Assembly (NCBI GenBank): GCA_947475165.1
Contig: CANJLD010000028.1
Span: forward strand, 1 to 38,459
From: Bacteroidota bacterium
GTDB taxonomy: Bacteria; Bacteroidota; Bacteroidia; Chitinophagales; LD1
Direction of reading: 5' to 3'
Length of the DNA: 38,459 bases
The position numbers and the translations under genes are program-made. Position 1 is the stretch's first letter, and every line of letters begins with the position of its first letter. The notes beneath the pieces were generated by a model. That model saw only the letters and a list, made by a program, of their open reading frames with translations, searched no databases and was not told the origin of the DNA. Of the stretch, positions 1-38,459 are shown one piece after another.

Positions 1-25
1 GTGGCAGGTTTTGGAAACCTGCCAC
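1..25. repeat. Perfect 11-bp palindrome with 3-nt loop
   Basis: The window opens with GTGGCAGGTTT, a TGG loop and the exact reverse complement. No T-run follows, so this is not an obvious terminator. It resembles the dispersed GC-rich palindromes found in gaps of Bacteroidota genomes. It lies 13 bp before the first gene and may belong to the 3' end of an upstream gene outside the window. Confidence 0.7.
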
Positions 26-38
26 GTCTATATACACA

Positions 39-1022
39 ATGGCACTGATAAAAAAGAAAGACCGGTTCGTTTTTAATACGCACACCCTTGCTTACGAAAA
101 AGCAGTGATTGGCTGGGGCACGCGCATTTTCCGTTTCATTTCGTTTATGGTGGCGGCTTTGGTTTTCTCTCTGGGTATTTCTACAATCTATTATAAGTTC
201 TTCGACTCGCCTAAAGAGAAAGTGCTGAAGGCCGAACTGAACGAAATGCATGATCAGTATTATCTGCTGAACCAGGAAGTTGACCGGTTGAGCAGTGTGC
301 TGGATGGTTTGCATTACCGCGATGGAAACATTTACCGCGTAATGTTTGAAGCCGACCCTATTGATAAGGATATCTGGCTTGCCGGTTCCGGTGGGGTGAA
401 CAAGTATCGCTACTTAGAGAAATTCGACAATGGCGATTTGATGAAAGATATTGCCACCAAGGTTGACCGGCTGAAAAAGCAAATGGTGATACAGAGCAAA
501 AGCTATGATGATATTGCCGAGCTGATTAAGAACAAAGAGAAGATGCTCATTTCTATTCCTTCGGTTCAGCCGATATTGAATAAGAAGCTGGAGCGGATGG
601 CATCCGGCTATGGTTGGCGTGTTGACCCGGTTTATAAAATTCAGAAGTTTCATGAGGGCATGGATTTTACCTGCCCGGTAGGAACGGAAGTTCACGTAAC
701 GGGTGATGGTTTGGTAGAGGCGGTAAACTTTTCGTTTAGAGGTTATGGAAACGAAATAGTGGTGAACCACGGCTTTGGTTACCGCACGCGTTATGCGCAC
801 TTATCTAAATTCAAAGTAAGACCGGGACAGAAGGTTACGCGTGGCGAAGTAATAGGTAACACCGGCAACACAGGTAAGTCAACCGGGCCGCACTTACATT
901 ATGAAGTATTAAAGAATAGCGCAGCAGTAAACCCTGTTTACTTTTACTACAACGATTTAAAGGACGCTGATTTTGAAAAGATGTTAGAGATTTCGAACAA
1001 CCCTGGACAAACCCTCGACTAA
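39..1022 (+). CDS. M23 family membrane-anchored metallopeptidase
   Basis: Predicted zinc peptidase that cuts peptidoglycan cross-bridges, or a scaffold of that fold acting in envelope growth. The 327-residue protein has a short cytoplasmic N-terminus, one membrane segment at about residues 32-50, a helical linker at about 56-175 with coiled-coil character, and a C-terminal M23 domain at about 185-300. Zinc ligands are visible as H205 and D209 in HEGMD and H287 in HLH; H254 in YAHLS fits the catalytic histidine, so the site looks intact. The ATG at 39 is the first start and gives a sensible N-in anchor. The stop overlaps the ATG of the next gene (TAATG), which suggests translational coupling with the MerR-type regulator. 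The substrate is not readable from sequence. Confidence 0.88.
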   Translation: MALIKKKDRFVFNTHTLAYEKAVIGWGTRIFRFISFMVAALVFSLGISTIYYKFFDSPKEKVLKAELNEMHDQYYLLNQEVDRLSSVLDGLHYRDGNIYRVMFEADPIDKDIWLAGSGGVNKYRYLEKFDNGDLMKDIATKVDRLKKQMVIQSKSYDDIAELIKNKEKMLISIPSVQPILNKKLERMASGYGWRVDPVYKIQKFHEGMDFTCPVGTEVHVTGDGLVEAVNFSFRGYGNEIVVNHGFGYRTRYAHLSKFKVRPGQKVTRGEVIGNTGNTGKSTGPHLHYEVLKNSAAVNPVYFYYNDLKDADFEKMLEISNNPGQTLD

Positions 1023-1357
1023 TGGCATGGAAGGATAAGGAGATAGAAAAACTATACTACTCGATTGGTGAGGTGGCAGAGATGTTGGATGTAAACGCAT
1101 CGCTGCTTCGCTATTGGGAGAATCAGTTTGATATTTTGAAGCCGAAAAAGAATGCTAAGGGCGACCGGTTCTTTACCAAAGAAGATATTGAAACCCTGAA
1201 GATAATCTACCACCTTGTTCGCGAGAAAGGCTACACGCTTGATGGCGCTAAGGTTCAACTCAAATCGAAGTTTGAGGAAGAGAAGAAAAAGTTCCTGCTT
1301 ATAGATAAGCTCAAAAACGTTCGCGGGTTTTTGGTAGAACTAAAGGAGCAATTGTAA
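1022..1357 (+). CDS. MerR family transcriptional regulator (short form)
   Basis: A 111-residue protein with a MerR-type winged helix-turn-helix at about residues 12-85. The line YSIGEVAEMLDVNASLLRYW is the classic MerR recognition region, and a dimerising helix rich in K and E follows at about 85-111. No effector-binding domain or metal-binding cysteines follow, so the inducer cannot be guessed. It shares TAATG with the upstream M23 peptidase and is probably cotranscribed with it. Short MerR proteins next to M23 peptidases are, as I remember, a common arrangement in Bacteroidota, which points to a housekeeping envelope role rather than metal resistance. That last step is inference. Confidence 0.85.
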   Translation: MAWKDKEIEKLYYSIGEVAEMLDVNASLLRYWENQFDILKPKKNAKGDRFFTKEDIETLKIIYHLVREKGYTLDGAKVQLKSKFEEEKKKFLLIDKLKNVRGFLVELKEQL

Positions 1358-1365
1358 GCCTACCT

Positions 1366-1453
1366 TTCATGCCGAGGAACGAGGCATCTTGTATTCTCTT
1401 CCGCCAGTAATACAAGATTTCTCACTTCGCAGAGCCTTCGTTCGAAATGACAA
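1366..1453. repeat. Dispersed palindromic intergenic repeat
   Basis: This stretch has a perfect inner stem (ATCTTGTATT at 1386-1395 with AATACAAGAT at 1409-1418) and weaker outer arms (GAACGAGG on the left, CCTTCGTTC on the right). It resembles the palindromes around GAGGAACGAGGCATC that recur in Bacteroidota gaps. It could also act as a bidirectional terminator for the MerR gene, but no T-run is present. Confidence 0.5.
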
Positions 1454-1475
1454 AGTTTCGCATTCAAACTTCCTG

Positions 1476-1571
1476 TTCTGTCTGCTATTTTTTCACCTCT
1501 TCTGTCAATTTTCCCTTCCATTCTGCCAATTCTACTTTAATTTCCTAATGGCACGAAGTCTGTTAGTTTCG
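1476..1571 (+). promoter_or_regulatory. Candidate groESL control region
   Basis: Three direct TTCTGYC repeats lie at 1476, 1500 and 1521, about two helical turns apart. TGGCACG follows at 1549. A partial match to the Bacteroidota -7 box, TAGTTTCG, lies at 1564-1571. The dnaK upstream region has a similar arrangement. No CIRCE element was seen. Assignment as a heat-shock control site is inference. Confidence 0.35.
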
Positions 1572-1615
1572 CACCCCGTAAGAAATTCATTAACCAAATA
1601 AAAAGTATAAGCAAA

Positions 1616-1900
1616 ATGGCAAAGGCAAAAGTAAGTATTCAACCTCTGGCTGACAGAGTGTTGGTTAAAGCTGCAGAAGCAGAAACAAAAACAGCCGGTG
1701 GAATCATTATTCCCGATTCGGCTAAAGAAAAACCACAACGCGGAACGGTAGTAGCTGCCGGTCCCGGTAAAAAAGACGAACCGACTACGGTAAAAGTAGG
1801 CGATACCATTCTTTACGGTAAATATTCAGGAACTGAATTGACTGTAGACGGAGAAGACTATCTTATCATGAGAGAGTCAGATATTTTCGCAATACTATAA
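1616..1900 (+). CDS. groES: Co-chaperonin GroES
   Basis: Ten-kilodalton lid of the GroEL folding chamber, cytoplasmic. The 94-residue length is normal for the family. The N-terminal strand PLADRVLVK, the mobile-loop line [18 protein letters not shown] at about residues 26-43 and the C-terminal [16 protein letters not shown] are all typical. The ATG at 1616 is preceded by an A-rich leader. groEL follows in the same orientation after 158 bp, an unusually wide gap that is almost filled by a large inverted repeat, so the two genes are probably still one transcript. Likely heat-inducible through the upstream region with TTCTGYC repeats. Confidence 0.97.
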
Positions 1901-1904
1901 CAGC

Positions 1905-2042
1905 CACCCCCAAACCCCCGAAGGGGGCTTAATACAAAATACAATTCCAGTAGGTGAATTATTAAACAAGAAAACATTAAACACAATTTTTAAAATCAAT
2001 TAATAAACCTGCCTTTAAGCCCCCTTCGGGGGTTTGGGGGTG
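1905..2042. repeat. 138-bp element with perfect 28-bp inverted ends inside groESL
   Basis: Positions 1905-1932 and 2015-2042 are exact reverse complements over 28 bp. Each arm also contains its own small hairpin (CCCCCGAAGGGGG on the left). The 82-bp centre is AT-rich and shows no gene. The form fits a paired REP-type element (REPIN-like) or a MITE. If transcribed it would fold into a very stable hairpin between the groES and groEL messages. Confidence 0.85.
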
Positions 2043-2046
2043 ATAA

Positions 2047-3708
<1,662 letters not shown>

Positions 3709-3749
3709 GAGAATGCTGAATTTAGAATGTTGAATTCTGAATTAAATAC

Positions 3750-3786
3750 AAATCCCCTTCAGGTAACTGAAGGGGATTTTTGTTTT
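3750..3786 (+). terminator. groESL intrinsic terminator
   Basis: A perfect 13-bp stem (AAATCCCCTTCAG, 3750-3762, and its complement at 3767-3779) with a GTAA loop is followed by TTTGTTTTT. It lies 41 bp after the groEL stop. It also faces the 3' end of the convergent minus-strand gene at 3808. Confidence 0.88.
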
Positions 3787-3807
3787 TGGAGTGTCCGGTA
3801 GTTGCGC

Positions 3808-4476
3808 TTAGCTAATTATCACCGTAGCCATACTGCTCCAGGGGCCGCTTTTGGCGTTGTCGCTGGTATTAATGTAGCGGGCAAAAACAAATAGCTTTTT
3901 ACCGGCAGCCAGAGGGTCGTCAATAATGCGTGTATAGCGGGCCTTTTTCGAAACAGCAGTAACCGTTGCCTGTTAGTAAGTGGCAGGTGGCGTATCGCCT
4001 ATCAATGTGCGGAACTCAATGGCATCGGCATCGGGGTGAAGGCTGGGGCGGCTTTCATCGCCCACCACGCGGCATTCTATACGTATTTCCAAATCGCCCA
4101 GTGCAAAAAGACGCAGACCCGGAGAGGTGGTAATAGCGGGACGGGCACTGCCCGCCTGACGCTCATGCAGATTAAGCGTGTTACGGTCGGCAGCCGTAAG
4201 TGCGCTTTGCGGAATATCGCCAAAAATTTCGCGCAGCAAATCTTCAATAGCATCGCGCACACCTGTTTTTTCTTCAATAATTGTTTTGGTAGCGGTGTTC
4301 ACGTCCTGGCTTTGCGGATACTTGGTATCCCAAAATCCTTTAAGCGTGGCTAAAGCGGTTACGTTACCTGCCGAAACATTTAAGCTCGTAGCGTTAGTAG
4401 TTAAATACGTTGCTGCTGTGCCGAAATAAGTGTTGAAATCGCCATCTTTAGTTGGAAAAATTCCTGCTCTTGACAT
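3808..4476 (-). pseudogene. Fibronectin-type hypothetical protein with an in-frame nonsense codon
   Basis: The gene starts at ATG 4476 (MSRAGIFPTKDGDF) and reads 167 codons to a TAA at 3973-3975. The same frame then continues without any frame change for 54 more sensible codons to a second TAA at 3808-3810. The tail includes KKARYTRIID, KKLFVFARYINTS and GPWSSMATV, which look like the last strands of a fibronectin-like domain with its usual PWS ending. The full reading is about 222 residues. It resembles a Bacteroidota family of unknown function that starts MSRAxFPT. The simplest reading is a recent CAA-to-TAA change; a sequencing error or stop read-through is possible. A longer-lived second relative may be the gene at 32163-32810. 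Confidence 0.72.
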
Positions 4477-4540
4477 AGTGTTTGTTTTTTTATGGTTAAT
4501 AATTGATTACTGAATTTAAAGTGAATTACAAGCGGTTTTC

Positions 4541-4766
4541 GTATGGCTACGACTGTCTTTCGTAGCCATACCAACAGCTTCCGTATTACTACTACCACCT
4601 TTCGTAGCTATACCAACAGCTTCCGTATTACTACTATCGCCTTTCGTAGCACTACTAAAACCTTCCGTATTGCTACTACTGCCCTTCGTAGCACTGCGAA
4701 AACCTTCCGTATTACTACTACCGCCTTTCGTAGCCATACGAACATCGTCCGTCTCCATCCGAAAGC
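4541..4766. repeat. Five tandem 42-bp repeats with an edge hairpin
   Basis: Units start at 4557, 4599, 4641, 4683 and 4725, exactly 42 bp apart, each opening with CTTTCGTAGC or CCTTCGTAGC. A 12-bp inverted repeat (4541-4552 with 4560-4571) marks one edge. Because 42 is a multiple of three, the minus strand reads as 14-residue repeats of the type ATKGGSSNTEGF; that frame has an ATG at 4758 and a stop at 4516, but no convincing leader, and I do not call it a gene with confidence. The array fills the 423-bp space between the genes at 4476 and 4900, with no other feature seen except a region around 4767-4899 that reads without a start. Confidence 0.85.
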
Positions 4767-4899
4767 CGCTCGGACTAATCTTCTGCTTCGCAATACCCTT
4801 CTCAATGAACGCAGTGCGAATGTAGGGAGTGCCGGGAGCAGTAGCCGGCTATAAAGTGCGCAAAAAAGAGAGCAGAAAAGTGCCGGTATCCGGGCAGGC

Positions 4900-5229
4900 T
4901 TACTTGCTCTTACCTATAGGAAATGCAAATTCTATAACGGGCTCAATGAGCAGAATTTTTCTTTTCATACCATCGCTGAAAATATCATTGCCTTTGACCG
5001 TGCCGTTTAATTCAAACCCTGCCTGCTGCGCGTGAAAAGCCATATTTTGCGAATTAAATCCGCCCAGCTTGATGCGCAGTTTAGTGCGTATTTTGGTAAC
5101 GCGCTCTTCAACTACACCGGTTACCTCTTCCATCTGCTTTTCCGACAAGCCCCACACACTTAGCATAGCCAACCATATTTCTTCATGGTCAAGATGAACG
5201 CGGGTGCTTATGTTTATTTCTGTAATCAT
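4900..5229 (-). CDS. Hypothetical protein, 109 residues
   Basis: I do not recognise this protein. It is soluble, without signal peptide or membrane segment. The middle (about residues 27-58) is rich in charged residues, with EKQMEEVTGVVEERVTKIRTKL likely helical. The C-terminal half contains the line KLGGFNSQNMAFHAQQAGF and ends in basic residues. The ATG at 5229 has an A-rich leader upstream. The gene reads in the same direction as the broken fibronectin-type gene at 3808-4476 and precedes it, with the 42-bp array between them. The two may have worked together, but this is only from position. The stop TAA is at 4900-4902. Confidence 0.6.
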   Translation of the reverse strand: MITEINISTRVHLDHEEIWLAMLSVWGLSEKQMEEVTGVVEERVTKIRTKLRIKLGGFNSQNMAFHAQQAGFELNGTVKGNDIFSDGMKRKILLIEPVIEFAFPIGKSK

Positions 5230-5451
5230 GGGTAGTGGGTTTACAGTATTACAAAACTTATAAAAATTTCGTTCCCAATTGTCACAGAAATGTCATTTTT
5301 TCATCGTAACCCTTTTTATTTTTCTGTTTGTCGGAAAACGGGTTTATTTTTAGCGGAGAATTTAAAGCCCATGAAGAAGATAATTACACTTCTGTTTAAG
5401 ATTATAGTTGTTGGTCCCCATGCGCAGGTTATTCCCAACGGCAGTTTCATA

Positions 5452-7071
5452 ATGAAAAAACAGTTTTGCTTTCTTCTTATTGCAATGGCAATTTCCCAGA
5501 TAATAAAGGGACAAACTTTTGAATTAGTAAAAGACATCAATACGGGAGTATCAAATTCCTATCCAAGAGAATTGGTGGAATTTGATAATAAACTTTATTT
5601 CCAGGCAGCAGATAGTAATGGGAAAGAGTTATGGGTTACTGATGGTTCTAATGCAGGAACACAAATGGTTAAGGATATAAATTCAGTTAGTGACTCAAAC
5701 CCATTCGGCTTTACTGTCTATAACGGCAAAATCTATTTTGCAGCAGATAATGGAATTAATGGCTATCAACTTTGGTCTTCGGACGGGACTTCATCTGGAA
5801 CGCAAATAGTGTATGATGTATTTCCGAAAAATTTATTTGTTTACAATAACCTCTTGTTTTTTACTTCAGAGATGGGTTGGTATGTTGATTTATGGTCAAC
5901 AGATGGCACTTCTGTCGGAACACATAAAATAAAGACTATTTGTTTTTCAAATCTTACGCAATTCCAATTCACAGAATATAACGGTAAGGTGTATTTTCAG
6001 ACTAGGGATACCACAGTTGGAGTAGGAACGGAATTATGGACTACTGATGGCACTACAATTGGCACATATTTATTCAAGGATATAAATCCTACTGGAAACG
6101 GTTCCCCATTTAACTTCACAAAATTTAATGGTAAGTTATATTTCATTGCTGACGATGGATTGACAGGTTCTCAGCTATGGCTAAGTGATGGCACTTCTTT
6201 AGGAACTCAAAGAATTACTAACTACAGTAATTCAGGTATTACAAATGCTGCCAGATATGTTCAGATGTTACTATATGGTGGCAAACTATATTTCGCTGCA
6301 AGCGATGATTCCTTGTATAACCAGGAGCTATGGCAGAGTGACGGCACAGCATCAGGCGCGCACCTAGTAAAAGAAATAAATCCAAGCGGTGCATCATTTC
6401 CGAATAATTTTATTGAAATAAATGGAAAAATGTTTTTTCAAGCTAATGATGGAACCAATGGTAGTGAACTTTGGATCACCGATGGGACGCCATTAGGTAC
6501 CAAACTTATAAAGGACATCAATACTCTTATTCCCGATAGCTTTAATAGCTCTTTCCCTCAATGTATGATTAGTTACAATAGCAAACTCTATTGTCAAGTG
6601 TCAATCCCCGCTGATGCAGGTTATGAATTGTGTGAATCTAATGGCTCAGATACAGGAACCCTTATCATACATCCCTCTGGATTAACCGGTTTTAATCCCA
6701 TGGGGGCATTAGCCCCTCGTAACTTTAAAGTATTTAACGGTTCACTATACATGAGTGCAAACTTTGGAAGCGGATATGAACTCTGGAAACTTACAACTAC
6801 ACCTTCCTCAGTTTTAGAACAAGATATTCTGCAGGCTACTAAAATTTCCCCCAACCCCGCCAGCAACACCGTTACCATTAGCATAGACGAAAGCATGATT
6901 AACAGCACCGCTACTGTTACCGATGTTACCGGTAGGGGAATTATAAATTATAAATTAGAAATGATAAACACTCCGGTGCAAACCGGTGGTCTGGCTAACG
7001 GTATTTACCTTGTTACCATAACCGGCACCGGTGGGGGTAGTGCTACTAAGAAATTAATCATCAGTAAGTAA
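5452..7071 (+). CDS. Secreted ELW-repeat protein with T9SS sorting domain
   Basis: Large secreted protein, probably exported by Sec and then sorted by the type IX system to the cell surface or medium. I chose the ATG at 5452, which gives a clean signal peptide (MKKQFCFLLIAMAISQIIKG) and 539 residues. The open frame extends upstream to 5290, and that extension contains a second, unrelated signal-like start at 5371. The body consists of about eight repeats of the pattern ELWxTDGTxxGTxxVKDI, each preceded by a line like NGKLYFQA; such repeats probably form a beta-propeller-like fold. The last 75 or so residues are a type A sorting domain (SPNPASNTVTI, TDVTGR, GIYLVTI, KKLIIS). The ligand or substrate is unknown. 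The next gene has an almost identical tail. Confidence 0.85.
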   Translation: MKKQFCFLLIAMAISQIIKGQTFELVKDINTGVSNSYPRELVEFDNKLYFQAADSNGKELWVTDGSNAGTQMVKDINSVSDSNPFGFTVYNGKIYFAADNGINGYQLWSSDGTSSGTQIVYDVFPKNLFVYNNLLFFTSEMGWYVDLWSTDGTSVGTHKIKTICFSNLTQFQFTEYNGKVYFQTRDTTVGVGTELWTTDGTTIGTYLFKDINPTGNGSPFNFTKFNGKLYFIADDGLTGSQLWLSDGTSLGTQRITNYSNSGITNAARYVQMLLYGGKLYFAASDDSLYNQELWQSDGTASGAHLVKEINPSGASFPNNFIEINGKMFFQANDGTNGSELWITDGTPLGTKLIKDINTLIPDSFNSSFPQCMISYNSKLYCQVSIPADAGYELCESNGSDTGTLIIHPSGLTGFNPMGALAPRNFKVFNGSLYMSANFGSGYELWKLTTTPSSVLEQDILQATKISPNPASNTVTISIDESMINSTATVTDVTGRGIINYKLEMINTPVQTGGLANGIYLVTITGTGGGSATKKLIISK

Positions 7072-7179
7072 ATTGCTACTTCAATTACTTTTGAACAGGT
7101 AAGAACCCGCAATAAAAAGTAAACCATGCACGCAACAATTATTTGTTTTGCTGTGTCTATACTTATAAAAATCCATACT

Positions 7180-8622
7180 ATGAATAAACCTTTCCGCATT
7201 CTTGCTTTGTGTTCTGTGTTCTGTCTACTGGCTAACATCTGCACTTCGCAAATAACTGAACCTGCCTCTGAAGGAGGAGAATATCCTATGCAGTTAAACG
7301 ATGCTGCCCATCCTTGTGTTACCGCGCAGGAATACGAAACGCTTGAAAAACGCTGCGCTGAAAACATAAAGCTGCTTGGTCTTACAACAACCAATACGCG
7401 CAGCACCAACACTACCCTGCTCAGTTGGCCGCTGAAAGCCGCCACCGGTTTAAACGACTGTGGCTATTACGCCATTACCGCTTACGCTGACCAAAATACA
7501 GCAGGCGGAGCCACACAAGACTGGAACTGCGGCACCAATACATACGATAGCCACCGCGGTACCGATATTGCCATTACACCCTACCCGTTTTACAAGCTCG
7601 ACCATAATGAAGTAGAAGTAATAGCCGCAGCAGCAGGCACCATTCTTTATAAAAGCGATGGACACTTCGACAAATACTGCGCTAGTAACAGCGATACAGC
7701 CAACTTCATCATCATTCGCCATGCCGATGGCTCGCAGGCAAACTATTTTCATATGAAGAAGAATTCGTTAACTGCTAAAACCGTTGGACAAACCGTAACT
7801 GCCGGTGAGTATTTAGGGGTGGTGGGCAGTTCGGGTAATTCATCAGGCGCTCACCTCCACTTCGAAGTATGGTCAGGCAGCACCGTGGCTACTTTAAACG
7901 ACCCCTTTGCAGGTAACTGTAATACAATCAACGCAAACTCCTGGTGGGCTGCGCAAAAACCCTACACCGAACCGGCCGCAATAAAAGTATCGGTTAATAC
8001 CACCGATGCCGTTTTTCCCGCCTGTCCTGCCACCGAAACACCCAACGAAAGCACCACGTTTGCTGTTCCTTTTCAGGGAGCGGGTCTGGCACCGGGCTAC
8101 GCTAAGTTTTATTTGTTCATGCGCAACGAAACATCGGGTATGACAGCCACCATGACTATTCTAAATCCCAACAACACTACCTTCAACACCTGGACATATA
8201 CCAGTGCCACAACCTATAAAACCAGTACAAGGTCTTTTTCAAAACTGTTGCCCACTACGCCCGGCACATATACTTTTAAATCTGTTTACAACGGCACCGA
8301 ATGTTCCACTACGTTTACTATCACCGGTGCCACCGGTATTACTCCAATCCGCAATCCGCAATCCGAATTCCGCATTTCCCCCAACCCCGCCAGCAATACT
8401 GTTACCATTACTGTTGATGAAAGCATGCTCGGCAGCCTGCCTACCGGACAGGCAGGCACTGCCACCATTACCGATGTTACCGGCAGAGGAATTATAAATT
8501 ATAAATTAGAAATGATAAATACTCAACTCCAAACCGGTAATCTGGCTAACGGAGTTTATTTGGTAACCATTACTGGTACCGGTGGAAGCAGTACGACCGA
8601 AAAGTTATTGGTAAGCCATTAA
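7180..8622 (+). CDS. Secreted M23 metallopeptidase with T9SS sorting domain
   Basis: Predicted exported zinc peptidase, 480 residues from ATG 7180, which gives a signal peptide ending near CTSQ at residue 24. An earlier in-frame ATG at 7126 is less likely. The M23 domain lies at about 115-250, with zinc ligands H125 and D129 (HRGTD) and H227 (HLHFEV) and a catalytic H191 (YFHM), so it looks active. A beta-rich region follows at about 275-385, then a T9SS type A sorting domain from about 395. That domain carries a 7-residue insertion, LPTGQAG, encoded by a palindrome and absent from the otherwise nearly identical domain of the upstream gene. The enzyme may lyse cell walls outside the cell; this is inferred from the family. 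Confidence 0.87.
   Translation: MNKPFRILALCSVFCLLANICTSQITEPASEGGEYPMQLNDAAHPCVTAQEYETLEKRCAENIKLLGLTTTNTRSTNTTLLSWPLKAATGLNDCGYYAITAYADQNTAGGATQDWNCGTNTYDSHRGTDIAITPYPFYKLDHNEVEVIAAAAGTILYKSDGHFDKYCASNSDTANFIIIRHADGSQANYFHMKKNSLTAKTVGQTVTAGEYLGVVGSSGNSSGAHLHFEVWSGSTVATLNDPFAGNCNTINANSWWAAQKPYTEPAAIKVSVNTTDAVFPACPATETPNESTTFAVPFQGAGLAPGYAKFYLFMRNETSGMTATMTILNPNNTTFNTWTYTSATTYKTSTRSFSKLLPTTPGTYTFKSVYNGTECSTTFTITGATGITPIRNPQSEFRISPNPASNTVTITVDESMLGSLPTGQAGTATITDVTGRGIINYKLEMINTQLQTGNLANGVYLVTITGTGGSSTTEKLLVSH
8435..8457. repeat. Palindromic micro-insertion inside a coding region
   Basis: GCCTGCCT at 8435-8442 and AGGCAGGC at 8450-8457 flank a 7-nt loop. Compared with the paralogous domain at about 6895-6912, the second gene contains 21 extra bases (LPTGQAG) precisely here, in frame. 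Confidence 0.75.
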
Positions 8623-8667
8623 GGTTTCTGTTGCTTTATTAAATTCGCTACTCCTAAAAATAACGAT

Positions 8668-9834
8668 ATGAAAAAACTTATCCTCGCTGCATTTACCTTT
8701 ATGCTAATTGGTGCTGCCGCAGCTCAATCGCCACAAGGCATGAACTACCAGGCGGTGGTTCGCAACGCCAGCGGTCAGCCCGTAGCGGCTAACACTCCGG
8801 TTAAACTTCGCTTCAGTATTCGCGATGCAAGCCCCACCGGCACCGTAGTATTTACCGAAACTATTAATGACACTGCCAATCAGTTTGGCTTAGTAACCGA
8901 AAAAATTGGAAGCAACAGCAACCTCGCCACCGTAAACTGGGGCAATGGCGAAAAGTATTTACAGGTAGAAACCGAAGTAAACAACAACGGCAGTTTTACC
9001 GATATGGGCACCACGCAATTGCTAAGTGTACCGTATGCACTGTATGCAGCCAACAGCAATGCCGGTCCGCAGGGGCCAACAGGCGCACAAGGCATACAAG
9101 GCCCCACCGGTCTTGATGGTGCTAACGGTGCACAAGGCGCTACAGGGGCGCAGGGCAACACGGGTGCAACTGGCGACCCTGGTTTGCAGGGGGCTACAGG
9201 TGCAACTGGTAATACCGGAAACGATGGAGCTACCGGTGCCATCGGTGCAACAGGAAATGATGGAGCTACTGGAGCACAGGGTGCCACCGGTAATGACGGA
9301 GCAACAGGTGCTACGGGTGCCACAGGCGCACAAGGTGACACCGGTGCACAGGGGCCGGCCGGAACAAACGCTTCTCTCCCATCGGGAGTAATTGTAATGT
9401 GGTCTGGCGCTATTGCCAACATTCCATCAGGCTGGGCCTTATGCGATGGCACTAACGGCACACCAAACTTACTCGACCGGTTTGTAGCTTCAGTACCCAA
9501 TGCAGGAACCAACCCCGGTGCTACCGGTGGAGCAAACAGCTATTCACTTAACGCATCTCAATTACCTGCACACACTCACACCGGCTCAGGCTCCACTTCG
9601 GCAGATGGTTCGCACACGCACACCATGCCAGGCTATCACCTAACCGGACAGGTTGGTGGAAACATTCCGTGGTATAACTGGGCTAACTCATCGTATGCGG
9701 TAAACACCAATACTACTTCTGCTGATGGCAACCATGCACATACATTCAGCTTTACTACCTCATCAACCGGCAGCGGTGCCGCCATTGACAACCGCCCTGC
9801 TTATTACGCGCTGGCGTTTATCATGAAGTTGTAA
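8668..9834 (+). CDS. Secreted collagen-like protein with tail-collar-like C-terminus
   Basis: Exported structural protein of 388 residues. Signal peptide at 1-19 (ending AAAAQ). A beta-rich domain at about 20-130 begins [13 protein letters not shown], a very common start of Bacteroidota surface proteins. Collagen-like Gly-X-Y triplets, mainly GAT, GAQ and GND, run from about 133 to 232. The C-terminal domain (about 235-388) resembles phage tail-collar and receptor-binding tips: GSIxMWSG-like [27 protein letters not shown], and histidine clusters HTHTG, SHTHTM and NHAHTF, ending [15 protein letters not shown]. The triplets probably trimerise and the tip may bind a surface ligand. There is no T9SS tail, unlike its two upstream neighbours. 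The coding DNA of the triplets is repetitive and may vary in copy number. Confidence 0.88.
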
Positions 9835-9849
9835 AAATGCCCGTGTATC

Positions 9850-9898
9850 CCTTGTTTCAATTACCCTAAAAAGCAATTGAAACAAGGCCAAATTTTTA
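9850..9898 (+). terminator. Hairpin terminator after the collagen-like gene
   Basis: A 13-bp perfect stem (9850-9862 with 9875-9887, arms CCTTGTTTCAATT and complement) closes a 12-nt loop and is followed by CCAAATTTTT, 16 bp after the stop codon. Confidence 0.75.
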
Positions 9899-9948
9899 GC
9901 AGCCAAGGCTCATTCACTGACTATTAAATTCAGCATAGTAATTTTCTT

Positions 9949-10041
9949 ATCTGCCATTTTGCCACCCCGTTTCTGCCGTTAAAAACAATTCCTTCGGCTT
10001 TTGGCAGAACAACTATTCAAAATGTCATTTTCGTAAGTTTT
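9949..10041 (+). promoter_or_regulatory. Candidate dnaK control region
   Basis: ATCTGCC at 9949 and TTCTGCC at 9971 are 22 bp apart. The inverse motif GGCAGAA follows at 10003-10009 within TTGGCAGAA. TAAGTTTT at 10034-10041 partly fits the Bacteroidota -7 box. The layout parallels that before groES. No CIRCE-type inverted repeat was found. Confidence 0.33.
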
Positions 10042-10092
10042 TTAATGAGAGGCACGGCAATTGACTAAACGGAGGAAACTAAAACAAAACAC

Positions 10093-12003
10093 ATGGGAAA
10101 GATTATAGGAATTGACTTAGGAACCACCAACAGTTGTGTAGCCGTAATGGAAGGTAGCGACCCGGTGGTTATTCAGAATGATGAAGGACGCAGAACTACA
10201 CCGAGTATTGTGGCGTTCCTTACTAACGGAGAGCGTAAAGTAGGTGACCCTGCAAAGCGTCAGGCAATTACCAACCCTACTAAAACCATCTCCTCTATTA
10301 AGCGTTTTATGGGCTTGCAGTTTAGTCAGGCTACAAAGGAAATTCCTCGCGTGCCTTATAAAGTTGTAAAAGGTGATAACGATGTGGTGCGTGTAGATAT
10401 TGACGGTCGTTTATATACCGCGCAAGAACTTTCGGCTGTTATTCTTCAAAAAATGAAGAAAACTGCGGAAGATTATTTAGGACAAACAGTTACCGAAGCG
10501 GTTATTACCGTGCCGGCATATTTTAACGACAGTCAACGCCAAGCAACTAAAGAAGCCGGAGAAATTGCCGGTTTAACTGTAAGAAGAATTATCAACGAGC
10601 CCACTGCTGCGGCTTTAGCTTACGGTCTTGATAAACAAGAGCGCGATATGAAGGTGGCGGTATATGACTTAGGTGGTGGAACTTTTGATGTATCTATCCT
10701 TGAAATGGGTGATGGTGTGTTTGAAGTTAAATCTACCAATGGCGATACGCACTTGGGTGGCGATGATTTCGATTTCGAAATTATTCAGTGGTTGGCTAAC
10801 GAATTTCAAACCGAAGAAAGAGTTGACTTGCGCAAAGACCCTATGGCTTTACAACGTTTAAAGGAAGCCGCTGAAAAGGCGAAGATTGAACTTTCGGCTA
10901 GTCAAGAAACTGAAATTAACTTGCCATATATTACGGCAGCAGACGGAGTGCCTAAGCACTTGGTGAAGAAGTTAACCCGTGCTAAATTTGAGCAATTGAC
11001 TGATGCGTTGGTAGAAAGAACTTTAGCTCCGTGCCGTCAGGCGTTGAAAGATGCAGGTTATTCTGCTTCGGATATTAATGATGTAATTCTGGTAGGAGGT
11101 TCAACCCGTATTCCTAAAATTCAGGAAGTAGTTGAGAAGTTCTTCGGTAAAAAACCTTCTAAAGGTGTTAACCCCGATGAAGTAGTTGCCATTGGTGCAG
11201 CTATTCAAGGAGGAATTTTGAGTGGTGAAGTAAAGGACAGTATTGTTTTGGTGGATGTAACTCCTCTTTCGTTAGGTCTTGAAACTATGGGTAATGTAAT
11301 GACCAAGTTGATTGAGAGCAACACTACTATTCCTACTAAAAAATCGCAGGTATTTACCACAGCGGTAGATAACCAGCCATCGGTAGAAATTCACGTGTTG
11401 CAAGGTGAGCGCGCAATGGCAAAGGATAACAGAACAATCGGACGTTTCCACTTAGATGGCATTCCGCCAGCACAAAGAGGAACGCCTCAAATTGAAGTAA
11501 CTTTTGATATTGACAGCAACGGTATAGTTCACGTTCATGCAAAAGATAAAGGAACAGGTAAGGAACAATCAATCCGTATCGAAGCTAACAGCGGTCTTTC
11601 GAAAGAAGAGATTGAGAAGATGAAGAACGAAGCCAAAGCCAACGAAGATGCCGATAAGAAGGCACGCGAAGAAGCTGAAAAGGCGAACATGATTGACTCG
11701 CTCATTTTCCAAACCGAAAAACAACTGAAAGAAGTAGGCGATAAAATACCTGCCGATAAGAAAACAGCTATCGAGACTGCCTTGGCAGAACTGAGAACTG
11801 CGAAAGAAAGTAAAGATGCAGAGGCAATGGATAAAGCGGCTGAAGCATTAAATACAGTTTGGCAGGCAGCTAGCCAGGATATTTACAATGCTACACAGCA
11901 AAATGCACAACCAAACGCTGAAGCCGGAGCAGAAACTACTGCCCCAGAAGAGGAAAATGTGCAGGATGTTCAGTACGAAGAAGTAAAAGACGATAAGAAG
12001 TAA
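10093..12003 (+). CDS. dnaK: Molecular chaperone DnaK (Hsp70)
   Basis: ATP-dependent chaperone, 636 residues, cytoplasmic. The nucleotide-binding domain has phosphate 1 [16 protein letters not shown] near residue 4, phosphate 2 [17 protein letters not shown] near 190 and the adenosine motif [16 protein letters not shown] near 335. The linker [10 protein letters not shown] lies near 390, followed by the substrate-binding beta domain and the helical lid. The C-terminus ends in an acidic tail ([18 protein letters not shown]). A GGAGGA sequence lies at 10071-10076, too far from the ATG to be a normal ribosome site. grpE and dnaJ are not adjacent. The gene stands alone between two terminators. Upstream TCTGCC repeats suggest shared control with groESL. 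Confidence 0.98.
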
Positions 12004-12020
12004 GAGTCGAAAAAGTTCAG

Positions 12021-12057
12021 AAAAGGGGCTTTTTAATACAAAAAGCCCCTTTTTTAT
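12021..12057 (+). terminator. dnaK intrinsic terminator
   Basis: A perfect 14-bp stem AAAAGGGGCTTTTT (12021-12034) with its complement at 12040-12053 and a 5-nt loop, followed by T-rich sequence, 18 bp after the dnaK stop. Confidence 0.92.
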
Positions 12058-12215
12058 TCCCTTGTTTTAGCTGCTAAAAAAGAAATCGTTAATTCTGATT
12101 TTAAGGACAGGCAGAAATTAGGAAATTACTGAATTTGCCAATAGGTTTGACCCGTCAAAGAAGCAGATGCTTCATAAAGAAGTTGGATGTTGCCATGGTT
12201 TTAACTATAGGCGGC

Positions 12216-12245
12216 AACCCCGCCCGAAAGAGCGGGGTTTTTTTA
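12216..12245 (+). terminator. Second intrinsic terminator without an obvious gene
   Basis: Stem AACCCCGC / GCGGGGTT with an 8-nt loop, followed by seven or more T residues. It ends a 160-bp stretch (12058-12215) with no open reading frame but with small hairpins (GAAGCA-GA-TGCTTC near 12160, GTTGCC near 12190 able to pair with GGCAAC at the base of this terminator). This suggests a small RNA or an attenuator-like leader; it could also be a simple intergenic hairpin. Confidence 0.6.
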
Positions 12246-12280
12246 TGCTCACCGGTCTGACGTTAGTCTGACAGGTAAGC

Positions 12281-12317
12281 CAAACCCCGAACGGGTTTGA
12301 AACCCTTTCGGGGTTTG
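12281..12317. repeat. Nested GC-rich palindrome before the PLP-enzyme gene
   Basis: Arms CAAACCCCGAA (12281-12291) and complement (12307-12317) enclose a second palindrome GGGTTTGAAACCC. It ends only 13 bp before the ATG at 12331. It belongs to the same repeat family as 19039-19071. Confidence 0.75.
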
Positions 12318-12330
12318 CTATGTTCGCTAT

Positions 12331-13494
12331 ATGGATTTATCATATATACTGAACCATTTAGGCGAAGAGCGCGAAAACTATTTCAATGCAGTTTCCCCTC
12401 CCATTATTCAAACAAGTAATTTCTCTTTTAAGGATGTAGCAAGCCTGCGTAAAGCATTTGTAGATGAGAAAAACATTTCTGTTTATACCCGCGGTAATAA
12501 CCCAACGGTAGAAATTTTAAGAAAGAAGATTGCAGCCCTTGCCGGTGCTGAAGATGCTTTAGTTTTCTCCAGCGGGGTAGCGGCTATAAGCGCAGCTGTA
12601 ATGGCTAATGTAAATGCAGGCGACCATGTAGTGTGTGTGCAGAAACCTTATGGCTGGACACATAAACTACTCAACAAATTTCTTTCCCGGTACGGTGTAA
12701 GTGTTACTATGATTGACGGTACTTCCGTTGAGAATTTTGAAAAAGCGATACAACCGAACACGAAAGTTATTTTTCTAGAAAGCCCTAACACCTTCACTTT
12801 TGAATTGCAGGATATTGAAGCGGTAGTAAAACTGGCAAAACAAAAAGGCATTATTACCATTATTGATAATTCGTATTCAAGTTCGCTTGGACAACGTTGT
12901 ATTGAAATGGGAGTGGATATTGAAGTTCACTCTGCCACCAAATATTTTGGCGGACATAGCGATGTGGTAGCCGGTTATTTAATGAGCAGCAAAAAGATAG
13001 TGGACAAAATTTTTGAATCGGAGTTGTTGAACCTTGGTGGTATTATTTCTCCTAACGATGCGTGGTTGCTGATTAGAAGTTTACGAACGCTGCCGCTACG
13101 CTTGAAACAAAGCAGAGAAACTGCAGAAAAGTTAGCCAGGTGGCTGGAGGAACATCCGCAAATTGAAAATGTAGTTTACCCAATTTTAGAATCGTTCCCG
13201 CAACACGATTTAGCGAAAAAACAAATGAAGCATGGTGGAAGTTTGTTTACAGTTCGTATAAAGGCAATCAGCGTTGAAGAAGTAGAATTGTTCTGCAATT
13301 CATTAAAGCGTTTTTTGATGGCGGTAAGCTGGGGCGGACACGAATCGCTGATAATGCCGGCTTGTAGCTTTCCGGTTAAGCCCGATGAGTTTGGTGTGGT
13401 TTATCCGTTTAATCTCATCCGGTTCTATATTGGTTTAGAAGATGTGGAAAGCTTAATGGAAGATTTGAAACAAGCGTTTAAGAAAATCGAATAA
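12331..13494 (+). CDS. Cys/Met metabolism PLP-dependent enzyme (cystathionine gamma-synthase/lyase type)
   Basis: Trans-sulfuration family enzyme of 387 residues, cytoplasmic, PLP-bound and probably tetrameric. The phosphate-site residues Y52 and R54 are in VYTRGNNPT, the glycine/serine loop SSGVAAI is near 80, D179 in IIDNSYSS pairs with the PLP nitrogen, and K204 in HSATKYFGGHSD is the Schiff-base lysine. All catalytic residues are present. The exact reaction (cystathionine synthase, cystathionine lyase or methionine gamma-lyase) cannot be told from the sequence. The ATG at 12331 is the first and sits beside a palindrome. The LRR gene follows 6 bp after the stop and is likely cotranscribed. 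Confidence 0.9.
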   Translation: MDLSYILNHLGEERENYFNAVSPPIIQTSNFSFKDVASLRKAFVDEKNISVYTRGNNPTVEILRKKIAALAGAEDALVFSSGVAAISAAVMANVNAGDHVVCVQKPYGWTHKLLNKFLSRYGVSVTMIDGTSVENFEKAIQPNTKVIFLESPNTFTFELQDIEAVVKLAKQKGIITIIDNSYSSSLGQRCIEMGVDIEVHSATKYFGGHSDVVAGYLMSSKKIVDKIFESELLNLGGIISPNDAWLLIRSLRTLPLRLKQSRETAEKLARWLEEHPQIENVVYPILESFPQHDLAKKQMKHGGSLFTVRIKAISVEEVELFCNSLKRFLMAVSWGGHESLIMPACSFPVKPDEFGVVYPFNLIRFYIGLEDVESLMEDLKQAFKKIE

Positions 13495-13500
13495 CCGGTG

Positions 13501-14181
13501 ATGCGTTTTAGTTTCATTATTCTGATTTTGTTTGTTGTTGCTTCCGTGTTTGCTGAAGGTAGTTACACTTCGCTTGAAGAAGCTCTCAAAAATCCAACCG
13601 AAGTAAAATCGCTTAACTTATGCGGCAAAGGATTAGTTACTCTGCCCGAAAGCATTGGTAAACTGGTAAATCTTCAACGCTTAAATATTTCATCGAATAA
13701 TCTCACATCTCTTCCGAAAGTTCTTTTCACTATAACTAAGCTGAACTATCTGAATGTAACTTCTAACAAACTGAAAGCAATTCCTTCTTCTATTTCTAAT
13801 CTCAAAAACTTACAAGAACTTGAAATCGGATTTAATCAAATTACAGCATTGCCTAAAGAAATCGGTGCGCTTACAAAACTCACACGTTTTGTTGCCACTA
13901 AAAATTTGCTGAAAGCATTACCGGTTGAAATGAATCAACTTGTTGCACTTAGTATTATTGACCTTAGTTATAATTCGCTTACCTCTATTCCTGTTGCGTT
14001 AACCAGCATAAAAAATCTGCGCACATTGGATGTTAGTTACAATAAACTTCTCTCCACATTTCCTACTGAAATAAAAAACATGAAAGCACTTCGGCTACTT
14101 AATTTGAAGAACACGAAAATCACCCCTAAGCAGGTAGATGAATTGCTGTGGCTGATTCCTGATTGTCAGTTAATGTTATAA
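13501..14181 (+). CDS. Exported leucine-rich repeat protein
   Basis: A 226-residue protein with an N-terminal signal peptide (MRFSFIILILFVVASVFAEG). The body at about 35-220 consists of roughly seven leucine-rich repeats of the bacterial form LxxLxxLxLxxNxLxxLPxxI, for example LQRLNISSNNLTSLPKVL. LRR solenoids usually bind proteins; the partner is unknown. I chose ATG 13501 rather than the preceding GTG at 13498. It starts 6 bp after the PLP-enzyme stop, so probably shares its transcript, although no functional link is apparent. There is no T9SS tail or lipobox. Confidence 0.85.
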   Translation: MRFSFIILILFVVASVFAEGSYTSLEEALKNPTEVKSLNLCGKGLVTLPESIGKLVNLQRLNISSNNLTSLPKVLFTITKLNYLNVTSNKLKAIPSSISNLKNLQELEIGFNQITALPKEIGALTKLTRFVATKNLLKALPVEMNQLVALSIIDLSYNSLTSIPVALTSIKNLRTLDVSYNKLLSTFPTEIKNMKALRLLNLKNTKITPKQVDELLWLIPDCQLML

Positions 14182-14207
14182 AAGATAAACCGCTCAGTAG
14201 TGAAGCT

Positions 14208-14948
14208 TTATTTTTTCCTCGCCACTACTAACCAGTCCCAAGGGTAAGGAGATTTTAACCACGAAGGCGGATTGGCAAACTCAGTCTTCCAGGTGTATTT
14301 CACCTTTTTTGTTTCTACAATTTCGAAGCCCGAGTTTTGCAGCATAAAGTGCAACTCTTCTTTTAAATAATGTTTTGTCGGTGTTCCATCTAAATGCATA
14401 GTGCCTTCAAACGGGTTGCCATCTTTTGCTGTTTTAGCAACATTCTTACCTGCAGTTTTATCTTTCTCATCCCATTGGTCTAAAATAAACTCGCTGTATA
14501 AAGCCGACTCAAGCGAGGGCACCACTAAAACCAAATAGCCCTTTTTTGCCACAGCTTTTATTACTGTTTGGTAAGAAGCGTTTCTGCTTTTAGTGTTGGG
14601 CGTAAGCAAAGTATTAATACACACCACCATATCAGCAGTAGTAGTAATAGCTTTTGCTGCTTTGGCAAGGTCAACATGAATGTATTCTATGTTCGGAAGT
14701 TGCTTGTTCTTCTTTTTCGCCAACTCAATATAGTGTTTCGAAATATCTACCGCATAAACTTTTTTGAAATGAGCCGAGAGCATGGGCAGCCAGTTGCCAA
14801 TGGCACAGCCTAAATCCATAGCAGATTTTTGGCGCGATGAGTATTTGATAATGTTCTTGTGAATGACCCTTTCAGCATCGTTCGAAAAAACATCGAATAT
14901 CTTTTCATCGTGCACAAGGGCTACGTCTTCCCAGTATTTTCTGTCCAT
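14208..14948 (-). CDS. Class I SAM-dependent methyltransferase
   Basis: A 246-residue cytoplasmic methyltransferase of the Rossmann type. Motif I is AMDLGCAIGNW at about residues 43-53, with the acidic end of strand 2 in VYAVDIS at about 64-70 and a later strand in MVVCINTLL near 107. The C-terminal part carries LHFMLQNSGFEIVETKKV, typical for the last strands. The acceptor substrate is not deducible. It converges with the LRR gene (27 bp between stops) and its ATG at 14948 opens into a 129-bp gap with no recognised feature apart from AT-rich sequence. Confidence 0.82.
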   Translation of the reverse strand: MDRKYWEDVALVHDEKIFDVFSNDAERVIHKNIIKYSSRQKSAMDLGCAIGNWLPMLSAHFKKVYAVDISKHYIELAKKKNKQLPNIEYIHVDLAKAAKAITTTADMVVCINTLLTPNTKSRNASYQTVIKAVAKKGYLVLVVPSLESALYSEFILDQWDEKDKTAGKNVAKTAKDGNPFEGTMHLDGTPTKHYLKEELHFMLQNSGFEIVETKKVKYTWKTEFANPPSWLKSPYPWDWLVVARKK

Positions 14949-15077
14949 ATTTGATTGAAATGATTAGGTGCAATAAAACATGAATTGTGCTATTACTCGT
15001 ATTATTTTTTTCAACAAAGTAGATTAAAGTGATTCTAGAAATTCGCTCGCAAATGATAGAATTTCAAAAAAGGTTAG

Positions 15078-16087
15078 TTAAAGATGTTTTTTTACAAAAA
15101 CAGAATCTTCGAAATATTGTTGAAGGCCTTTAGCAACCATAGCATATCCGGTACTATTATTATGCCCATCATATTTACCATAATAGTATTTTGCATTAGC
15201 TGCCGAAACGTTGTTCTTCCGAAAAAAATCATACATATCTATAGTAGGATAATTTGCGCGTTCAGCATATTTCATGATAGGGTCGGTATCCATAATACCT
15301 TTACAGATTTCGGACTTAACAGGCAGAAAAACGAAAACACATTTTATACTATTTTCAGCACATGTAGATTGAAACCTGTCTAAACATTTTCAATTTTATC
15401 TATAGCCTCCAAACGCGCTTTTTTTTCTTCCTCGGGCAGAAGAAACTGTCTGCTTAAAAACGCTTTTGCAACAGCTCTGACCAAATAAATTTTTGCATAT
15501 AATGATTCCCATCGCGGTGCCACCTTGTAATGTGGTTTACCATTAGAATCAAATCTTTCAAAACCACCCCTTACAATTACATCTGTAATGTCCGATATGT
15601 TCAGGAACACAAACACCATATCGGGTTTATACTTTATTAATCTTTCATGAAATAACTGATACTCAAAAAACGGATCACTACCTGCGACTCCACCATTCAT
15701 CACTTCAAGGGAATCTATTTTACTCTCAAGTGTTCGCTCAAAACTAAATCCATTACCTCCCTCATTATCGGTAAACGAATCACCCACAAAGAGTACTCTT
15801 AACCGGGTAGTATCGCTTTTCCGAACCGCCCATTCTTTATCGTTACAACCTTCTTTATTTGTACTGAAAATATATTTACACTCTCTACCAACTAATTTTG
15901 ATTTCGTATTAGAGGAATAGGTATGAAGGGATTGTTCGTCTGTAGCATCATACTCCGATACATAACCTCCTCTTCCTGCACGTTCAGCAAACGAATCTGT
16001 AACACCTGATACTCTGAGAATACATTCCCCTAAAGCAAGTGCCAGACATAAGGCCGCAAAAAGTACCCCCCCATTCTTTAATAACAT
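15078..16087 (-). pseudogene. SGNH/GDSL hydrolase split by a frameshift
   Basis: Two open frames together make one SGNH hydrolase. The first (16087 to 15380, 235 codons) has an N-terminal membrane or signal segment at about residues 5-20 and block I VGDSFTDNEGG with nucleophile S104. The second frame holds the strand KCVFVFLPVKSEI and block V DGHNNSTGY with the catalytic Asp and His, ending at 15078. Adding one A to the short A-run (T-run at 15387-15390 on the plus strand) joins them near residue 233, giving about 335 residues. The change could be a true mutation, a homopolymer sequencing error or phase variation. An intact enzyme would act on ester or sugar-acetyl groups outside the cytoplasm. 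Confidence 0.8.
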
Positions 16088-16261
16088 AACTATTGCAGAT
16101 TACAAACTTTTAGTTCGTGAACAATACTGATTACAAATTATCTATTGACTACATAGAACTAAATTGCATCTTGCCAAAGTAGCGACAATTACGCTTTTTA
16201 AAAAGCTATTTTACCAATGTAATTTTCCGTAACATCGCGAAATATATAAACTAGTGCCTTT

Positions 16262-17599
16262 ATGAAAAACATCCTCCTTCCTTTTTCTATTCTGCTTGGT
16301 TTTGTGTTTATCACCGGTGCCTCAGCAGAGGCATTTACTACACCTGACCATTATCTGGTAAGCTATGAACTGAAATACACTTACACCAAAGATTCGCTAG
16401 ATAAATTCTGGAAACGCACACACATTCCGCAAATAGTAGTACCGGTGCGCAACGCGGTAGATATGTATGAAGTTACCTACAAAGGCTTATGGCTCGATAG
16501 CAGTTTTATTATTGCCAAAGGCGTGGTGTATATTCCTAAAGTAGAAAACCCTTCGGCCGAAATGGTGTATTGCCACGGCACACGCATTGGTTTAGCGCAG
16601 AGTTATGGTATTCAGGATTTAGAACAGGTGGTATGTATGATGCACGCGGTAGATAATTACATTGCCATCTTTCCTTTCTATTATGGTTTTGCCGGTGGCG
16701 AAAAAGAACATGTGTATCAGGATAGCTGGACAGAAGCTATGGCAACTATTTATATGATAAAAGCCTGCCGAGAAATTTATCCGCAAATAGGCAAGAGCAC
16801 TTCCGGTCAGTTATTCCTCACTGGTTACTCGCAAGGTGGTCATGCCAGTTTTGCCACGCATAAATTTTTAGAGAGCGGCAACTTCAACGAAATTAAGCTC
16901 ACGGCTTCTTCGCCTATGAGTGGTGCTTATGATATGACCGGTGAGCAAACTAAAACAATGTGGCGCAGTTACACACAGCCACATTACTTGCCTTATTTAA
17001 TTCTTTCTTACCAATACGCTTACCACCTATGGCCCGGTGATGTATATGATGTATTTAAAGAGCCTTACAAAACAAAAATGCGCGAAGTGTTTGCCCAACC
17101 GCGCATAAAAGATTTTGGCGATGTAAACGCCATGTTGCCCAAAATACCTAGTGAGATGATTGTAGATAGTGTGGTGGAACGCTTTCGCACCGATGCATCA
17201 TTTGCCTTTACCTGCAAGCTGAAAGAAAACTGTCTGGTAGATTGGGTTCCGAAAGCACCAGTGCAATTATGCGCTTGCTATGGCGATGATGAAGTAATGT
17301 ATAAGAACACCGAAGTAACTTATGCCGCCATGCATACCAAAACCGATGTAGTACACAAACGTGTTTTCGGGAAACACCTTTCTCATAATCCCTGCGCTCC
17401 TTTCGCTATTCTTTCCTCTAAATTTTTCTTCGATAATTTCCGTAAAGGCAAAAAGCATCCTGAAAAGTTCAGTGCCGGAAGAAAATTGATTCTTGCTTTA
17501 GGAATTGATATTGCCAACCATCAGGCAAAACGTCATTTAAGAAAATACGGCAAGGTAGAACACGATGCGCTGGCAAGCAGAAAAGGAAAGTTGGATTAG
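16262..17599 (+). CDS. Secreted alpha/beta-fold hydrolase
   Basis: A 445-residue exported hydrolase with a signal peptide ending near ASAEA (residue 24). The nucleophile elbow GYSQGG places the catalytic serine at 190. CYGDDEV near 342 supplies the likely Asp and HLSHNP near 372 or 375 the His, in correct order. An HGT oxyanion-type motif lies at 105-107. The overall pattern recalls secretory lipases and S9/prolyl-type hydrolases, but the substrate is open. The ATG at 16262 follows a 174-bp gap that contains the divergent starts of this gene and the SGNH hydrolase and no other feature I can recognise. Confidence 0.8.
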   Translation: MKNILLPFSILLGFVFITGASAEAFTTPDHYLVSYELKYTYTKDSLDKFWKRTHIPQIVVPVRNAVDMYEVTYKGLWLDSSFIIAKGVVYIPKVENPSAEMVYCHGTRIGLAQSYGIQDLEQVVCMMHAVDNYIAIFPFYYGFAGGEKEHVYQDSWTEAMATIYMIKACREIYPQIGKSTSGQLFLTGYSQGGHASFATHKFLESGNFNEIKLTASSPMSGAYDMTGEQTKTMWRSYTQPHYLPYLILSYQYAYHLWPGDVYDVFKEPYKTKMREVFAQPRIKDFGDVNAMLPKIPSEMIVDSVVERFRTDASFAFTCKLKENCLVDWVPKAPVQLCACYGDDEVMYKNTEVTYAAMHTKTDVVHKRVFGKHLSHNPCAPFAILSSKFFFDNFRKGKKHPEKFSAGRKLILALGIDIANHQAKRHLRKYGKVEHDALASRKGKLD

Positions 17600-17626
17600 T
17601 TCTTAAATCAAGAAATATCCTCGGTG

Positions 17627-18019
17627 CTACTTGCTACTTATAGCATTAGCCGAAACATTCACCTCTACCGTGGTAACACCGGGCTTAATAATTACACAGG
17701 CAACGGGGCGTTTGTCAACGGTCATCAAGCAAACAGCATCGTTTACCATCAGGTAAAGCGTGTTGCGGCTTAAGCCGCCCACCACGCTTATTTTAGGGTC
17801 TTTAATTTCCTCCTTGGCTCCGGCAAACACCGCTACCGATTTTTCTGCTGCGTTGTGCAGAGTAATAATTACCGGCTTATTGGCAGGAGCCGCTACAGGT
17901 GTTTCAGTAATAGGTTTTGGCGAAGGAACAATAGTGGCGGTTTCATTTTGTGCGAAAGCAACAGAACCTGTTATAATCGTTACTAAAACGAACAAGGAAA
18001 TTTTCAATACATTTTTCAT
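17627..18019 (-). CDS. Exported hypothetical protein, 130 residues
   Basis: I do not recognise this protein. It has a clear signal peptide (cut after VAFAQ, about residue 24), then a proline-rich linker (PSPKPITETPVAAPANKP) and a small beta-rich domain at about 48-130 with alternating hydrophobic strands such as KPVIITLHN, TLYLMVND and TTVEVNV. No lipobox, catalytic motif or T9SS tail is visible. It converges with the hydrolase gene (27 bp between stops). Function unknown; a periplasmic structural or binding role is only a guess. Confidence 0.7.
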   Translation of the reverse strand: MKNVLKISLFVLVTIITGSVAFAQNETATIVPSPKPITETPVAAPANKPVIITLHNAAEKSVAVFAGAKEEIKDPKISVVGGLSRNTLYLMVNDAVCLMTVDKRPVACVIIKPGVTTVEVNVSANAISSK

Positions 18020-18115
18020 GATACGGGATTTTTACACCGTAAACATACTCCACCACATTGTCAATATTATCCACAACGGAACGTAGCAAAAAAAGAATGT
18101 AGTGTGCAGTGGATT

Positions 18116-18159
18116 AAGTCCCCTTTTGTTTCATCCCGCCATATTCTTGAAGGGGATTT
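18116..18159. repeat. REP-like inverted repeat
   Basis: AAGTCCCCTT at 18116-18125 pairs with AAGGGGATTT at 18150-18159 (one G-T pair) around a 24-nt loop, and the right arm continues AGGGGTTT. It belongs to the CCCCTT/AAGGGG style of intergenic repeat. It lies just after the Smr gene stop and may terminate that minus-strand gene. Confidence 0.5.
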
Positions 18160-18165
18160 AGGGGT

Positions 18166-18561
18166 TTAGTAAAAAGAGATAAGCGTGCTTCCGTAACCAT
18201 AGCGCATACTGTATTCGCTGCTGAAGGTTTTTACCTGCGGATGCTTTGCCAGCAACTTGTGAATTTCCTCTTTCAGTTTTCCTTTACCTAAACCGTGCAC
18301 TACGCGTAGTTCTAATTTGCCCGCAGCAATAGCTTTGTCGAGTGCTTTTTCAAATTCATCAAGTTGATGAAACAGGGCATCCTGTGTAGGAATTTTATCG
18401 CCCATCCTAGTTTTCTCTAAATGCAAATCAACCACCTCTTCGCGCATTTCAAACTTATTACTGAAGCCTGGATTGGTGGCACCCATCATATATTCACGCA
18501 ACAAGTCCGGGTCAAACTCTTTAGGTGTTTCATCAATCTTTTGTCCCTTCTTCTTTTTCAT
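18166..18561 (-). CDS. Smr-domain protein
   Basis: A 131-residue cytoplasmic protein with a basic N-terminus and a C-terminal Smr domain at about 42-130. The two Smr signature lines are visible: VVDLHLEK near residue 43 and RVVHGLGKGKLKEEIHKLL near 86. The domain occurs in nucleases and in MutS2, and standalone copies may cut nucleic acids or rescue ribosomes; in this short form the exact role is unknown. The ATG at 18561 is preceded by an A-rich leader. No operon partner is obvious; the next minus-strand gene upstream stops 78 bp away. Confidence 0.82.
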   Translation of the reverse strand: MKKKKGQKIDETPKEFDPDLLREYMMGATNPGFSNKFEMREEVVDLHLEKTRMGDKIPTQDALFHQLDEFEKALDKAIAAGKLELRVVHGLGKGKLKEEIHKLLAKHPQVKTFSSEYSMRYGYGSTLISFY

Positions 18562-18639
18562 CTGTATTCACTTCCTATTTCAAATCTCTGACTTCTCTTC
18601 TTCGCCTTTCATTCTGTAATCCGCATGCACAATTCTGCA

Positions 18640-19011
18640 TTACGAAGATACTTCCTGAAACCTTTTTCTAAACTCCACCGCATCGCCAATATTTGGAAAT
18701 GCTTCTCTTGTTCCACCGGTACCTATAATAGTAATAGTTCCGTAACCGAACATGCGCCCGAAAATATTTTGGTCAACATTTACGCTTTCAATTTTATTCA
18801 GGTTCATCTCTAAAGTTCTGCGCGAAAAAATTCCTGTTTTTACTATAATACGTTTGTTGGTTACCACAAACTCATCGCTCCACCTGGAGAGAGCCGGTGC
18901 AACAAACAAAGTAAAAAGACCGCTGAGTGTAAAGAAAATTTTCCAGTGATATTTGGTTTCGTAAACCACCACTTCATCCTTTATCAGATTGTTGTCAACG
19001 TAACTTCCCAT
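18640..19011 (-). CDS. Bacterial PH-domain membrane protein (YdbT/bPH2-like)
   Basis: A 123-residue protein from the ATG at 19011. The frame stays open upstream to 19116, but those 35 codons are made by a palindromic repeat and are rejected. One hydrophobic hairpin lies at about residues 22-42 (IFFTLSGLFTLFVAPAL). A bPH2 domain follows with the characteristic VTNKRIIVKTGIFSRRTLEM at about 48-68 and IESVNVDQNIFGRMFGYGTI at about 73-92. Such proteins sit at the membrane; their ligand is not established. It lies downstream of the 39-residue peptide gene on the same strand but is separated from it by a terminator. Confidence 0.82.
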   Translation of the reverse strand: MGSYVDNNLIKDEVVVYETKYHWKIFFTLSGLFTLFVAPALSRWSDEFVVTNKRIIVKTGIFSRRTLEMNLNKIESVNVDQNIFGRMFGYGTITIIGTGGTREAFPNIGDAVEFRKRFQEVSS

Positions 19012-19038
19012 ACGCTTATTTTTTTCGAAAATAAAAAG

Positions 19039-19071
19039 AACCCTGAAAGGGTTCAAAACCCTTTCAGGGTT
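19039..19071. repeat. Perfect 15-bp palindrome of the AACCCT family
   Basis: AACCCTGAAAGGGTT (19039-19053), a CAA loop and AACCCTTTCAGGGTT (19057-19071). Each arm is itself partly self-complementary. It is the same family as the palindrome at 12281-12317. Confidence 0.8.
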
Positions 19072-19082
19072 TGGGTAAAACA

Positions 19083-19110
19083 AAAAAGGCACCCTTTCGA
19101 ATGCCTTTTT
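19083..19110 (-). terminator. Terminator of the tRNA-like/peptide transcript
   Basis: Nine-bp stem AAAAAGGCA / TGCCTTTTT with a 10-nt loop. On the minus strand it is followed by a T-rich tail (TTTTTTGTTTT). It lies 53 bp after the stop of the 39-residue peptide gene. Confidence 0.75.
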
Positions 19111-19163
19111 GCTCAAACAGATCGCTCAAAATCCGTAACAGAAAAAAACTTTAACCAAACCGT

Positions 19164-19283
19164 TTACTCATCCTCACCTGCCACCGCATTCATGAATCTT
19201 TTCATAATTGTGAGCGGCAGACTAAGCATCCAGAGTGCGTAGTAAACCAGCATGAAAGCGATGATTGCAGGAATAGTTTTCAT
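19164..19283 (-). CDS. 39-residue membrane peptide
   Basis: A small hydrophobic peptide starting at ATG 19283 (MKTIPAIIAFMLVYYALWML) with one membrane helix at about residues 4-26, then a basic-plus-acidic tail (IMKRFMNAVAGEDE). A longer frame extends upstream but runs through the tRNA-like gene and is not credible. An A-rich leader (ATAAAACCAAACGCT) precedes the ATG. It lies 71 bp downstream of the tRNA-like RNA on the same strand and is followed by a terminator, so both are probably on one primary transcript. I do not recognise the family; short single-helix peptides can modulate membrane complexes or act as toxins. Confidence 0.55.
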   Translation of the reverse strand: MKTIPAIIAFMLVYYALWMLSLPLTIMKRFMNAVAGEDE

Positions 19284-19353
19284 AGCGTTTGGTTTTATAT
19301 CCTTAACAGTGGTATCCCGTCTTACCCCTAAGACAGGATATCCACCATTGTTG

Positions 19354-19503
19354 CTGTTGGGGTAGGGGTCGAACCTACAAGAGGCAGTTAGTCGTAGTTG
19401 CATTTCGTTCCGCATTACTGCGGAATCAAATGCAACAAGATTTATCCCGTTTACCTCACCCCCGAGACAGGGGGGCATGTCTGCCAAATTTCATCACCCA
19501 ACA
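19354..19503 (-). tRNA. tRNA-like RNA with giant (80-nt) variable region, loop anticodon GUC
   Basis: On the minus strand the sequence folds as a cloverleaf: acceptor TGTTGGG (19503-19497) with CCCAACA (19361-19355); D stem ATG/CAT with a GG-containing 12-nt loop; anticodon stem CCCCC/GGGGG with loop CTGTCTC (U33 present, anticodon GTC); T stem GTAGG/CCTAC with loop TTCGACC. Conserved U8, A14, G18G19 and the T-loop bases fit. Between anticodon and T arms lie 80 nt (19458-19379) closed by GAGG/CCTC and containing a hairpin of 9 bp, a 2x2 internal loop and 7 bp. G73 and the CUGUCxC loop match tRNA-Asp, whereas the 3-bp D stem looks like Leu/Ser tRNAs. CCA is not encoded. A strong promoter precedes it. 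It may be an unusual tRNA or a tRNA-mimicking leader of the 39-residue peptide. Confidence 0.6.
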
Positions 19504-19526
19504 ATATCTTTCACAGAACGATGATG

Positions 19527-19558
19527 TAAATATAACAGACAGGGCAGTTTATTGCAAA
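19527..19558 (-). promoter_or_regulatory. Bacteroidota-type promoter for the tRNA-like RNA
   Basis: On the minus strand TTTG (19558-19555), a 20-bp spacer and TATATTTA (19534-19527) match TTTG-N19-21-TAnnTTTG with one mismatch. The -7 box ends 23 bp before the tRNA-like 5' end. Confidence 0.6.
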
Positions 19559-19606
19559 TAAATTAAGCATTATGCATAAATAAATACAGTATCATCAATA
19601 ATATTT

Positions 19607-19614
19607 TAATTTTG
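19607..19614 (+). promoter_or_regulatory. -7 box for the Lrp/AsnC gene
   Basis: TAATTTTG fits TAnnTTTG exactly, 30 bp before the ATG at 19645. A clear -33 TTTG was not seen at the right distance. Region 19559-19606 between the divergent promoters is AT-rich with no other feature. Confidence 0.4.
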
Positions 19615-19644
19615 TAACCAATTAATCAAAAAACATACTAAAAC

Positions 19645-20124
19645 ATGGCTCTGCATTACGAAATCGACAACACCGATTTACAGATATTGAACATACTGAT
19701 GGAAAACGCCTTTACTCCCTATACAGAAGTGGGGAAGAAATTGTTCATCAGCCCCGGCACCGTGCATGTTCGCATGAACAAAATGGAGAAACTGGGCATT
19801 GTAAAGCATCCGCAGCTGCAAATAGATTTAGGAAAACTGGGAATGGATGTAACCGCTTTTATTGGCGTGTATCTCATTCGCAGCGATATGTATGATAAGG
19901 TAGTAACACAATTAAAGAAGATAGATGAAATACTTTCCTGCAATTACACCACCGGTAATTATTCGCTTTTCTTAAAAATAGTTTGCCGCGATACGCAGCA
20001 TTTGCGCGAAGTGTTGCACGATAAACTACAAAAGGTAGAAGGTATCAGCCGGACAGAAACCCTTATCTCTCTCGAAGAAAGTTTCAGCAGACAGATAAAG
20101 ATTAAGTTGGAAAAAGGGAAATAA
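19645..20124 (+). CDS. Lrp/AsnC family transcriptional regulator
   Basis: DNA-binding regulator of 159 residues. The N-terminal helix-turn-helix at about 8-58 has IDNTDLQILNILMENA and GTVHVRMNKMEKLGIV. The C-terminal ligand-binding (RAM) domain at about 70-150 has FIGVYLIRSDMYDKVV and TTGNYSLFLKIVCRD. Members form octamers and sense amino acids. The gene is divergent from the tRNA-like RNA, with the two promoters in a 141-bp space, so it could regulate that transcript or itself; this is inference from position. The ATG at 19645 has an A-rich leader. Confidence 0.92.
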   Translation: MALHYEIDNTDLQILNILMENAFTPYTEVGKKLFISPGTVHVRMNKMEKLGIVKHPQLQIDLGKLGMDVTAFIGVYLIRSDMYDKVVTQLKKIDEILSCNYTTGNYSLFLKIVCRDTQHLREVLHDKLQKVEGISRTETLISLEESFSRQIKIKLEKGK

Positions 20125-20237
20125 CAGGCAGTAGGCAAGTGATTTTTGTCACAGAATTGTCATATTTCTTAAAAATCATCAACAAACACACTAAGCGAGT
20201 AAACCTTTCGTTACTAAAGCGTATCTAATACATACGT

Positions 20238-20615
20238 ATGGAAACAGTAAAAACAAAATCGAAAACAGAAAAGCTCTTTAACGAGTGGATTGGAAATTTG
20301 CTGGCTTACGAAGAAGAGTTGCAATGCTTACAGGATGTAGGTAGTCAATTGCAAAGTAGTGTTAACGATTTGCAGTTTCAACGCGAACTGCAGCACCTTC
20401 GTAACGAAATTGTATTGCAGAAAAATATTGTGCGCATTTTAAGCGAAGAAGTATTGCAGTTGAAAAAGAGATTTCATGAACGCGATGAACAGCAAGCCAT
20501 CACCCTCTCTGATTTGATTGAAAAGAACAAGGTTCGCAACAATATGCTTAAAGCAGCAGAATCAGTTTTTATGTTGAAATATCAGATAAATAAGTTCCTC
20601 TCCATAGCCTCTTAG
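20238..20615 (+). CDS. Coiled-coil hypothetical protein
   Basis: A 125-residue soluble protein, almost entirely helical, with heptad-like leucines from about residues 18 to 85 (for example LQFQRELQHLRNEIVLQKN and EEVLQLKKRFHERDEQ). There is no signal, membrane segment or catalytic motif. It may be a small structural or adaptor protein. It stands alone 113 bp after the Lrp/AsnC stop and ends 23 bp before a strong terminator. The ATG at 20238 follows an ACATACGT leader. I do not recognise the family. Confidence 0.7.
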   Translation: METVKTKSKTEKLFNEWIGNLLAYEEELQCLQDVGSQLQSSVNDLQFQRELQHLRNEIVLQKNIVRILSEEVLQLKKRFHERDEQQAITLSDLIEKNKVRNNMLKAAESVFMLKYQINKFLSIAS

Positions 20616-20638
20616 CGAGGCGTCTTAGTTAGTGTGTC

Positions 20639-20674
20639 GAATGCCTGCACGTTCTGTGCGGGCATTCTTTTTTT
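20639..20674 (+). terminator. Intrinsic terminator of the coiled-coil gene
   Basis: Twelve-bp stem GAATGCCTGCAC / GTGCGGGCATTC with one G-T pair and a GTTCT loop, followed by eight T residues. The T-run reaches the stop of the convergent sensor kinase gene. Confidence 0.9.
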
Positions 20675-23600
20675 TAAACGTTTTCGTTTTGCTTTAGGCG
20701 GATATAGAAAGTAGTCCCGACATTCTCGGCAGACTCAAACCATATTCTTCCACCGGTGCCGTCAATTATCTGTTTGGTAATGGCAAGCCCTAAACCGGTA
20801 CCAGATGATTTAGTTGTGAAGTTCGGCACAAACACTTTGTCGTAATTATCGCTTGGAATACCGCTGCCGTTATCGCTTACCGAAACAGTAATCCATCCGT
20901 CTTCATCTTTTACATGCACATCTACAAAACCTTTACGTTGCTCTGGTATACTTTGAATGGCATTTTTCACCAGATTATTAAACACACTTACCATTTGATT
21001 TTTATCAGCAAACACCAACGGAATTTGTGAGGAAGAAGTAAAGGTCACTGTGGTATCTTCTTCTCTTGCAAACAGGTCGGCAATATGTTTCAGCAGTTCG
21101 TTCAGATTAATGATTTCATTCTGCGCCTTCGGCATTTTAGCAAACGATGAAAAAGCGGTAGCTATGCTTGAAAGATTTTCAATTTGCTCTTCTAATGTTT
21201 TAGTAACTTTTTTCGCCAGCTCGTTGATGTTCGGATTGCCTTCATCAATAGCGCGTTGCAGATACTGAATACTCAACTTCATTGGCGTGAGCGGATTCTT
21301 TATTTCGTGCGCAATCTGTTTCGCCATTTCTCTCCATGCGCTTTCGCGTTCGCCTTTCGCTAATTTCTGCGCGCTTTGGTCTAACTCGGCAATCATCTTA
21401 TTGTATTCGTTTACTAAAATTCCAATTTCATCTTTACTGTTCCATTCAATAGGTTCATTCACTTTATTCAGATTAAGAACGCGCAGCTTTTCGCTGATAA
21501 TAGTAAGCGGCCGTGTAATTGAATTAGATATAAAATACGCCAACACGGCTGCGCATATCAACAAGAACACATACACATTCATCAGCGCAATTAGGAAAGA
21601 AGAAACCTCATCGTTAATATTTTTTGAACGCTCGAAATAAGGGATACCAATGTATGCCACCGCTTCGCCTTTATTATTACGCACCGATGCATAGGTGGCG
21701 AGATATTTCAGTTCGCCAATGTTTTCCTGCTCTGTAATTTGCGCTGTTTTGTTGTTCGCCAATTCAAAATAGGCATCGGGGTTCATCTTTTTGCTTACCA
21801 ATCCTTTCTCGTAAATAACCGGTTGCGATGAAACAACTAAATCACCTTCTCGGTTAAACAGATTAATGTCAATTGAATTGATGTCTGCTAATCGTGCTAC
21901 TTCGAAATTCAATTCTTTATTGATGTCTTCATTCAACAGATTCGCATCGTTTCTGTTTTTTTGAATAAAGTATTCCAGACTAGCGTGAACTACTTTTTCC
22001 TTTCGCAATAACCGGTCGGTGTAAAAGTTATCGTATTGGCGGCTGAAGAAGCTGATAGTGATAATACCGATAATGACAAATGAAATAACAATCATCACAA
22101 GCATAGAGTAGTTGATACGGGTGCGGAAAGAGAGATAGAAATTTTCGGGTAATACTTCATCAATAGTTTGCACGCTTACAAAGCGCAGGACTAACAGCAA
22201 CAACAATACCGCTGCAAAAAAGAAAGTAAACAAATAGGAAAATGTAGCCACCGGTTCAAATACAGGCTCACGCTGAACCGACACCAGCACCTTCTTACCA
22301 TTTGTAAATTTCTGAATACTATGTTCCCACTCCAGTTCTTCTATGAATACAAAGTCCTCTTTGCCGAACTGATAATCTTTATTCCAGTAATAACTGTACG
22401 GGAAATCGCCATACTGGGCAATGAGCTTATCATTTTGATAGATGGCGTAAGCATAGTTATTGAGATTGTTCGAAACAGTAACATTACTGCCAAGCAATAA
22501 CTCCGGGTAAACATTCTGTCCGTAATATATTTTCGGAATCAATCGCAAAACGAAAGATCCGAGGTTGGCAGAGTCATTTTTAAAAGAAATAATAGAGAGG
22601 TACGAATAATTCAGTGAAGTATCGCTGATGTAATGAAGCGCATCGGCAGAAGTATCGTTTTCGATGGCGTTGCGGTAAACGGAAAGGTTGGTTGTGTCGT
22701 CATTCTGCACCGAATTACCAGATGCATCAAATGCAGACAACTTCAGATTATATTTATTGAAATAGCCGCCTAAATAGAGCGAGTTGATTCTATCGTAAAC
22801 TTCCTTTTTAGGAATAACCGGATTACTGAAAAAGTTATGAATGAAAGCATCATCACGTATCCGTTTTACATTATCGGCAAACATGTATTCGGCTACATAA
22901 TCGCGCTCAGTAACAAGCTTACCGGAAAAGAATTTGCGTTGGTTGCGTTCTTTTCTTTCATATAAATTCTCAATGAGAAAAGCGGAGAGAACACTATAAA
23001 GAGCGATGTAAATAATTACGTTGCGAACCGAAAGAGATTTATCGCTCTGCAACATATAATAGAACACCAGCACAAAACAAATTGCCCAAAGCGAAGAGAA
23101 GGCAAGCGATTCGTAGTAAAAAGATTTGAGCGAAACGGCTACAAAGATAATCCCGACCACACCGGTGAAAGCAATGAGATAAATGCCTTTTACTTTTACT
23201 TCCTGCAGACCGAGGAAGATATTCCGTGTAACTATAAAATGGCTGACGAGCAAAAGAGCAAGACATAAAATACCGAGCAAACTGTATCCGTTAAGACTTA
23301 GAATATTGTAAACTTCAAAGGAGATAACGGAATCCATTACCAGCGTTTTAAACACCCACCACACTAGCCAGGTATAAGCAAAAACAAAAGCAATGTTTTG
23401 CAGTTTGACGAACGCTGACAGTTTTGAGTTGATTTCAACTTTTGAATTATAGCGCGTGTAGAAAAACACCAACCAGATAATCAGAAACGAGTTGATGATA
23501 AGGTCGCCCAATGATTTAGTGATAACCGAAGAAGCATAATACTTAGGGTCGAATAAATCAAGTTTGGAAAACTCGCTTGGCTGATCGAGCAAGAGCATGA

Positions 23601-24351
23601 TGGCGCGTAGTGCCACAAGCGAAAGAACAAGAAAAGCAAAGCCGAAAAGAAAATTTTGTTTCTGAACAATCTGAACCGCAAACCGGTGTATGTAGTAAAA
23701 GAGAATAAGCAGCAACACTAACTGCGCTAAGAGCAAAACAAAATTCAAATCGCTTTCTTTACCATCACCGGTGGAGTATAAACTAAAAATAGTTTCTCCT
23801 TTCAGGTTCTTTACAGGTACGGAGCCTTCAATCTTCTGATCACTTAATTCAATGTTGTGCGGAACATCTAAGCCAAGTGCAAATTCATTTTTAAGAAACT
23901 TGTTCTCGAAAGGATAATCGTATTTAACCGGCACTAAACCTAGAATGATTTCTTTAGTAGCACTATCAGCATACTTACTTACCTGATACCAGCCGTTCTT
24001 CAATTTAAGCAGCGAAGTAGATTCATCTATTGCATCGGGGGAGGAAAAAGAAAGAACTATATTGCTGGTCCAGTGCAGAAGCGAATCGTTACGGTAGTAG
24101 TAGAGGAGAATGTTTTGCGCTTCGAGTGCTTCAATTACCTGGGCTTCTTCGTTTCCCTGTTCAAATGCTTCTCTTAGCATTTTACCGCTTGCTGCTTTCT
24201 CAAAATCCGCTTCTCTTTCATTCAGTTTACTCTGAATTTTTTTTGCAACGGAATGAAGATTATCGGTGCTCGGTTTTAACAACGCCACAGCCAGGGCTGC
24301 CACTAGCAACGCGGGGAGAAAATACTTCTTTATGTTTTGATTAAGGGTCAA
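20674..24351 (-). CDS. Large membrane sensor histidine kinase (NtrY-like C-terminus)
   Basis: A 1225-residue sensor kinase. An N-terminal anchor at about 12-26 is followed by an extracytoplasmic domain, then a block of many membrane helices from about 208 to 470, a second outer region (about 480-700), two further helices near 703-725 and 750-775, a third outer region, and a last helix at about 920-942. HAMP begins near 943 (NSITRPLTII). The dimerisation box AHEIKNPLTP has the phosphoacceptor H1015. The ATPase domain has the N box NNLVKNAIQS, G1 VSDNGSGIP and G2 GTGLGLAITKQI. All kinase motifs look intact. No response regulator is adjacent, so the partner is elsewhere. The unusual number of helices and outer domains suggests a composite envelope sensor. 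Confidence 0.93.
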   Translation of the reverse strand: MTLNQNIKKYFLPALLVAALAVALLKPSTDNLHSVAKKIQSKLNEREADFEKAASGKMLREAFEQGNEEAQVIEALEAQNILLYYYRNDSLLHWTSNIVLSFSSPDAIDESTSLLKLKNGWYQVSKYADSATKEIILGLVPVKYDYPFENKFLKNEFALGLDVPHNIELSDQKIEGSVPVKNLKGETIFSLYSTGDGKESDLNFVLLLAQLVLLLILFYYIHRFAVQIVQKQNFLFGFAFLVLSLVALRAIMLLLDQPSEFSKLDLFDPKYYASSVITKSLGDLIINSFLIIWLVFFYTRYNSKVEINSKLSAFVKLQNIAFVFAYTWLVWWVFKTLVMDSVISFEVYNILSLNGYSLLGILCLALLLVSHFIVTRNIFLGLQEVKVKGIYLIAFTGVVGIIFVAVSLKSFYYESLAFSSLWAICFVLVFYYMLQSDKSLSVRNVIIYIALYSVLSAFLIENLYERKERNQRKFFSGKLVTERDYVAEYMFADNVKRIRDDAFIHNFFSNPVIPKKEVYDRINSLYLGGYFNKYNLKLSAFDASGNSVQNDDTTNLSVYRNAIENDTSADALHYISDTSLNYSYLSIISFKNDSANLGSFVLRLIPKIYYGQNVYPELLLGSNVTVSNNLNNYAYAIYQNDKLIAQYGDFPYSYYWNKDYQFGKEDFVFIEELEWEHSIQKFTNGKKVLVSVQREPVFEPVATFSYLFTFFFAAVLLLLLVLRFVSVQTIDEVLPENFYLSFRTRINYSMLVMIVISFVIIGIITISFFSRQYDNFYTDRLLRKEKVVHASLEYFIQKNRNDANLLNEDINKELNFEVARLADINSIDINLFNREGDLVVSSQPVIYEKGLVSKKMNPDAYFELANNKTAQITEQENIGELKYLATYASVRNNKGEAVAYIGIPYFERSKNINDEVSSFLIALMNVYVFLLICAAVLAYFISNSITRPLTIISEKLRVLNLNKVNEPIEWNSKDEIGILVNEYNKMIAELDQSAQKLAKGERESAWREMAKQIAHEIKNPLTPMKLSIQYLQRAIDEGNPNINELAKKVTKTLEEQIENLSSIATAFSSFAKMPKAQNEIINLNELLKHIADLFAREEDTTVTFTSSSQIPLVFADKNQMVSVFNNLVKNAIQSIPEQRKGFVDVHVKDEDGWITVSVSDNGSGIPSDNYDKVFVPNFTTKSSGTGLGLAITKQIIDGTGGRIWFESAENVGTTFYIRLKQNENV

Positions 24352-24393
24352 AGTTTAAGGCAAGATAATGGGTTTGATGATTTATTTATATAG

Positions 24394-25179
24394 CTAAAGT
24401 CCTGCCAATTTTGCTTCGTTCCATATTCCATCCATTTCTTCAAGGCTCATATCGTTCAGCGACTTTTGCATTTTCTCTGCTTTCTCTTCTATAAACTTAA
24501 ACCTGCGGATGAATTTAATATTGGTTCTTTCCAAAGCAGTTTCCGGGTCAACTTTCAGAAAGCGTGCGTAGTTTACCAATGAGAAAAGTAAATCGCCAAA
24601 CTCTTCTTCTATCTTTCCAGTATCTGATTTCTCATTTCTGATTTCTGATTTCAATTCCTCCATCTCCTCTTCTACCTTTGCCCATACATCTTCTATTTTG
24701 TCCCATTCAAATTTTACCTGAGCGGCTTTGTCCTGAATACGATAAGCTTTAATTAATGATGGTAACGAATCAGGCACGCCTCCTAAAACCGACTTCTTGC
24801 CTTCGCGCATTTTCAGTTGCTCCCAGTTCTTCTTTACATCTTCTTCGTTGTTCACTTTTACATCGCTATAAATATGCGGGTGACGGTAAATGAGTTTTTC
24901 GCATAAATCGTTGGTAAGGCTTGCTATATCAAACGCGCCTTGCTCCTCTCCTATTCTTGCATAAAAAACAATGTGCAGCAAGAGGTCGCCCAGTTCTTCT
25001 TTCACATTCTTCATATCACCTTTCAAGATGGCATCTCCTAACTCGTAAGTCTCTTCAATGGTGAGCGGACGGAGCGTTTCCATAGTTTGCTTTTTATCCC
25101 AGGGGCATTGCTCGCGCAGCTCATCCATAATTTTTAGAATGCGCTCAAAGGCAAGTAATTTTTGTTCTTTGTTTATCAT
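24394..25179 (-). CDS. mazG: Nucleoside triphosphate pyrophosphohydrolase MazG
   Basis: Cytoplasmic enzyme that hydrolyses NTPs and dNTPs to monophosphates and pyrophosphate and helps clear damaged nucleotides. The 261 residues contain two MazG-type helical domains. The first has CPWDKKQTMETLRP near 25-38, EETYELGDAI near 43 and EELGDLLLHIVFYARI near 61-76, which supply the Mg-binding acidic residues. The second has EEEMEELKSEI and EEFGDLLFSLVNYARFL. Length and layout match the two-domain housekeeping form. It is divergent from ftcD, with 48 bp between the start codons. Confidence 0.94.
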   Translation of the reverse strand: MINKEQKLLAFERILKIMDELREQCPWDKKQTMETLRPLTIEETYELGDAILKGDMKNVKEELGDLLLHIVFYARIGEEQGAFDIASLTNDLCEKLIYRHPHIYSDVKVNNEEDVKKNWEQLKMREGKKSVLGGVPDSLPSLIKAYRIQDKAAQVKFEWDKIEDVWAKVEEEMEELKSEIRNEKSDTGKIEEEFGDLLFSLVNYARFLKVDPETALERTNIKFIRRFKFIEEKAEKMQKSLNDMSLEEMDGIWNEAKLAGL

Positions 25180-25227
25180 TGCCCAAACATAAGCACCGCA
25201 GGTTTATATTCACACAAAATTTCAAAC

Positions 25228-26877
25228 ATGAAGAAGCTCATTGAATGTGTTCCCAATTTCAGCGAAGGGCGCGATATGAATATTATTAAACAGATTACCG
25301 ATGCCATTGAAAGCGTGGAAGGAATTAAACTGCTGAACGTTGACCCGGGCAAGGCGACTAACCGGACAGTGGTAACCTTTGTAGGTGATGAAAATAATGT
25401 AGTGGAAGCCGCTTACCGCGCTATTGCCAAAGCGACTGAACTGATCGATATGCGCAAACATAAAGGCGAGCATCCACGCTTTGGCGCTACGGATGTTTGT
25501 CCGTTTATTCCTATTGCTAATGCTACCATGGAAGATTGCATTGCCTGTGCAAAGAAACTTGGCGAGCGAGTAGGAAAAGATTTGAAGATACCGGTTTACT
25601 TATACGAATATGCAGCAAGTGCACCTCACCGTAAAAACTTAGCGAGTGTGCGTGCCGGTGAATATGAAGGCATTGCACAGAAAATAAAATTGAAAGATTG
25701 GAAACCGGATTATGGCACTGCCTTTAACGAGAAGAGTGGAAACATTGCCATTGGTGCGCGAGATTTCTTAGTGGCTTACAATGTGAACTTAAACACAACT
25801 TCTACACGCAGAGCAAACTCTGTCGCTTTCGATGTGCGCGAACAAGGACGTAAAGTAAAGAACGAAGTCGGTGTAGAAGTTACACAACCGGGCGTGTGTA
25901 AAAGCGTGAAAGGCATTGGCTGGTATATTGCCGAATACGGAGTGGCGCAGGTAAGTATGAACCTGACTAACATAAACATTACACCGGTGCATGTGGCGTT
26001 TGATGAATGTGTGAAGAGTGCTTACAATAGAGGTATGCGCGTAACCGGTAGTGAGTTAATCGGCTTAATGCCGCTGAAAGCAATTCTGGATGCCGGTAAA
26101 TATTTCTTGTTGAAACAAAACCGTTCGACCGGTGTGAGCGAAGAGGAATTGATAAAGATTGCCGTGAAGAGTATGAGCCTTGATGAACTTTCTCCCTTTG
26201 AGCCGCGCAAACGCATTATTGAATATATGCTGGAAGATGCGGGCTTCTTCCCGTTGCTGAATATGAACCTGCGCAAGTTTGCCGATGAAACAGCGAGTGA
26301 AAGCCCTGCACCGGGTGGCGGCTCCATTGCTGCTTATATGGGTGCGTTGGGAATTTCTCTCGGAACAATGGTAGCGAATCTTTCTTCGCACAAGAAAGGA
26401 TGGGATGACCGGTGGAAAGAGTTTTCGAATTATGCCGAAGACGGACAAAAAATAAAAGATGAGTTGTTGAAGCTAGTTGATGAAGACACTCGCGCATTCA
26501 ACCGGATAATGGATGCGTTTGCTTTGCCCAAATCTTCTGATGCAGAAAAGGCTGTGCGCAAGGAAGCTATACAGAAAGCAACGAAGCAGGCTATTGAAGT
26601 TCCATTCCGTGTAATGGAGTTATCGCTTAAATCTTTCGATGTAATTAAAGCAATGGCAGAGACCGGTAACCCTAACTCTGTTTCCGATGCCGGTGTGGGT
26701 GCTTTGTGCGCTCGCTCGGCTGTGTATGGTGCATGGCTGAATGTAAAAATCAATGCTTCTTCTTACAGCGATAAGCGATACACTGCGCGTAAGTTGGCGA
26801 AGGGAAAACAGATTTTAGATAAAGCGAAAGAAATGGAACGTAAGGTGCTGGGGATTGTTGAACGAAAAATACAATAG
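25228..26877 (+). CDS. ftcD: Glutamate formimidoyltransferase / formimidoyl-THF cyclodeaminase
   Basis: Bifunctional enzyme of histidine breakdown. It moves the formimino group from formiminoglutamate to tetrahydrofolate and then releases ammonia to give methenyl-THF. The ATG at 25228 begins MKKLIECVPNFSEGRD, the standard start, giving 549 residues; 22 upstream codons of open frame are rejected. The transferase N and central domains cover about 1-330 (HPRFGATDVCPFIP near 86), and the cyclodeaminase covers about 345-549 (ESPAPGGGSIAAYMGAL near 361). Length matches the fused form known from animals and many Bacteroidota. No hut genes are in the window. Confidence 0.95.
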   Translation: MKKLIECVPNFSEGRDMNIIKQITDAIESVEGIKLLNVDPGKATNRTVVTFVGDENNVVEAAYRAIAKATELIDMRKHKGEHPRFGATDVCPFIPIANATMEDCIACAKKLGERVGKDLKIPVYLYEYAASAPHRKNLASVRAGEYEGIAQKIKLKDWKPDYGTAFNEKSGNIAIGARDFLVAYNVNLNTTSTRRANSVAFDVREQGRKVKNEVGVEVTQPGVCKSVKGIGWYIAEYGVAQVSMNLTNINITPVHVAFDECVKSAYNRGMRVTGSELIGLMPLKAILDAGKYFLLKQNRSTGVSEEELIKIAVKSMSLDELSPFEPRKRIIEYMLEDAGFFPLLNMNLRKFADETASESPAPGGGSIAAYMGALGISLGTMVANLSSHKKGWDDRWKEFSNYAEDGQKIKDELLKLVDEDTRAFNRIMDAFALPKSSDAEKAVRKEAIQKATKQAIEVPFRVMELSLKSFDVIKAMAETGNPNSVSDAGVGALCARSAVYGAWLNVKINASSYSDKRYTARKLAKGKQILDKAKEMERKVLGIVERKIQ

Positions 26878-26879
26878 GG

Positions 26880-27759
26880 TTTCTCGCGGAGGGCGCGGAG
26901 ACGCGGAGAAATACAAGCAATTAAATTATGAAAGACATAATTGACCCTAAGCTACCTGAGAATATTTTAGCTTCTAAAATAATTTCTATTTGTATTGAAG
27001 TTCATAGAATACTTGGTCCCGGATTATTTGAATCTGTTTACGAAGACGCGTTAGCTTATGAATTTGAAAAGGCAGGAATTCATTTTAAGCGGCAAGAGCC
27101 AATTTCAGTTATTTATAAAGACACTGTTCTTGGAGTTGGTTTTATTGCTGATTTTATTGTTGAGGGCTTAGTAATTATAGAACTAAAATCAATAGAATCG
27201 CTGGGCGCTGTTCATAAAAAACAATTGGGTACTTATTTAAAACTTACTAAACTTCGTTTGGGGCTTCTCATTAATTTCAATGAGGAATTATTGAGAGATG
27301 GATTGAAACGTATTGCCAATAATTTAAAATAGCATGTAATCTCTCGCGGAGTGCGCAGAGGCGCGGAGAAATAGAAGAATAGCAAACAACAAAAACTTAT
27401 AACAGCATTTTTGACCTTTGCGACCTTCGCGAGATACATCATAATCTCTCGTGAGGAACGCGGAGGCGCGGAGAAATAGAAGAATTTTAAATAACAAAAA
27501 CTTATAACAACATTTTTGACCTTTGCGCCCTTCGCGAGATACATCATAATCTCTCGCGGAGTGCGCGGAGGCGCGGAGAAATAGAAGAATTTTAAATAAC
27601 GAAAACTTATAACAGCATTTTTGACCTTTGCGCCCTTCGCGAGATACATCATAATCTCTCGCGGAGTGCGCGGAGGCGCGGAGAAATAGAAGAATTTTAA
27701 ATAACAAAAACTTATAACAACATTTTTAACCTTCGCGCCTCCGCGAACTCCGCGAGAAA
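26880..27759 (+). mobile_element. Putative element: GxxExxY gene plus repeats within terminal inverted repeats
   Basis: The left end (26882-26909) and the reverse complement of the right end (27730-27757) agree at 23 of 28 positions and extend by TT/AA outward. Inside are the GxxExxY gene and a 4 x 105 bp array whose units carry the same ends. No target duplication is evident. Calling it mobile is inference. Confidence 0.5.
26928..27332 (+). CDS. GxxExxY protein (PD-(D/E)XK nuclease-like)
   Basis: A 134-residue protein of the GxxExxY family. The name motif is G32-L-F-E35-S-V-Y38 in GPGLFESVYEDAL. A PD-(D/E)XK-type core is visible with D75 (GFIADFIVEG) and E85-L-K87 (VIIELKS), so a metal-dependent nuclease is plausible; no activity is established to my knowledge. 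The ATG at 26928 lies 17 bp after a TCTCGCGGAG terminal repeat, and the stop at 27332 is 5 bp before a 105-bp repeat array with the same end sequence. The gene is thus enclosed by inverted repeats, and it may act on them. Base composition is more AT-rich than ftcD, which fits later arrival. Confidence 0.85.
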   Translation: MKDIIDPKLPENILASKIISICIEVHRILGPGLFESVYEDALAYEFEKAGIHFKRQEPISVIYKDTVLGVGFIADFIVEGLVIIELKSIESLGAVHKKQLGTYLKLTKLRLGLLINFNEELLRDGLKRIANNLK

Positions 27760-27762
27760 AAT
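27338..27762. repeat. Four tandem 105-bp repeats with inverted ends
   Basis: Units start at 27338, 27443, 27548 and 27653, exactly 105 bp apart. Each begins AATCTCTCGCGGAG (unit 2 CGTGAGG) and units 1-3 end CCTTTGCGMCCTTCGCGAGA; the two ends are inverted relative to each other (16 of 20 identical after complementing). The last unit ends with a better complement (CGCCTCCGCGAACTCCGCGAGA). No CRISPR-type spacers are present. The array fills the 437-bp gap before the M28 peptidase gene. Long open frames on either strand here are products of the repeat. Confidence 0.92.
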
Positions 27763-27769
27763 CTCTACT

Positions 27770-28951
27770 ATGATTGCACTCATTACAGAAATAATTGAAA
27801 AGTTCGGTCCTCGACCAGCAGCAAGCCATGCCGAGAAACATGCACAACTTTTTATGCGCGATAAATGCGCGGAGCTAACAGAGAACGTTCAACTAATGGA
27901 GTTTGAAGAATACCTCAACGCGCGTTTCGGTAAGCTGAAATACTATTGCGCGGTGTTCTTTTTTTCAATGATATTCTACTACTTCTCTATTCCCGATATA
28001 CTGTGGCTTAAGATAACGGCACTGGTGCTATCGCTGGCTAATGTCATTGCCTTTGTGTTAGACTTTATGACCTATACGGTAGTATTCCAAAAATTTCCCG
28101 GTCCGCTGATGACCAGTTGGAATGTGGAAGCTACGCTTGAACCAAAGGGCGAAGTAAAAAGCACGATGATAGTTTCGGGGCATATTGACAGTGTGTTTGA
28201 ATTTAAATGGTGGTATAAACTGGGGCAGTTCGGTTCGCTGCTCACCATTATTGCCGGTGCGGTGATGGTCTTGTTTCCGGTATTCTGCCTGCTGGCGCTG
28301 TTGCTGCCAACCGGTGCATGGAGCTGGTGGGTGTTTATGGGCTTTGTGGTTTTATCTCCATCTACCGTTACTTATTTTAATATGCATGGCAACCATGCGG
28401 TAGATGGTGCGGCTGATAATCTTTCGGGTATTGCCATTTCGTATAACGTTTTTAAAAACTTTGCCGACCCTACGGCTAAAGGCAAATCTGTTTTACAACA
28501 CACGCGCTTAAAGTTTGTGAGTTTCGGCAGCGAGGAAACCGGCCTGAGCGGCTCGTTTAATTATGTGCTGGCAAAAAAGGACGAACTGATAGCCGAAAAC
28601 GCACACCTTATAAACGTTGACGGAGTGCGTTTGCCGGAACATATAAGCCTGGTAAAAACAGAACTGATGAGCGGCACCAAACACAGCACCTTGCTCATAG
28701 ACCGCCTGGAAAAAAGCTTTGCCGCTAAAGACATTCCGCTAAAAACGGTGACCATACCCATTGGCGGAACCGATGCAGTAGCCTTTAACCGCGCGGGTAT
28801 TCCTTCGGTTACTATTATTGGTATTGCCATTGATAAATTAGACCCTACTTACCATACCCGCAGAGATGTAGTAGCCAACATTAATCCGCTGGCGCTGGAA
28901 AATACAAAGAATGGTGTAGTGGAGTTTTTGAAAAGATGGGACGAGGAATGA
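27770..28951 (+). CDS. M28 family membrane metallopeptidase
   Basis: Predicted di-zinc aminopeptidase of 393 residues. The ligand set is complete: H138 (SGHIDS), D216 (GAADNLSG), E255/E256 (GSEETG), D284 (NVDG) and H362 (YHTRRD). Four hydrophobic segments, two at about 57-104 and two at about 155-196, interrupt the peptidase domain, so it is membrane-embedded. An HTRRD ending and the GGTDAVAFNRAGIP line are typical. The start at 27770 follows the repeat array by only 7 bp, so its promoter must lie in or before the array, or the element has inserted between promoter and gene. The substrate is unknown. Confidence 0.85.
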   Translation: MIALITEIIEKFGPRPAASHAEKHAQLFMRDKCAELTENVQLMEFEEYLNARFGKLKYYCAVFFFSMIFYYFSIPDILWLKITALVLSLANVIAFVLDFMTYTVVFQKFPGPLMTSWNVEATLEPKGEVKSTMIVSGHIDSVFEFKWWYKLGQFGSLLTIIAGAVMVLFPVFCLLALLLPTGAWSWWVFMGFVVLSPSTVTYFNMHGNHAVDGAADNLSGIAISYNVFKNFADPTAKGKSVLQHTRLKFVSFGSEETGLSGSFNYVLAKKDELIAENAHLINVDGVRLPEHISLVKTELMSGTKHSTLLIDRLEKSFAAKDIPLKTVTIPIGGTDAVAFNRAGIPSVTIIGIAIDKLDPTYHTRRDVVANINPLALENTKNGVVEFLKRWDEE

Positions 28952-28984
28952 TAATTAATAATTAGAAATTATAAATCAACGCTT

Positions 28985-29578
28985 ATGCAACCCATAAATT
29001 ACACTTTCGATAAGAGGCGGTTTGAAACTTTTTTTGATGGCATTGTGGCTATCATCCTAACCATTCTGGTGCTGGAATTAAAACTGCCCGAAACAGAACA
29101 TACCGAAAACCTGAGCACACAACAACAACTGGTTTGCCTTATCCCTATGTTTGTGAGTTACTTTGGTTCGTTTCTATTGATTGTAGGTATCTGGCTCGAC
29201 CATCATGTTCTATTCCTGAACTTACAAAAGCTCACCAAACCTTATGTGCTGCTGAACATGCTTTTCATTTTTTCGCTTTCGGTGGTGCCTTTTACTACGG
29301 CTTTTGCCGGCAACCATTACCACGATAGTTTTGCGGTGGCTCTGCTGTTTGTCAATTACTTTGTCATGAATTTTCTTTTCGGTATGCTTTATGCGTATGG
29401 GTGGAAAAACAAGCTGATAAACAGAGAATTTCTTGACGATAATAAAGGCACCGCCATTTATTCCTTCGTGGGCGTAGCCGGTTTGGCATTAGCTATTCCG
29501 CTGGCTTATTTTAATACCTATTTATCGTTTGCCTTAGGCATTGCTATTTTTTTAGGGCATTTGATGAAGAAGAAATAA
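28985..29578 (+). CDS. TMEM175-family (DUF1211) membrane protein
   Basis: A 197-residue integral membrane protein with about five to six helices. Its first helix carries RFETFFDGIVAIILTILVLEL near residues 12-32, close to the RxxxFSD signature of the TMEM175 potassium-channel family; here the serine is F. The rest (LIVGIWLDHHVLF near 60, SLSVVPFTTAFAG near 98) also fits. In bacteria these proteins are potassium channels in a few tested cases; ion selectivity here is not known. It lies 33 bp after the M28 gene and may share its transcript. Confidence 0.82.
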   Translation: MQPINYTFDKRRFETFFDGIVAIILTILVLELKLPETEHTENLSTQQQLVCLIPMFVSYFGSFLLIVGIWLDHHVLFLNLQKLTKPYVLLNMLFIFSLSVVPFTTAFAGNHYHDSFAVALLFVNYFVMNFLFGMLYAYGWKNKLINREFLDDNKGTAIYSFVGVAGLALAIPLAYFNTYLSFALGIAIFLGHLMKKK

Positions 29579-29633
29579 ACCAGGTTATGCCGAATACGCC
29601 AGAAAGGTTTCGGCTTTAGTGCCGTGGTTCAGG

Positions 29634-29669
29634 AAATAAAAAAAGGAGAACACGCACCGGTTCTCCTTT
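29634..29669 (-). terminator. katG intrinsic terminator
   Basis: Ten-bp stem AAAGGAGAAC (29642-29651) with complement at 29660-29669 and an 8-nt loop. On the minus strand it is followed by TTTTTTT, 25 bp after the katG stop. Confidence 0.87.
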
Positions 29670-29693
29670 CATTCTGTTTACTATAGCGTATAA

Positions 29694-31913
<2,220 letters not shown>

Positions 31914-32108
31914 TTATTGTTGGTGATGGTAAATTTATAACCGTTGATATTTGCTTTTTTAGTTATACTGACAATTATAAATAATTAAAGGAAGATAATA
32001 AAAGGCATAGCCGTTCTTCTTTGGGCAAGTTAGTAAGTTGCCCGGCTTTGGCTGCATTTTTTTAGTTTAACAGCCGGCAGGTTGCGCGGCTTACTGCCGT
32101 AAATTAAA

Positions 32109-32137
32109 AAATGGCACACCTTGCGGTTGCGCCATTT
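32109..32137 (-). terminator. Terminator of the fibronectin-type gene
   Basis: Stem AAATGGC (32109-32115) / GCCATTT (32131-32137). On the minus strand TTTTTTAATTT follows. It lies 26 bp after the stop of the gene at 32163. Confidence 0.7.
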
Positions 32138-32162
32138 CTGTTTAGCAGTACGCCTTTACTGT

Positions 32163-32810
32163 TTAGCTCGGGCGACCACCGGCTGTGTCGCTCCAGGGGC
32201 TTGCACCAGCCGCATTAACTGCCGTTACACGGAAATAATACATCTGACCGGAGTTAAGGTCCTCTATCACCACTTTGGCTTTTGTTGACTGCGCAACTAT
32301 CTGCCAGTTGTTCAGTGTAGGGTCGGCAGTCATTTCAATAGTATACACATCTTTCTTCTTTACCGCTTTCCAGGTAAGCTTTAATTGTTTCTCAAAGCCG
32401 TTGGGTTTTGCCAGTAAATTTTCAGGTGCCGGTAAAAGCACAGGATTTGTGCGCGGGTTACGAACCTCAAAACCGCTGCTCAAAATTACGGCTGTGTTGC
32501 CGTTGGCAATTGCCTCTACATACAACTGCTCTAATTTTAAACTGGCAGATAAAGTTTGCAGGGCGGCATTGCGCAAATCGGTGTTAAGCTTACTGCCATC
32601 CATAGCTGCCTCGGCATCTTCCAGCGCATCGGTTTGGGTGGTAAGTGTGGCCAGCGAGGGCGATGGTGTTCCAAAAGATGCGTTACCGGTCATCATGCTG
32701 ATAATTCTGCGAGCCTTAATTATTTTAACAGGCACGCTGGTATTGCTAAACCCAAGTTTTACCAGAAACATTATAAAAAGTTCTCTGGCAGTTTGTAATT
32801 TACGTTTCAT
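32163..32810 (-). CDS. Fibronectin type III domain protein
   Basis: A 215-residue protein from ATG 32810 (MKRKLQTARELFIMFL). The open frame extends to 32849 but that start lacks support. The N-terminal half is helical (DALEDAEAAMDGSKLNTDLR near 75, SLKLEQLYVEAIANG near 100). A fibronectin type III domain lies at about 125-215 with KLTWKAVKKKDVYTIEM, VVIEDLNSGQMYYFRVTAV and ASPWSDTAGG. No clear signal peptide. The combination of a helical part and a single FN3 domain is common in Bacteroidota proteins of unknown function; the broken gene at 3808-4476 has a similar ending and may be a distant relative. Confidence 0.75.
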   Translation of the reverse strand: MKRKLQTARELFIMFLVKLGFSNTSVPVKIIKARRIISMMTGNASFGTPSPSLATLTTQTDALEDAEAAMDGSKLNTDLRNAALQTLSASLKLEQLYVEAIANGNTAVILSSGFEVRNPRTNPVLLPAPENLLAKPNGFEKQLKLTWKAVKKKDVYTIEMTADPTLNNWQIVAQSTKAKVVIEDLNSGQMYYFRVTAVNAAGASPWSDTAGGRPS

Positions 32811-33028
32811 ACTTTTTAGTTTTTGTTTTGTTATAAAATAAGATACCACACAGAAGGGCGCTTATCGGCAAAACGTCTTTTGCTTTAATTGCCTCGGGCT
32901 ATGTTTTTTCCTAAACGGACACAAGCTTAAACTTGTTACATGTTAAAAAGGCAGCGAACTCAAAACCTCCTAATTTACAAGGGTTTATTGCATTAAAAAA
33001 ATTTCATTATCAAAGCAGCTTTGCTGAA

Positions 33029-33063
33029 ATATGCTTTAATAACCGTTGATTATTAAAGCATAT
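33029..33063. repeat. 14-bp perfect AT-rich hairpin
   Basis: ATATGCTTTAATAA (33029-33042), loop CCGTTGA, and its perfect complement (33050-33063). The right arm overlaps the first 21-bp unit of the adjacent array. A smaller palindrome CAAAGC-A-GCTTTG lies at 33011-33023. The rest of 32811-33028 shows only AT-rich leader sequence of the fibronectin-type gene. Confidence 0.8.
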
Positions 33064-33280
33064 TCATGGATTATTAAGTAATACCCGAAGGTTATTAAGT
33101 AATATTCAAAGAATATTAGATAAGATTCGAAGATTATTAAGTAAGATTCGAGGGTTATTAAGTAAGATTCGAAGATTATTAGATAAGAATCGAGGATTAT
33201 CAAGTAATAGTTTAAGATTATTAAGTAATATTCATAGGATATGAAGTAATATCCGGTGGTTATTAAACAAGAAACGAGGA
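33050..33280. repeat. Eleven direct 21-bp repeats upstream of the recombinase
   Basis: Units begin at 33050, 33071, 33092, 33113, 33134, 33155, 33176, 33197, 33218, 33239 and 33260. The conserved core is TTATTAAGTAA, followed by a less conserved GATTCGARG. The period is exactly 21 bp, two turns of the helix, so every TTATTAA box lies on the same face. The array is 97 bp before the recombinase ATG. It has no spacers and no long spaced repeats, so it is not CRISPR. Iteron-like protein binding or DNA curvature is plausible. Confidence 0.93.
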
Positions 33281-33377
33281 ACCTAAGGCAGGAAACAGTA
33301 ACCCTTATCTGCAAACCCCCGAAAGGTCAAAGCCCTTTAATGGTTGTAGGTTATTCCGGCAACTGTATATTAGAGGT

Positions 33378-34454
33378 ATGAAATGGAAAGCCGAACCCAT
33401 TATTTATAAAGGTGATGCCCGCATTGCGCTGCACTTTGATTACAGCAAAGAAGCTAATGAGCGCGTGCGCAAACTAACGGGTGTAAAATGGAGCAACACC
33501 TTAAAGGTTTGGCATGTGCCCGATAATGATGTTTACCGCAAACAGTTTAAACTACCGGAACGCAACCTTACCGCACAGCACTTAGCCATTAAAAAAGAAA
33601 GCCTCATCCGGTTACCGGTGGTTGAACAGAACCGGTTGCTTGAATTTGAAAATTTATTACGCGTAAAAAAATACAGCGAAAGCACGTTGCGCGCCTACCG
33701 CAGCGAGTTTATTATTTTTCAAAAAATTGCAAGCTCCCGAATAGAAATAGACAGCCTTACCAGCGAACAACTAAGTGCCTACTTGCTTTACCTGATACAA
33801 AAACGAAACTATGGCGAAAGCCAACTGAACATGGCGGTGAGTGTGCTTAAATTTTATTACGAAAAGGTAAGTAAAAAGCCACGCCTTAATTTCGTTATGC
33901 CTCGCCCAAGAAAAAAACGTGTGCTGCCAAAAGTAATAGCCAAAGAAACCGTAGTTAAACTGCTGAACGCCCCCGATAACAAAAAGCACAAAACCATGCT
34001 TATGTGTGCTTATGCAGCGGGGCTGCGCGTAAGCGAGGTAGCCGCACTAAAACTTACACATATAGACAGCAAGCGAATGACCATACGCATAGAACAAAGC
34101 AAAGGCAAAAAAGACCGTTACGTGATGTTAAGCGAAAAACTATTGATTCAACTCCGCTCCTATTTTAAGGAATATAAACCCAAAGAGTATTTGTTTGAAG
34201 GGCAATATGGCGGAGCCATAACCACACGCACCATTCAAAAGGTGTTTACCAATGCTAAACTAAAAGCGGGTATAAAACAGGAGGTAGGCATACACAGCTT
34301 GCGCCATAGTTTTGCCACCCACTTGCACGAAAGCGGCATAGACATTAAATACATAGGCGACCTGCTGGGGCATAAGGATATAAAAACCACCAACATTTAT
34401 ACGCACGTAAGCAAACGCGAAATAGGAAAAATAAGAAGCCCGCTTGATGAATGA
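33378..34454 (+). CDS. Tyrosine recombinase of an integron-like array (Xer-type)
   Basis: Site-specific recombinase, 358 residues, predicted to insert and excise the downstream cassettes. Residues 1-80 form an extra N-terminal domain typical of Bacteroidota integrases. A SAM-like core-binding domain lies at about 85-165 and the catalytic domain at about 180-350. All six catalytic residues are present: R217 (AAGLRVSEV), K242 (SKGKKDR), H306 and R309 (HSLRHSFATH), H332 (LLGHKD) and Y341 (TNIYTHV). The end YTHVSKREIGKIRSPLDE resembles integron integrases. The K-to-H distance is 64 residues, near that of XerD (72) and far from IntI1 (106), so the IntI-specific insertion is missing. It reads towards the cassettes, opposite to the classical layout. 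Its stop is 106 bp before the attI-like core. Confidence 0.88.
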   Translation: MKWKAEPIIYKGDARIALHFDYSKEANERVRKLTGVKWSNTLKVWHVPDNDVYRKQFKLPERNLTAQHLAIKKESLIRLPVVEQNRLLEFENLLRVKKYSESTLRAYRSEFIIFQKIASSRIEIDSLTSEQLSAYLLYLIQKRNYGESQLNMAVSVLKFYYEKVSKKPRLNFVMPRPRKKRVLPKVIAKETVVKLLNAPDNKKHKTMLMCAYAAGLRVSEVAALKLTHIDSKRMTIRIEQSKGKKDRYVMLSEKLLIQLRSYFKEYKPKEYLFEGQYGGAITTRTIQKVFTNAKLKAGIKQEVGIHSLRHSFATHLHESGIDIKYIGDLLGHKDIKTTNIYTHVSKREIGKIRSPLDE

Positions 34455-34456
34455 CC

Positions 34457-34509
34457 AGAGGTTCGTATTTTGTACTGAAAACAATTTTCAGTACAAAATG
34501 CGAACCTCT
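34457..34509. repeat. 25-bp inverted repeat between recombinase and first cassette
   Basis: Arms 34457-34481 and 34485-34509 are complementary at 24 of 25 positions (the exception is a G-T pair) with a CAA loop. Part of the arm, AGGTTCGTAT, recurs as a direct copy at 34542-34551 beside the first cassette edge. It could be the terminator of the recombinase gene or a recombinase/attI binding structure. Confidence 0.85.
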
Positions 34510-34559
34510 AATGTTTTGAAAATGAAATAGTTTAATAATTTAGGTTCGTATATTTATAA

Positions 34560-34566
34560 GTTAGCG
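34560..34566 (+). other. attI-like core site / left end of cassette 1
   Basis: GTTAGCG fits the GTTRRRY core (the last base is G), with cutting expected between 34560 and 34561. Its exact complement CGCTAAC occurs at 37181-37187 at the other end of the cassette. Confidence 0.7.
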
Positions 34567-34574
34567 GTCATGCT

Positions 34575-34604
34575 ATTGGAGAACGTAGAAATAACATAAA
34601 TTTG
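34575..34604 (+). promoter_or_regulatory. Cassette-borne promoter
   Basis: ATTG (34575-34578), 18 bp, then TAAATTTG (34597-34604), an exact TAnnTTTG -7 box. It lies inside the cassette, 15 bp past its left end and just before the ATG at 34620. Confidence 0.6.
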
Positions 34605-34619
34605 AAACATAAATAAAAT

Positions 34620-35720
34620 ATGGCAATAATAGACGTTGTAAAATATCAAGCAAACGACAAAGAGTTTGTTTACAAGTTTCCATCCGAAGATTTAAGGTTC
34701 GGGACACAACTTGTTGTAAGTATTTCTCAAACTGCATTTTTTGTTAAAGGTGGGAAAATATTTGACCAATATGAAAGTGGAACTCACACTTTAAAAAGCG
34801 AAAATATTCCTCTGCTTAATAAAATTATTAATTTGCCTTTTGGCAGTTCTTCACCTTTTCAAGCAGAGGTTTGGTTTGTTAATCTAATTTCAAAAATGGA
34901 TGTGAAATGGGGAACTGCTACTCCAATTCAACTTGAAGACCCAAAATACGGTGTTATTGTTCCCGTAAGAGCATACGGTCAGTATGGTTTTAAAATTAGT
35001 AACGCACGACTATTTTTAGAAACACTTGTAGGTAACATGACTGTGTTTTCATCTGATAAAGTGAGTGATTATTTTAAAGGAAAAGTTCTTTCTTCACTAA
35101 CAAGTCTTATTTCATCCAAGTTGATAAAGGAAAATGTTTCGATACTTGAAATAAATGCTTTGTTAGACGAAATGTCTGATTTTGCTCTCAATAAATTAAA
35201 TTCTGACTTCAATAAATTTGGTATTGAGTTAATCAATTTTAATTTTATCTCTATCAATGTGCCTGAAGAAGACCCTAGCATTGTAAAGCTAAAAGAAGCA
35301 AAAGACCTAGCTGCTAAAGTTAGAATTATAGGTAGAGATATGTATCAAATGGACAGAAGTTTTGATGTTCTTGATAAAGCGGCACAAAATGAAGGCGGCG
35401 CAGTTGGTAATTTAATGGGTGCTGGCATTGGCTTAGGCGTTGGTCTTGGTGCAGGCAATCAAATGGGGAACGTAGCAAGTAACATAAATACAAATACTCC
35501 ACCACCTCCACCGCCTTTATTAGAATTCTTCATTTTGCTGAATAATCAGCAAAATGGCCCTTTCAATTTAAACAAACTGAAAGAGTTAATAATCAGTGGA
35601 ACAATGAACAAGGACACTTTAGTTTGGAAAACAGGAATGGCAAATTGGGGAAACGCTGGTAATCAAATTGAATTAGTAAGTTTATTTAATTCAACTCCAC
35701 CACCTCCACCCACAAAATAA
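34620..35720 (+). CDS. SPFH-domain protein with C-terminal GYF_2-like domain
   Basis: A 366-residue protein, first gene of cassette 1. An SPFH/band-7-like domain of the YdjI or virion-core-protein type covers about 1-240 (VVSISQTAFFVKGGKIFDQYE near 30, VPVRAYGQYGFKISN near 122, FGIELINFNFISINVPEED near 200). A glycine-rich hydrophobic stretch lies at about 260-285, a proline run near 300, and a GYF_2-like domain (DUF4339 type) at about 305-350 with NGPFNLNKLKEL and WKTGMANW. It ends in another proline run. Such proteins assemble rings or membrane platforms; GYF domains bind proline-rich partners, perhaps its own tails. The gene has a good promoter within the cassette. Its role is unknown; an anti-phage or membrane-stress system is a guess from the mobile context. 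Confidence 0.8.
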   Translation: MAIIDVVKYQANDKEFVYKFPSEDLRFGTQLVVSISQTAFFVKGGKIFDQYESGTHTLKSENIPLLNKIINLPFGSSSPFQAEVWFVNLISKMDVKWGTATPIQLEDPKYGVIVPVRAYGQYGFKISNARLFLETLVGNMTVFSSDKVSDYFKGKVLSSLTSLISSKLIKENVSILEINALLDEMSDFALNKLNSDFNKFGIELINFNFISINVPEEDPSIVKLKEAKDLAAKVRIIGRDMYQMDRSFDVLDKAAQNEGGAVGNLMGAGIGLGVGLGAGNQMGNVASNINTNTPPPPPPLLEFFILLNNQQNGPFNLNKLKELIISGTMNKDTLVWKTGMANWGNAGNQIELVSLFNSTPPPPPTK

Positions 35721-35730
35721 AATATTCAAA

Positions 35731-36072
35731 ATGAAAAACATATACATTATAATTGGCGTAGTGGCAGTTTTGACTAATTCCTTATTTGGAATAATATTTA
35801 AAACTTATGAAACATTTAATTGGCTTACTGCTGACTTAGTGATCATCATAAATGTTTTGCTTTTACAAATGCTATCTCATTCGAGAATTAGCGATGGATT
35901 TAAAGTCGCATTAAATTTTATTTTTCCTGTTGTGGGTTTTGTTACATTCATTTTTTCAATAAAATTAGAAAACAAATTGGAAAACAATATTTTATTGACA
36001 AGTATAATTATTCTACTCTCAATCCAGATAATTCTATTAATAGTAACTAACGCTTTAAAAATGAATAAATAA
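35731..36072 (+). CDS. Small four-helix membrane protein
   Basis: A 113-residue protein made almost entirely of four predicted membrane helices: about 3-22 (IYIIIGVVAVLTNSLFGIIF), 34-52, 68-86 and 91-108. There are no charged catalytic motifs. It begins 10 bp after the SPFH gene and its TAA overlaps the next ATG (AATAATGAA, sharing one base), so it is in a tightly coupled operon. It may anchor the SPFH and zinc-ribbon proteins in the membrane; this is inferred from the operon. Family not recognised. Confidence 0.72.
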   Translation: MKNIYIIIGVVAVLTNSLFGIIFKTYETFNWLTADLVIIINVLLLQMLSHSRISDGFKVALNFIFPVVGFVTFIFSIKLENKLENNILLTSIIILLSIQIILLIVTNALKMNK

Positions 36073-36575
36073 TGAAAGTATTAAATTGTGCAAACTGTGG
36101 GGCAAACTTAAAATTTAACTCAGGAGATCCAGTTACAATCTGTGGATTTTGTGACAGTGTTAACATTTTAGAAAATATAAAATTAAAAATTGAGCAACCT
36201 TTAAGTTCGAGTAATGATGGACCTCCAAATTTTATTGAAGATTTAAAACCGCGGATACTTCTGCCTCAATTATCATATCGTGCGAAATTCCGACAGGGTG
36301 AATACATTGGGATATTAGGTAAATTTTTAATTTCAAATACAGAAATATTTTTCAAACCAGGAAAATTTAATTGGGGAGATTTATCTGATAAATATATGAA
36401 AATTGTTAATATAAATAATATGTCTATTAAAAAATTAGGTTTAGCCACACAATTAACTATTACTGATATTAACGGTAAAGAAATGAGAATAGTTCATTCG
36501 TTTCTAGATTTTACAAATATTAAATTGAATGAGGTGGTTTCTGAAATTAACATAAGAAAAAATAATCTAGTTTAA
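36072..36575 (+). CDS. Zinc-ribbon protein with PH-like region
   Basis: A 167-residue protein with an N-terminal zinc ribbon formed by C6, C9, C24 and C27 (NCANCG and CGFCDS). A linker follows, then a region at about 65-160 of alternating strands with RQGEYIGILGKFLISNTEIF and KFNWGDLSDKYMKIVNI, reminiscent of GRAM/PH-like membrane-binding domains; this second assignment is weak. It overlaps the upstream stop by one base. A 50-residue Lys-rich gene follows after 11 bp. The pairing with an SPFH protein suggests a shared membrane-linked role. Confidence 0.7.
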   Translation: MKVLNCANCGANLKFNSGDPVTICGFCDSVNILENIKLKIEQPLSSSNDGPPNFIEDLKPRILLPQLSYRAKFRQGEYIGILGKFLISNTEIFFKPGKFNWGDLSDKYMKIVNINNMSIKKLGLATQLTITDINGKEMRIVHSFLDFTNIKLNEVVSEINIRKNNLV

Positions 36576-36586
36576 AAAAAATAAAA

Positions 36587-36739
36587 ATGGCAAAATCAAA
36601 CGATGGTTTAATTAACCCAAACAATCCAAAAAAATCTGATGAATTAATAAATCCAAATAAGAAGAAATCAAACGATGATATTATTCCACCTGAGAAAAAG
36701 AAAAGTGACGACAAATCAATCCAACCTAAAAAGAAATGA
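36587..36739 (+). CDS. Lys-rich 50-residue peptide
   Basis: A short gene that begins MAKSNDGLINPNNPKKSD. The peptide repeats a pattern of K-S-[ND]-D followed by I-[NP]-P, ends PKKK and is probably disordered. Its TGA at 36737-36739 overlaps the ATG of the acetyltransferase (ATGA), which supports real translation. An A-rich leader (TTTAAAAAAAATAAAA) precedes it. The many lysines make it a possible acetylation substrate of the next protein; this is a guess from position and composition only. Confidence 0.6.
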   Translation: MAKSNDGLINPNNPKKSDELINPNKKKSNDDIIPPEKKKSDDKSIQPKKK

Positions 36740-37146
36740 TGAGTTATACGATTTCAATTTGTGCAAATAATTCTGAAATATCTGAACTACAGAATTATTA
36801 CTCTTCATTTTCCAATTCAATGACAAATAATTTAAATTTTAATTTTTCAGAAGGCAAATATTACAAGGTATTACTTGACGACAAATTAATTGGCTTTGCG
36901 AGTGTGGTTGACGAAGATTATTCTTTTGTAGATTTGAAAAGATATATAGATCCAGAACATAGAAATAAAGGTGTTAGTGGAGCTTTATTAGAATTTATTA
37001 TTCAAGACGCAAAAACATTAAACAAAACAAGACTAACAGGTTCTTTTTTAGGAGACAATGAAAATGTGGTGAATTTCTTTATATCTAAAGGCTTTAAAGT
37101 AGCAACTGGAAAGACTTTTTCTATGGTTATATTATCTCTTAAATGA
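36736..37146 (+). CDS. GNAT-family N-acetyltransferase
   Basis: A 136-residue acetyl-CoA-dependent acetyltransferase. Motif A is visible as DPEHRNKGVSGALLEFII near residues 75-92 (R-x-x-G-x-x-G/A type), preceded by FASVVDEDYSFVDLKRYI, and motif B-like NVVNFFISKGFKVATG near 112-127. Two ATGs in tandem (36736, 36739) are possible starts; the first overlaps the stop of the Lys-rich peptide. It is the last gene of cassette 1; its stop is 35 bp before the attC-like R'' box. The acceptor is unknown, with the upstream peptide as the nearest candidate. Confidence 0.8.
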   Translation: MMSYTISICANNSEISELQNYYSSFSNSMTNNLNFNFSEGKYYKVLLDDKLIGFASVVDEDYSFVDLKRYIDPEHRNKGVSGALLEFIIQDAKTLNKTRLTGSFLGDNENVVNFFISKGFKVATGKTFSMVILSLK

Positions 37147-37180
37147 CAGTTGAAGCATTGACACTAAAGAAAGCACGAAC

Positions 37181-37312
37181 CGCTAACAGCACATTGGCAA
37201 TAGGCGGGGTTTCGTCTCCGCTTGACAGTTTTGTGGTAGCCGAAAATTCAGTTCTCCGAACTAACTTCTGTGCTGAAAAGCCCGCCCATCGCCAATCTGC
37301 AAAACGTTATGC
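37181..37312 (+). other. attC-like recombination site 1 (132 bp)
   Basis: R'' box CGCTAAC (37181-37187) and R' box GTTATGC (37306-37312) flank an imperfect inverted repeat. L-type boxes are ATTGGC (37192-37197) and GCCAAT (37291-37296), and inner arms AGGCGGG and CCCGCC are present. The bottom strand should fold as a long hairpin. It is mostly identical to site 2 and has exactly the same length. Confidence 0.8.
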
Positions 37313-38324
37313 CTCATTGTAAAAAGACAGACAACTAAAAATGAAATTCGGTAAGACAATAAAAATATTCCTCATAGACGGAGACCCAAACGGACGGATG
37401 AGTTGTGAACTTTCCAACTGGTCGGGAAAGGCATATAAAATTCCGAGAATCAAAATTAAGGACTGCACCGACCGTGACGACTTGACAAGCACGGGTGTTT
37501 ATCTGCTATTTGGCAAAGACGATGAAGGCAAAGACCAAGTTTATATCGGAGAAGCTGAATCTATTTTAAAGCGACTAAACCAACAATTGACTCAAAAAGA
37601 CTTTTGGAACGAAGCCATTGTATTTATTAGCAAGGACGAAAACCTTAACAAAGCTCACATCAAATATTTGGAAAATCGATTACACGACATTGCAAAACTT
37701 GCTAATCGTTACAAAGTTGACAATTCGATTATTCCGACTCAATCATCAATTTCTGAATCAGACAGAGCGGAAATGGAAGAATTTATTGAGTATATAAAAA
37801 TGCTGGTAAACACATTGGGGCATAAAGTATTTGACGAGAAACGAGAATTTAAACCTAAACAAAAACAAGAATCATTTTTCATTAAAGCTGCTCGTGGTGC
37901 TGACGGACAAGGCGAACCGACATCTGACGGTTTTGTAGTTTTCAAAAATTCAAAAGCTGCTTCAACAATTGTAAATTCAATGACTCCAAACTTCATCACT
38001 TACAGACAAAAACTAATTGACGAAGGAGTTCTTGTAGACAAGGGAGAATACTTTGAATTTTCAGACGACTATATTTTTAGTAGTCCATCCACAGCAGCAG
38101 TTATGGTTATGGGACGAAATGCAAACGGACTGACAGAATGGAAAAATAAAGACGGAAAAACGCTTAAAGAATTTGAAACGAATGACAGAACAACGAAGGC
38201 ATAACAGCACATTGGCAATAGGCGGGGTTTCGTCTCCGCTTGACAGTTTTTTGGTAGTCGAAAGTTCACAGCTCCGAATAAAGTTCAGTGCTGAAAAGCC
38301 CGCCCATCGCCAATCTGCAAAACG
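37307..38324 (+). mobile_element. Gene cassette 2 (1018 bp, GIY-YIG gene)
   Basis: It starts at the cut in GTTATGC and ends in the attC-like site at 38199-38330. GTTATGCC at the start is complementary to GGCATAAC at the end. It holds one gene, whose stop codon lies inside the R'' box. Confidence 0.78.
37341..38204 (+). CDS. GIY-YIG nuclease-family protein with DUF4357-like C-terminus
   Basis: A 287-residue protein with a GIY-YIG domain at about 48-125. The signature appears as G52-V-Y and Y68-I-G, with R79 in LKRL and E111 in YLENRL as likely catalytic residues. A charged linker (about 130-175) is followed by a C-terminal domain at about 180-285 ending SSPSTAAVMVMGRNANGL near 250, which fits DUF4357. 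Such proteins probably nick or cut DNA and often occur near mobile DNA and defence genes; the target is unknown. The TAA stop (38202-38204) is part of the R'' box GCATAAC, so the gene is fitted to the recombination site. A clear promoter within the cassette was not found. Confidence 0.83.
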   Translation: MKFGKTIKIFLIDGDPNGRMSCELSNWSGKAYKIPRIKIKDCTDRDDLTSTGVYLLFGKDDEGKDQVYIGEAESILKRLNQQLTQKDFWNEAIVFISKDENLNKAHIKYLENRLHDIAKLANRYKVDNSIIPTQSSISESDRAEMEEFIEYIKMLVNTLGHKVFDEKREFKPKQKQESFFIKAARGADGQGEPTSDGFVVFKNSKAASTIVNSMTPNFITYRQKLIDEGVLVDKGEYFEFSDDYIFSSPSTAAVMVMGRNANGLTEWKNKDGKTLKEFETNDRTTKA

Positions 38325-38330
38325 TTACCG
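38199..38330 (+). other. attC-like recombination site 2 (132 bp)
   Basis: R'' box GCATAAC (38199-38205), L-type ATTGGC and GCCAAT, and R' box GTTACCG (38324-38330). Central arms are identical to those of site 1; differences cluster in the middle of the loop and in the outer boxes. Confidence 0.8.
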
Positions 38331-38459
38331 GTCATGCTAAGACGACAAACCAACAATTAACAATAAGAAAATTTAAATGACAAGAAGTTACTACTCAAAT
38401 ACAATTTCGGACTTCTTGAAGGATGATGAAACTCGAATTCTGGGACAGTTAAGTTTGCA
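38325..38459 (+). mobile_element. Start of gene cassette 3 (cut by window end)
   Basis: Begins at the cut in GTTACCG. Its first bases GTTACCGGTCATGCTA nearly repeat those of cassette 1 (GTTAGCGGTCATGCTA). The other end is outside the window. Confidence 0.65.
38377..38459 (+). CDS. Partial ORF at window end (start of a cassette gene)
   Basis: Twenty-seven codons from ATG 38377, beginning MTRSYYSNTISDFLKDD, run off the window. An A-rich leader (AATAAGAAAATTTAA) precedes the ATG, and the ATG is 53 bp past the cassette start. From memory this start resembles large Bacteroidota proteins with a DUF2075 helicase domain that are often seen near defence genes, but too little is present to claim this. 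Confidence 0.5.
   Translation, partial: MTRSYYSNTISDFLKDDETRILGQLSL

Follow-up and report, generated by a model that had tools for sequence, protein, structure and literature searches.

A widespread family of tRNA-like RNAs with a giant variable arm and aspartate-type identity letters, encoded beside AsnC-type regulators in Bacteroidota

The window, the whole stretch of 38,459 nucleotides that we analysed (contig CANJLD010000028.1 of the Bacteroidota assembly GCA_947475165.1), carries on its minus strand a gene for a tRNA-like RNA, next to a divergent regulator gene. An earlier note, made from the sequence alone, had reported a tRNA-like gene at 19354-19558. The observation is real, and all of the cloverleaf parts were located on the minus strand, the note having named no strand; the span given also takes in the promoter, and the gene proper runs from 19503 to 19354. 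Membership of a family shared with phages, the AsnC neighbour and the U1-A72 pair are additions to that note. The features of the locus are as follows.

19354..19503, minus strand: tRNA-like RNA of 150 nt, from U1 (19503) to G73 (19354); family-model match of 144.5 bits at 19352-19503
19497..19503, minus strand: 5' strand of the acceptor stem, UGUUGGG, with first pair U1-A72 (sequence reading, covariation)
19477..19494, minus strand: D arm with 3-bp stem and Leu-type loop AAAUUUGGCAGA (compared with host tRNA-Leu)
19459..19475, minus strand: anticodon arm with 5-bp stem and loop CUGUCUC; GUC at 19468-19466, U37 at 19465, C38 at 19464
19381..19457, minus strand: giant variable arm, with stems GAGG/CCUC and CGG/CUG, internal loop AUAAA/CUAA and a lineage-specific hairpin
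19362..19378, minus strand: T arm with 5-bp stem and loop TTCGACC (sequence reading, covariation)
19355..19361, minus strand: 3' strand of the acceptor stem, CCCAACA (sequence reading, covariation)
19511..19519, minus strand: leader motif GTTCTGTGA, boxA-like on weak evidence (boxA being the name we take to apply); this copy itself deviates from GYTCTT
19527..19558, minus strand: promoter of Bacteroidota type, TTTG-N20-TATATTTA, with TTTG at 19558-19555 and TATATTTA at 19534-19527
19645..20124, plus strand: divergent AsnC-type (Lrp/AsnC family) regulator, 159 aa (Pfam, NCBIfam, structure match)
19164..19283, minus strand: small hydrophobic ORF downstream of the RNA

The promoter, the 7-bp acceptor stem, the T loop and G73 are all present in the window as the earlier note had described them. 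C74 is encoded at 19353, directly after G73, and the host tRNAs likewise encode C74 after the discriminator. The variable region of this copy spans 19458-19379 and, at 80 nt, exceeds that of elongator tRNAs, in which it comprises at most about two dozen nucleotides. The extra DNA sits in the variable arm, outside the anticodon loop, as had been remarked. The small hydrophobic ORF, to which an ORF in 8 near-relative loci is related and for which Pfam gave no match, is lineage-specific and probably lies outside the RNA system. Farther away, an ORF at 27324-27707 (minus strand) lies over a direct repeat (SARDYDVSREGRKGQKCCYKF... several times) and is probably a DNA repeat read through, not a protein.

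Existing tools pass over the gene. ARAGORN found no tRNA in the window; Rfam gave 0 matches at gathering score over the window, RF00023 included, and only spurious miRNA matches between 19200 and 19700 at E up to 10; and a scan of the host genome with RF00005 passed over the tRNA-like RNA. By DNA search that genome holds a single copy of it, and ordinary tRNAs are present, tRNA-Asp(GUC) among them. Searches of the open-access PMC literature listed no paper whose title or abstract describes this RNA.

A DNA search of 99 relatives recovered both conserved halves of the RNA in most near kin, with a variable middle. Using a covariance model that, like the set of cellular copies, rests on GUC copies, and counting a genome as RNA-positive when its best E-value was 1e-25 or lower, we found the family in 171 of 298 genomes of the order and in 40 of the 395 genomes of a phylum sample. 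Of these 40, 17 fall in the order and 20 are spread over four more families of the same class (f23, f28, f29 and f30), and the remaining 3 are from f68, one family outside the class. Among the phylum-sample matches listed, members score at least 95 bits and the rest are below 60 bits with lengths of 73-90 nt; the latter are taken to be ordinary tRNAs. The family is widespread across the order and present in other Bacteroidota, with Chitinophaga silvisoli and Niastella sp. among the named carriers, and up to five tandem copies occur in one fetched stretch. Spread by plasmids was rejected, as a search of PLSDB gave no match. One copy, L035 (JASGCP010000019.1), comes from a contig that is assigned to a Phycisphaerales MAG and may be mis-binned. 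A 76-nt relative without the giant arm, with loop CTATCTC, was seen at L159:2537-2614 (66.9 bits); its genome is GatB-positive and belongs to f29, whose two other matching members are long-form. Neither L035 nor L159 has AsnC nearby.

Structure is best judged from an alignment of 38 copies, in which 98.2% of cells are paired. Cells changed on both sides number 104, compared with 26.2 in shuffles (0 of 500 shuffles reach 104) and at most 19 when the alignment was slid; pairs with a two-sided change number 15, compared with 8.9 in shuffles. The covarying stems are the acceptor, anticodon and T stems and the base of the variable arm. Covariation among homologues, the test on which the earlier note had staked its proposal beforehand, was thus found, and it rules out a chance hairpin. 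Folding of single sequences is less informative: the window copy has a z of -4.6 that arises from its local hairpin, and three relatives folded singly gave z-values near 0 (0.22, -0.37 and -0.27), so that the evidence for structure is the covariation.

The variable arm combines a conserved base with a changeable tip. Its conserved parts are a 4-bp base stem, a 3-bp stem and an internal loop, AYAAA/CUAA, whose letters are well kept in 109 copies (the A's of AYAAA in 106-107, Y in 101 and CUAA in 105-108). Hairpins beyond this loop are lineage-specific. The structured 80-nt region that had been described is present, but the 16-bp, two-part hairpin within it is not kept in relatives. Length to G73 in the 109 copies has a median of 148 nt; the shortest copy is the 76-nt L159, and the next has 108 nt. 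A tRNA carrying an intron was considered and rejected, as the insert lies in the variable arm, is structured, and is short in one locus (L030).

Identity letters were counted in a set of 109 distinct copies from cells; because these had been collected for their likeness to GUC copies, the counts lean towards conservation. In this set U1, A72, G73, C74, U35, C36, C38 and A20a, as well as the tRNA invariants U8, A14, G18, G19, T54T55C56 and A58, occur in all 109. G34 is found in 105, with C, U or A at that position in the other 4. According to PMC9976931, aspartate identity resides in G73, G34, U35, C36 and C38, and GatCAB is favoured by U1-A72 and opposed by G1-C72 and U20a. The strong AspRS set is thus present together with the GatCAB set (U1-A72 present, U20a absent), in agreement with the Asp-type anticodon loop and G73 that had been pointed out at the outset. 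Two AspRS elements are missing: G1-C72 occurs in 0 of 109 copies and G10 in 6. Among the host tRNAs C38 is confined to Asp and Glu, and among those listed only tRNA-Asn and tRNA-Gln start with U1. For LeuRS, the expected A73 is replaced by G73 throughout. For SerRS, G73 and G2-C71 are present, C72 is found in 0 of 109 copies, and C11 is found in 15, so that C11-G24 is mostly absent.

The remainder of the molecule resembles tRNA-Leu; the earlier note had likened the D arm to Leu/Ser. The host tRNAs nearest to the family model are tRNA-Leu UAA and CAG (44 and 42 bits), host tRNA-Asp gave no match to it, and three other host tRNA-Leu gave none at default filters. With type II tRNA-Leu the RNA shares the D arm, the base of the variable arm and the T arm, and its body is tRNA-Leu-like; it differs in having G73 instead of A73, U1-A72, an Asp-type anticodon loop and a variable region several-fold longer. 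With tRNA-Asp it shares G34, U35, C36, C38 and G73, whereas it has U37, U1-A72, A10 and the Leu-type body where tRNA-Asp has A37, G1-C72 and G10. All 35 host tRNA loops have both U33 and a purine at 37; in the family, U33 occurs in 94 of 109 copies and position 37 is U in 102, C in 4 and G in 3. A pyrimidine 37 in 106 of 109 copies makes decoding by the RNA unlikely and, like the 80-nt variable region, agrees with the view that this is no ordinary tRNA.

We then considered the neighbourhood, using 78 of 89 loci. Eight were dropped as duplicates or near-duplicates (L008, L043, L114, L149, L151, L152, L153 and L160), and L037 (cut upstream), L035 (filed under Phycisphaerales) and L159 (the short relative) were dropped as well. 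In 64 of the 78 loci an AsnC-type gene is divergent from the RNA at a distance of 122-223 bp, an arrangement that recurs in several families of the class and also in a family beyond it. In the 40 largest neighbour clusters, AsnC is the only protein common across families. Other neighbours are lineage-specific, such as a gene that we take to be trmB-like (10 loci) and an Smr-domain gene (11 loci). The latter was observed in near-relative loci and encodes a protein near the RNA in the window itself, at 18166-18561 on the minus strand.

The window regulator scores 160 bits against the NCBIfam AsnC model, with the next model at 69, and is called only AsnC-type because it falls short of the equivalog cut-off of 227. 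Its best match of solved structure is E. coli AsnC (2cg4, E=1.1e-33), and the AsnC model is also the best for six regulator proteins from other loci. The TTGxYS motif, shared by E. coli AsnC in the alignment, is kept in 62 of 70 regulator loci (duplicates included). Across the order sample, all RNA-positive genomes but one (G120) carry AsnC, 68 of 69, versus 18 of 80 RNA-negative genomes (Fisher p 3e-24, phylogeny ignored). Two of the genomes counted as RNA-negative, G123 and G153, contain the RNA up to a contig end that leaves just its 5' half; with these corrected, 16 AsnC-positive genomes are without the RNA, some of their loci being cut by contig ends. We observed that AsnC-positive, RNA-negative genomes keep short hairpin RNA-like elements on the divergent side of AsnC: elements of ~50 nt with a GATGAGGAGC loop and a T run at L258, L260, L262 and L273 (G056, G068, G090 and G080), and different, stem-closed elements at L256 and L264 (G031 and G132). 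AsnC may have other small RNAs as partners.

Upstream of the RNA, the promoter TTTG-N(18-22)-TAnnTTTG occurs within 90 nt in 24 of 78 regions, versus 0.1 in letter shuffles, and a slightly wider pattern within 180 nt also precedes 9 of 29 host tRNAs. GYTCTT is found within 90 nt in 27 of 78 regions, versus 3.0 in letter shuffles; it is in none of 14 loci that do not adjoin AsnC and, since it also precedes 6 of 29 host tRNAs, is no special mark of the family. A TTG-N9-CAA dyad within 180 nt is present in 34 of 78 upstream regions, versus 3.6 in letter shuffles and 0 of 29 host tRNAs. AsnC may use this dyad as its operator, although in many copies it coincides in part with the -33 box, and its exact form is absent from the window. 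For comparison, E. coli AsnC is reported to activate asnA, which converts Asp to Asn, and this activation is abolished by Asn (PMC4482635). The parallel would be an AsnC-type regulator tied to the step from Asp to Asn; in E. coli its partner is the enzyme gene (PMC4482635), whereas here the linked gene is that of the RNA.

In the order sample GatB, searched as a marker for GatCAB, accompanies the RNA in 40 of 41 genomes and occurs in 36 of 58 RNA-negative ones (p 2e-5, phylogeny ignored); the sole exception, G113, is 86%-complete. In a class sample it is present in 11 of 11 RNA-positive versus 2 of 20 RNA-negative genomes listed; of the 33 GatB-negative genomes in the search behind these counts, 13 were not listed by name. 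Four genomes, G061, G104, G109 and G114, are without RNA, AsnC and GatB together (absence being read from missing rows), and their families (f17, f18 and f20) hold many positive genomes; in G007 the RNA and AsnC are absent and GatB is kept. GatB is also common without the RNA, both in the 36 of 58 genomes above and in most genomes of other classes in the sample.

AsnRS is present in 97 of 99 genomes, and GatCAB is therefore not needed for Asn-tRNA-Asn. It may be kept for Gln-tRNA: of the Bacteroidetes genomes in PMC3927822, one has gatCAB without GlnRS, one has both, and 12 have GlnRS only, a pattern that leaves room for a glutamine role here. Bdellovibrio, Deinococcus and Thermus, as described in PMC4206432, possess GatCAB together with AsnRS and GlnRS; a non-discriminating AspRS lets them form Asn on tRNA-Asn. 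The same U1-A72 pair and the same coexistence of AsnRS with GatCAB are seen here; those organisms use a decoding tRNA with a non-discriminating AspRS, whereas here the RNA itself would be the chimera (PMC4206432). The idea that the RNA replaces missing Asn synthetases was rejected, as there is no association with AsnB-family genes: TIGR01536 is present in 35 of 41 genomes with the RNA and in 49 of 58 without it, so that nothing marks the RNA as the sole source of Asn.

The family is also carried by viruses. Pattern scans of IMG/VR and blastn yielded 37 viral records, namely 36 viral contigs and the 636-kb phage LR756504.1, with copies that all score at least 100 bits, one being cut at a contig end. 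Two of the pattern scans required GTC-N-C, so the anticodon seen in viral copies is subject to ascertainment bias; when the anticodon letters were dropped from the pattern, 45 further contigs and no family member were returned (best 52.8 bits). For ten contigs, one protein each was compared with PHROGs, and 10 of 10 matched (terminase, portal, polymerase, helicase, primase or exonuclease). The RNA lies among or next to other tRNAs in LR756504.1, G674, G675, G676 and G677. Ordinary tRNA-Asp is present in phage records W01 and G677 and was not seen in the fragments G674, G675, G676 and G679, which may be incomplete. No AsnC gene was found in the DNA examined around the 37 viral loci, and therefore the viral RNA should act in trans. 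We also observed that many phage inserts have a conserved GGGTTGACCAC followed by differing palindromes (GTTGCAAC, TTGTGCACAA, GCTAGC and GCGCGC; for example at L190:14427-14575, L167:4452-4600 and L138:706-850), perhaps small hairpins or a dimer contact. The GGGTTGACCAC element is found in the variable arm of some lineages.

Two known classes of RNA invite comparison. Like tmRNA, the family would be a stable tRNA-like RNA; tmRNA has a tag ORF and no anticodon arm, whereas this RNA has a full anticodon arm with a covarying pair and no tag ORF was seen in it. Replacement of tmRNA was rejected as a function, as 88 of 99 genomes, including that of the window, have a separate tmRNA over cut-off (39 of 41 with the RNA and 49 of 58 without it); weaker tmRNA-model matches elsewhere are probably ordinary tRNAs. 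The UCA anticodon that marks tRNA-Sec is absent from the RNA. A long variable arm is shared with tRNA-Sec and the allo-tRNAs described in PMC7609411, from which the RNA differs by an acceptor/T axis that is not lengthened (7+5 bp), its 3-bp D stem and its far longer arm.

Computation shows that the RNA family exists, what structure it shares, which determinants it keeps, that it is syntenic with AsnC and that it co-occurs with AsnC and GatB; from these results we infer all biochemical steps of a pathway to which we give about an even chance. The RNA would be a dedicated, probably non-decoding adaptor that is charged with Asp, amidated to Asn by GatCAB and controlled by AsnC. The divergently encoded regulator, whose sensing of asparagine we infer from its likeness to E. 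coli AsnC, would control the RNA gene. The transcript would be trimmed and given CCA as host tRNAs are, and the cell's AspRS would charge it with Asp via G34, U35, C36, C38 and G73. GatCAB, which accepts U1-A72 and rejects G1-C72 and U20a, would amidate the resulting Asp-RNA to Asn-RNA. Y37 and the giant variable arm would bar the RNA from decoding, such that Asn is not inserted at Asp codons, and the Asn would then be released or handed on. A chimeric RNA working with an ordinary AspRS would be the mirror of the non-discriminating AspRS in Deinococcus or Bdellovibrio, and a phage-borne copy would act in trans on host enzymes.

The main rival, which we consider rather unlikely, is a tRNA-like RNA within the AsnC regulon that acts as a regulator or decoy and donates no amino acid; it would bind AspRS, GatCAB or another tRNA-binding factor, or offer its UGUCUC loop or variable arm to a target. 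Linkage to AsnC, carriage by phages and the loss of two AspRS elements would all suit such an RNA, as would the conserved internal loop of the variable arm and, in some lineages, GGGTTGACCAC, which go beyond the needs of a tRNA. Yet G73, C74, A72 and the T loop are kept in 109 of 109 copies, which suggests that the 3' end is used, and the GatCAB pair, just as constant, is not required of a decoy. That SerRS charges the RNA, recognising it in the manner of tRNA-Sec through the long variable arm and G73, seems very improbable to us. A change from A73 to G73 does switch Leu to Ser identity in several systems (PMC9976931), and G2-C71 is there, but A72 instead of C72 in every copy, the scarcity of C11 (15/109) and the Leu-type base of the variable arm speak against SerRS, which would also leave the fixed anticodon loop unexplained.

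We regard it as improbable, too, that the RNA is a true elongator that reads GAU and GAC as a tRNA-Asp isoacceptor, its giant variable arm notwithstanding. Its GUC anticodon (105/109) and its position in phage tRNA arrays would fit this role; the rarity of purine 37 (3/109) and the imperfect U33 (94/109), both invariant in the host tRNAs, do not, and an ordinary tRNA-Asp exists in the host and in two of the phage records. Hardly credible is a functionless remnant, whether a decayed tRNA or a tRNA gene hit by an intron or mobile element: variable inserts and tandem copies might be read in this way, but the covariation, the wide distribution and the confinement of the inserts to one arm, where they surround a conserved internal loop, oppose it, and conservation already contradicts it.

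What is established is that an RNA unannotated at least by ARAGORN and Rfam is conserved over much of an order, in other Bacteroidota and in phages. If the adaptor pathway is true, tRNA-dependent amidation, asparagine sensing and non-coding RNA would be linked, a tRNA would have been turned into a metabolic adaptor, the persistence of GatCAB beside AsnRS might be understood, and phage tRNA arrays would hold a new kind of RNA cargo. We tentatively go further, at somewhat less than even confidence, and suggest a class of RNA taken out of decoding to serve as a coenzyme-like metabolic adaptor, switched by Asn via AsnC, loaded by AspRS and converted by GatCAB, which phages carry to draw on host metabolism. 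It would, to our knowledge, be the first case of an RNA dedicated to making an amino acid outside translation.

Phage DNA also contains Leu-type tRNA-like sequences of 120-150 nt that have other insertions and score 32-44 bits against the family model (L172:9978-10112, L172:4586-4706, L191:3170-3300, L176:7212-7350 and L193:5951-6101); these are possibly further odd tRNA-like RNAs. On a 141-kb viral contig, a 113-nt tRNA-like match (L308:1115-1227) scores 44.8 bits and has a different anticodon loop and body, and a phage tRNA on a Leu-like body at L193:5575-5661 is called tRNA-SeC(tca) by ARAGORN.
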